Assembly (NCBI GenBank): GCA_016929195.1
Contig: JAFGJG010000048.1
Location: 1 to 42,710 of the forward strand
Origin: Thermoleophilaceae bacterium
GTDB taxonomy: Bacteria; Actinomycetota; Thermoleophilia; Solirubrobacterales; Thermoleophilaceae
Direction of reading: 5' to 3'
Length of the DNA stretch: 42,710 bases
The notes beneath the pieces are model-generated. The model was not told the DNA's origin. It did no database searches and worked only from the letters and a program-made list of their open reading frames with translations. Position 1 is the first letter of the stretch, and each line of letters starts with the position of its first letter. A program made the position numbers and the translations under genes. Positions 1 through 42,710 of this stretch are shown here, one piece after another.

Positions 1-1143
<1,143 letters not shown>

Positions 1144-1150
1144 GTCAAAG

Positions 1151-1156
1151 ACGGTA
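1151..1156 (-). promoter_or_regulatory. Putative -10 box of secA (leaderless start)
   Basis: TACCGT on the minus strand matches the actinobacterial TANNNT -10 pattern and ends 7 nt before the secA ATG. No purine-rich ribosome binding site is present. A weak TTCGGA lies 18 nt further upstream as a possible -35. Confidence 0.45.
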
Positions 1157-1198
1157 GCAAGGGCTCTTTGGCCCTCCGAAGCGGTTCCGGAGTGGGAT

Positions 1199-1543
1199 TC
1201 AGACGGTGCCCGGGGCCTGCTCAGAGGTCCCGCGACGCGGCCGCGCGCGGCGCTTGTCGCGGTGTTTCTTCACCTGACGTGCCAAGTCCTCCGCGAGGAG
1301 GTTGATCGAATGCGTCATGTCCGGCGAGCTCTCGGTCGCGCGGAGCGTGACGCCCTTCAGGTGGAGAGTGGCCTCGGCCACCTGCGAGTCGCGGATCGAG
1401 GGGTTCGCCTCCTCGCGAAGCTCGACCTCGAGCTCGGCCAGCGGAGACACCTGCCTGGCCACCTTCGCGAGCTTCTTCTCGACCCGGGCACGCAACTCGG
1501 CCTCGACCTTCGCGTCATTGCGGCCCTTGACCTGGATGCGCAT
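1199..1543 (-). CDS. hpf: Ribosome hibernation-promoting factor, short form (HPF/RaiA family)
   Basis: A 114-residue protein beginning [20 protein letters not shown]. This is the beta-alpha-beta-beta-beta-alpha fold of the HPF/YfiA family, which binds the 30S decoding region and inactivates ribosomes in stationary phase. The central stretch [20 protein letters not shown] and the helix [20 protein letters not shown] are typical of the N-terminal HPF domain. The C-terminal dimerisation domain of long HPF (roughly 55-60 residues) is absent; the protein ends in a short basic, low-complexity tail. A good Shine-Dalgarno (AGGGAGG, 4 nt before the ATG) fixes the start. It lies between comF and secA on the same strand, the usual neighbourhood. 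Confidence 0.93.
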
Positions 1544-1622
1544 CGAACCTCCCTGGGGATCGGCGGCTATGGCAGGTGCTCCCGATGGTAGTGACCGCTC
1601 CCGGCGGAGGGAAGGGCCTCCC

Positions 1623-2237
1623 TCATCGTCCTCCCGTGCGTGCGTAGGCGACCGCTCGGATGCCCGTGCAGCCGGCGCACCGGAGCGCCTCGGCGGCGGC
1701 CGCGAGGGTGGCGCCGGTGGTCACCACGTCGTCCACGATGACGGCGTCCGCCGGCGCCTCCGAGGCGGTCATCGAGCCGCGCAGCGCGCGCGAGCGCTCC
1801 GAGCGGTCGCGGCCGACCTGGGTGCCGTGGCCCGCCCGGCGCCGCAGGCAGGGGACGACCTCCGCGCCGGTCCGGCGTGCCAGGGCGAGCGACAGCGCGT
1901 GCGCCTGGTTGAAACCGCGTCGCCGCTCGCGCCGACGCGAGAGCGGCACCGGGACGAGCGCGGCGCCCGCGAGGAACCCGGGTGGCGCGCCGGCCACGAT
2001 CGCCGCCGCCATCGCGCCCGCCACCGCCAGCGCCGCGCGGAACTTCAGGGCGCGCACGAGGTCGCGCGCCGGACCCTCGTAGGCGACCGGCGCGAAGCAC
2101 GGCACCCCGGCGAGCGTGACCGGCTCGGGCGGCAGGCGGCGGAGCCCGCGCGAGCAGTCGTGACACAGGGCGAGGCCCGGCGGGGCGGTCCGGGCGCAGC
2201 TCCAGCAGAGCGGCGGGGCGAGCAGCGGGGTGAGCAC
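1623..2237 (-). CDS. comF: ComF family phosphoribosyltransferase-like protein
   Basis: A ComF/GntX-type protein. An N-terminal zinc-ribbon-like part has paired cysteines (CWSC and CHDC). The type I phosphoribosyltransferase domain carries VPVPLSRRRERRRGFNQA and the PRPP-binding loop DAVIVDDVVTTGATL near the C-terminus. ComF proteins are needed for DNA uptake in competent bacteria, though many carriers are not known to be competent and the enzymatic substrate is unknown. I chose the GTG at 2237 because the protein then begins LTPLLAPPLCWSC, as family members do. A TTG at 2288 would add 17 residues of doubtful composition. It heads the comF-hpf-secA group on the minus strand and is divergent from ctaG, with its promoter presumably in or just upstream of 2238-2296. 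Confidence 0.88.
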   Translation of the reverse strand: MLTPLLAPPLCWSCARTAPPGLALCHDCSRGLRRLPPEPVTLAGVPCFAPVAYEGPARDLVRALKFRAALAVAGAMAAAIVAGAPPGFLAGAALVPVPLSRRRERRRGFNQAHALSLALARRTGAEVVPCLRRRAGHGTQVGRDRSERSRALRGSMTASEAPADAVIVDDVVTTGATLAAAAEALRCAGCTGIRAVAYARTGGR

Positions 2238-2283
2238 AGGCGGAGCGTGCCGGGCGGGAGCCGACGCGTGGGCACGCCACTGA

Positions 2284-2289
2284 CACAAT
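2284..2289 (+). promoter_or_regulatory. Possible -10 box of ctaG
   Basis: CACAAT (one base from TACAAT) ends 7 nt before the GTG start of ctaG at 2297, and no Shine-Dalgarno is visible. This is compatible with a leaderless transcript. Confidence 0.3.
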
Positions 2290-2296
2290 CGCGTGC

Positions 2297-3136
2297 GTGC
2301 CGGGTTACATCGCGGCAGATCCGGAGCTGCACTGGCTCCCCGACCCCGCGGTCCTCGCGCCGCTCGCCCTCGTCGTCTTCATCTACGTGCGCCGCTTCAT
2401 CCAGGCGCGGCGCGAGGCGGGCGGGCGCGGCGCCGGGATCGGCCAGGCGGCTGCGTTCGCCGGGGCGATGCTCGCCCTGCTGGCGGCGCTCATCTCGCCG
2501 ATCGACTCCCTGGGCGAGGACTACCTCTTCTCCGCGCACATGCTCCAGCACGTCCTGCTCGGGGACATCGCGCCCGTGCTGTTCCTGCTCTCGCTCTCGC
2601 GCGTGATCATGCGGCCGGTCACACGCAGGCTGCAGGGAGTCGAGCGGGCGCTCGGGCCGCTCGCCAGCCCGTGGACGGGGCTCGTCGTCTGGCTGGGGAT
2701 CATGTACGTCTGGCACATCCCGGCGCTCTACGACGCGGCGGTGGAGCACCCGGTCCTCCACCTGCTCGAGCACGTCTCGTTCTTCACGGCCGGCGTGGCG
2801 CTCTGGTGGCCGCTCGTCCAGCCGGTCCCGATGCGCCACCGGCTCACGGGCCTCCAGCCGATCGCCTACATCGCCTCGGCCAAGGCGGGACTGGCGGCGC
2901 TCGGCCTGGTGCTCACCTGGAGCCAGACCGTCGTCTACCCCTACTACGAGGGCACGCCGCGGGTCTGGGACCTGTCCCCCATCGACGACCAGAACGTGGG
3001 CGGCGTGATCATGATGGTCGAGCAGTCGCTGACGCTCGTGATCGCGCTCGTCGTGCTCTTCATGGGCGCCCTCGCGCGCTCGGAGGCCGAGGAGCGGCGG
3101 CGCGAGCGGCTGGAGGAGCGCGCCGAGGCGCTCTGA
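2297..3136 (+). CDS. ctaG: Cytochrome c oxidase assembly factor CtaG (caa3 type)
   Basis: A 279-residue integral membrane protein with about seven hydrophobic segments, matching the caa3_CtaG family. This family is needed for copper-dependent assembly of caa3-type cytochrome oxidase in Bacillus; it is not homologous to the Cox11-type CtaG of proteobacteria. Family hallmarks visible are the His-rich helix SAHMLQHVLLGDIAPVLFLL (residues about 79-98), MYVWHIPALYDAAVEHPVLH and LEHVSFFTAGVALWWPL. The C-terminus is a charged cytoplasmic tail (EAEERRRERLEERAEAL). The start is GTG at 2297, read MPGYIAADPELHWLPDP. No oxidase subunit gene is in the window, so the partner complex is encoded elsewhere. 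It is convergent with the UDP-glucose pyrophosphorylase gene, with a symmetric hairpin between them. Confidence 0.93.
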   Translation: MPGYIAADPELHWLPDPAVLAPLALVVFIYVRRFIQARREAGGRGAGIGQAAAFAGAMLALLAALISPIDSLGEDYLFSAHMLQHVLLGDIAPVLFLLSLSRVIMRPVTRRLQGVERALGPLASPWTGLVVWLGIMYVWHIPALYDAAVEHPVLHLLEHVSFFTAGVALWWPLVQPVPMRHRLTGLQPIAYIASAKAGLAALGLVLTWSQTVVYPYYEGTPRVWDLSPIDDQNVGGVIMMVEQSLTLVIALVVLFMGALARSEAEERRRERLEERAEAL

Positions 3137-3146
3137 GGACCTCGCC

Positions 3147-3183
3147 TCCTGACTTGACCGGCACATAGGCGGCAAAGTCAGGA
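3147..3183. terminator. Hairpin between convergent ctaG and UGPase genes
   Basis: TCCTGACTT (3147-3155) and AAGTCAGGA (3175-3183) form a perfect 9-bp stem around a 19-nt loop that itself contains a short CCG/CGG pairing. It lies in the only gap between two convergent stop codons. This is the position of a bidirectional terminator, although there is no clear T tract. Confidence 0.55.
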
Positions 3184-3195
3184 ACCGACGGGCCG

Positions 3196-4551
3196 TCAGC
3201 CCTCGAGCACCGCCCCGTCCTCGATCGTGCGCGGGCCCGACAGCCGCACCGAGCCGCGCACCACCACGCCGGACCCGAAGCGCACGTCGCCCTCCACCGC
3301 CAGCCGGTCGCACTCGATCAGCGAAGGCGGCCCGCCCGCGAAGCGCTCCTCGAGGTCCGGCACGAGCTTGTAGTACTCGGAGTCGAGGTCGATCACCGGC
3401 GGGGTGCCCAGTCGCGCCGGCGCGAGCTCGACCCGCGGCCCCTCGCTCATCACGTACGCGTCCGAGCGCAGCGAGAGCAGGTCCTCGGTCGTCTTCACCG
3501 GCACGAAGCGGCTGCGCGGCACGCGCACGGCCGCCGCCCCCTCGAAGACGTCGATCGCGGCGCCCATGGCGGTCTCGAGCTGGATGACCGCCGGGGTCGA
3601 CGCGTCGGCCGGGTCGACCGTCTTCCGGTTCACGATCATCGGCAGCTCGAGCACCCCCCGCGCGAGCCGGTCCGACAGCGCGCGCAGGTCGATCCAAAGC
3701 GTGTTCGCGTTGAAGTAGCGGTGCCTGCCCACGTCCTGGAAGGCGGCGCGGTCCTCGTCCGGCGTCTGGGCGGTCTCGCGCAGCACCAGCCCGCCGCCCG
3801 GGCGCCGCGCCAGGTGCCCGCCCTTGCGGTCCGACTCGGTGCGGTCGGCGGCCTCCATCAGGAACGGCAGCTCCTCGCGCGCGAACCAGGCGAGGATGCG
3901 ATCGTCGAGCACAGCGCCGAGGTTGTCCGAGTTCGACACGAACGCGTAGCGGTAGCCGGCGTCGAGCAGCTTCGCGAGCATCCCCGAGCCCGCCAGCGAC
4001 GTGTAGAGGTCGCCGTGACCGGGCGGGGCCCATTCGAGCCGCGGGTCGTCCGGCCAGTCGACCGGCTCCAGGTCGTCGGCCCCCAGCTTCGGCACCTTCC
4101 CCTGCACGAAGTCGAGCGGGACGTCCGCCTCCAGATCGCGGTAGGCCGAGAGCGCCGCGAGCGAGTCGTCGCGCGTGGCGAAGCTGTTCATCAGGACGAG
4201 CGGCACCCGCGCCCCCGAGCGCTCGCGGAGCCCGAGCACCTGGCGGGCGATGATGTCGAGGAACGAGAGGCCGTCCTTCACCTCGAGCAGGGACTTGGCC
4301 TTGCTCATCCCCATGCTCGTGCCGAGGCCGCCGTTCAGCTTCAGGACGATCGCGGCGTCCAGCGCCTCGCGGGCGCCGGAGGGGTCGTCCGGCAGCTCCT
4401 CGGCGTCCGGCAGCGACTCCACCGCCTCGATGTCCGACTCCGCGAGCATGCCCTGCTCGCCCGCCCGGAGCCGGGCCCGCTGGCGGCTGAACGTCTCGAT
4501 CGCGACGTCGGGCAGGCCCTCTGCCCGCATCTTGTCGGCGGCGCGGTCCAT
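3196..4551 (-). CDS. UTP--glucose-1-phosphate uridylyltransferase, UDPGP (eukaryotic-like) family
   Basis: A 451-residue nucleotidyltransferase making UDP-glucose from UTP and glucose 1-phosphate. The N-terminal nucleotide loop KLNGGLGTSMGMSKAKSLL (residues about 71-89) is the hallmark of the UDPGP family (eukaryotic UGPase and UAP1), not of bacterial GalU. Further family stretches are PLDFVQGKVPKL, YRYAFVSNSDNLGAVLD, MEAADRTESDRKGGHLARR and FNANTLWIDL. The C-terminus has a short left-handed beta-helix-like part. I start at the ATG at 4551 (MDRAADKMRAEGL). Upstream starts would add about 40 Arg-rich residues, and TAGGAT lies 8 nt before this ATG. Its product probably feeds the UDP-glucose dehydrogenase at 21150-22427. 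A related UDP-sugar substrate cannot be excluded. Confidence 0.92.
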   Translation of the reverse strand: MDRAADKMRAEGLPDVAIETFSRQRARLRAGEQGMLAESDIEAVESLPDAEELPDDPSGAREALDAAIVLKLNGGLGTSMGMSKAKSLLEVKDGLSFLDIIARQVLGLRERSGARVPLVLMNSFATRDDSLAALSAYRDLEADVPLDFVQGKVPKLGADDLEPVDWPDDPRLEWAPPGHGDLYTSLAGSGMLAKLLDAGYRYAFVSNSDNLGAVLDDRILAWFAREELPFLMEAADRTESDRKGGHLARRPGGGLVLRETAQTPDEDRAAFQDVGRHRYFNANTLWIDLRALSDRLARGVLELPMIVNRKTVDPADASTPAVIQLETAMGAAIDVFEGAAAVRVPRSRFVPVKTTEDLLSLRSDAYVMSEGPRVELAPARLGTPPVIDLDSEYYKLVPDLEERFAGGPPSLIECDRLAVEGDVRFGSGVVVRGSVRLSGPRTIEDGAVLEG

Positions 4552-4559
4552 TCGCCGCG

Positions 4560-4565
4560 ATCCTA
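4560..4565 (-). promoter_or_regulatory. Putative -10 box of the UGPase gene
   Basis: TAGGAT, the classic actinobacterial -10 hexamer, ends 8 nt before the ATG at 4551 on the minus strand. No Shine-Dalgarno is present. It supports the shorter start and a leaderless or nearly leaderless mRNA. Confidence 0.5.
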
Positions 4566-4620
4566 TGCGGCGGCTCAAGCGTCCCACGCGGCGACCCGAT
4601 ACATAGGTGGACCGCCGACC

Positions 4621-4626
4621 AGGAGG
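4621..4626 (+). promoter_or_regulatory. Strong Shine-Dalgarno with no ATG/GTG/TTG in range
   Basis: AGGAGG is followed after 5 nt by an in-frame ATC (4632-4634) of the c-di-GMP enzyme. The first ATG in that frame is 62 nt downstream at 4689. The site therefore argues that translation begins at ATC. Confidence 0.6.
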
Positions 4627-4631
4627 ACCCC

Positions 4632-7250
4632 ATCCCCGCTGCACCAACGGACGCGACGACCACCGCCGCACTCGCGGCGCTGCGGCGGATGTCGTTCACG
4701 GTCGTCGACGCCCCCGACCGCGGGGCGATCCACCGCAACCTCGCCGCCGAGCTGTTCGGCGTCTTCGGCGTGGACGCGGTGCACGTCTGCGAGGTGAGCC
4801 AGGACCGCTCCTGGGCCCGTGGCATCCCCTTCGTGCTGCGCCCGGACGGCACGGTCGAGGGCAGCGAGCCGTACACGGTCACGTTCGACCGGCCGAGCGG
4901 CGTCGCGCGCGTGGTGACCACCGGCGAGCCCGTGAACGTGACGGACGCGCAGCGCTCGCCCGTCGTCTCGCAGGCGATGGCCGAGCGCTTCAACGCCGCG
5001 AGCCTCCTGTACATGCCGCTGACGTACTTCGGCGACGTCCGCGCCGTGATCGTCCTCGTCAGCGAGACCTCGCGCTGGTTCCGCGAGGAGGAGATCGACT
5101 TCGCCTACTCGCTCGCCAACCAGGCGTCAGCCGGCCTGAGCGCGCTGGAGACGCGGCGGCGCCTGGCCGACCAGCTCGACCGCCAGTCCGCCCTGGCGCG
5201 CGCGGCGGCAGCTCTCAACGAGCGGCTCGACCGCCGCGCCGTGCTGGACACGATGTGCCACGAGGCGACCGTGGCCCTCGGCGCCGACATGGCGGGCGCA
5301 TACCTCGGCGACGCGGACGAGGGCGGCGTGGCGGTCGCGGCCCACGGGATCGCCGACGACTCGGATTGGTGGGGCTACCGGATCGGCCCCGGCGAGGGCG
5401 TGGCGGGGAAGGCCCTCAGCACGGGCCGGCCCGCCATCACGAACGACTACCAGGCCGATCCCTGCGCGCCGGGGATCGACGCCCTCCAGCTGGTCCAGAC
5501 CGCCGTCTCCGTGCCGATGTCGTGGAACGGCGAGCTGCGCGGCGCCCTCTCGGTCGCGTTCCTGCGCCACCGCCCGGTCGAGGCCGAGGACATCGAGACG
5601 CTCCAGGCGATCGCGAGCCTCGCGGCCGTGGCCTGCCGCAACGCCGAGGCCTTCGAGGAGGCGACCGAGGCGGCCCGGACCGACTCGCTGACCGGCCTGC
5701 TGAACCACGGCGCGATCCAGGTGCGCGCCAGCGAGGAGATCTGGCGCGCCCAGCGCGACGACATGCCGCTCGCCTGCCTGCTCGCGGACCTCGACAACTT
5801 CAAGCCGATCAACGACCGCCACGGTCACCTCGTGGGCGACGAGATCCTGCGGCGTGTGGCGGCCGCGCTCAGCGCGGAGTTCCGCCCGTACGACGGCATC
5901 GCGCGCTACGGCGGCGACGAGTTCGTGGTCCTGCTCCCGAGCGCCGACGAGGCCAAGGCGCGGCACGCCGCCGAGCGCCTCCGCTCCTGCGTCACGGCCG
6001 CGGCCAGGCGCTTCGAGGAGCTGGGACTGCCGCTCAGCGCCTCCGTGGGCCTCGCCCGGTGGGAGGAGCCGCAGACGGCCAGCGAGCTGCTCGACCGGGC
6101 CGACCGCGCGCTGCTGCTCGCGAAGCGCCGCGGCAAGGACGGGCTCGTCGTGGCGAGCGGCCGCGCCGAGCTCGAGCTGGCCCAGCTCGAGCACAGCGCC
6201 GAGCCGTCCGAGCTGATGGACGGCTTCTGGAACCTGATCAGCCGGTTCGACGACCCGCAGCAGGTGCTGCTCGTGCTCGCCCCCTTCCTACGCAGCAAGC
6301 TGGAGCTCGAGGAGGTGGCGCTCTACGAGGCGGTCGGGAGCGAGCTCAACCGGGTGTCGAGCGACGCCGGCGAGGAGCCGGCATTCACCGCGCCGTCGCT
6401 CGCCGCCGCGGCCGAGGTGCTGCGCCGGCTCGGAAGCGGGTCCGTGTCCCGCACCTCGCTCGCAGAGCTGCGCGCCGCGCTCGGGCTGGAGGGCGACGCG
6501 GGCCCGGACCCCGGCGGGTCGTACGCGGCCGTCCCGCTCTCGCGCGCCGGAGAGGGCCACGGCGTGCTGCTGCTGCGCCATGCCGCTGTCGAGCTCCCGC
6601 GCACGACCCTGCGGCTCGCCCAGATCGTGGCCGGCCAGACCGGCACGGTCCTGGCCGCCGCGGGCAGCGGCTCGCGCGCCGCGGTGGCCGCCCTCGCGGC
6701 GGCGATCGACGCGCGCGACAACTACACGCTCTCCCACTCCGAGGACGTGGTCGACCTCGCGGGGGCGGTGGCCAGACGGCTCGGGCTCGCCGACCAGGAG
6801 GTCGTCCAGGTGCGAGACGGCGCGCTGCTCCACGACGTCGGGAAGGTCGCGATCCCGCACGAGATCCTGAACAAGCGCGGCCCGCTCGACGGCTCCGAGT
6901 GGAAGGTGATGCGCGAGCACCCGGTGATCGGCGAGCGAATCCTGCTGCGCACCCCCGAGCTGGCGCCGATCGCGCCGCTCGTCCGCCACGAGCACGAGCG
7001 CTGGGACGGCGACGGCTACCCCGACGGGCTGGCCGGCGAGGCCATCCCGATCGGAAGCCGCATCATCCTGGCCTGCGACGCCTACAACGCGATGATCACC
7101 GCGCGCCCCTACCGCGACCCGATGTCGCACGAGGACGCCCTCGCCGAGCTGCGGCGCGCCGCCGGCACGCAGTTCGACCCGCACGTGGTCGAGGCGCTGC
7201 TCGAGGAGCTGGCGGTCCGCGGCGAACGCGCCGCCGCCCCCGCGCGCTAG
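4632..7250 (+). CDS. Dual c-di-GMP enzyme: GAF-GAF-GGDEF-GAF-like-HD-GYP
   Basis: Numbering is from the ATG at 4689. Residues about 1-155 and 165-325 are GAF-like sensor domains. A diguanylate cyclase domain spans about 328-490 with an intact RYGGDEF (active site 408-412) and an RxxD inhibitory site (R399-D402) exactly five residues before it. A degenerate GAF-like region covers about 510-655. An HD-GYP phosphodiesterase covers about 665-842 with LLHDVGK (H715, D716), REHP, HEHERWDGDGYPDGL (GYP 776-778) and CDAYNAM. The protein can thus in principle both make and degrade c-di-GMP. There is no membrane segment, so it is cytoplasmic. I place the start at ATC 4632, giving 872 residues. A strong AGGAGG sits 5 nt before it, and the extra residues (ending ALAALRR) complete the first helix of the GAF domain, which the ATG at 4689 would split. 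Confidence 0.9.
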   Translation: MPAAPTDATTTAALAALRRMSFTVVDAPDRGAIHRNLAAELFGVFGVDAVHVCEVSQDRSWARGIPFVLRPDGTVEGSEPYTVTFDRPSGVARVVTTGEPVNVTDAQRSPVVSQAMAERFNAASLLYMPLTYFGDVRAVIVLVSETSRWFREEEIDFAYSLANQASAGLSALETRRRLADQLDRQSALARAAAALNERLDRRAVLDTMCHEATVALGADMAGAYLGDADEGGVAVAAHGIADDSDWWGYRIGPGEGVAGKALSTGRPAITNDYQADPCAPGIDALQLVQTAVSVPMSWNGELRGALSVAFLRHRPVEAEDIETLQAIASLAAVACRNAEAFEEATEAARTDSLTGLLNHGAIQVRASEEIWRAQRDDMPLACLLADLDNFKPINDRHGHLVGDEILRRVAAALSAEFRPYDGIARYGGDEFVVLLPSADEAKARHAAERLRSCVTAAARRFEELGLPLSASVGLARWEEPQTASELLDRADRALLLAKRRGKDGLVVASGRAELELAQLEHSAEPSELMDGFWNLISRFDDPQQVLLVLAPFLRSKLELEEVALYEAVGSELNRVSSDAGEEPAFTAPSLAAAAEVLRRLGSGSVSRTSLAELRAALGLEGDAGPDPGGSYAAVPLSRAGEGHGVLLLRHAAVELPRTTLRLAQIVAGQTGTVLAAAGSGSRAAVAALAAAIDARDNYTLSHSEDVVDLAGAVARRLGLADQEVVQVRDGALLHDVGKVAIPHEILNKRGPLDGSEWKVMREHPVIGERILLRTPELAPIAPLVRHEHERWDGDGYPDGLAGEAIPIGSRIILACDAYNAMITARPYRDPMSHEDALAELRRAAGTQFDPHVVEALLEELAVRGERAAAPAR

Positions 7251-7263
7251 CGTCCGGCGTCTC

Positions 7264-7749
7264 ATGGGCGCGCACGAGATCGGCATCGTCGAGGAGGGGG
7301 ACCTCGAAGAGCTGCTGCCGCTGATGCGCGCCTATTGCGACTTCTACGAGGTGGGCCCCTCCGACGCGGACCTGCTCGCCATGTCGCGCGTGCTGATCGA
7401 CGACCCCGAGCGCCAGGGCCTCCAGCTGATCGCCCGCGACGCGGACGGCGAGGCCGTGGGCTTCGCGACGATCTTCTGGACGTGGTCGACGCTCACCGCC
7501 GCGCGGCTCGGCGTGATGAACGACCTGTTCGTCTCACCGGAGGCGCGCGGCACCGGCCTCGCCGACGCTCTCATCGAGGCCTGCGCCGGCCAGTGCCGCC
7601 GGCGCGGCGTCGAGTCGCTCGAGTGGCAGACGGCGTCCGACAACCACCGCGCCCAGGCGGTCTACGACCGCGTCGGCGGCGACAGGAGCGACCGCTGGCT
7701 CGACTACTCGCTGGCCGTCTCGCCCGGCGCCACGACGCCGGACTCGTAG
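7264..7749 (+). CDS. GNAT family N-acetyltransferase
   Basis: A 161-residue single-domain acetyltransferase. The acetyl-CoA-binding motif A is clear: NDLFVSPEARGTGLADALIEA, with RGTGLA at residues 95-100. It is followed by the beta-strand ESLEWQTASDNHRAQAVYDRVG typical of GNAT motif B. The acceptor substrate cannot be told from sequence. The ATG at 7264 lies 13 nt after the stop of the c-di-GMP enzyme, so the two may be co-transcribed. Its 3' end overlaps the 3' end of the convergent response regulator by 46 nt, and both readings look genuine. Confidence 0.88.
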   Translation: MGAHEIGIVEEGDLEELLPLMRAYCDFYEVGPSDADLLAMSRVLIDDPERQGLQLIARDADGEAVGFATIFWTWSTLTAARLGVMNDLFVSPEARGTGLADALIEACAGQCRRRGVESLEWQTASDNHRAQAVYDRVGGDRSDRWLDYSLAVSPGATTPDS

Positions 7750-8378
7750 GCGAGCACCACCGCCTGCACGCGGTCGCGGACGCCCAGCTTCATCAGCACG
7801 CGCGCCACGTGCGTCTTGACCGTGGTCTCGGACACCACGAGCTCCGCGGCGATCTCGGCGTTCGAGAGCCCGCGCGCCAGCAGGCGGAACACCTCGAGCT
7901 CGCGCGGCGTGAGCTCCTCGAGCGACGGCGGCAGCTCCCGCTGCGAGGGCGGCGTGCGCGAGAACTCGCGGATCAGCCTGCTGGTGACGGACGGCGCCAG
8001 GAGCGCCTCGCCCCCGGCCACGATGCGGATCCCCTCGACGAGCTGATCGGCGGGCACGTCCTTCAGGAGGAAGCCGCTCGCCCCGGCACGCAGCGCGTCG
8101 TAGACGTACTCGTCGAGGTCGAAGGTCGTGAGCATCAGGACCTTGAGGCGGTCGCCGTCGTGCTCGACCAGGCGCCTCGTCGCCTCGATGCCGTCCATCT
8201 CGGGCATGCGGATGTCCATCAGCACCACATCCGGCGACAGGCGCCTGGCGCTGTCCAGCGCCTGGTTGCCGTCCGCGCACTCGCCCACGACCTCGATGTC
8301 CTCCTCGGCCTCGAGGATCATCCGGAAGCCCGCGCGGATCAGCGCCTGGTCGTCCACCAGCAGCACGCGCACGCTCAC
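7704..8378 (-). CDS. Two-component response regulator, NarL/FixJ family
   Basis: A 224-residue DNA-binding regulator. The receiver domain (1-120) has the acidic pair D9/D10, the phospho-acceptor D55 in VVLMDIRMPEMDG, T84/T85 and K106. The LuxR-type helix-turn-helix (about 152-215) reads LTPRELEVFRLLARGLSNAEI followed by ETTVKTHVARVLMKLGVRDR. It is the third gene of a minus-strand operon, overlapping the upstream kinase by 4 nt (8375-8378). It is therefore the likely phosphorylation partner of that kinase. The target could be the ABC exporter at 11368-14663, a common pairing in actinobacteria, but no operator is identifiable. Confidence 0.95.
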   Translation of the reverse strand: MSVRVLLVDDQALIRAGFRMILEAEEDIEVVGECADGNQALDSARRLSPDVVLMDIRMPEMDGIEATRRLVEHDGDRLKVLMLTTFDLDEYVYDALRAGASGFLLKDVPADQLVEGIRIVAGGEALLAPSVTSRLIREFSRTPPSQRELPPSLEELTPRELEVFRLLARGLSNAEIAAELVVSETTVKTHVARVLMKLGVRDRVQAVVLAYESGVVAPGETASE

Positions 8379-9556
8379 CTGGCCACCGCCCTCGCCACCA
8401 GCGGGATCTTGGCGCGAACCGCGAAGCCGCCGCCGCGAGCGCGCCCGGCCTCGAGGTCGCCGCCGTAGAGGGCCACCCGCTCCTTCATACCCACAAGGCC
8501 GTGACCGCCGCCGAGGTCGCCCGCCTCGCCGGCGCCCACGCCGTCGTCGCTCACCTCGAGCAGGAGCTCGTGCGGCTCGTAGCGGATGTGCACGCGCGCG
8601 TGCGCGGGGCCGGCGTGCTTGTAGGAGTTCGTGAGCGCCTCCTGGACCACGCGATAGGCAGCCAGGTCGACGCCGGGGGGCAGCGGCTCGGCCTCCCCCT
8701 CCACGATCACCTCAACCGGGAGCCCGGCGTCGCGGGCGCGCTGCGCGAGGCGCTCCACGCGCGCAAGGCTGGGCGGGCCGTCGAGCGGCTCGCCCTCGTC
8801 CCGGCGGACGGCGCCGAACATGTGCCGGAGCTCGACCATGGCGTCACGGCCCGTGCTCTCGATCAGCCGCGCCACCTCGGCGGCGCGCTCGGGGTCGCGC
8901 GCGACCATCCGGCCGCCGCCGGACGCCTGCACGACCATGACGCTGAGGTTGTGCGCGAGCACGTCGTGCAGCTCGCGGGCGATCCGACGGCGCTCGGCCG
9001 TCACCGCGCGCTGCTCCTCCTGCTCGCGCTGGTGGGCCAGCTGCTCGGCCTTCTCGGCGAGCTCACGGGTGAGCACGAGGTGGTTGCGGAGCGCCCGCCC
9101 GGTCAGCCAGGGGGCGATCACGAACAGGACGACCGGGAACACGATGTCGCCCGGGTCGAAGAGCGCGGCGATGATCGTCACGCCCACGACCCCCACGGCT
9201 ATGCCCTCGAACGAGCGGCGGCGCTCGGCGTGGGCGCCCATCGAGTAGGTCGCCGCGATGAGCATGAAGACCATGCTCAGGAGGTCGGGCGGCCCGAACG
9301 CCACGATCTCGGCGAAGACCCCGAAGCCCACGACGAGAACCAGCGTCGTGAAGGGCCGGGTCCGCCGCAGCAGCAGCGACAGGCCCATCGCGACGACGAT
9401 CAGGGCGTTGAGCCAGCGCGGGCCGTCGATGTCGTCGAGCGTCGCCAGCTCGATCTCGGCGAGGGCGATCAGCCCGGCGACCAGCAGCCGGTCGAGGGTG
9501 CGCCAGTCACCCTCGCTGAGGGCGCGGCGGCCGCGTTCGCCGCGCGGCACCCTCAT
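8375..9556 (-). CDS. Sensor histidine kinase, HisKA_3 (NarX/DesK-like) family, intact
   Basis: A 393-residue membrane kinase. An N-terminal part (about 20-160) has four to five hydrophobic helices and no obvious large extracellular domain. A coiled-coil linker (165-185) follows. The dimerisation/phosphotransfer helix is ERRRIARELHDVLAHNLSVM, with phospho-acceptor H197. The HATPase domain has the N box AYRVVQEALTNSYKHAG (N310), the G1 box VSDDGVGAG and the G2 box GHGLVGMKERV. All catalytic motifs are present. It overlaps the response regulator downstream by 4 nt and the degenerate kinase upstream by 4 nt, so the three proteins are translationally coupled. Short loops between the helices suggest intramembrane sensing of envelope stress, an inference from architecture only. 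Confidence 0.94.
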   Translation of the reverse strand: MRVPRGERGRRALSEGDWRTLDRLLVAGLIALAEIELATLDDIDGPRWLNALIVVAMGLSLLLRRTRPFTTLVLVVGFGVFAEIVAFGPPDLLSMVFMLIAATYSMGAHAERRRSFEGIAVGVVGVTIIAALFDPGDIVFPVVLFVIAPWLTGRALRNHLVLTRELAEKAEQLAHQREQEEQRAVTAERRRIARELHDVLAHNLSVMVVQASGGGRMVARDPERAAEVARLIESTGRDAMVELRHMFGAVRRDEGEPLDGPPSLARVERLAQRARDAGLPVEVIVEGEAEPLPPGVDLAAYRVVQEALTNSYKHAGPAHARVHIRYEPHELLLEVSDDGVGAGEAGDLGGGHGLVGMKERVALYGGDLEAGRARGGGFAVRAKIPLVARAVAR

Positions 9557-10773
9557 CGCGCGACCAGCTCGTCGAGCGGCAGCGTGACCGACACCCGGTG
9601 GCGGTCGCCGTTCGCATCGCCCACGTGCAGGCGGCCGCCGTAGAGGCGGACGCGTTCACGCATCTCGGACGAGACGTCCGCCTCCGCGCCGGGCGGCCGG
9701 TCGTCGGTCAGGTCGATCTCGAGGTCGCGGGCGCCGCGGCGGAGGGTCAGCGCGGCCGTCCGCGCGCCGGTCTCAAGGGAGCGCTCCAGGGCCTGCTGGA
9801 CGACGCGGTAGGCCGTGAGGTCGATCCCCGTGGGCAGCGACGCGCGCTCGCCGACGATCGTCAGCTCGACGTCGAGGCCCTCCTCGAGCATGCGCTCGAG
9901 CAGGACCTCCACGCGCCCCAGGCCGGGCTGGGGCGCCAGCTCGCGCTCGTCCTCCTCGCGGCGGAGGACGCCGAGCAGGCGGCGCATCTCGGCGAGGGCG
10001 TCCCGGCCGGTCTCCTCGATCACCAGGAAGCTCTGCCGCGCGGCGTCTGCGTCGCCGCCGGCGAGCACGCGCGGCACGGCGCCCGCCTGAACCACCATCG
10101 CGCTCAGCCCGTTCGCGACCACCGTCTGGAGCTCCTCGGCGATGCGGCCGCGCTCGTCGTCCACGGCGCGCCGCGCGCGCTCCTCGCGGTCGGCCTCCAG
10201 CCGCAGGGCCTTCACGCGCAGCTCGCGCTGGAGCAGCACCCGGCTCTGGACCGCGCGGCCGGCAATGGCGGGCATCGACGTGAGGACCAGTACGTAGAGG
10301 AAGTCGCCGATCGCGCTGGCGTCGGCGATCAGGATGGTCGCGAGGCCGACCGCCATGACCGCGGTGCAGGCCCAGAAGCGGCGCCCGTCGGTGTAGCGCC
10401 CGATCGCGTAGAAGAGGACGAGCGCCGCCAGGAACGGCGTCGCGATCTCGTCGCCGACCGAGGAGCCCGCGAGGTCGCTCGCGACGAGGACGGCCACGAA
10501 CACCGCGGCGGCCGCGAGCGGATGCGTGCGGCGGAGGGCGACCGACGGCCCGACCGCCAGGGCGCCGAAGGCCGCCGCCGCGACCGCGTGATCCTCGACA
10601 GACTGGCTGAGGCTCGCCTCGATGACCGCGGCGACCGCGAACAGCGCGCCGACGATGCAGTCCGCGGTGCGCGGCTCGATCGCGCGCAGGCGCGTGCGGA
10701 GCTTCCACAGCGGGCTCATCCGGGTCTCAAGGTAACCGCGGAGACGCCTTCCGGCGTCGTCCGTGCGGCCCAT
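9553..10773 (-). CDS. Degenerate sensor kinase (HisKA_3 pseudokinase)
   Basis: A 406-residue paralogue of the following kinase, with the same plan: membrane helices about 38-180, coiled coil, dimerisation helix, ATPase-like domain. The signature positions are altered. The phospho-acceptor His is Gln (ERGRIAEELQTVVANGL, Q216). The N box has lost its Asn (AYRVVQQALERSLETG). The G1 box reads TDDRPPGAEA and the G2 GHGL is missing. It should neither bind ATP normally nor autophosphorylate. The reading frame is intact and the gene begins the operon with GAGGA 9 nt before its ATG, so it is maintained rather than decaying. I infer a regulatory or sensory partner that may form heterodimers with the intact kinase. 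Confidence 0.88.
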   Translation of the reverse strand: MGRTDDAGRRLRGYLETRMSPLWKLRTRLRAIEPRTADCIVGALFAVAAVIEASLSQSVEDHAVAAAAFGALAVGPSVALRRTHPLAAAAVFVAVLVASDLAGSSVGDEIATPFLAALVLFYAIGRYTDGRRFWACTAVMAVGLATILIADASAIGDFLYVLVLTSMPAIAGRAVQSRVLLQRELRVKALRLEADREERARRAVDDERGRIAEELQTVVANGLSAMVVQAGAVPRVLAGGDADAARQSFLVIEETGRDALAEMRRLLGVLRREEDERELAPQPGLGRVEVLLERMLEEGLDVELTIVGERASLPTGIDLTAYRVVQQALERSLETGARTAALTLRRGARDLEIDLTDDRPPGAEADVSSEMRERVRLYGGRLHVGDANGDRHRVSVTLPLDELVAR

Positions 10774-10886
10774 GGCGGGTCATCCTCGAGGAGGACCCGG
10801 GGGCCCCGAAAGTCGTCGCGGGCGACTACACAAGATCGCCTTCAAGGCCGACGACGCGGGAGCTCGTCGCTGGGACCGTTCCAGTC

Positions 10887-11339
10887 ATGGCCGACTGGAC
10901 CGCACACATCAGCACAGAAGCGACTCCCGAGCAGGTCCTCGAGGTGCTCACGCACCCGGATGAGATCCGGCGCTGGTCGCCGGTGGACTTCGACGTCGAG
11001 ACCCACGGCCGGCTGACCGCCGGCACGCGGACCCGGGTCACCGGCAGGCTCGCCGGCGTCTCGATGGGCTTCGACGTGGAGGTCATGGCCGCCGACGAGG
11101 CAGGCCTCGAGCTCCGCGCGCAGGGCCCCATCGGGATCGACGTCCGCTACGACCTCCTCCCGTCCGACGACGGCGCCGAGGTCACCGCGACGGTGTCGCT
11201 TCAGCGTGGCGGCGGCATCACGGGCCGGCTGGTGGCGAACGCCACCTCCGCCCTGTTGTCGGCAGGCGCGCTCGACGGCGCGACCGGGCGGATCGCCCGG
11301 GCAGCCGAGTCGGCTCCCTCTTATGCACTCGCAGCCTGA
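10887..11339 (+). CDS. SRPBCC/START-like domain protein
   Basis: A 150-residue protein starting MADWTAHISTEATPEQVLEVLTHPDEIRRWSP, the beginning of the SRPBCC helix-grip fold (first strand, two helices, then the W-x-P turn). Alternating beta strands follow (RTRVTGRLAGVSMGFDVEVMAADEAGLELRA). A long C-terminal helix, ATSALLSAGALDGATGRIARAAES, closes the hydrophobic cavity. Such proteins bind lipids or other hydrophobic ligands, or act as co-chaperones or cyclases; the ligand cannot be predicted. It is divergent from the kinase operon, and its stop is 28 nt before the ABC ATPase start, so it probably heads the exporter operon. GACCGT lies 7 nt before its ATG, resembling the box before secA. Confidence 0.8.
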   Translation: MADWTAHISTEATPEQVLEVLTHPDEIRRWSPVDFDVETHGRLTAGTRTRVTGRLAGVSMGFDVEVMAADEAGLELRAQGPIGIDVRYDLLPSDDGAEVTATVSLQRGGGITGRLVANATSALLSAGALDGATGRIARAAESAPSYALAA

Positions 11340-11367
11340 ACCCACCCATCCAAAGGAGATGATGCGA

Positions 11368-12126
11368 ATGGCCGTTGCACAGGCACCCGTGGTCACAACC
11401 GCGACCGGCAATGCGGTCGTCGCCCGCGATCTCGTTCGACGCTACGGCGACGGCGACTGCGCGGTCGACGCCGTGGCCGGCGTCTCGGTCGAGGTCCCGG
11501 CGGGCCAGTTCACCGCCGTCATGGGCCCGAGCGGCTCCGGCAAGTCCACGCTCATGCACCTCCTCGCGGGGCTCGACCGCCCGACCTCGGGCGCGGTCGA
11601 GATTGGCGGCGAGGACCTGAGCGGGATGAGCGACAAGCAGCTCACGCTGCTCCGCCGCAGGCACATCGGCTTCGTGTTCCAGGCGTTCAACCTGGTGCCG
11701 ACGCTGACCGCCGAGGAGAACGTGAGGCTCCCGCTCGCGATCGCCGGCCGCAGGCCGGAGGCCGGGTGGATCGACCACGTGATCGAGCGTGTCGGGCTCA
11801 CCGACCGGCGTACGCACCGTCCGTCCGAGCTCTCGGGCGGGCAGCAGCAGCGCGTGGCGGTCGCCCGGGCGCTCGCCTCCGAGCCGACGGTGCTGTTCGC
11901 CGACGAGCCCACGGGCAACCTTGACTCGCGGACGAGTGCTGAGGTCCTCGACCTCCTGCGTGACGCCGTCGCCTCCTACGGCCAGACGACCGTGATGGTC
12001 ACCCACGACCCGGTCGCGGCGCGGGCCGCCGACCGTGTGGTGTTCCTGGCCGACGGGCGGATCGTGTCCGACCTGTACGCCCCCGCCGAGGACGAGATCC
12101 TCGCGACCCTGAAGGAGCTCGCATGA
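11368..12126 (+). CDS. ABC transporter ATPase, MacB/LolD-like
   Basis: A 252-residue ATPase. Walker A is GPSGSGKST (53-61), followed by the Q loop [17 protein letters not shown], signature LSGGQQQR (155-162), Walker [14 protein letters not shown] (175-187) and switch His H213. The pattern [10 protein letters not shown] and the length place it in the MacB/LolD/SalX group, which works with FtsX-fold permeases to extrude peptides, lipoproteins or antibiotics by a mechanotransmission cycle. Three in-frame ATGs cluster at 11359, 11362 and 11368. AAAGGAG at 11352-11358 is correctly spaced (9 nt) only for the last, which I chose. Its stop overlaps the permease start by 4 nt (ATGA at 12123-12126), so the two are translationally coupled. 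Confidence 0.95.
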
Positions 12127-14663
12127 CCCGCGTCGCTCTCAAGGGAATCCTCTCGCGCCGCATGCGCACGGCGCTCACGATGTTCGCGATCGTGCTGGGC
12201 GTGGCCATGGTGGCCGGCGCCTACACCCTCACGGACACCATGCGGGGCGCGTCCGAGTCGCTGTCCGACGCCGCCTACGACGGCACCGCCGCCGTGGTCT
12301 CGCACAGGACCGCCTTCGACCTGAAGAACGAGGGCAGCCTCGGCTCGCGGCCCACCATCCCCGCCTCCACCCTCGACGAGGTCCGCGCCGTGCCCGGCGT
12401 GGAGCGCGCCGTGGGGAGCATCACGGACGAGGCCCGGATCGTGGACAAGGACGGCGACGTGATCGGCGGCGGCCCCTACTTCGGCATCGGGCTCGACCCG
12501 AAAGCCGGGGAGCTGGCCCCGTTCCAGCTGCAGGACGGCCGCTATGCCACGGCGGCCGGCGAGGCGGTCATCGACGCCGGCACCGCCGACAAGGAGGGCT
12601 ACGGCATCGGCGACCGCATCACCGTGCAGGGCCGCGGCCCCGAGCGCTCGCTCGAGGTCACCGGCATCGCGACGTTCGGCGACGTCGACTCGATCGGCAC
12701 CGCCACGTTCGTCCTGATGGACCTGCCCGCCGCGCAGGCGATGTTCGAGAAGCAGGGCCGCTACGACGAGGTGCTCGTGGCCGGCGACGACTCGGTGCGC
12801 TCGGCGCTCGGCTCCGCGCTCCCGGGTCAGGTCGCCGTCCAGGCGGCCGCCGACCACGACCGCTTCACGCTCGACGGGCTCGACGAGTTCGTGTCCTTCA
12901 TCCGCGTGTTCCTGCTCGTGTTCGGCGGCGTGGCCGTGTTCGTGGGCTCGTTCACGATCTACAACACGTTGTCCATCACGGTCGCCCAGCGCTTCCGTGA
13001 GCTGGCGCTGCTGCGCGCGCTCGGCGCGAGCCGCAGGCAGGTGCTGCGGTCGGTGCTGTTCGAGTCGCTCCTGATCGGGACCGTCGCCTCGGTGATCGGC
13101 CTCGGAGTCGGGCTGCTCCTGGCGAAGGGGCTGTCGAGCGTCTTCGCCGCCACCGGCGTGGAGCTGCCCGAGACGGGCACGGTGTTCGCCACGCGCACGA
13201 TCATCGTGTCGCTGGCCGTGGGCATCGTCGTGACACTGGTCTCCGGCCTGTCGCCGGCGATCCGGGCCACGCGCGTGGCTCCCGTCCTCGCGATGCGCGA
13301 GGGCGCCGAGATCCCGCAGGGACGCGTCGGCAGGCGCTCCGGCTGGATCGCGGCGGCGGCCGCGCTGCTCGCCGCGACGGTGCTCGGATTCGGGCTGTAC
13401 GCCCCGGGCATCGACGCGACCGGCAGGCTCGCCCTGCTCGGCCCCGGCGCCCTGCTGCTGTTCATCGCGGTCGCGGCCGCCTCGTCCCGGATCGTGCCCG
13501 GCCTCGTGTCGGTGCTCGGCAAGCCCGGCGAGAAGATCGCCGGCATCGCCGGGTCGCTGGCACGGCGCAACGCCATGCGCAACCCGGGCAGGACGGCTGC
13601 CACCGCCGCCGCCCTGATGATCGGGATCGCGCTGGTGGCGTTCTCGGCCGTGCTCGGCGCGGGCATGCGCGAGTCCACGAAGGGCGCCCTGGAGGACCAG
13701 GTGCGCGCGGACTACGTGCTGGTCGGCCAGGACGGCTGGTCGGCGATCGACCCCGGCGCCGCACGCGCCGCGGCCGGCGTGCCGGGCGTCCGGGTGTCCA
13801 CCGGGCTGGCGCAGGACGAGGGCCGGGCCTTCGGCGAGCACATCGCCGTGGACGGCGTGGACGAGCGGGCCCTGCCGAACGTGTTCGGCTGGGAGTGGAA
13901 GGAAGGCTCCGACGCATCGTTCGCCGGCCTGGCGAACGGCGGCGCCGTGGTCACCGACCGCTTCGCCGACGACCACGACGTCGCGACCGGCGACCGCATC
14001 GCGGTCACCGCTCCCGGAGGCAGGGAGCTCGACCTGCGGGTGGTGGGCATCTCGAAGCCCGACCGCTTCAACCCGCTCGGCCTCGGCCAGGTCACGATCT
14101 CCCGCGCGAGCTTCGACGACGCGTTCAGCGCGAAGCGCGAGCGGCTGGCGTTCGTGTCCGGCGACGGGGTCTCCCCGGCGGCGCTCGACAGGGCACTCGC
14201 CGGGTTCCCGGACGTGAAGCTCCAGACGAAGTCCGAGTTCCAGACCGACCAGTCGGCCTGGGTGGACCAGATCCTGGGGATCTTCTACGTCCTGCTCGGG
14301 CTGGCGGTGATCATCTCGCTGTTCGGGATCGTCAACACGCTCGCCCTGTCCGTCATGGAGCGCACCCGCGAGCTCGGGATGCTGCGCGCGTTCGGGATGA
14401 CCCGGCGCGGCGTGCGGCGGATGATCCGCCACGAGAGCATCGTGACCGCGCTCGTGGGCGCGACCCTCGGCATCGCGGTCGGCCTGCTGCTGGCCGCGCT
14501 GGCCACCAGCGCCCTGAGTGAGGAGGGGCTGCGCTTCGCGCTGCCCCTCGGCTCGCTCGTGGCGTTCACCGTGGTGGCCGCGGTGGCCGGCATGCTCGCG
14601 GCGATCGGCCCGGCGCGCCGGGCGGCACGCCTCGACGTGGTGGACGCGCTCGGTTACGAGTAG
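12123..14663 (+). CDS. ABC transporter permease with two FtsX domains
   Basis: An 846-residue permease with duplicated architecture. It has an N-terminal membrane helix (about 17-37), a large extracytoplasmic MacB-like periplasmic core domain (about 40-255), and an FtsX domain with three helices (about 260-400) including FRELALLRALGASRRQVLRSV. Two extra helices follow (about 405-450), then a second extracytoplasmic domain and a second FtsX domain (about 715-845) with MERTRELGMLRAFGMTRRGV. The two matched ELALLRALG/ELGMLRAFG cytoplasmic turns are where the ATPase docks. Long two-FtsX permeases are typical of actinobacterial exporters that function as one polypeptide. The substrate is unknown. 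A strong hairpin terminator follows the stop. The adjacent divergent kinase/regulator operon is a plausible controller. Confidence 0.94.
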   Translation: MTRVALKGILSRRMRTALTMFAIVLGVAMVAGAYTLTDTMRGASESLSDAAYDGTAAVVSHRTAFDLKNEGSLGSRPTIPASTLDEVRAVPGVERAVGSITDEARIVDKDGDVIGGGPYFGIGLDPKAGELAPFQLQDGRYATAAGEAVIDAGTADKEGYGIGDRITVQGRGPERSLEVTGIATFGDVDSIGTATFVLMDLPAAQAMFEKQGRYDEVLVAGDDSVRSALGSALPGQVAVQAAADHDRFTLDGLDEFVSFIRVFLLVFGGVAVFVGSFTIYNTLSITVAQRFRELALLRALGASRRQVLRSVLFESLLIGTVASVIGLGVGLLLAKGLSSVFAATGVELPETGTVFATRTIIVSLAVGIVVTLVSGLSPAIRATRVAPVLAMREGAEIPQGRVGRRSGWIAAAAALLAATVLGFGLYAPGIDATGRLALLGPGALLLFIAVAAASSRIVPGLVSVLGKPGEKIAGIAGSLARRNAMRNPGRTAATAAALMIGIALVAFSAVLGAGMRESTKGALEDQVRADYVLVGQDGWSAIDPGAARAAAGVPGVRVSTGLAQDEGRAFGEHIAVDGVDERALPNVFGWEWKEGSDASFAGLANGGAVVTDRFADDHDVATGDRIAVTAPGGRELDLRVVGISKPDRFNPLGLGQVTISRASFDDAFSAKRERLAFVSGDGVSPAALDRALAGFPDVKLQTKSEFQTDQSAWVDQILGIFYVLLGLAVIISLFGIVNTLALSVMERTRELGMLRAFGMTRRGVRRMIRHESIVTALVGATLGIAVGLLLAALATSALSEEGLRFALPLGSLVAFTVVAAVAGMLAAIGPARRAARLDVVDALGYE

Positions 14664-14675
14664 CGGTTTCGCCGG

Positions 14676-14714
14676 GCGGCCGCGGTCCCTTCGGGGGCCG
14701 CGGCCGCTTTGCGT
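14676..14714 (+). terminator. Rho-independent terminator after the ABC operon (UUCG tetraloop)
   Basis: A fully paired 14-bp stem (one T:G wobble) joins 14676-14689 to 14694-14707. It is closed by the exceptionally stable C(TTCG)G tetraloop and followed by TTTGCGTT. It lies 12 nt after the permease stop and also before the 3' end of the convergent membrane-protein gene, so it may act on both. Confidence 0.85.
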
Positions 14715-14736
14715 TCCGGGCCGGGAGGCGCCCCGG

Positions 14737-15225
14737 CTACTGCGCCGGAACCGCCGGGGGCTCCGGCGCCGGAGGCACCGGCTGCGGGCTCTCGTTCATC
14801 GAGACCCACCCGCCGTAGGCGACCCCGCCGGTGGCCAGCAGCCCCAGGAAGATGCCGAACCTGCGGCCGAACTCGATCCCGGCGCCCGCCACATCGGGGA
14901 TGTCGGGCCCCGGCAGGTCGACGATCCGGTAGAGCACCAGCAGGAACGCGAGCGCACCCGCCCCCGTCACGATCGCCGCGACGGGCACGTCGGCCGGCAG
15001 CGCGCCGGCTGCCTTCGCCACCGCGGCTCCCACCGCGGCGACGGCCACCAGGAACAGCAGCACGTCGATGGTCGAGAAGACCTCCCACGCGTTGCCGCTC
15101 TCGCTGGCCGAGAAGCCCGCGACGTTGACGTCCACGCCGTACCACGGCAGGAACATGACGACCAGGAGCGCGAGTCCGCTCCCTCCGGCGATCAACTCGC
15201 CCTGTGTCAGGCGCGAGGTATCCAC
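14737..15225 (-). CDS. Four-helix membrane protein of unknown function
   Basis: A 162-residue protein with about four hydrophobic segments: roughly 12-28 (GGSGLALLVVMFLPWYGV), 53-72, 80-100 and 126-146. An extracytoplasmic loop follows helix 1 and a Pro-rich C-terminal tail (SPQPVPPAPEPPAVPAQ) ends the protein. The L-P-W-Y motif at the end of helix 1 resembles small actinobacterial membrane proteins without assigned function, and I do not recognise a named family. The start is GTG at 15225, supported by GGGAGG about 8 nt upstream. It is the last gene of the long minus-strand run, after the zinc-ribbon gene, and convergent with the ABC operon. Confidence 0.78.
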   Translation of the reverse strand: MDTSRLTQGELIAGGSGLALLVVMFLPWYGVDVNVAGFSASESGNAWEVFSTIDVLLFLVAVAAVGAAVAKAAGALPADVPVAAIVTGAGALAFLLVLYRIVDLPGPDIPDVAGAGIEFGRRFGIFLGLLATGGVAYGGWVSMNESPQPVPPAPEPPAVPAQ

Positions 15226-15337
15226 AGGCTTCCCTCCCAGGGTTGCTGTCGGGCCAAGCGCCCGCTTTGTCGGCGTCTCGGGGCGAGGGCACGAGCCCGG
15301 TGTCGCGGGCGTAGTACGAGCGTTTAGCCGGAGCCGG

Positions 15338-15502
15338 TCAGGAGTCGCCGAACTCGGGCGGCGCCTCGTCCGATCCGTTCGGGCCGAACCTGACGAGCGA
15401 CCCGCCGCACGCCCCGCACTCGGTCAGGTCCGGCTCCTCGACGCGGTGCTCGTGGATGAACCACTTCGTGCCGCAGTCGGTGCAGACAAAACGCCGATCC
15501 AT
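15338..15502 (-). CDS. Small zinc-ribbon protein
   Basis: A 54-residue protein with two Cys pairs, CTDC (7-10) and CGAC (29-32), 18 residues apart, forming a rubredoxin-like zinc ribbon (MDRRFVCTDCGTKWF, then LTECGACGGSLVRFG). The C-terminus is acidic. Such proteins are usually metal-stabilised interaction modules; the function is unknown. The ATG is at 15502, with GGTGG directly before it. Longer frames reach further upstream only through the SnoaL-like gene and have shadow-like composition. It is read in the same direction as, and just after, the SnoaL-like gene. Confidence 0.72.
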   Translation of the reverse strand: MDRRFVCTDCGTKWFIHEHRVEEPDLTECGACGGSLVRFGPNGSDEAPPEFGDS

Positions 15503-15582
15503 CCACCGCAAGATTCGACAGCCGTGGCGATCCGAGCGTCCGTAGATGCCCGCAGACGAGCGCGGCTCGCCCGGGACGCGCG

Positions 15583-15972
15583 CTACTCGGCCGGGCCGAC
15601 CCGGCGCTGGGCCTCGTCGCGCTCCATGCCCTCGTAGCGCGTTATCAGGCCGTTCTCGATCTCCACGATCGCGGCGACGCTCCAGGTGAGGTCCACGCCG
15701 CTCGTGCGCCCGCGCGCGACCTCCTTCAGGTGCAGCAGCAGGCGGCCGTCCGGGAGGACGCGCACGTCCTCGAGCTCGTTCACGTACTCGTCCCACGCGC
15801 CCATGTAGCTCCGCAGGAAGGCGAGCAGGGCGTCGCGGCCCTTCGCGGTCCCGCCGGGATGGGGCGTGGACCACTCGACGTCCTCGGCGAACACCTCGAT
15901 CCCGAACTCGCCGCGGCGCCAGGCGTCGTAGAGCGAGCGGATGAGCTCGACCTTCGCCTGGTCGCTCGTCAT
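15583..15972 (-). CDS. SnoaL/NTF2-like protein
   Basis: A 129-residue cone-shaped NTF2-like domain. It begins with helices QAKVELIRSLYDAWRRGEF, has the strand VEWSTPHPGGTAKGRDALLAFL (W and P positions typical of SnoaL-like proteins), and ends with four strands including DLTWSVAAIVEIENGLITRYEGM. Members are cyclases, isomerases, or ligand-binding proteins without catalysis, so no reaction can be assigned. It overlaps the upstream SAH-hydrolase-like gene by 4 nt (15969-15972), which ties its expression to the methyl-cycle genes. Confidence 0.85.
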   Translation of the reverse strand: MTSDQAKVELIRSLYDAWRRGEFGIEVFAEDVEWSTPHPGGTAKGRDALLAFLRSYMGAWDEYVNELEDVRVLPDGRLLLHLKEVARGRTSGVDLTWSVAAIVEIENGLITRYEGMERDEAQRRVGPAE

Positions 15973-17210
15973 GCCGGGTGGCCGGTCCAGGCGCTCAGGT
16001 ACTCCTCCTGCTCCGGCGTGAGCGTGTCGATCGCGACGCCGAGCGACTCCAGCTTCAGGCGCGCGATCGTGTCGTCGATCTCGCGCGGCACGTCGAGCAC
16101 GCGATGCTCGAGCGAGTCGCCGAGCAGCACCAGGTGCTCCACGGCCAGCGCCAGGTTGGCGAAGCTCATGTCCATCACGGCCGCGGGGTGGCCCTGGCCG
16201 GCGGCCAGGTTCACGACCCGTCCCTGGGCCAGGAGGTTCAGGCGGCGGTCGCCGAGGTCGTACTGCGTGACGAGCGGCAGCACCTCGCTCACCCGGTCCT
16301 CGGCGAGCGAGGCGAGCGCGTCGAGGTCGATCTCCACATCGAAGTGCCCGGCGTTCGCCAGGATCGCTCCGTCCTTCATCCGCTCGAAGTGCTCGCGCCC
16401 GAGCACGCGCCGCGAGCCGGTGACCGTGACGAACAGGTCACCGCGCTCCGCGGCGTCGAGGGCCGGCATGACCTCGAAGCCGTCCATCCGCGCGTCGAGC
16501 GCCCGCACCGGGTCGACCTCGCAGACGATCACCGCCGCCCCGGCCCCGCGGGCGCGCGTGCTGATGCCGCGGCCGGTCGCGCCGTAGCCGAGCAGGACGA
16601 GCGTGCGGCCCGCCAGCAGGATGTTCGTCGCGCGCAGGATCCCGTCGAGCGCCGACTGGCCGGTGCCGTGCCGGTCGTTGAAGGTCCGCTCGGTCCGCGA
16701 CTCGTTCACCGCGAGCACCGGGCACGCCAGCCGGCCCTCGGCCTCGAGCCGGCGCAGCCGCAGCAGGCCCGTCGTCGTCTCCTCGGCGCCGCCGCGGAGC
16801 GAGTCCGCCTCACCGCGCTCGTGGAGCAGCACGAGCAGGTCGGCCCCGTCGTCGAGCGTCACGTCGGGACCCCAGTCGGCCAGCACGCCGACGTGCTCGG
16901 CATATGCGGCCGCGTCCTCGCCGCGCCGTGCCCGCACCGGGACGCCGAGCTTCACGAGCGCCGCCGCCACGTCGTCCTGGGTGGTGAGCGGGTTGGCCGA
17001 GCAGAGCGCCGTCTCGGCGCCCCCGGCCGCCAGCGCCCCCATCAGGTTCGCCGTCTCGGCGGTGACGTGCAGGCACGCCGCCACCTTCATCCCGTCGAGC
17101 GGCCGCTCCGCCTCGAAGCGGCTGCGGATGGACCGCAGGACCGGCATCTGGCCGGCGGCCCATTCGATCCGGGCCGCCCCCGAGGAGGCGAGGCCCGGAT
17201 CGGCGATCAC
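15969..17210 (-). CDS. Adenosylhomocysteinase-family paralogue, short archaeal-like type, altered active site
   Basis: A 413-residue member of the SAH hydrolase family, lacking the roughly 40-residue insert and the C-terminal Lys/Tyr tail of the bacterial type. Conserved positions are H48 (CLHVTAETANL), D120/D121 (LDDGAD), E143 (EETTTG), the NAD-binding glycine loop GYGATGRG (208-215), H289 (AGHFDVEID) and H341 (GQGHP). The substrate-ribose segment is changed. Where canonical enzymes have a Lys and an Asp (TKSKFDN in the adjacent paralogue), this protein has TERTFND: E174 replaces Lys and N178 replaces Asp. It may therefore be inactive, have a different nucleoside substrate, or be regulatory. 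It starts 4 nt after the end of the canonical gene in the same operon. Confidence 0.88.
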   Translation of the reverse strand: MIADPGLASSGAARIEWAAGQMPVLRSIRSRFEAERPLDGMKVAACLHVTAETANLMGALAAGGAETALCSANPLTTQDDVAAALVKLGVPVRARRGEDAAAYAEHVGVLADWGPDVTLDDGADLLVLLHERGEADSLRGGAEETTTGLLRLRRLEAEGRLACPVLAVNESRTERTFNDRHGTGQSALDGILRATNILLAGRTLVLLGYGATGRGISTRARGAGAAVIVCEVDPVRALDARMDGFEVMPALDAAERGDLFVTVTGSRRVLGREHFERMKDGAILANAGHFDVEIDLDALASLAEDRVSEVLPLVTQYDLGDRRLNLLAQGRVVNLAAGQGHPAAVMDMSFANLALAVEHLVLLGDSLEHRVLDVPREIDDTIARLKLESLGVAIDTLTPEQEEYLSAWTGHPA

Positions 17211-17214
17211 GGAG

Positions 17215-18641
<1,427 letters not shown>

Positions 18642-18645
<4 letters not shown>

Positions 18646-19022
18646 GCAGGTGTCTCCGTGAGTCGAGGCTTTTCGGTCAGTGCGAGCAGGCGCTCGTGCT
18701 TCACCTGCTCCCAGCGAAGCCAGTCGCTCGAGTCCACGCCCTCCGGACGGGTGGGGCGCTCCTCGAACCAGCGCTCAACGGCGGCGCTCAGCTCCGAGTC
18801 CGAGCGCAGGCGCTCGGCGAAGGCGATGTCGGAGAGGCCACAGTCGAACTCCCCCAGAAGCTCGCGAAGCGTGCGCAGGCGCTGCAGCTCGGCCGCGCCG
18901 TAGAGGCGGTAGCCGGAAGCGTTGCGGGCGGGGCCGATGAGACCCGCGCTCTCGATGTAGCGCAGCATTCGCGGCGACCAGCCGGTCGTCTCGGCCGCCT
19001 GGTTGATCGTGAGGCCCTCCAT
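18642..19022 (-). CDS. MerR family transcriptional regulator
   Basis: A 126-residue regulator beginning [20 protein letters not shown]. The winged HTH of MerR proteins follows, with [11 protein letters not shown] and the wing [20 protein letters not shown] short helical C-terminal part (about 75-126) has no Cys cluster, so it is unlikely to be a metal sensor; the effector is unknown. I use the ATG at 19022; a GTG at 19043 lies inside a palindrome. It is read just before ahcY with a 4-nt overlap, so it probably controls its own operon and the methyl-cycle genes. Confidence 0.88.
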
Positions 19023-19032
19023 CGCCGGGAGC

Positions 19033-19058
19033 AACCTTACCACGATCGTGTCAAGGTT
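19033..19058 (-). promoter_or_regulatory. Palindromic putative MerR operator upstream of merR-ahcY
   Basis: A 26-bp inverted repeat, with 11 of 13 base pairs symmetrical, has outer arms AACCTT/AAGGTT and a central CACGATCGTG. It spans the stop of the isomerase gene (19051-19053) and ends 10 nt before the merR ATG. On the minus strand it contains TAAGGT, which could be a -10 box placing the transcript start about 5 nt before the ATG. MerR proteins bind such dyads within promoters. Confidence 0.55.
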
Positions 19059-20103
19059 TGCCCAGGCTGCCCTTGATCCGGTCGAGTGCCTCCGTGGGGC
19101 TGGGATCCACCCCGGCGAGGACCGACAGGTAGATGCTCACCAGATCGCCCAGAAGGACCAGCGAGAGCACGCGCTCGAAGCCGTTCTCGCCGCGCGCCTC
19201 GAATCGCAGCGCCGGGGCGCCGGCCGCCTCGACCTCATGCGCGGTGAGGTCCACACGCGTGCGCACGCGTGGGTGGTGGTCCGGATCCTCGAGGAAGACC
19301 GCCGACAGCGGCGCCATCGCGCGCCCCCGCGGCCACCCGCAGACCTGGTTGTGGTCGGCCTCCGGCAGCTCCGCGTGGAAGGCCGAGAGCTTGGGGTTCT
19401 CGTTCAGCTGCGTGGCCCACCGGCGTGCGATCGCGGCCGTGGCCGCGGCGCCGTAGACGATCGGCATCGTCCCGTCGAGCGCCGTGGCCGCCGCCTTCGC
19501 GCGCGAGTCCGGAGCGGAGTCCGGCCCCCACTCCGCCACCAGCCGCTCGAGCAGGGACGACGCGGCCTCGATCTCGTCGCCGATCCGGGGGGCGGCCCCG
19601 CAGGCCGTGGCGCACTCGATGGCCCCGATCGTCATGTAGAGCACGGCCGCGCGCGGCGGCATCCCGGCGGGCACCCCGATCACGGGCACGCCCTCCTCGC
19701 GGGCGGCGGCGGCGAGCGAGCCGCCCGTGGTGAGCACCACGCGCGTGGCGCCGGCCGCGCCGGCGGCGTCGAAGCAGGCGAGCGTCTCCTCGGTCTCGCC
19801 CGAGTAGCTGGCGCACAGGACGAGTGTGTCCGGCGGCGTCCAGGGCTCGAGCCCGTACCCGCGGACGGTGCGGATCGGCCGCGTGGCCCGGTCGCCGAGC
19901 GCCGCCACCGCCAGGTCGCCGCCGATCGCCGAGCCGCCCATGCCGCAGACCACGAGGCCGCCGGGAAGGTCGTGCGTCGGGATGCCCGCCGACCGGACCC
20001 GCCAGAGCGCGTCGCCCAGCTGGATCGGCTGAGCGAGAACGTCGTCGATCAGATTTGAGCGGTCGACCGCCGCGACGGCCTCGCGCGAGAGCGGGTCGCT
20101 CAT
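19051..20103 (-). CDS. Bifunctional phosphoglucose/phosphomannose isomerase (SIS family)
   Basis: A 350-residue sugar isomerase with two SIS subdomains, interconverting fructose 6-phosphate with glucose 6-phosphate and mannose 6-phosphate. The first SIS domain carries GGLVVCGMGGSAIGGDLAVA and LVLCASYSGETEETLACF (phosphate-binding SYSGxTxET). The C-terminal bact-PGI domain has the active-site stretch QLNENPKLSAFHAELPEADHN with the family Glu and His. The length matches the archaeal/actinobacterial dual-specificity group. It starts inside the last codons of the NDP-sugar synthase gene (overlap 20100-20103), consistent with supplying hexose phosphate to that enzyme. Confidence 0.93.
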   Translation of the reverse strand: MSDPLSREAVAAVDRSNLIDDVLAQPIQLGDALWRVRSAGIPTHDLPGGLVVCGMGGSAIGGDLAVAALGDRATRPIRTVRGYGLEPWTPPDTLVLCASYSGETEETLACFDAAGAAGATRVVLTTGGSLAAAAREEGVPVIGVPAGMPPRAAVLYMTIGAIECATACGAAPRIGDEIEAASSLLERLVAEWGPDSAPDSRAKAAATALDGTMPIVYGAAATAAIARRWATQLNENPKLSAFHAELPEADHNQVCGWPRGRAMAPLSAVFLEDPDHHPRVRTRVDLTAHEVEAAGAPALRFEARGENGFERVLSLVLLGDLVSIYLSVLAGVDPSPTEALDRIKGSLGKP

Positions 20104-21149
20104 CCCGCGGCCGCCGTGCCGGCCACCACCTCGTCCGGGTCGACCCGAGCGCCCTCGGCCACCTTGGCGCCCTCCCCGATCGTGGCGCCCGCGCCGATCA
20201 TCGCGCCGGGGCCGATCCGCGCCCCCTCGCCGACCCGCACGCGCTCGCCGAGCACGCTCTCGGTGACGGTGGCGTCGGCGCCCACCACGACCCGGTCGTG
20301 GAGGACGGAGCGCTCGACACGCGCGTCCGTGCCCACCCAGCAGCTCCGGCCCAGCACCGTCTGCGGGCCTACGTGGGCGCCCGCGACGACCGCGCCCTCG
20401 AAGACGAGCGAGCCGGTCTCGTCGCGGGCGGGAAGGGTCGAGTCCACGCGCCCGGCGAGCAGGTCCCAGGTGCCCTCGAGGTAGCGCTCGGGCGTCCCGA
20501 TGTCGAGCCAGTAGGGCGACTCGGCGTGGTAGCCGTAGAGGGAGTCGCCCGCGAGCACCGGGAACACCTCGCGCTCGAAGGAGACCGCCCGCCCGGAGGG
20601 GATGCCCTCGATCACCTCGCGCTCGACCACGTACACGCCGGCGTTGATGCGGTTGGTGGGCACCGGGCCCGACGTCTTCTCGATGAACCGCTCCACCAGG
20701 CCGTCGGCGTTCGTGGGCACGACCCCGTAGCTGGTCGTGTCGTCCACCTCGACCAGGCCGAGCGTGGCGCCGGCGCCGCGCTCCTCGTGCCAGGCGACCT
20801 CCGCGCTCAGGTCCAGGTCGGTCAGCACGTCGCCGTTCGTGATCACGAGCCGTTCGGCCAGGATGCCCTCGTCGAGCGCCAGCCGCACCGGGCCGGCCGT
20901 GCCGAGCGGCTCGTCCTCGACCACGTAGCGGAGCCGCATCCCCTGGTAGATGTCGCCGAGCACGCGCCGGACGTCACCCGACAGGAAGCCGCAGGAGAGC
21001 ACGACGTCGTCCACGCCGTGCGAGTGCAGCCAGTCGAGCATGAAGGACAGGAACGGCCGCCCCGCCAGGGGCATGACGGCCTTGGGGGTCGTGTAGGTCA
21101 GCGGGCGGAGCCGCGTGCCCTCGCCCCCGGCGAGCACCAGTGCCTGCAC
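20100..21149 (-). CDS. NDP-sugar synthase (mannose-1-phosphate guanylyltransferase-like)
   Basis: A 349-residue nucleotidyltransferase. The N-terminal Rossmann-like domain has the signature LVLAGGEGTRLRPLTYTTPKA (residues 4-24), TNGDVLTDLD (metal-binding Asp) and a substrate loop ending ESPYWLDIGTPERYL. The C-terminal third is a left-handed beta helix built of hexapeptides (for example VRVGEGARIGPGAMIGAGAT). It couples a sugar 1-phosphate to a nucleotide. The mannose/GDP choice is inferred from the neighbouring phosphomannose isomerase and overall ManC-like form, but a glucose or other hexose substrate is possible. The start is GTG at 21149, directly abutting the stop of the dehydrogenase gene. 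Confidence 0.9.
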   Translation of the reverse strand: MQALVLAGGEGTRLRPLTYTTPKAVMPLAGRPFLSFMLDWLHSHGVDDVVLSCGFLSGDVRRVLGDIYQGMRLRYVVEDEPLGTAGPVRLALDEGILAERLVITNGDVLTDLDLSAEVAWHEERGAGATLGLVEVDDTTSYGVVPTNADGLVERFIEKTSGPVPTNRINAGVYVVEREVIEGIPSGRAVSFEREVFPVLAGDSLYGYHAESPYWLDIGTPERYLEGTWDLLAGRVDSTLPARDETGSLVFEGAVVAGAHVGPQTVLGRSCWVGTDARVERSVLHDRVVVGADATVTESVLGERVRVGEGARIGPGAMIGAGATIGEGAKVAEGARVDPDEVVAGTAAAG

Positions 21150-22427
21150 CTAGCGACCGATGCCCTCGTAGGTGAACCCGGCCTCGCGCAGGGCCTCGCG
21201 GTCGAGGAAGTTGCGGCCGTCCACCACGACCGGGTTCCTGAGGCGCCCCTTGACCTCCCCCGCCCAGTCGAGCTCGCGGAACTCGGGCCACTCGGTGACC
21301 AGCACCACGGCGTCGGCGCCGTCGATGGCCTCCAGGGCGCTCGCCGTGACGGTGGCCCCGCCGAGCAGCTCGGCCGCGCGGTCGGTGGCCACCGGGTCGT
21401 ACACGCGCACGTGCGCGCCCTCGCCCTGGAGCCGGCCCGCGAGCACGAGGCTGGTGGCCTCGCGGATGTCGTCGGTGTTCGGCTTGAAGGCCACGCCCAG
21501 CAGCGCGATCTCCTTGCCGACGAGCGAGCCGAGATGCTTCTGGAGCTTGCCGATCGTGCGCCGCTTCTGGAGCTCGTTGACCTCGATGACGGCCGTGAGC
21601 AGCTGGAAGTGGTAGCCCGTGTTCCCGGCGAGCTGCTTGAGCGCCTGGACGTCTTTTGGGAAGCACGACCCGCCGTAGCCGATGCCCGCCTGCAGGAACT
21701 TCGGGCCGATCCGGTCGTCGAGCCCCATCCCGCGCGCGACCTCGCGCACGTCCGCGCCGAGGTCCTCGGACACGTTCGCGATCTCGTTGATGAAGCTGAT
21801 CTTGGTCGCGAGGAACGCGTTCGAGGCCAGCTTCACCATCTCGGCGCTCGCGACGTCGGTGCGCACCATCACGCCCCCGAGCGGCGAGTAGAGCCGCTCG
21901 ACCCGGTCGGCGAAGCCCTCCGAGCCGCCGTTCGCGCCGATCACGACGCGGTCGGGGTTCATGAAGTCGTCGACGGCGCTGCCCTCCTTGAGGAACTCGG
22001 GCGCCGACACGTAGCCGATGTCCGGCTTGCGCCGCTTGATCGAGCGGCCGGTGCCGACGGGCACGGTGCTCTTCATCACGAGCGCGTGGTCCTTCGAGTC
22101 GCCCAGCTCGGCGAGCACGGCCTCCACGCGCGAGAGGTCGGCGTCGCCCGAGTAGGTGGGCGGCGTGTCGACGCAGCAGAACAGCAGCTGCGCGTTCGAC
22201 ACGGTCGCGGCCATGTCGGTCGTGAAATGCAGGCGCTCCGCGTTCTTCGTCACGAGCTCGGCCAGGCCGGGCTCGTGGATCGGGACCTCGCCGCGTGACA
22301 GCGACTCGACCTTCTCGGGGATGATGTCCCGCGCCCAGACCTCGTGTCCGAGCTCGGCGAAGCACGCCGCCGTGACGAGGCCCACCCAGCCGACGCCGAT
22401 GACGCCTATCGGTTCCTTGTCGGGCAT
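21150..22427 (-). CDS. UDP-glucose 6-dehydrogenase (UDP-glucose/GDP-mannose dehydrogenase family)
   Basis: A 425-residue enzyme oxidising a nucleotide-sugar C6 alcohol to the acid in two NAD-dependent steps. The N-terminal NAD fold is GVIGVGWVGLVTAACFAELGH, followed by CCVDTPPTYSGDADL, STVPVGTG, SAPEFLKEG and the catalytic GYGGSCFPKD with C255. The C-terminal UDP-binding domain carries LLGVAFKPNTDDIREA. UDP-glucuronate is the likely product given the UDP-glucose pyrophosphorylase nearby; GDP-mannuronate is the alternative. I start at ATG 22427; a TTG at 22448 would add seven residues before the NAD fold. It sits between the LCP gene and the NDP-sugar synthase. Confidence 0.93.
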   Translation of the reverse strand: MPDKEPIGVIGVGWVGLVTAACFAELGHEVWARDIIPEKVESLSRGEVPIHEPGLAELVTKNAERLHFTTDMAATVSNAQLLFCCVDTPPTYSGDADLSRVEAVLAELGDSKDHALVMKSTVPVGTGRSIKRRKPDIGYVSAPEFLKEGSAVDDFMNPDRVVIGANGGSEGFADRVERLYSPLGGVMVRTDVASAEMVKLASNAFLATKISFINEIANVSEDLGADVREVARGMGLDDRIGPKFLQAGIGYGGSCFPKDVQALKQLAGNTGYHFQLLTAVIEVNELQKRRTIGKLQKHLGSLVGKEIALLGVAFKPNTDDIREATSLVLAGRLQGEGAHVRVYDPVATDRAAELLGGATVTASALEAIDGADAVVLVTEWPEFRELDWAGEVKGRLRNPVVVDGRNFLDREALREAGFTYEGIGR

Positions 22428-22452
22428 CGAGCGCGAGAGGCTAGCCAAGGGC

Positions 22453-22470
22453 GCGGCCTAGAGAGGCCGC
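22453..22470 (-). terminator. Hairpin overlapping the LCP gene stop codon
   Basis: GCGGCCT and AGGCCGC pair as a 7-bp stem around a 4-nt loop, spanning the TAG of the LCP gene (22458-22460). There is no T tract, so it may be an attenuator or mRNA-stabilising stem between the LCP gene and the dehydrogenase gene rather than a full terminator. Confidence 0.35.
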
Positions 22471-23906
22471 ACGGACTTCGCGATGCCCATCATCTGAGCC
22501 TCGGACAGCGACTGGAGCAGTGTGTTCGACACCCAGTAGGAGCCCTTGTCCGTGCGCCAGGCGACGAGCCGCAGCCGGTCGCCGTCGTAGTGGAGCTCGT
22601 ACTTACGCCCGCCGATCTCCCGTGTCTCGGAGGCGTCGTCGAGGATCGGCGGGTCCTTCCAGGTCGTGCCCTGGAGGCCGTAGTACTCGCCCACTCCCAC
22701 GGCCCGGTTGATGACCATGCGGTAGGCCGGATAGGTGCGCCCGTTGGCGAAGATCCGGTAGACGCGCGGCGGCCCGGCGTAGACGGAGCCCTCGGTGCGC
22801 AGGCGCGGATAGAGCACCGGCAGCCGCTTGCCGAGGCCCTGCTCCACGGCCTGCACCGCGACCTCGCGCCCGAAGGTCGTGGCGTCCTCGAGTCCGGCCT
22901 CCTCGGGGTTCGGCGGCCGCTTCTTCTTGCGCTTCTTCTGCTTGTTCGCGAGCTCCCCGCGCGGGCCGGGCGTGTCCTCGACCTGGAGGAACTCGTCGAC
23001 CAGCTTCTTCACGCGATCGTCGCTCGCCTCGACGTAGCTCGGGCCGATCAGCCCCTCGAAGTGGATCTCCTGGATCGGGCGGCCCGCCGAGAAGACCGCG
23101 AGCTTGAGCAGCCGCAGCACCTCGGAGCGCGAGCGCAGCTTCTCGTCCGTGGTCGTATTGCGGCCGAAGATCTTCACGAGCCGGTCATGGCGCGCGATCA
23201 GGTCGGACGCGTTGACCTGCTGCTTCGCCTGGCGCAGGAAGTCCTGCTGGCGCGCGGAGCGGACGAGGTCGTTGTCCTCGTGGCGGAAGCGCACGTACTG
23301 GAGCGCCTTGCGCCCGCAGAGGCGCTGGTAGCCCGGCTGGACGTTGATGTACGTGAACTCGGCGCTGTCGTTGTAGTAGCGCCGGTCGATGTCCCCGTAG
23401 ACGCAGCCGACCGCGTTGACCGCGCGCCAGAAGCCGCCGAAGCTCACGTTGATCACGTGATTGATCGAGAGGCCGGTTAGCTGCTTGACCGTCTTCACGG
23501 TCAGCCGCGGGCCGCCGAGGTCGTAGGCCGCGTTGATCTTGTCCGTGCCGTGCCCGGGGATCTCGACCTTGAGGTCGCGCGGCAGCGACATCAGGGCGGT
23601 GGCGTCCTTGTCGGGGTCGAGCCGGACCAGCATGATCGTGTCCGAGCGCGCGCCCGAGCCGCCCTCGACGTTGTCCTTCGGGCGCCGGTCCGACCCGAGG
23701 ATCATGATCGTCTGGGCCTGGCCGGGATCCGTGTCCGCGAGCTGGTTGCCGAGCTTCAGCGGCGGGTTGTCCTTGAAGGCGTCGACGACCTTGTCCACCT
23801 CGTGGAACGCGGCCACGGCGGTGGCGCCCGCCGACGCGAAGATCACCAGCGCCGCGCCGATCAACAGCTTCTTCCAGATGCCTGGGCGGGGGATCTCCTC
23901 GAGCAT
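22458..23906 (-). CDS. LytR-CpsA-Psr (LCP) family glycopolymer transferase
   Basis: A 482-residue membrane-anchored enzyme. It has one N-terminal transmembrane helix (about 13-34) and an extracytoplasmic LCP domain with the conserved pyrophosphate-binding Arg/Asp set: MILGSDRRPKDN, ARSDTIMLVRLDP and LMSLPRDLKVEIPGHGTDKIN. QYVRFRHEDNDLVRSARQQDFL follows. LCP proteins transfer lipid-linked glycopolymers to peptidoglycan or other acceptors. A Lys/Arg-rich linker (about 323-333) precedes a C-terminal extension (about 345-482) I do not recognise. Position between an M20 peptidase gene (3 nt upstream) and nucleotide-sugar genes fits attachment of the polysaccharide made by this locus. Confidence 0.92.
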   Translation of the reverse strand: MLEEIPRPGIWKKLLIGAALVIFASAGATAVAAFHEVDKVVDAFKDNPPLKLGNQLADTDPGQAQTIMILGSDRRPKDNVEGGSGARSDTIMLVRLDPDKDATALMSLPRDLKVEIPGHGTDKINAAYDLGGPRLTVKTVKQLTGLSINHVINVSFGGFWRAVNAVGCVYGDIDRRYYNDSAEFTYINVQPGYQRLCGRKALQYVRFRHEDNDLVRSARQQDFLRQAKQQVNASDLIARHDRLVKIFGRNTTTDEKLRSRSEVLRLLKLAVFSAGRPIQEIHFEGLIGPSYVEASDDRVKKLVDEFLQVEDTPGPRGELANKQKKRKKKRPPNPEEAGLEDATTFGREVAVQAVEQGLGKRLPVLYPRLRTEGSVYAGPPRVYRIFANGRTYPAYRMVINRAVGVGEYYGLQGTTWKDPPILDDASETREIGGRKYELHYDGDRLRLVAWRTDKGSYWVSNTLLQSLSEAQMMGIAKSVRPL

Positions 23907-23909
23907 GGT

Positions 23910-25034
23910 TCAGGCGATGCGCAGGCGGCGCTCGTCGTCGCCGGGCGCGTCGAGGCGGGCAGGTAGCAGCTGCACGAACTCCACGAGCGCCCTCCGATAC
24001 TGGCTGAGCGACCGGATCGACACCCATTCCTCGGGGCCGTGATGGCCCGCGCCGGCGGGTCCGCACTCCACGGCCGGCACGCCGGCGTCGAGGAACGCCG
24101 TGGCGTCGGAGGCGCCGTGGCGCCCGACCGAGATCTGCTCGTCGCTCTTGCCGACGATCTCGGACAGCCCCGCGGCCAGCGCGCGGACGAACACGTCGTC
24201 GCGGTCGACCTTCACGGGATGGCGGTGGAACGTCTGGGTGGCGGCGGCGCCGTCGATCGCGTTGATGCTGTCGAGAATGGCTCCCGCGTCCTGCCCGGGC
24301 AGGTAGCGGATGTCCACGTCGATGACGCACCTGTCGGGCACGCGGTTGATGGCGTCGCCGCCCGCGATCCGGCCGAGGTTGATCGATGGGCGGTCGAAGA
24401 GGTCCGACGACTCGCGCGCGAACGGCAGCGTCTCGATCTGCCGGAAGACGTCGATCGCCTTGACCACGGCGTTGTCGCCGATCCAGGGGGTCGAGCCGTG
24501 CGCGGAGGTGCCGGCGACCTCGATGCGGAGGACGAGGACGCCCTTGGCCTCGACGCCGATGTGGAGGTCGGTCGGCTCGCCCGTGATGGCGAAGTCGCCG
24601 GAGTAGCCCTTCGCGACGAGGTGGTTGGAGCCGCGCTTCTCGTCCGGCTCCTCGGACTCCTCGTCGCAGACGCAGAGGAAGTGCACGCGCACGCGGTCCT
24701 GGGCCGCCACGTCGTGGAGCGCGCACATCATCGAGGCGAGGCCGCCCTTCATGTCGTAGGCGCCGCGCCCGTAGAGGCGGTCGCCCTCGATCCGGGGGAC
24801 GAACAGCTCGGGGCTTCCCGGCACGACGTCCAGGTGGCCGTGGAAGACCACGGTGGGGCCGCTCGCCGGACCGACGGTCGCGGCCAGGACCGGATATCCG
24901 TTGTGCACATCGCCTGTGACCTCGACGTCACGCGCCTCCAGCCAGCCCTTGACGAAGCCGGCGGCGGACTGCATCCCCTCGAAGGTGGACGTGTCGTAGG
25001 TCACCAGGCGCTCTGTGAGAGCGCGCTCGTCCAT
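23910..25034 (-). CDS. M20 family metallopeptidase (ArgE/DapE-like)
   Basis: A 374-residue zinc amidohydrolase. The first metal motif is VVFHGHLDVVPG (H67, D69). GRGAYDMKGGLA carries the bridging Asp D94. DEESEE carries the catalytic Glu near 125-126, and TGEPT lies before the dimerisation domain, which contains GTSAHGSTPWIGDNA. The family removes acyl or amino-acid groups from small molecules (acetylornithine, succinyl-diaminopimelate, carnosine-like dipeptides). The substrate cannot be fixed here, but a role in cell-wall precursor metabolism is possible from the LCP neighbour. I chose ATG 25034 because the longer frame adds 50 residues of low-complexity sequence and TATCCT lies 8 nt before this ATG. 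It heads the long minus-strand run. Confidence 0.9.
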   Translation of the reverse strand: MDERALTERLVTYDTSTFEGMQSAAGFVKGWLEARDVEVTGDVHNGYPVLAATVGPASGPTVVFHGHLDVVPGSPELFVPRIEGDRLYGRGAYDMKGGLASMMCALHDVAAQDRVRVHFLCVCDEESEEPDEKRGSNHLVAKGYSGDFAITGEPTDLHIGVEAKGVLVLRIEVAGTSAHGSTPWIGDNAVVKAIDVFRQIETLPFARESSDLFDRPSINLGRIAGGDAINRVPDRCVIDVDIRYLPGQDAGAILDSINAIDGAAATQTFHRHPVKVDRDDVFVRALAAGLSEIVGKSDEQISVGRHGASDATAFLDAGVPAVECGPAGAGHHGPEEWVSIRSLSQYRRALVEFVQLLPARLDAPGDDERRLRIA

Positions 25035-25042
25035 CTGCAGGG

Positions 25043-25048
25043 AGGATA
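25043..25048 (-). promoter_or_regulatory. Putative -10 box of the M20 peptidase operon
   Basis: TATCCT on the minus strand ends 8 nt before the ATG at 25034, with no Shine-Dalgarno between. It probably drives the long run towards 14737, at least as far as the isomerase gene. Confidence 0.45.
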
Positions 25049-25117
25049 GACCGAGGCGGGCGCGGCCTTTCACACGTTTGTAACGGGATTGCGACAAGCC
25101 GAGCGGAGAATCGGCGC

Positions 25118-27526
25118 GTGGCGAGCACCCGAGCCGCGCCCCCGCGCGTCCGTCAGCGGACGGGAACCCGCGCGGAGAGCGCACGCCGGCTCGGGCCGGC
25201 GCTCCTGTTCGTCGTGCTGGCGGTGCTGCTGTTCGCCCCGGCGACGCTCGGCGGGAAGATCCTCTCGGCGGGCGACCAGATCCTGTTCAGCCCGCCCTTC
25301 ACGGCCCTGGAGCGCCCCGGGGCCGCCCCGAGCAACGATGCGCTCTCCGACTCGTTCTGGGTGTTTCAGCCGGACCAGCTCGAGGTCCGCGACGCCCTGA
25401 GGTCGTTCGAGCTGCCCGCGTGGACCCGCAGCCAGGCGGCGGGCCGGCCGCTGCTCGCATCCCAGCAGAGCGCCCCCCTCTTCCCGCTCAACTGGATCTC
25501 GTCCGTGCTCCCGTACTGGGAGTCGCTGGCCTGGGTCGCCGTGCTGAAGCTGGCGCTCGCCGCGCTCGGGGCCTTCGCCCTCGCGCGTGCGCTCGGCTAC
25601 GGCACGGCGCCGGCGCTGCTCGCGGGCCTCTCGTTCGGGTTCGGCATGTACCTGATCGTGTGGCTGGCCCATCCGCACGCGAACGCGTACGCGCTCCTTC
25701 CGTGGCTGTTCCTCGCCGCCGAGCGGCTCTGCCGGCGCGGCGGCGTCGCAGATGCCGGCCTGCTCGCCCTCGCCGTCGGGCTGGCCTGGCTCGGAGGCCA
25801 CCCGCAGAGCGCGCTGATCGTGACGCTGCCGGCGGTCGCCTGGACGGCGGTGCGGCTGCGCGGCCCCGGGGAGGGCTCGATCGGCCGCCGGGCGAGACTC
25901 GCGGCGATGGCGGGCGTGGTCGGCATCGGCCTGGCCGCGGTCATGCTGGCGCCGTTCCTGGAGGCGCTCGGGCAGTCCAACGACACGTCGCGCGGCGGCG
26001 GCGTGCCGCTCGAGCCGCGGGCGCTGCTCGCCTTCGTCTTTCCCGAGTACTGGCATCGCCCCGAGGTCAACTTCCAGCTCTCGCTCGAAGGCCCCTCGGC
26101 GTTCCCGGAGCGGACGGCGTACTTCGGTGCGCTGCCGCTGATGCTCGCGCTGGCGGGACTGGTGCGGCGGCGGCCCAGCGGACCGCAGCTGTTCTTCGCG
26201 GGGCTGGCGGCCGTCGCGCTCGTGACGGCCGTGGACGCGGGGCCGCTCACCGACGCGATCCGCGAGCTCCCGGTGCTCTCGAAGGTCGAGCTCAACCGCG
26301 TGCTCGTCCTCGCCGCGTTCGCGGGGGCGATGCTGGCGGCCGCCGGGCTCCAGGCGCTGCTCACGGGCACCGCGGAGGAGCGTCGCCGGATGCTGAAGGC
26401 CGCGGCCGTGCTGGCAGTCCTGCCGCCGCTCGTGTGGCTGGTCGCGAGTCCGTCCCGCGCCGGCGACCTGGGCGGGACCCTGCGCGCCGTCCTCGACGGC
26501 GGCTCGGAGCTCGGCTCCGAGCAGGTCGCGCTGTGGTCGGTCGTGCGCTGGACCGCGGTCGCCGCCGCCGGCATCGCGGTGATCGCCGCGCTGACGTTCC
26601 GTCCCGGCGCCGCCCGCGCCGCCGCGGTCTCGGCCCTCGGCCTCGTCGCGGTGGACCTGCTCGTGATGGCCGCCGGCTACCAGCCGGCGCGCGATCGCCG
26701 CTACGTCGTTCCGGACCCCCCGCCCGCGATCGCCGCGATGCGCTCGCTGACGGCGGACGGCGGCCGGGTCGCCGGGCACGAGAACGCCCTCGGCCCCAAC
26801 CTGGCCGGCCGCTTCGGCCTCGCCGACGCGCGCGGCTGGGAGCATCCGGTGATCGAGCGCTACGTCCGGCTGTGGACGGCGCTGGGCGGCGCGAGCGGCG
26901 ACACGGGGCCGCAGCGGAGCATCGTGGACGCGGCCGCGCCCGGGACGCCGCGGCTGCTCGACGTGTTCGGCGTGACCGCGGTGCTCTCACCCGAGCTGGC
27001 CGAGCGCGGCTATCCGGTGGAGTACCAGGGGCCCGACGGAGTCGTGGTCGGCAACCCCACCGCGTTCCCGCGCGCCTTCGTCGCCTACGGCTGGCGGCCG
27101 AGCGGATCGCTCGACGAGTCCCTGTTCGCGACCGCGTCGCGGGGTGCGGACGTCCGGCGCCGGCCCGTGGTCGAGGACGCGCCCGACCCGCCGCGAGGGG
27201 CCCCGCCGGAGCCGACGGTCGCGGAGGTGCGCGAGGAGAGCGACACCGACGTGTTCGTCACCGTCAGGGCGAAGCAGCGCGGCCAGCTGATCCTGCTCGA
27301 CACCTACTACCCGGGCTGGCGGGCCACGGTCGACGGTCGCCCGGCCGAGATCCGGCCCGCGAACACCGCATTCCGCGCCGTGTCGGTGCCCGCCGGCGAG
27401 CACCTGGTGCGTTTCACCTACGGGCCGGCGAGCGTGGCGGGCGGGCTGATGCTGAGCGTGGCGTCGCTGCTCCTGATCGCCGCGGCGATCTTCCTGGGGC
27501 GCAGGCGCCGTTCCGCGACGCAGTAG
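25118..27526 (+). CDS. YfhO-like polytopic membrane protein
   Basis: An 802-residue membrane protein with about 12-13 hydrophobic helices. The first is near 28-46. An early extracytoplasmic loop carries SAGDQILFSPPFTALE, and the segment RSQAAGRPLLASQQSAPLFPLNW matches the YfhO/GT-C-like group seen in teichoic- and glycan-modifying proteins. A large extracytoplasmic C-terminal domain (about 540-765, with GRFGLADARGWEHPVIERY and DTYYPGWRATVDGRPAEI) precedes a final helix. YfhO relatives modify surface glycans, apparently using lipid-linked sugars; the exact role here is not known. The GTG at 25118 has GGAGA 8 nt upstream. It is divergent from the M20 gene and opens the polysaccharide locus. Confidence 0.85.
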   Translation: MASTRAAPPRVRQRTGTRAESARRLGPALLFVVLAVLLFAPATLGGKILSAGDQILFSPPFTALERPGAAPSNDALSDSFWVFQPDQLEVRDALRSFELPAWTRSQAAGRPLLASQQSAPLFPLNWISSVLPYWESLAWVAVLKLALAALGAFALARALGYGTAPALLAGLSFGFGMYLIVWLAHPHANAYALLPWLFLAAERLCRRGGVADAGLLALAVGLAWLGGHPQSALIVTLPAVAWTAVRLRGPGEGSIGRRARLAAMAGVVGIGLAAVMLAPFLEALGQSNDTSRGGGVPLEPRALLAFVFPEYWHRPEVNFQLSLEGPSAFPERTAYFGALPLMLALAGLVRRRPSGPQLFFAGLAAVALVTAVDAGPLTDAIRELPVLSKVELNRVLVLAAFAGAMLAAAGLQALLTGTAEERRRMLKAAAVLAVLPPLVWLVASPSRAGDLGGTLRAVLDGGSELGSEQVALWSVVRWTAVAAAGIAVIAALTFRPGAARAAAVSALGLVAVDLLVMAAGYQPARDRRYVVPDPPPAIAAMRSLTADGGRVAGHENALGPNLAGRFGLADARGWEHPVIERYVRLWTALGGASGDTGPQRSIVDAAAPGTPRLLDVFGVTAVLSPELAERGYPVEYQGPDGVVVGNPTAFPRAFVAYGWRPSGSLDESLFATASRGADVRRRPVVEDAPDPPRGAPPEPTVAEVREESDTDVFVTVRAKQRGQLILLDTYYPGWRATVDGRPAEIRPANTAFRAVSVPAGEHLVRFTYGPASVAGGLMLSVASLLLIAAAIFLGRRRRSATQ

Positions 27527-27529
27527 GGT
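27524..27529 (+). promoter_or_regulatory. Possible -10 box of the propeller gene, overlapping the upstream stop
   Basis: TAGGGT contains the TAG stop of the YfhO-like gene and ends exactly 6 nt before the GTG of the next gene. It may act as a -10 box for a leaderless transcript, or its AGGG may serve as a weak ribosome binding site. Confidence 0.35.
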
Positions 27530-27535
27530 GCGCCC

Positions 27536-28444
27536 GTGCGCCGCGCCCTCCTCCTGGCCCTGGTGGGTTCGCTCGCCCTGAGCGCGAGCGCGTCCGCGCT
27601 CCCGCGCGACTACGTGCTGCCCGGCGACCAGGTCTTCCCCGAGGGAATCGCGATCCGCCCCGGCACCGACCAGTTCTTCGTCACCTCCACGACGGACGGG
27701 ACGATCTTCCGCGGCACCTTCGGCAAGCGGCGCACCAAGGTCTTCCTCCGGCCCGGCCTGCACGGCAGGACGAACGCGAACGGACTCGCCGCGACGCGCG
27801 ACCGGCTGATCGTCGCGGGAAGCGTGACCAACCGGATCTTCGTGTACTCGCTGCCGGACGGGAAGCTCGTGAGCCGCTTCAACACCGGGACCGGCGGCCT
27901 CGTGAACGACGTGAAGGTCGCGCCGAACGGCGACGCCTACGCGACGGACTCCAGCCGCGGCCTGGTCTTCCGGGTGCCGGCGCGCCAGATCCGGAAGCGC
28001 CACGCCGCGGTGCGGCGCATCGACCCCTTCGTCAACGTCCTCAACACGCCGATCGGGCAGTACGCGAACGGCCTGGTCCCGGCCGGGGACCGCTACCTGC
28101 TGGTCGTCGGACTCTCCAGCGGGGTGCTCGGCCGGATCGACCTGAAGACGAAGCGCGTGCGGACCGTGGACCTGGGCGCTGACCCGATCCCGGTGGGCGA
28201 CGGCCTCGCCCGGGAGGGCCGGACCCTCTACGCCGTGAACAGCGCCTCGCGCGTGTCTCAGTACACCCTGTCGCCAAACTGGCTCAGCGGACAGCTGCGC
28301 CGCCACATCACGAGCCCGCGGTTCAGGCTGCCGAGCACGCTCGCGCTGACCCCGAAGCGCCTGCTCGTCGTGAACGCCCAGTTCGACAAGCGCGGCGGCG
28401 ACCCGGTCCTGCCGTTCACGGTGGCCGCCGTCAAGCGGCCGTAG
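27536..28444 (+). CDS. Secreted beta-propeller protein (SMP-30/NHL-like)
   Basis: A 302-residue protein with a clear signal peptide (MRRALLLALVGSLALSASASA, cleavage expected after residue 21). About six blades of a beta propeller follow, each with the pattern strand-turn-G-x-x-F/Y: FPEGIAIRPGTDQFFVTST, NGLAATRDRLIVAGSVTNRI, VNDVKVAPNGDAYATDS, ANGLVPAGDRYLLVVGLSS and GDGLAREGRTLYAVNSAS. The repeated N/D-G-L/V motif resembles SMP-30/gluconolactonase and NHL proteins, but the metal ligands are not certain, so binding rather than catalysis is possible. It begins 10 nt after the YfhO-like gene, and its stop is separated from the convergent sulfatase-fold gene's stop by 2 nt. Confidence 0.8.
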   Translation: MRRALLLALVGSLALSASASALPRDYVLPGDQVFPEGIAIRPGTDQFFVTSTTDGTIFRGTFGKRRTKVFLRPGLHGRTNANGLAATRDRLIVAGSVTNRIFVYSLPDGKLVSRFNTGTGGLVNDVKVAPNGDAYATDSSRGLVFRVPARQIRKRHAAVRRIDPFVNVLNTPIGQYANGLVPAGDRYLLVVGLSSGVLGRIDLKTKRVRTVDLGADPIPVGDGLAREGRTLYAVNSASRVSQYTLSPNWLSGQLRRHITSPRFRLPSTLALTPKRLLVVNAQFDKRGGDPVLPFTVAAVKRP

Positions 28445-28446
28445 GG

Positions 28447-30090
28447 CTACTCCCCGGCGCCGCCCTCAAGGCGAGAGAAGGGCTCAGCCTGAGCGAGCCG
28501 CTCGGCGGCCTTCCGCCGCAACCTCTCGTAGAAAGCCGGGGGCATCCTCACCGGCGGACCGAACTGAGCCGAGACCACGGTCTCCCTCCGGGAGCGAGGC
28601 GTGCGAAGGCTCTGCCCGGGAAGCCTCCAATTCGCGCCGAGGTGGTCGCCGACGGTCGGCAGGACGTCGGTCGTCCTCACCGCCGCTCGCGAGAGCTCCG
28701 GCCGTGTCTGCCCCGGCGCCTTGACGAAGAGAGGGACTCCCGCGATCTCACCGAAGGTCTCGACGGCCACGTTCCGCCGCGACTTCCCGGGAACGAACGC
28801 GACACCGTGATCGGCGGTCACGATCACGAGAGCCCGGTCCCAGATGCCTCTTCGCTCGAGCCGGTCGATCAGCTGACCCAGCAGGCGGTCCGTGAAATCG
28901 AGCTGCGCGAGATAGCGCGACTCCCCTTGCTCGACCACGGCCGAGTCGGTCGTCCACGTCTCCCCGGTCAGCCCGGGGGTCACAAGGCTCTCCGAGTACC
29001 GGCCGTGGCCGGCGTATTGGTACGGGTTGTGCGGCAACTCGATGTGCAGCACGTTGAGCCCATCCACAATGCCGGCCGACCATGACTCGAAGTCCTCGGC
29101 TCTCGTATCCAGGGCGTCCTGCGGCAGGCCGACCCGGTCAGGCAGGTCGCCTCTGCGGAGTCTCCGCTTGGTCAGATCGACCATGCTCGAGATCAACTCA
29201 CGAGCGTGGGTCGTCCATGCCCCGTCGTCGCACCCTCGGCCGCACAGGTCGGTGATCGGCTCCTCGACGTTGAATGGACCGCTGACTCGGTCGAATATCG
29301 ACGGCGGAAGTTCCGATGCGATCGGCAGCGCGTCCTTTGCCGGCATCCGCCCGGTCAGGATGGCCGGCACCGCCCGCGTCGTGTTGTCGGCCACGGTCGT
29401 GGCATTCGGAAACCACGTCGACGTACGGGCAATGCGACGGAAGGCGCCAAGGCGGTTGTCGATCTCGCCGCCTTCGCCCAGAGACGCGGCGGAGAGCTCG
29501 TCGAAAATCACGAGCACGACGGGCACGCTCACCTGCGTCCGCCCCACCTCCTGGCCGTCGTCGGCCCCGAATGCGATCTCGGACACCCTCGAGAAGCCGA
29601 GGAACCACACGAGCGCCACCAGAGGCAGCGGAGCCAGGACGGACAGGAGCGTCGGGACGAACCGTCCGCGGGCATAGAGGAAGCCGAAGAAGACGCCGGC
29701 GAGGATCGCGATCAGGACGAGCGAGCGCCGACCGGGATCGAACTCACCCTTGAGCACCTGGAGCACCAGAGCGGCGAACAAGCCCCCGAGGACGACCTGC
29801 CGGAGCACGCGGCCGGCGGGCGGCCACCTCCCAAGGCACGCCTCGGCCACCGTCACCGCGGTCGGCGGCACGAGCACGAGCGCGGCCGCGACCAGTGGCA
29901 GATCGGGCCAGCCGTTGTCCTGTGCCACCAGGTAGTCGGGGCTGTTGTCGAACAGCTGGAACAGCGGGAACGCGATGGCGAAGGTCCAGAGGACGGCGAC
30001 ATGCATCCACGACTCGGCGAGGTCGCGCCATGGCGGCAGCGCACGACGAGGAAAGGCGCCTCCGGTGGATTGTGCGGTCCCGGTCAGGAT
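28447..30090 (-). CDS. Membrane-anchored sulfatase-fold enzyme 1 (alkaline phosphatase superfamily)
   Basis: About 547 residues: roughly four to five N-terminal helices, then a large extracytoplasmic domain of the sulfatase/phosphoglycerol-transferase type. Visible are VVLVIFDELSAASL (metal-binding Asp), a Thr-rich nucleophile region NTTRAVPAILTGR, LHIELPHNPYQY and VTADHGVAFVPGKSRRN (metal Asp/His). There is no C-x-P-x-R sulfatase signature, so a transferase or phosphodiesterase like LtaS is more likely than a true sulfatase. C-x-x-x-C (TDLCGRGC) may form a disulfide. The only ATG (30006) cuts off residues homologous to the next gene's N-terminus; no ATG, GTG or TTG precedes it in frame, so I propose ATC 30090. 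It is a tandem paralogue of 30139-31812. Confidence 0.82.
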   Translation of the reverse strand: MLTGTAQSTGGAFPRRALPPWRDLAESWMHVAVLWTFAIAFPLFQLFDNSPDYLVAQDNGWPDLPLVAAALVLVPPTAVTVAEACLGRWPPAGRVLRQVVLGGLFAALVLQVLKGEFDPGRRSLVLIAILAGVFFGFLYARGRFVPTLLSVLAPLPLVALVWFLGFSRVSEIAFGADDGQEVGRTQVSVPVVLVIFDELSAASLGEGGEIDNRLGAFRRIARTSTWFPNATTVADNTTRAVPAILTGRMPAKDALPIASELPPSIFDRVSGPFNVEEPITDLCGRGCDDGAWTTHARELISSMVDLTKRRLRRGDLPDRVGLPQDALDTRAEDFESWSAGIVDGLNVLHIELPHNPYQYAGHGRYSESLVTPGLTGETWTTDSAVVEQGESRYLAQLDFTDRLLGQLIDRLERRGIWDRALVIVTADHGVAFVPGKSRRNVAVETFGEIAGVPLFVKAPGQTRPELSRAAVRTTDVLPTVGDHLGANWRLPGQSLRTPRSRRETVVSAQFGPPVRMPPAFYERLRRKAAERLAQAEPFSRLEGGAGE

Positions 30091-30138
30091 CCCCTCATCA
30101 GTGGATGGATACCCGGGCGCTTAGCGAATACTGCGTGC

Positions 30139-31812
30139 CTACTCGACCGTCTCCAGCTTGTCGAGGTCCGCCGCCGCCTGGTCAAGCAGCCGCACGTACC
30201 ACGACTTCGGCATGGTTACCTCCGGGCCGAACCCGGCCCAGACGCGAACCGTCTTGCGGTCGACAGGGGCGCGCAGGGAGTGCCCCTCGAGGTCCCAGTC
30301 CGCGCCGAGGTAGTCGCCGACCGTGGGTGCGAGGTCGATCGTCTGAACGGCGGCGTCGCTCGGACCACCGCTGGACTGGCCGGGAGCCTTGAGGAACATC
30401 GGCACTCCCGCGATCTGGCCGGCGGTCCCGGCGACGATGTTGCGACGGGACTCTCCAGGTGTGAAGGCCACGCCATGGTCCGCGCTGAGGATGAACAGGG
30501 ACCGGTCCCAGAGCCCGCGCCGCTTCAGCGAGGCGACAAGCTCCCCGAGCAGCAGGTCCGTGAACTGCGCCTGGTCGAGGTACAACCGGTAGCCGTCCGC
30601 CACGAGGCGAGGATCGGTCGTCCACTTCTCGAGCTCCAGGCCGGGCACGGTCCCCCCGCGCTCCTTGTGCAGCTCGCCCCGCGGCCCGTAGAGCCACGGG
30701 AAGTGCGGCAGCTCGATGTGGAGCATGTTGAACGTCCGGCCGCCGCGGACGTTCGCGATCCAGTCGCGGACCGTCTCCTTGCGCTCGGTGATGGTCTCCG
30801 GCGGCGTCACGACTTCGGTCGGCGCCTTTCCGGGCTCCAGCCGGCGGCGCTGGATCCGTGCCAGGTCCCTGACCAGCTGGCGTGAGCGCTCGGGCCACGA
30901 GTCCTTCACGCCCGGGCACCCGTGGCAGAAGTCGGTGGCGGGCTCGTTCGCGTTGACGTCCCACCCTTCGAGGCGCTCGAAGATGGACGGCGGGTAGTCG
31001 CCCGTCCAGGGCAGGGCCTCGGGGTCCGGGTTGAGGTGCCCCGTGAGGATCGCCGGAACGGCGTGGATGGTTCCATCGGCGACGGTGGTGGCGTTCCTGA
31101 ACCATGTGGCCTCGCGCGACAGGCGGGCCAGATTCGGGAAGCGGCCGGCCTCGATCTGCTGTCCGTCCATCATCGAAGCGGTCGAGAACTCGTCGAGCAC
31201 GACCATCACGACCGGCACCGGCTTCGTCGCTCCCGCGGGCGGGTCGTCCTCGCTCTGCGGCCAAGCGAAGGAAGCGACGGGCGTGAAGGCGAGAAACCAC
31301 ACCAGGACCGCCGGCGCCGCGAGCGACAGCACTCCGAGCATCGCCGGGACGAATCGGGTCCGGAGGTACAGGAACCCGATGCAACCGCCGATGACGAGCG
31401 CCGCCAGGGTGAGCGCCCTACGAGCGGGATCGAAGTTCTCCTTGAGGATCTGGACGACCAGCGCGGCCGCAAGCAGTGCCACGAAGGAGGCGTGAAGCCA
31501 GCGCTGGAGGGTCGGTCGGCGGTGGAGCAACGCCTCCAGTCCGACCAGGAGCGTGGGCGGCACGACCACGATCGCGAAGGCGACCAAGGGGGTGTCGGGC
31601 CACGCGTTGCCCCGGGCGACCAGGTAGTCACCCGAGTCGGCGAGGATCGTGAACAGCGGCTGTGCGAAGCCGAGGGCCCAGAGGCCCGCGAGATGCAGCC
31701 AGTTCGTGGCGTAGCCCCGCTTCGACAGGCGTGGCTCCTTCTCCCCGACTCCCCTGCTCAGGCCCTCGCGAAATGCGCCGAGGCGCGAGGGGCGGGCTGC
31801 GGCCATCGCCAT
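30139..31812 (-). CDS. Membrane-anchored sulfatase-fold enzyme 2 (alkaline phosphatase superfamily)
   Basis: A 557-residue paralogue of the following gene. Hydrophobic helices are at about 38-58, 73-93, 106-124, 134-152 and 158-178. An extracytoplasmic catalytic domain follows with VVMVVLDEFSTASM (D207), ADGTIHAVPAILTGHL (Thr in the nucleophile region near 248), MLHIELPHFPWLYG and SADHGVAFTPGESRRN. A Cys pair (C296, C299; DFCHGC) is shared in position with the paralogue. Proteins of this plan add or remove phosphoglycerol, phosphoethanolamine or sulfate groups on surface polymers; the group handled here is unknown. The ATG at 31812 has TAAATT exactly 6 nt upstream and no Shine-Dalgarno. It is divergent from the flippase gene. 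Confidence 0.86.
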   Translation of the reverse strand: MAMAAARPSRLGAFREGLSRGVGEKEPRLSKRGYATNWLHLAGLWALGFAQPLFTILADSGDYLVARGNAWPDTPLVAFAIVVVPPTLLVGLEALLHRRPTLQRWLHASFVALLAAALVVQILKENFDPARRALTLAALVIGGCIGFLYLRTRFVPAMLGVLSLAAPAVLVWFLAFTPVASFAWPQSEDDPPAGATKPVPVVMVVLDEFSTASMMDGQQIEAGRFPNLARLSREATWFRNATTVADGTIHAVPAILTGHLNPDPEALPWTGDYPPSIFERLEGWDVNANEPATDFCHGCPGVKDSWPERSRQLVRDLARIQRRRLEPGKAPTEVVTPPETITERKETVRDWIANVRGGRTFNMLHIELPHFPWLYGPRGELHKERGGTVPGLELEKWTTDPRLVADGYRLYLDQAQFTDLLLGELVASLKRRGLWDRSLFILSADHGVAFTPGESRRNIVAGTAGQIAGVPMFLKAPGQSSGGPSDAAVQTIDLAPTVGDYLGADWDLEGHSLRAPVDRKTVRVWAGFGPEVTMPKSWYVRLLDQAAADLDKLETVE

Positions 31813-31818
31813 CGGCTG

Positions 31819-31824
31819 AATTTA
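31819..31824 (-). promoter_or_regulatory. Putative -10 box of sulfatase-fold gene 2
   Basis: TAAATT on the minus strand ends 6 nt before the ATG at 31812, the spacing expected if transcription starts at the A of the start codon. Confidence 0.5.
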
Positions 31825-31883
31825 CAAGGCTTTCACAGTTGACCCGCCGGGTCCGGACCAGCGAGTTCCTCGCCTGCCCGTTG

Positions 31884-31889
31884 TAGCCT
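31884..31889 (+). promoter_or_regulatory. Putative -10 box of the flippase gene
   Basis: TAGCCT ends 6 nt before the GTG at 31896, so the transcript would begin at the start codon. There is no Shine-Dalgarno. Confidence 0.5.
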
Positions 31890-31895
31890 CGGCGA

Positions 31896-33248
31896 GTGCC
31901 CGAAAGCGCCACGACCGACGGCGGCCCTCAGGGGCCGCACCGGCTCGCCCGGGCGGCACGCAGCGACCGGCAGCTCCTGGCCCGGTCTTCGATCACCCTG
32001 GTCTCGCGCGGGCTCTCGAAGTTCGCGCAGATCTTCTTCCTCGTCATCGCCGCCCGGCTGCTGACGGTCGAGGAGTTCGCGTCCTACTCGTACCTGATCG
32101 TCCTGGCGGCGGCCTTCACGATCATGAGCGACACCGGCGTGCCGCTCGTCGCCGGCCGCGACGCCTCCGCTGGCCGCGGCTCGGTCGGCGAGCTGTTCTG
32201 GTCCTCGCTCCCGATCGTGCTCGTCACCTCGCTGGTGGCGGCTGTCCTGCTCCCCATCTTCGGCGCCGTCGACTCCGGGCCCGGCAGCACCTGGGCGCCC
32301 GTCCTGCTGACGGCATTGTTCGTCATCTTCAACCGCTTCCTCGACCTGATCTGCCAGCTGCTGCGCGGCGACGGGCGCTTCGAGCTCGAGGCGGCCCTCC
32401 AGATGGCCGGCGCCGTCCTCTTCATCGGAGGCGGGATCGCCGTGACCGTCGCGGGCTACGGCGTGACCGCGGTGATGGGCGTGTTCTGCGTCAAGGAGCT
32501 GCTGATCGCGGCCATCGGCTTCTGGGCCATCCGCAAGGACGTCCTCCACCCCGACGGCGGCCGGCCGCGCTCCGACTGGCGGCGCCTGCTCAGCATCGGC
32601 ATCCGGCTGGCGATCGCGGGCATCGCGCTGGCGCTCGCCATGCGGATACCGCTGGCGGTGCTCGGCAACGTGGGCAGCGCGACCGAGGTGGCCCTCTTCT
32701 CGGCCGCGCAGCGCTTCGGGGACGGCGCGTACGTCCTGGCGATCACGGGCGGGTTCGCGCTGCTGCCGGGCATCGCGTACCTGGCCCAGAGCGAGCCGGA
32801 CCGTGCACGGCGGCTGCTCCGCCGCGTGCTGATCGCCGTCGTCGGCGCCAGCGCGCTGCTCGCGGTCGTCGCGGTGCCCCTGGCCGAGCCGATCATGCGG
32901 CTCGTCTTCGGCGGCGACTTCGCCGGCGGGGACGACCTCTTCCGGATCATCGTCGCCGGGCTGCCCGCCTACACGGGCCTCGGGATCTGCTGGTACGCGG
33001 TGGTGGCGTTCGACGGCGAGGCGCGGCTGCTCGGCGTGGGCCTCGCGAGCCTGCTCAGCTGCGCCGTCCTCTCGGCGGTGCTGATCCCGGCCGCCGCCGA
33101 CGAGGGCGCCGCCTGGGCCTACGTGGGCTCGCTGTACGCGACGGCGCTGCTCTCGTACGTCGCGCTCGACCGCCAGCTCCGCTCGCGGCCCGCGCACCCG
33201 GCCGCGCCCGCCCCCGCCGGGCAGCCGACCGCGTTGGCCGCCGAATGA
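31896..33248 (+). CDS. Polysaccharide flippase (Wzx/MATE-like, PST family)
   Basis: A 450-residue polytopic membrane protein with about 12 helices and short loops. The amphipathic start LLARSSITLVSRGLSKFAQIFFLVIAARLLTVEEFASYSY is the typical opening of Wzx-type flippases in the MOP superfamily, and the late segment MRLVFGGDFAGGDDLFRI also fits. These proteins move undecaprenyl-linked glycan repeat units across the membrane. The C-terminus is an Ala/Pro-rich tail. The start is GTG at 31896 with a -10-like box 6 nt before it. The stop overlaps the start of the next glycosyltransferase by 4 nt, and a Wzy-like polymerase lies further on, so this looks like a Wzx/Wzy-dependent locus. Confidence 0.9.
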   Translation: MPESATTDGGPQGPHRLARAARSDRQLLARSSITLVSRGLSKFAQIFFLVIAARLLTVEEFASYSYLIVLAAAFTIMSDTGVPLVAGRDASAGRGSVGELFWSSLPIVLVTSLVAAVLLPIFGAVDSGPGSTWAPVLLTALFVIFNRFLDLICQLLRGDGRFELEAALQMAGAVLFIGGGIAVTVAGYGVTAVMGVFCVKELLIAAIGFWAIRKDVLHPDGGRPRSDWRRLLSIGIRLAIAGIALALAMRIPLAVLGNVGSATEVALFSAAQRFGDGAYVLAITGGFALLPGIAYLAQSEPDRARRLLRRVLIAVVGASALLAVVAVPLAEPIMRLVFGGDFAGGDDLFRIIVAGLPAYTGLGICWYAVVAFDGEARLLGVGLASLLSCAVLSAVLIPAAADEGAAWAYVGSLYATALLSYVALDRQLRSRPAHPAAPAPAGQPTALAAE

Positions 33249-34045
33249 GCGACGCCACACCGCGCGTCAGCGTGATCCTGCCCGCGTACAACGCGGAGGC
33301 CGTCGTGCGCCGCGCCATCGACTCGATCCTCGCCCAGACGATGCCGGACTTCGAGCTGATCGTGGTCGACGACGGGTCGGAGGACGGGACGGCGGCCGTC
33401 GTGGGCGAGGTGGCGGATCCGCGCGTGCGGTACGTGCGCCGCGAGCACGCGGGGCTGCCCGCCACGCTCAACGCCGGTCTCGCCGAGGCGCGGGCGCCGG
33501 TCGTGGCCGTGCAGGACGCCGACGACTGGTCGCTGCCCGACCGGCTCGAGCGCCAGCTCGGGGTGCTCGACTCGCGGCCGGACGTGGCCGTGGTCGGCTC
33601 GCGGATGCCGGAGGTGGACGCCGAGGGCCGGGAGCTCACCTCGCGCGCGCCCTTCGAGCCGGGCGACGCCTACCACACGCTGATGCGTTTCAACCCGATC
33701 TCGAACCCGTCCTCGATGTACCGGCGCGAGGTCGTGTCCCGCCTCGGCGGCTACGACACGCGCTACGGGTGCGCCCCGGAATACGACCTCTGGCTGCGCG
33801 TATCCGACGGTCACGTCGTGATCGCCCTCGACGACCCGGTCGCGATCCGCACGCTCGACGGCGAGAACCTGTCGACCGTCCGGGAGCGCGTCTGCGTGGG
33901 CGACTCGATCCGGATGCGGCTGCGCGCGATGCGCCGCCGCCGCAGCCTGCGCGGAATCCCGTCGGTGGCGCGCTCGGCCATCTCGTACTCCCTCCCCACC
34001 GGCCTGAAGCACGCGCGCCGGCGGCGGCGCGGCCAGGGGATCTAG
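33245..34045 (+). CDS. Glycosyltransferase family 2 (GT-A)
   Basis: A 266-residue GT2 enzyme. Nucleotide-sugar binding begins at VSVILPAYNAEAVVRRAIDSI and FELIVVDDGSEDGT. The metal site is VAVQDADDWSLPDRLERQ (DxD). NPISNPSSMYRREVVSRLGGYD and the acceptor/base region PEYDLWLRVSDG complete the domain. There is no membrane helix, so it is cytoplasmic and would extend a lipid-linked repeat unit; the sugar is unknown. Translation is coupled to the flippase by ATGA at 33245-33248. Its last ten codons and TAG stop form most of a 37-bp sequence that is repeated exactly beyond the acyltransferase gene. The tail is Arg-rich (ARRRRRGQGI). Confidence 0.92.
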   Translation: MSDATPRVSVILPAYNAEAVVRRAIDSILAQTMPDFELIVVDDGSEDGTAAVVGEVADPRVRYVRREHAGLPATLNAGLAEARAPVVAVQDADDWSLPDRLERQLGVLDSRPDVAVVGSRMPEVDAEGRELTSRAPFEPGDAYHTLMRFNPISNPSSMYRREVVSRLGGYDTRYGCAPEYDLWLRVSDGHVVIALDDPVAIRTLDGENLSTVRERVCVGDSIRMRLRAMRRRRSLRGIPSVARSAISYSLPTGLKHARRRRRGQGI

Positions 34046-34048
34046 GCG
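34012..34048. repeat. 37-bp direct repeat, copy 1
   Basis: Identical to 35435-35471. It contains the last ten codons and the TAG of the glycosyltransferase gene plus three following bases. It borders the acyltransferase segment on the left, and identity ends sharply at 34049. Confidence 0.97.
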
Positions 34049-34117
34049 ACCGAGGCCAGCCGAGCGGTAGACCGTGGATAGACGGAGCAGCCGGGCCGCA
34101 CGACTGACTCGATTGGA

Positions 34118-35362
34118 TCACTGGGCGCTCTGCGGCTCCCGCACGTCTTGCGGCGACGCGTTCCTGCGACGTGAGCCCTTGCCCGGCCGGCGGTAGGGAA
34201 AGGTCCGGTGCTTCAGCCGCAGGATCGGGCGCTCGACGAGGTAATAGCTCGCCGCGGCGAGGGCGAGCGTCGCGACGAACGTGTAGGCACCCAGCAGTGG
34301 GACTGACTTAGGCAGCCACTCGAACTCTGGCCGGGCGTCGATGTAGTTGAAGACGTCCGCGTGGTAGAGGTAGAAGCCGTAGGACACGACGCCGATCCAG
34401 GCGAGTGCCCGTGTTCCCAGAACGCGTCGGAGCGCGCCGCCTGCGTGCTCGCCAAAGACCGCGGGGAGAAGCAGGAACAGGGCTGTGACGCCGTATGCAA
34501 CGTGTTCGAGGGTCCTGCCGCCCGTGGCCCCTCCCGGGCCCGAGATGAAGAGATACATCGTTGTGAAGGAAGCCAACGCCGAGACCCACATCAGGTTCGG
34601 GTGTTGCGACACGAATCGAACTGAGGCCTGTTGGCTTGAAAGCGCGACGCTGCCGATCGCGAGGGCCATTCCGAGCGCGAACCAGAGGAAGCTGCCGGGC
34701 AGCGTGTGGGCCAGCCAGCTGTTCCCCTGGCCGGCGGGAGGCGCAACAAGTATCCGGAAGGCCAGCGACGCCATTGTCAGCGCGGCCAAGAGCGCGATGT
34801 CGCCTCTGAGACGCCCGCGCCCGAGCCAGAAACCTGCCCAGGCGATCAACGGCAGCACGATGTAGAAGGTGACCTCGACGCAGAGCGACCACGCGACGCC
34901 GATGCCCCCTGCCCTCGTTGCGTCGAAGTACACCTGGCCGAATGCCGCGTGGATCCACCAGTCGTGACCGACGTCATTGTGCTGCAACACGACCACCACC
35001 ACGAACAGGGCGAGCCAGTACGCCGGCACGATCCGCAGCACGCGCCTCGTTGCGTACCCACTGAACGTCAGCTGCCGCCCGTTCTGCCTGGCCACCAGGA
35101 ACGGGCGGTAGAGCAGGAAGCCGGAGATCAGGAAGAAGATCGCCACCCCCTGCGCGGCGAGTTGCGGAGCCCACTCGAAGAACGGATGCTGCTCCGGCGT
35201 GCTCGTGTGGATCAGCAGGTGCGCGCCGAAGACGCACAACGCGGCCACCGCGCGCATGGCATCGAACAGTTCGAACTTCGGGTTGCCCGGTGGAGGAGCG
35301 ACGTTCGGGGCGTCCGCCCCGAACCCAGCATCTGAGACCTTCTCCGCGAGCGCCCCCTGCAC
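34118..35362 (-). CDS. Acyltransferase 3 family protein (OafA/YrhL-like), likely inserted gene
   Basis: A 414-residue membrane acyltransferase with about ten helices. Family marks are the N-terminal FDAMRAVAALCVFGAHLLIH (catalytic His), GVAIFFLISGFLLYRP, ATRRVLRIVPAYWLALF (conserved R-x-x-R-I-x-P) and the late SYGFYLYHADVF. Such proteins acetylate or otherwise acylate sugars of surface polysaccharides from the cytoplasmic acyl donor. The start is GTG 35362, with TAATCT 8 nt upstream. The gene and its upstream region have visibly more A/T at third positions than neighbours and sit alone on the minus strand between two 37-bp direct repeats, separating a glycosyltransferase from a polymerase gene. 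I read it as a recently acquired cassette. Confidence 0.92.
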   Translation of the reverse strand: MQGALAEKVSDAGFGADAPNVAPPPGNPKFELFDAMRAVAALCVFGAHLLIHTSTPEQHPFFEWAPQLAAQGVAIFFLISGFLLYRPFLVARQNGRQLTFSGYATRRVLRIVPAYWLALFVVVVVLQHNDVGHDWWIHAAFGQVYFDATRAGGIGVAWSLCVEVTFYIVLPLIAWAGFWLGRGRLRGDIALLAALTMASLAFRILVAPPAGQGNSWLAHTLPGSFLWFALGMALAIGSVALSSQQASVRFVSQHPNLMWVSALASFTTMYLFISGPGGATGGRTLEHVAYGVTALFLLLPAVFGEHAGGALRRVLGTRALAWIGVVSYGFYLYHADVFNYIDARPEFEWLPKSVPLLGAYTFVATLALAAASYYLVERPILRLKHRTFPYRRPGKGSRRRNASPQDVREPQSAQ

Positions 35363-35370
35363 CGCGCGGC

Positions 35371-35376
35371 AGATTA
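35371..35376 (-). promoter_or_regulatory. Putative -10 box of the acyltransferase gene
   Basis: TAATCT on the minus strand, 8 nt before the GTG at 35362, with TTGCGC 18 nt further upstream as a possible -35. The gene therefore seems to carry its own promoter inside the repeat-bounded segment. Confidence 0.5.
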
Positions 35377-35434
35377 CTTACGTATCTCTTGATCGCGCAA
35401 GCTTGACTGAGTACAACGTGTCAGCCAATCGATC

Positions 35435-35471
35435 CGCGCGCCGGCGGCGGCGCGGCCAGGGGATCTAGGCG
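35435..35471. repeat. 37-bp direct repeat, copy 2
   Basis: Identical to 34012-34048, at a distance of 1423 bp. Here it overlaps the stop codon of the Wzy-like gene (35465-35467, minus strand). It also carries an orphan copy of the last ten codons and stop of the glycosyltransferase, with no glycosyltransferase sequence before it. Confidence 0.97.
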
Positions 35472-36973
35472 GCCGCGCCGGGCGTGGTCTGCGCCTCGGC
35501 GGTGGCGAACGCGCCGCCGAGCCGATTGCCGAGCGGGCCGAAGAGGTGGACCGCGATCAGGAACGGCATCGCGAACTCGATGAAGTACCCGATCGGCAGC
35601 GTGTAGGCGGTCGCGAGCGCCATGTAGAAGATCGAGGCGCATACGGCGTAGAGGCCGACCCGGTACCCGCGCCCGGCCTCCGGCCCCTTCAGCAGGGCGA
35701 GCATCAGCCGCCCGATCAGGCCGAAGAGGACGGCGCCGACCGCGATCCCCGGGAAGCCGAAGTCGTTGTAGAAGTCGCCGATGATCGTGTACGGCCGGCC
35801 GCCCTTCTGCGTGTCCTGCCAGATGAACTCGCGGAACTCCTGATCGGTCGACTGCGGCTTGTTCGCGATCAGCGGGCCGGGGACGTAGGACTTGAAGGCG
35901 TCCACGAGCCCGCCTCCGTACGCGTAGTCACGCTCCGACGGGATCGTGCTGGTGGCGGTGAACAGGATGTCGAACTCCGTCACGTCGTTGAGGATCCCGG
36001 AAGGGTCCACGATGTACTCGGGGGCGGCGAGGATCGCGCCGCCGATCGACTCGTCGTAGGTGGCCTGGCGGATGCCGAGCAGACCTGCGCCGAGGAGGAC
36101 GCACCCGACCATCGCGAGCACCACGGCCCTGCGCGACCAGGCGCGCCAGAGGTAGTGGGTGGTGAGCGCGACCATGAAGATCAGGAGCAGCACGCGCGTG
36201 CGCGAGCCGGCGAGCGACCAGAAGACGACGAGCTCGAGGGACGCGACTGCGAAGGTCGTCCACTCGAGCCGGTTCTGCGGCTTGAACCAGATGGCCCAGC
36301 AGAGGACCCCGATCGTGCCGAAGCCGAGCAGGAAGTGGTTGACGACCGGCGACCCGGCGTCCACGACCTTCGAGTCGAGCTGGCCCCGGAAGGCCTCGGC
36401 GGGACCGCCCGCGAGGGCCAGGGTGAGCACCTGGCCGACCAGGCCGATCGCGAGGCAGGCGAGCACCACGGTCCGGAAGTTCGGGCGCGGGACGCGCGCC
36501 CCGGCGTCGGCGATCCGCCCGCGCAGGCGACGGCCGACAGGCAGGAAGTACCCGATCACGAAGCAGACGAGGAAGAGCGTCACCGCCGCCATCGTCCGCG
36601 TGAGGGCGGGCTCGAGCGCCTCGTTCAGCTTCGTCGTGACGAACTGCGCGGTCTCGCCGCGGTCGAGAGTCAGCGCGGCCTGGTCGAGGTTCCTCGCCGG
36701 ATACCAGCTCTGGAGGTCCTCGGCGCCGAGGAACAGCTGGAGCGGGCGGATGCTGAACGACAGCAGGCTGACGCCGGCGACGATCGTGAGCGGCTCGAAG
36801 AAGCGCCGCTGCGCGATCGCCCTGACGAACAGGGGGAGCGCCACGAAGCCGGTGACCGCGAGCAGCAGCCAGGCCACGGGTGCGCCGGTGGCCGCGACCG
36901 CGATCCCGGACACGAGGATGGCCGCCGTCGCCGCGGCGACGAGGCCGCGCTCGAACGGGTCGAGCCGGCTCAC
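35465..36973 (-). CDS. O-antigen/polysaccharide polymerase (Wzy-like)
   Basis: A 502-residue membrane protein with about 12 hydrophobic helices and one large extracytoplasmic loop late in the sequence (about 340-405, containing EFDILFTATSTIPSERDYAYGG and AFKSYVPGPLIANKP). This topology, with the P-G-P-x-x-x-x-K-P stretch, is typical of oligosaccharide repeat-unit polymerases, which link repeat units on the outer face of the membrane. Sequence conservation in this family is poor, so the call rests on topology, these motifs and context. It overlaps the RmlD-like gene by 4 nt at its start (36970-36973). Its stop lies inside copy 2 of the 37-bp repeat. Confidence 0.85.
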   Translation of the reverse strand: MSRLDPFERGLVAAATAAILVSGIAVAATGAPVAWLLLAVTGFVALPLFVRAIAQRRFFEPLTIVAGVSLLSFSIRPLQLFLGAEDLQSWYPARNLDQAALTLDRGETAQFVTTKLNEALEPALTRTMAAVTLFLVCFVIGYFLPVGRRLRGRIADAGARVPRPNFRTVVLACLAIGLVGQVLTLALAGGPAEAFRGQLDSKVVDAGSPVVNHFLLGFGTIGVLCWAIWFKPQNRLEWTTFAVASLELVVFWSLAGSRTRVLLLIFMVALTTHYLWRAWSRRAVVLAMVGCVLLGAGLLGIRQATYDESIGGAILAAPEYIVDPSGILNDVTEFDILFTATSTIPSERDYAYGGGLVDAFKSYVPGPLIANKPQSTDQEFREFIWQDTQKGGRPYTIIGDFYNDFGFPGIAVGAVLFGLIGRLMLALLKGPEAGRGYRVGLYAVCASIFYMALATAYTLPIGYFIEFAMPFLIAVHLFGPLGNRLGGAFATAEAQTTPGAAA

Positions 36974-37851
36974 GAGGCTTCGGCCAGGAGCCCGGCCCGG
37001 CTCATGTACTCCTCGAGCGCGTCACGCCACGGGCGCAGCGGGGTCAGCCCGGCGGCGTCGGCGGCGGGGCGTGCCAGCACGCCGTTCAGGGGCCGGTCGG
37101 CGCCTCCGGGGGGCCGCGTCGTGTCCACCGGCTCGACCGGGACGTCGAGGCCGGCCAGCTCCATGATCGCCCGGGTGAACTCGTACCAGGAGCACTCGCC
37201 CGAGGCCGTCACGTGGAAGACGCCGGCGGCGTCCTTCTCGACCGCCTCGACCAGCGCCTCGGCGAGATCGGCGGTGAAGGTCGGGCTGAGCCGCTGGTCG
37301 GCGACCATCTTCAGCTCGCCCTGCTCGCGCGCGCGGGCGACCATGCGCGTGACGAAGTTCCCGCCCTTGGACGCGCTGCCGTGCAGGCCGTAGAGCCCCG
37401 CCCCGCGGGCAACCACGGCGCCCGGCGCATACGCCAGCGCGGCGTACTCCCCCGCCAGCTTCGACAGCGCGTAGATGCTGCGCGGCGACGGCGGCGCGGA
37501 CTCCGGGTAGGGCTCCGCGGCGGCGCCGTCGAAGACGTAGTTGGTGCTCAGGTGGACGAGCTTCGCGCCGGACTCGGCGCAGCGCTCCCCGATCCGCTTG
37601 ACGGCGCGGGCGTTCACCTCGAAGGAGCGGTCCTCCTCGCGCTCGCACACCTCGACGTTGTGGAAGGCCGCGCAGTTGAAGACGACGTCCGGCCGCGACT
37701 CCTCGAACGCCGCCGCCACCGCCGCGTCGTCCGTGATGTCGAGCGCCTCGCGATCGCGCGCCGACACCTCGGCGCGCTCCGCCAGCAGCGCTTCCAGATC
37801 AGACGCGAGCTGGCCGCCGCCGCCAGTGATCAGCACGCGGCCGAACGTCAC
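36970..37851 (-). CDS. RmlD-like dTDP-4-dehydrorhamnose reductase family protein
   Basis: A 293-residue short-chain dehydrogenase of the RmlD group. It has the Rossmann loop RVLITGGGGQLASDLEALLAE (residues 5-25), D-x-T-D (DITDD), VVFNCAAFHNVEVCE, the signature STNYVFDG (102-109) and the catalytic Y127-x-x-x-K131 in SIYALSKLAGEY. It would reduce a dTDP-4-keto-6-deoxyhexose to the final deoxysugar. With RmlC in the window, L-rhamnose is plausible, but RmlA and RmlB are not seen. The start is GTG 37851, overlapping the stop of the epimerase gene by 4 nt; a longer upstream frame is a shadow of that gene. Confidence 0.88.
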   Translation of the reverse strand: MTFGRVLITGGGGQLASDLEALLAERAEVSARDREALDITDDAAVAAAFEESRPDVVFNCAAFHNVEVCEREEDRSFEVNARAVKRIGERCAESGAKLVHLSTNYVFDGAAAEPYPESAPPSPRSIYALSKLAGEYAALAYAPGAVVARGAGLYGLHGSASKGGNFVTRMVARAREQGELKMVADQRLSPTFTADLAEALVEAVEKDAAGVFHVTASGECSWYEFTRAIMELAGLDVPVEPVDTTRPPGGADRPLNGVLARPAADAAGLTPLRPWRDALEEYMSRAGLLAEAS

Positions 37852-38939
37852 AAGACCGAGCCGAACTCCTCGATGCGCGGCTGCACCTCGTGCAGGAGCT
37901 GGAGCCAGCGGATGTTGTAGTAGCGCGGATCCGTGAGCTGCGCCCGGTCCTTGATGTCGATCTCGGAGAGGAGGTCGGAGACGGCCTCGACCACCGAGCG
38001 GCGCGGGATGAAGCCGAGCCGCGCCGACAGCTTCGCGTTCGAGCACTCGTAGTCGCGCGTGAGCTTCGGCGCCGGCGCCTCCTCGAGGCTGACGGTCACG
38101 CCCACGAGCTGCGCGGACCCGGCGACGAGCATCGCCAGCTCGCGGATCTGGTAGTTCGAGTGGAGGACGTTGAAGATCTCGCCCTTGACGAGGTGGTCGG
38201 GCGCCTCGTAGGCGGCGACCATCGCGTCGGACACGTCGCGGACGTCCACGAGCGGGCGCCACATCCAGCCGCCGCCGTGAAGCAGGAGCCGGCCCTGGAC
38301 GAGCGAGTCCTTGACGAACGTGTTGACCACGAGGTCGAAGCGCATCCGCGGGCTATAGCCGTAGACGGTGCCGTTCCTGAGGATCACCGGGCAGAGGCCC
38401 TGGTCCTGGAGCTCGAGCAGCGCCTTCTCCCCGTAGTGCTTAGAGGTCGAGTACGCACCGCGCGGCTGGACCGGAGCCGTCTCGTCGTGCATTCCGGGCG
38501 GGAGGCCGTCGTACAGGGAGCAGGAGGACGAGAACACGACCCGCTCGATGCCATGCTCGACGCAGGCGCGCCCGAGCGCCTCGGTGGCCACGGCGTTCAT
38601 CTGCCAGTTGGCCTCGGGGTCGTACTCGGCGGTCGGGTCGTTCGAGAGGCCGGCGAGGTGGATCACGCCGTCGACGCCCTCGAGCGCCTCGCGCGGGATG
38701 TCCCGCACGTCGGCGACCACGAGCTCGATCCGGTCGCGGATCCGCTCGAGCGGCCCCTCGCCCCAGTAGAGGCGGTCCAGGACGCGCACGTTGTAACCGC
38801 GATCGAGCAGGCGCTCGGTGAGGATCGCGCCGATGTAGCCGGCGCCTCCCGTGACGAGAACCGTGCCCTCCCGGGGGCCGTCCATGCTGAGTCCGTTGCT
38901 GCGGCCCTGGAGGCCTGGAGAGTTGGCGTCGCTTGTCAC
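37848..38939 (-). CDS. NAD-dependent epimerase/dehydratase (extended SDR)
   Basis: A 363-residue extended SDR enzyme. It has the NAD loop VLVTGGAGYIGAILTERLL (GxxGxxG, 31-37), HLAGLSNDPTAEYDPEANW, SSSCSLYDG, the catalytic Y163-x-x-x-K167 (AYSTSKHYGEK) and RNGTVYGYSPRMRFD. It belongs to the GalE/RmlB-like superfamily; the exact sugar nucleotide is not deducible. The start is GTG 38939, where TAGCGT lies 7 nt upstream on the minus strand. The ATG at 38885 also keeps the whole fold and is the alternative. It heads the minus-strand set epimerase, RmlD-like, Wzy-like and is divergent from the glycosyltransferase at 39053. Confidence 0.9.
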   Translation of the reverse strand: MTSDANSPGLQGRSNGLSMDGPREGTVLVTGGAGYIGAILTERLLDRGYNVRVLDRLYWGEGPLERIRDRIELVVADVRDIPREALEGVDGVIHLAGLSNDPTAEYDPEANWQMNAVATEALGRACVEHGIERVVFSSSCSLYDGLPPGMHDETAPVQPRGAYSTSKHYGEKALLELQDQGLCPVILRNGTVYGYSPRMRFDLVVNTFVKDSLVQGRLLLHGGGWMWRPLVDVRDVSDAMVAAYEAPDHLVKGEIFNVLHSNYQIRELAMLVAGSAQLVGVTVSLEEAPAPKLTRDYECSNAKLSARLGFIPRRSVVEAVSDLLSEIDIKDRAQLTDPRYYNIRWLQLLHEVQPRIEEFGSVL

Positions 38940-38946
38940 CGCGCCT

Positions 38947-38952
38947 ACGCTA
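38947..38952 (-). promoter_or_regulatory. Putative -10 box of the epimerase operon
   Basis: TAGCGT on the minus strand ends 7 nt before the GTG at 38939; no Shine-Dalgarno is present. It supports the longer start. Confidence 0.45.
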
Positions 38953-39052
38953 GCGCAGCTACGGCCGGGAGGCGTCGCCTCCTGGCGTCGCGGATTTCCG
39001 CTCTTGCGTGTAGCTTGATGCGGCGACCTGGCCAGTCGTCAGCCCGAGAAGA

Positions 39053-40015
39053 ATGGCAGCCGAGCCCACCTCTGCATATCCACAGTCGTCGCCGCACGCT
39101 GCGCCCGAAGAGGCGCCGCCGTTGCTCGAGATCGTGATCGTCGTCTCCGACGGCGCCCGCGACCACGTGCGCGCGTGCCTGGAGTCGCTGCGCCGGTTCC
39201 CGCTCGCGGCGGGGCCGATGGTCACGCACGTGATCGACAACGCCAGCTCCGACGGGACGGCCGAGATGATCCGCGACGAGTTCGACGAGGTCCAGCTCCA
39301 GACGCTGCCCTGGAACTCGGGGTTCTGCATCGCCAACAACGTCGTCCTGCGCAGGGCGAAGGCGCGCTACGTGCTGCTGCTCAACCCGGACACCGAGGTC
39401 ACCCAGGGCGCCCTCGACTTCATGATCCAGCTGATGGAGCAGCGGCCCGAGATCGGGATGTCGAGCTGCCGCCTGGTCCAGCACGACGGGACCTTCGACC
39501 ACGCCGCAAAGCGCTCGTTCCCCACGCCGCTCGGCGCGCTCGGGCACTTCACGGGCCTCGGCCGCCGGGCCAGCTCGGAAGGGCGGCTCGCCCAGTACCG
39601 CGCGCCGGAGCTCGACGAGCTAGACAGCGGCGAGGTGGACGCCGTCAACGGCGCCTTCATGCTCGTGCGCGACACAGCGCTGCGCGACGTCGGCCTGCTC
39701 GACGAGGGCTACTGGCTCTACATGGACGACCTGGACTGGTGCTACCGCTTCAAGCTCGCGGGCTGGAAGGTCTGGTACGACGGCTCGGTCACGTGCATTC
39801 ACGTGAAGGGCGGCACCACGGTGGAGGCGAAGAAGCGGGGCAGGCATCGCGGCCTCAAGCACAACCTCGCCTTCCACCGCAGCATGGGCCGCTTCTACCG
39901 GAAGTTCTACGCCGGGAAGCGCCCGGCGTTCGACGCTCTGATCTACGTCGCGATCATGGCCAAGTTCCTGGTCGCGGCCGTGCGCAGCACCGGCGCCCGC
40001 CGGCGCGTCTTCTAG
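39053..40015 (+). CDS. Glycosyltransferase family 2, rhamnosyltransferase-like
   Basis: A 320-residue GT2 enzyme of the WbbL/rhamnosyltransferase subgroup. It has LEIVIVVSDGARDHVRACLESL, HVIDNASSDGTAEMIR, NSGFCIANN, the metal site YVLLLNPDTEV and VNGAFMLVRDTALRDVG. The acceptor motif is WLYMDDLDWCYRFKLAGWKV, with a following IHVKGGTT. Its C-terminal helix (FDALIYVAIMAKFLVAAV) may touch the membrane. GAGAAG precedes the ATG and TAGCTT (39011-39016) is a possible -10 box, so this gene has a conventional leader. Its TAG overlaps the opposite-strand stop of the lipoprotein gene within a single CTAG (40012-40015). Confidence 0.9.
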   Translation: MAAEPTSAYPQSSPHAAPEEAPPLLEIVIVVSDGARDHVRACLESLRRFPLAAGPMVTHVIDNASSDGTAEMIRDEFDEVQLQTLPWNSGFCIANNVVLRRAKARYVLLLNPDTEVTQGALDFMIQLMEQRPEIGMSSCRLVQHDGTFDHAAKRSFPTPLGALGHFTGLGRRASSEGRLAQYRAPELDELDSGEVDAVNGAFMLVRDTALRDVGLLDEGYWLYMDDLDWCYRFKLAGWKVWYDGSVTCIHVKGGTTVEAKKRGRHRGLKHNLAFHRSMGRFYRKFYAGKRPAFDALIYVAIMAKFLVAAVRSTGARRRVF

Positions 40016-40500
40016 CCCCGGTCGAGGACCGGGTCGTCCAGGTCCACCAGGGCCGGCAGCAGCTTGGCGATCTTCCACTCGCCGTCGACACGCCTGACGG
40101 GGAAGGCGAGCGGCAGCCTGCCGGCCTTGCCGTCCTTCGTGCGGAAGAGGACGCGCGCCACCACCCGCACCCGCCCCGGCGCCTGGCGCTCGGTGGTGAC
40201 GAAGCGGACGCCCCTGAAGGTCGTGATCAGCCACTGGAGCTCCTCGGCGCGCCTGGCGAGCGCCTTCGGCTTCGCGCGGAGCGCCGGGTCGTAGAGGCGC
40301 ACGGCGGCCGCGGCGTCGCTGAAGACGGCCGCTCGGGCCCACTCCATCACGGTGCGCTCCGGAGTGCCCGCGGGCACTCGCTCCACGTCGGCCTGCCGGA
40401 TGACGCCCGGGTGGTTCAGGTAACGCACGTCCACGCCGTCGTCGCCGCAGCCGGTGGCGACGGCCGCGGCCGCCGCGAGGAGACAGAGCGCCCGTCTCAC
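40012..40500 (-). CDS. Putative lipoprotein 1, unknown function
   Basis: A 162-residue protein with a lipoprotein signal peptide (MRRALCLLAAAAAVATGC, lipidated C18). The mature part begins GDDGVDVRYLNHPG and carries ADVERVPAGTPERTVMEWARA, a strand-rich middle (RVRVVARVLFRTKDG) and EWKIAKLLPAL near the end. The latter half has the strand pattern of NTF2-like lipoproteins (EWKIxKL), but I cannot name a family. The stretch ADV-x3-PAG-x-PE-x2-V-x-EW is shared with the preceding gene, so the two are tandem paralogues. The start is GTG 40500, overlapping that gene's stop by 4 nt. Its stop shares CTAG with the convergent glycosyltransferase. Confidence 0.8.
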   Translation of the reverse strand: MRRALCLLAAAAAVATGCGDDGVDVRYLNHPGVIRQADVERVPAGTPERTVMEWARAAVFSDAAAAVRLYDPALRAKPKALARRAEELQWLITTFRGVRFVTTERQAPGRVRVVARVLFRTKDGKAGRLPLAFPVRRVDGEWKIAKLLPALVDLDDPVLDRG

Positions 40501-41036
40501 TGGGGCATGCCCTTCAGCGCGGGGTCGATCCGCACGTCCGAGAGCGTGGCCAGGAAGAGGTCGTCCGCGAGCCGCCATCCGTTCGGGCCGCGGACCAGGT
40601 GGAACGCGCGCGGCCTCCGCACGACGTCGCGGCGGCCGTTCGGGGCCTCGCGCTCGGTGAGCGTCATGACGTAGACGGTCGCCGTCCGGCCGCGCCTCGT
40701 CACGTCGATGATCTTCGGCATGCCCATGAGGCGCCACTGGTTGACGGCCACCTGACGGATGAACTTGAGCTCCTCCAGCCTCCCGATGGTGCCGGGCGGG
40801 AGGTAGCGCCGCGCCTCGGCGAGCTCGTTCTGCTGCATCAGGCGCAGCCACTCGACGACCGCCTGCTCCGGCGACCCGGCCGGAAGCGCCGTGACGTCGG
40901 CCTCCGAGATCTGGCTGCCGTGGGGCGGGCCGGCTGGCTTCGAGAGCTCCCCGCAGCCCGCCGCGAGCGCCAGGAGCACGGATAGCAGGGCGGCTCCGCA
41001 CCCACGTGAGAGTGTGCTTCGCCGCGAAAACCCGAT
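40497..41036 (-). CDS. Putative lipoprotein 2, unknown function
   Basis: From ATC 41036 the protein is 179 residues with a textbook lipoprotein signal: Arg-rich start, hydrophobic core GAALLSVLLALAAGC and lipobox LAAGC. The mature part has EADVTALPAGSPEQAVVEWLR and continues with strands ATVYVMTLTEREAP and NGWRLADDLFLATL, an NTF2-like pattern shared with lipoprotein 1. The only ATG in frame (41138) would put 61 residues before the lipid-bearing Cys and overlap the divergent glycosyltransferase by 35 nt; no GTG or TTG lies before the signal core. CATTAT ends exactly 6 nt before this ATC. Function is not recognised; position suggests an outer-surface role in glycan assembly. Confidence 0.75.
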   Translation of the reverse strand: MGFSRRSTLSRGCGAALLSVLLALAAGCGELSKPAGPPHGSQISEADVTALPAGSPEQAVVEWLRLMQQNELAEARRYLPPGTIGRLEELKFIRQVAVNQWRLMGMPKIIDVTRRGRTATVYVMTLTEREAPNGRRDVVRRPRAFHLVRGPNGWRLADDLFLATLSDVRIDPALKGMPQ

Positions 41037-41042
41037 GTGGCC

Positions 41043-41048
41043 ATAATG
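41043..41048 (-). promoter_or_regulatory. Putative -10 box of the lipoprotein pair
   Basis: CATTAT on the minus strand ends 6 nt before the in-frame ATC at 41036. That distance places the transcript start on the ATC itself. Confidence 0.4.
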
Positions 41049-41103
41049 GCACAGGCGCCCGCCCCGCCCGCCGTACGAACCCAGCCCTCGAAAAGACTCT
41101 CTG

Positions 41104-42129
41104 ATGCCCCCACCGGCGATCTCCGCCGTCGTCGTCAACTATCGGCGGCCCGACATACTCGGCACCTGCCTCGCCTCGCTCGGGGAGGCGCTCGGGCGCG
41201 TGGCCGAGCCGACCGAGCTGGTGGTCATCGACAACGCGTCCGGCGACGAGTCCTGCGACGTCGTGCGCCGTGTGGCCCCGGACGCGCAACTGCTCGTGAT
41301 GGACAGGAACCTCGGGTTCGCCGCCGTCAGCAAGGGGATAGCGGCGTCGACCGGCGAGTGGGTGCTGTTCGTGAACAACGACGTCGAGATGGACCCCGAG
41401 GCGGCCCGGCTGATGCTCGAGGCCGGCCGCTCGGACGCGCGAATCGGGTCGGTGGCGGCGCAGATGCGCTTCGCGAACCGGCCCGACACGATCAACTCGG
41501 CCGGCATCGGGATCGACTGCCTCGGCATCGCCTTCGACCGGCTGCTCGGCGAGCCCCTGTCGGCCAGCGAGCCGGAGCCGACGGAGGTCTTCGGCGCATC
41601 CGGCGGCGCCGCGCTCTATCGACGCGAGATGCTCGACGACATCGGCGGGTTCGACGAGAGCTACTTCTTCGTGCTCGAGGACGCCGACGTGGCCTGGCGC
41701 GCGAGGATGCGCGGCTGGCGCTGCATGTACGTGCCGGGCGCCGTGGTGACGCACCACCACGGGGCGACGATGCCCCACGGCTCGAGCACCAAGTACTTCC
41801 AGGTGGGCCTCAACCGGGTCCGGACGCTGGCCAAGAACGCCGAGGCGAGGCACCTGCTGCGTCACGGACCGGCGATGATTGGATATGACATCGCCTACGT
41901 GACCTTCGCCGCCGCCACAGACCGAACCCTCGCCCCGCTCCGCGGCCGCCTCAAGGGCCTGCGCCAGTGGCGGCGCTACCGCCGCGCCGGCGCGGACCTG
42001 CGCGCGCCGGTCGATCTCGCCCCGACCAGGGGCCTGCGCGCGGCCCTCGGGCGCCGCGCCGTCTGGCACGGCAACTCGACGGCGCTCCGATCGAACGGCG
42101 CGTCGGCCCGCGAGGAGGTCGTCTCGTGA
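41104..42129 (+). CDS. Glycosyltransferase family 2
   Basis: A 341-residue GT2 enzyme beginning MPPPAISAVVVNYRRPDILG. ELVVIDNASGDESCDVV, NLGFAAVSKGI and the metal site WVLFVNNDVEMDP follow. GASGGAALYRREMLDDIGGFDE and FFVLEDADVAWRARMRGWRC form the acceptor/base region, with YVPGAVVTHHHGATM after it. It resembles WbbL-type rhamnosyl- or galactofuranosyltransferases; the exact donor is unknown. The C-terminal third (about 245-341) is basic and may bind the membrane or a partner. Its stop overlaps the rmlC start by 4 nt (42126-42129), which ties it to deoxyhexose supply. It is divergent from the lipoprotein pair across a 67-nt gap. Confidence 0.9.
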   Translation: MPPPAISAVVVNYRRPDILGTCLASLGEALGRVAEPTELVVIDNASGDESCDVVRRVAPDAQLLVMDRNLGFAAVSKGIAASTGEWVLFVNNDVEMDPEAARLMLEAGRSDARIGSVAAQMRFANRPDTINSAGIGIDCLGIAFDRLLGEPLSASEPEPTEVFGASGGAALYRREMLDDIGGFDESYFFVLEDADVAWRARMRGWRCMYVPGAVVTHHHGATMPHGSSTKYFQVGLNRVRTLAKNAEARHLLRHGPAMIGYDIAYVTFAAATDRTLAPLRGRLKGLRQWRRYRRAGADLRAPVDLAPTRGLRAALGRRAVWHGNSTALRSNGASAREEVVS

Positions 42130-42683
42130 AGCGGCTCGAGACACGCCTCGACGGTCCGATCCTCGTGGAGCCGGTGGTCCACGGCGACCACCGCGGCTTC
42201 TTCCACGAGACCTACCGCCGCAACGTGTACACGGAGCTGGGGATCCCGGACGAGTTCGTCCAGGACAACCATTCGCGCTCGAAGCGCGGGATCGTGCGCG
42301 GCATGCACTTCCAGGTCGGGGACGGGATGTCGAAGCTCGTCCGCTGCAGCCGGGGAGCCATCGTCGACGTGGTCGTGGACCTCCGCCGGGGGTCGCCCAC
42401 CTTCGGCGAGTGGGAGGCCTTCGAGCTGAACGACGAGAGCCTGCACCAGCTCTACTGCCCGATCGGCTTCGCCCACGGGTTCTGCGTCACGAGCGAGATG
42501 GCGGACGTGATGTACAAGTGCTCCGCCTACTACGACGAGTCGATCGAGCGGGGGATCAAGTACGACGACCCGGAGATCGGCATCCGCTGGCCCGACGTGG
42601 AGCTGATCCCGTCCGAACGCGATGCCACCGCGCCGCGTCTGAGCGAGATCGCGGACGAGCTTCCGTTCCGCTACGAGGTTTAG
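42126..42683 (+). CDS. rmlC: dTDP-4-dehydrorhamnose 3,5-epimerase (RmlC family)
   Basis: A 185-residue cupin. It has GDHRGFFHETYRRNVY, the signature DNHSRSKRGIVRGMHFQ with the catalytic H61, K70, the strand AIVDVVVDLRRGSPTFGEW, and CPIGFAHGFCVTSEMADVMYKCSAYYD with the candidate acid Tyr (Y130 or Y136). The end, GIKYDDPEIGIRWP, is nearly invariant in RmlC. The enzyme epimerises dTDP-4-keto-6-deoxyglucose at C3 and C5 on the way to dTDP-L-rhamnose. The start is GTG 42126, coupled to the preceding glycosyltransferase stop; a longer frame from 41967 would be a shadow. rmlA and rmlB are not in the window. The final 27 nt hold nothing recognisable. Confidence 0.94.
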   Translation: MKRLETRLDGPILVEPVVHGDHRGFFHETYRRNVYTELGIPDEFVQDNHSRSKRGIVRGMHFQVGDGMSKLVRCSRGAIVDVVVDLRRGSPTFGEWEAFELNDESLHQLYCPIGFAHGFCVTSEMADVMYKCSAYYDESIERGIKYDDPEIGIRWPDVELIPSERDATAPRLSEIADELPFRYEV

Positions 42684-42710
42684 CGCGGGATCGGGCCCGC
42701 GGAGCCAATC

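What the first reader, a model, noticed from the sequence alone, without database searches (positions are those of the whole stretch)
34012..35471. Acyltransferase cassette bracketed by a perfect 37-bp direct repeat that duplicates a gene end
34012-34048 and 35435-35471 are identical over 37 bp. The repeat is made of the last ten codons plus stop of the glycosyltransferase. Copy 2 is an orphan gene tail lying against the stop codon of the Wzy-like gene. Removing one repeat unit (1423 bp) rebuilds two convergent genes whose TAG stops overlap in one CTAG, an arrangement that still exists at 40012-40015 in this window. The removed unit holds only one gene, a glycan acyltransferase with its own promoter and more A/T-rich codons. 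This looks like an insertion event that left an att-like or very long target duplication, reminiscent of phage-borne O-antigen acetyltransferases, but with no integrase or transposase inside. A TCGATTGG/CCAATCGA inverted pair (34109-34116, 35425-35432) also flanks the gene but may be chance. Recombination or replication slippage are alternatives to a dedicated mobile cassette.
Basis: partly seen in the sequence, partly recalled or inferred. Interest (0 to 1): 0.8.

Follow-up and report, generated by a model that had tools for sequence, protein, structure and literature searches.

The report
Acyltransferase gene inserted with target duplication
In an uncultured-type actinobacterium, a single foreign sugar-decorating gene appears to have been pasted between two surface-polysaccharide genes, duplicating 37 bases of the junction; this looks like a one-off repair-type insertion of a kind already described in other bacteria, not a new mobile element.

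Summary
A 37-bp perfect direct repeat (40/41 when extended) brackets one PF01757 acyltransferase gene between a family-2 glycosyltransferase (GT) and a Wzy-type polymerase. The repeat occurs nowhere else in the draft genome (27-bp core, up to 3 mismatches). In 1.84 Mb of that genome no other isolated repeat this long brackets unique sequence. The repeat is the native GT 3' end: GT orthologs keep this tail. The reconstructed empty site (convergent genes overlapping in CTAG) is the commonest convergent arrangement in this genome. The acyltransferase is compositionally foreign (about 2nd percentile for GC and codon score). [quoted passage not shown] A dedicated mobile cassette is not supported: no integrase in the window, no third repeat copy, no repeats around homologous genes, phage acetylases only distantly related, the 8-bp inverted pair at chance level. 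The genome encodes three Ku and three LigD-polymerase genes, so end joining with fill-in (or template switching) would suffice; this is inferred. No empty allele was found, because the Wzy has no close relative in the genomes held. Closest known kind: "insertion with long target duplication", described for Helicobacter restriction-modification genes. New member of a known kind, with unusual cargo.

The parts
33245..34045 (+). Family-2 glycosyltransferase (target gene 1)
   Evidence: PF00535 E 2.9e-35; 46-55% orthologs in 11 genomes of the order, aligned to residue 264-265 of 266; C-terminal tail conserved
34012..34048 (+). Direct repeat copy 1 (native GT 3' end, stop, 3 bp beyond); 41 bp with one mismatch to 34052
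34049..35434 (.). Inserted segment, 1386 bp of unique DNA between the repeats, holding one gene
   Evidence: lower GC
34118..35362 (-). Integral-membrane acyltransferase, Acyl_transf_3, 414 aa, GTG start as listed
   Evidence: PF01757 E 3.4e-26; 34-45% homologues in 27 of 100 relatives; codon score at 1.9th percentile
35435..35471 (+). Direct repeat copy 2 (orphan GT tail spanning the Wzy stop)
35465..36973 (-). Wzy-type polysaccharide polymerase (target gene 2), convergent to GT
   Evidence: PF01901 E 1.7e-8; TIGR04370 54.3 bits over the 40-bit cut-off
31896..33248 (+). Wzx-type flippase upstream of GT (context)
   Evidence: PF01943 E 3.2e-16
40012..40015 (.). CTAG shared by the stops of another convergent pair in the window (comparison)
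   Evidence: ORFs 39053-40015 + and 40012-42144 -; sequence printed

Best explanation
A foreign 1.4-kb DNA fragment carrying a glycan acyltransferase gene was inserted into the convergent GT/Wzy junction of a surface-polysaccharide cluster in a Solirubrobacterales-type genome, in an event that duplicated 37 bp (perhaps 41) of the junction. Both neighbours stayed intact because the duplicated stretch is the GT 3' end plus the shared CTAG. Shown: the repeat, its uniqueness, its identity as the native GT end, the foreign composition of the cargo, and the absence of an integrase or transposase in the unit. Inferred: that the ancestral site was empty, and that the join was made by illegitimate repair, namely Ku/LigD end joining of a staggered break with long overhangs filled in around a captured fragment, or a replication template switch that returned 37-41 bp upstream. 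The gene probably O-acetylates or otherwise acylates the exported polysaccharide.
For: Perfect repeat, unique in the genome. GT tail conserved in orthologs, so the repeat is native target. Copy 1 and copy 2 match at 6 of the 7 bases after the GT stop, which the GT does not constrain (P 0.004; the three bases inside the perfect repeat alone P 0.026). This suggests the duplicated unit spanned the GT/Wzy junction. CTAG overlap is the modal convergent arrangement (34 of 223 pairs). Acyltransferase GC at the 1.8th and codon score at the 1.9th percentile of 1127 sampled ORFs, while GT, Wzy and Wzx lie at the 83rd-89th for codon score. Only isolated unique repeat of 30 bp or more at 0.4-8 kb spacing in 1.84 Mb of the genome. 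Three Ku genes and three LigD-polymerase genes; on contig C66 Ku and LigD-pol are neighbours.
Against: No empty allele was seen; the Wzy has no close relative in the genomes searched. The end-joining step rests only on the presence of the genes. A 37-41 bp overhang is long for simple end joining. The genome is a 193-contig draft, so an assembly mosaic is not fully excluded.
Confidence: 0.62

Rival explanations
1. Site-specific cassette: the 37 bp are attL/attR of a tyrosine recombinase acting in trans on a cargo-only unit that integrates at the GT 3' end.
For: Repeat rebuilds a gene 3' end, as attachment sites do; the repeat holds a 7-bp G+C hairpin stem; four Phage_integrase genes elsewhere in the genome.
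Against: No recombinase in the unit; no third copy of the site in the genome; hairpin no better than shuffles (z -0.7); homologous acyltransferases without flanking repeats over 12 bp, one truncated locus aside; target is an ordinary GT gene of uneven distribution.
Confidence: 0.12
2. Campbell-type homologous integration: a circular DNA carrying the acyltransferase and the same 37 bp recombined by a single crossover into the GT/Wzy junction.
For: Gives exactly this structure; circles formed between flanking repeats and reintegrated at a matching target are proposed for plant transposed genes (PMC2869330).
Against: The donor needs an identical 37-bp copy of a variable coding end; no other copy exists in the genome, and such a short stretch is a poor substrate for homologous recombination (general knowledge).
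Confidence: 0.15
3. Assembly mosaic of a draft genome: the two junctions come from different strains, or from a circle plus an empty chromosome.
For: 193 contigs, 3.2% contamination estimate.
Against: The acyltransferase sits within a 42.7-kb contig with GT and Wzy intact on both sides; a 37-bp repeat is shorter than the largest k-mers normally used (general knowledge). No reads were available.
Confidence: 0.07

Closest known systems
Insertion with long target duplication (Nobusato et al. 2000, Gene 259:99; known here through citing papers PMC1643837, PMC3031569, PMC4978471)
   Same: Gene insert between long direct repeats that duplicate the target; presented as a novel mode of gene mobility
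   Different: Cargo here is a single acyltransferase, not a restriction-modification system; no pair of strains with and without the insert to compare
Variable segments flanked by short direct repeats in E. coli, S. aureus and S. pyogenes (PMC2884548)
   Same: Small accessory segment bracketed by direct repeats; illegitimate recombination proposed as a main source of such diversity
   Different: Most repeats there are under 30 bp; here 37-41 bp and the repeat contains a gene end
Phage-borne O-antigen acetylases such as phage D3 orf28
   Same: Same broad acyltransferase type (27% identity over 73% of the query)
   Different: No phage gene was recognised in the window by Pfam; relatives in the same taxonomic order are far closer (up to 45%)
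Integrative elements at gene 3' ends (tyrosine recombinase)
   Same: Direct repeat restores the target gene's 3' end
   Different: No integrase, no repeated use of the site

Membership tests
Insertion with long target duplication | Long direct repeats flank an inserted gene and consist of target sequence | tested here: met
   37/37 and 40/41 repeat; repeat is native GT end
Insertion with long target duplication | Related genome with one copy and no insert | tested here: inconclusive
   No Wzy ortholog in 396 phylum genomes or the 84,980-genome collection at the sensitivity used
Insertion with long target duplication | No transposase or integrase in the unit | tested here: met
   The gene in the unit is PF01757; the other ORFs of 100 aa or more inside it overlap this gene
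Insertion with long target duplication | Cargo is a restriction-modification gene (typical, not strictly defining) | tested here: not met
   Cargo is Acyl_transf_3
Tyrosine-recombinase integrative element | Recombinase gene next to the attachment site | tested here: not met
   None in the window in Pfam scans of 29 ORFs; four elsewhere in the genome
Tyrosine-recombinase integrative element | Site occupied in several genomes or with several cargoes | tested here: inconclusive
   No other copy in the own genome; other genomes were not searched for the 37-mer itself
DDE transposon or IS | Terminal inverted repeats at the insert ends and a short target duplication | tested here: not met
   8-bp inverted pair at chance level and 60 bp from one end; duplication is 37 bp
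Acyltransferase family 3 (PF01757) | Score over the Pfam cut-off | tested here: met
   92.5 bits against 31

The most novel reading that the evidence does not exclude
The repeats are the working ends of a cargo-only, integrase-free gene cassette that moves glycan-modifying genes into convergent gene ends (CTAG junctions) in Solirubrobacterales, and can be lost by recombination between the repeats to switch acylation off.
Probability: 0.07. Interest if true: 0.75.

Novelty: new member of a known kind. Interest (0 to 1): 0.36.

Why it matters
It is a clear, probably recent footprint of how one accessory gene can enter a surface-polysaccharide cluster without any mobile-element enzyme in the inserted unit and without damaging either neighbour. 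It extends the restriction-modification-centred record of long-target-duplication insertions to a glycan-decorating gene, in a lineage rich in end-joining genes. If such events are frequent in Ku/LigD-rich bacteria, end joining could be a general route of single-gene acquisition; strain collections could test this.

Tried and rejected
Looked for the empty site through the Wzy in 40 relatives, 396 phylum genomes and the 84,980-genome collection: no ortholog. GT orthologs were found, but in the three read the 3' neighbour differs each time (in L011 convergent reading frames that were not scanned; an epimerase in L136; a group-1 GT in L137), so none is an empty allele. Looked for more cargo or site copies: none. 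Looked for repeats around homologous acyltransferases: none; the 40-bp value for L015 is an artefact of a truncated locus whose two test windows overlap. Phage and viral origin tested and plasmid origin: only distant matches. Hairpin in the repeat and 8-bp inverted pair rejected as signals. Simple replication slippage rejected: it does not bring in 1.4 kb of foreign DNA.

Full report
Observation. The repeat is real: 34012-34048 equals 35435-35471 at 37/37, and 40/41 if extended to 34052/35475. No match is expected in shuffled windows. A 27-bp core with up to three mismatches occurs only twice in the 3.46-Mb, 193-contig draft genome; the window is the whole of contig C59. Outside the repeat the flanks are unrelated (20-33% identity to the left; 32-35% on both sides).

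What the repeat is. In frame, copy 1 is A R R R R R G Q G I stop, the end of the GT. Three GT relatives at 49-53% identity keep the tail (LKRTLRRRLGQAP, LKRQRRRQIGQAP, FKRARRRRLGQAP), and all 11 ortholog matches in the order run to residue 264 or 265 of 266. So copy 1 is the native GT end and was not brought by the insert. The perfect repeat goes three bases beyond the stop, and six of the first seven bases match (P 0.026 and 0.004 by base composition). This suggests that the duplicated stretch ran across the GT stop into the end of the Wzy gene.

The empty site. Removing one unit leaves GT and Wzy convergent with TAG stops sharing CTAG. In an approximate gene call over 1.84 Mb of this genome, the 4-base overlap is by far the commonest convergent gap (35 of 223 pairs; 34 are CTAG). 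The reconstruction therefore gives an ordinary locus for this genome. It remains a reconstruction: the Wzy has no close relative among 40 relatives, 396 phylum genomes or the GTDB species collection at the sensitivity used.

The cargo. The single gene is an Acyl_transf_3 protein (PF01757, 92.5 bits). Its best relatives lie in the same family and order at 42-45% identity, phage D3 acetylase is at 27%, and none was confirmed in the viral contigs. GC is 66.6% against a sample mean of 72.5%, and its codon score lies at the 1.9th percentile while GT, Wzy and Wzx lie at the 83rd-89th. It is foreign by composition; the donor is unknown. Substrate and acyl group are inferred from context (Wzx, Wzy and GT genes).

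Is it a recurrent element? In the half of the genome read, other long repeats at 0.4-8 kb spacing fall into related flanks, internally repetitive stretches, a dispersed G+C-rich repeat or a contig-end overlap; none is an isolated repeat of 30 bp or more bracketing unique sequence (the classification is by flank identity and by eye). Apart from one truncated locus, homologous acyltransferases in relatives show at most 12-bp matches between their flanks (nine of these loci also). The other acyltransferase gene of the genome (L032) shows only an internally repetitive stretch on one side. There is no recombinase in the window by Pfam; four tyrosine recombinases lie on other contigs. The inverted 8-mers and the hairpin are at chance level. 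A dedicated cassette is therefore not supported, although an enzyme acting in trans cannot be excluded.

How it most likely arose. A 37-41 bp target duplication is too long for ordinary transposases (general knowledge). The genome carries three Ku genes, two of them in tandem on C64, and three LigD-polymerase genes, one beside Ku on C66. Filling in a staggered break while capturing a fragment gives this structure in one step; so does a template switch that resumes upstream of its departure point. Neither is proven here. Homologous integration of a circle is the next best rival.

Compared with what is known. Insertion with long target duplication was described from Helicobacter strain comparisons for restriction-modification genes (Nobusato et al. 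2000, as cited in PMC1643837, PMC3031569 and PMC4978471; the original was not read), and similar flanking repeats occur around transposed plant genes (PMC2869330). In three bacterial species 10-18% of small variable segments have flanking repeats, mostly under 30 bp (PMC2884548). The present case meets the structural features; the comparative feature could not be tested, and the cargo differs. Verdict: a well-preserved, probably recent insertion of a known kind, moderately interesting for its cargo and for the end-joining genes of the host.

Noticed in passing
L046, L054, L058, L071, L082, L219, L229, L235, L243 (other contigs of the same genome): A dispersed G+C-rich repeat with core GGGGGTCCGGGGGC, often in short tandem arrays with a 44-57 base period and often near contig ends (21 hits in 9 of 141 pieces).
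   Followed up: partly
L102:1-4225 (contig C68 of the same genome): A 4225-bp contig whose first and last 87 bases are identical, so it may be circular or a collapsed repeat; ORFs listed but not identified.
   Followed up: partly
window 15969-18645: Two adjacent genes both match S-adenosylhomocysteine hydrolase; the 413-aa one matches the first domain only in part.
   Followed up: no
G000:C64:14988-16299 and C66:5987-7654 (other contigs of the same genome): Three Ku and three LigD-polymerase genes in one genome, with a tandem Ku pair on C64.
   Followed up: partly
window 28447-31812: Two neighbouring sulfatase-family genes next to the polysaccharide cluster.
   Followed up: no
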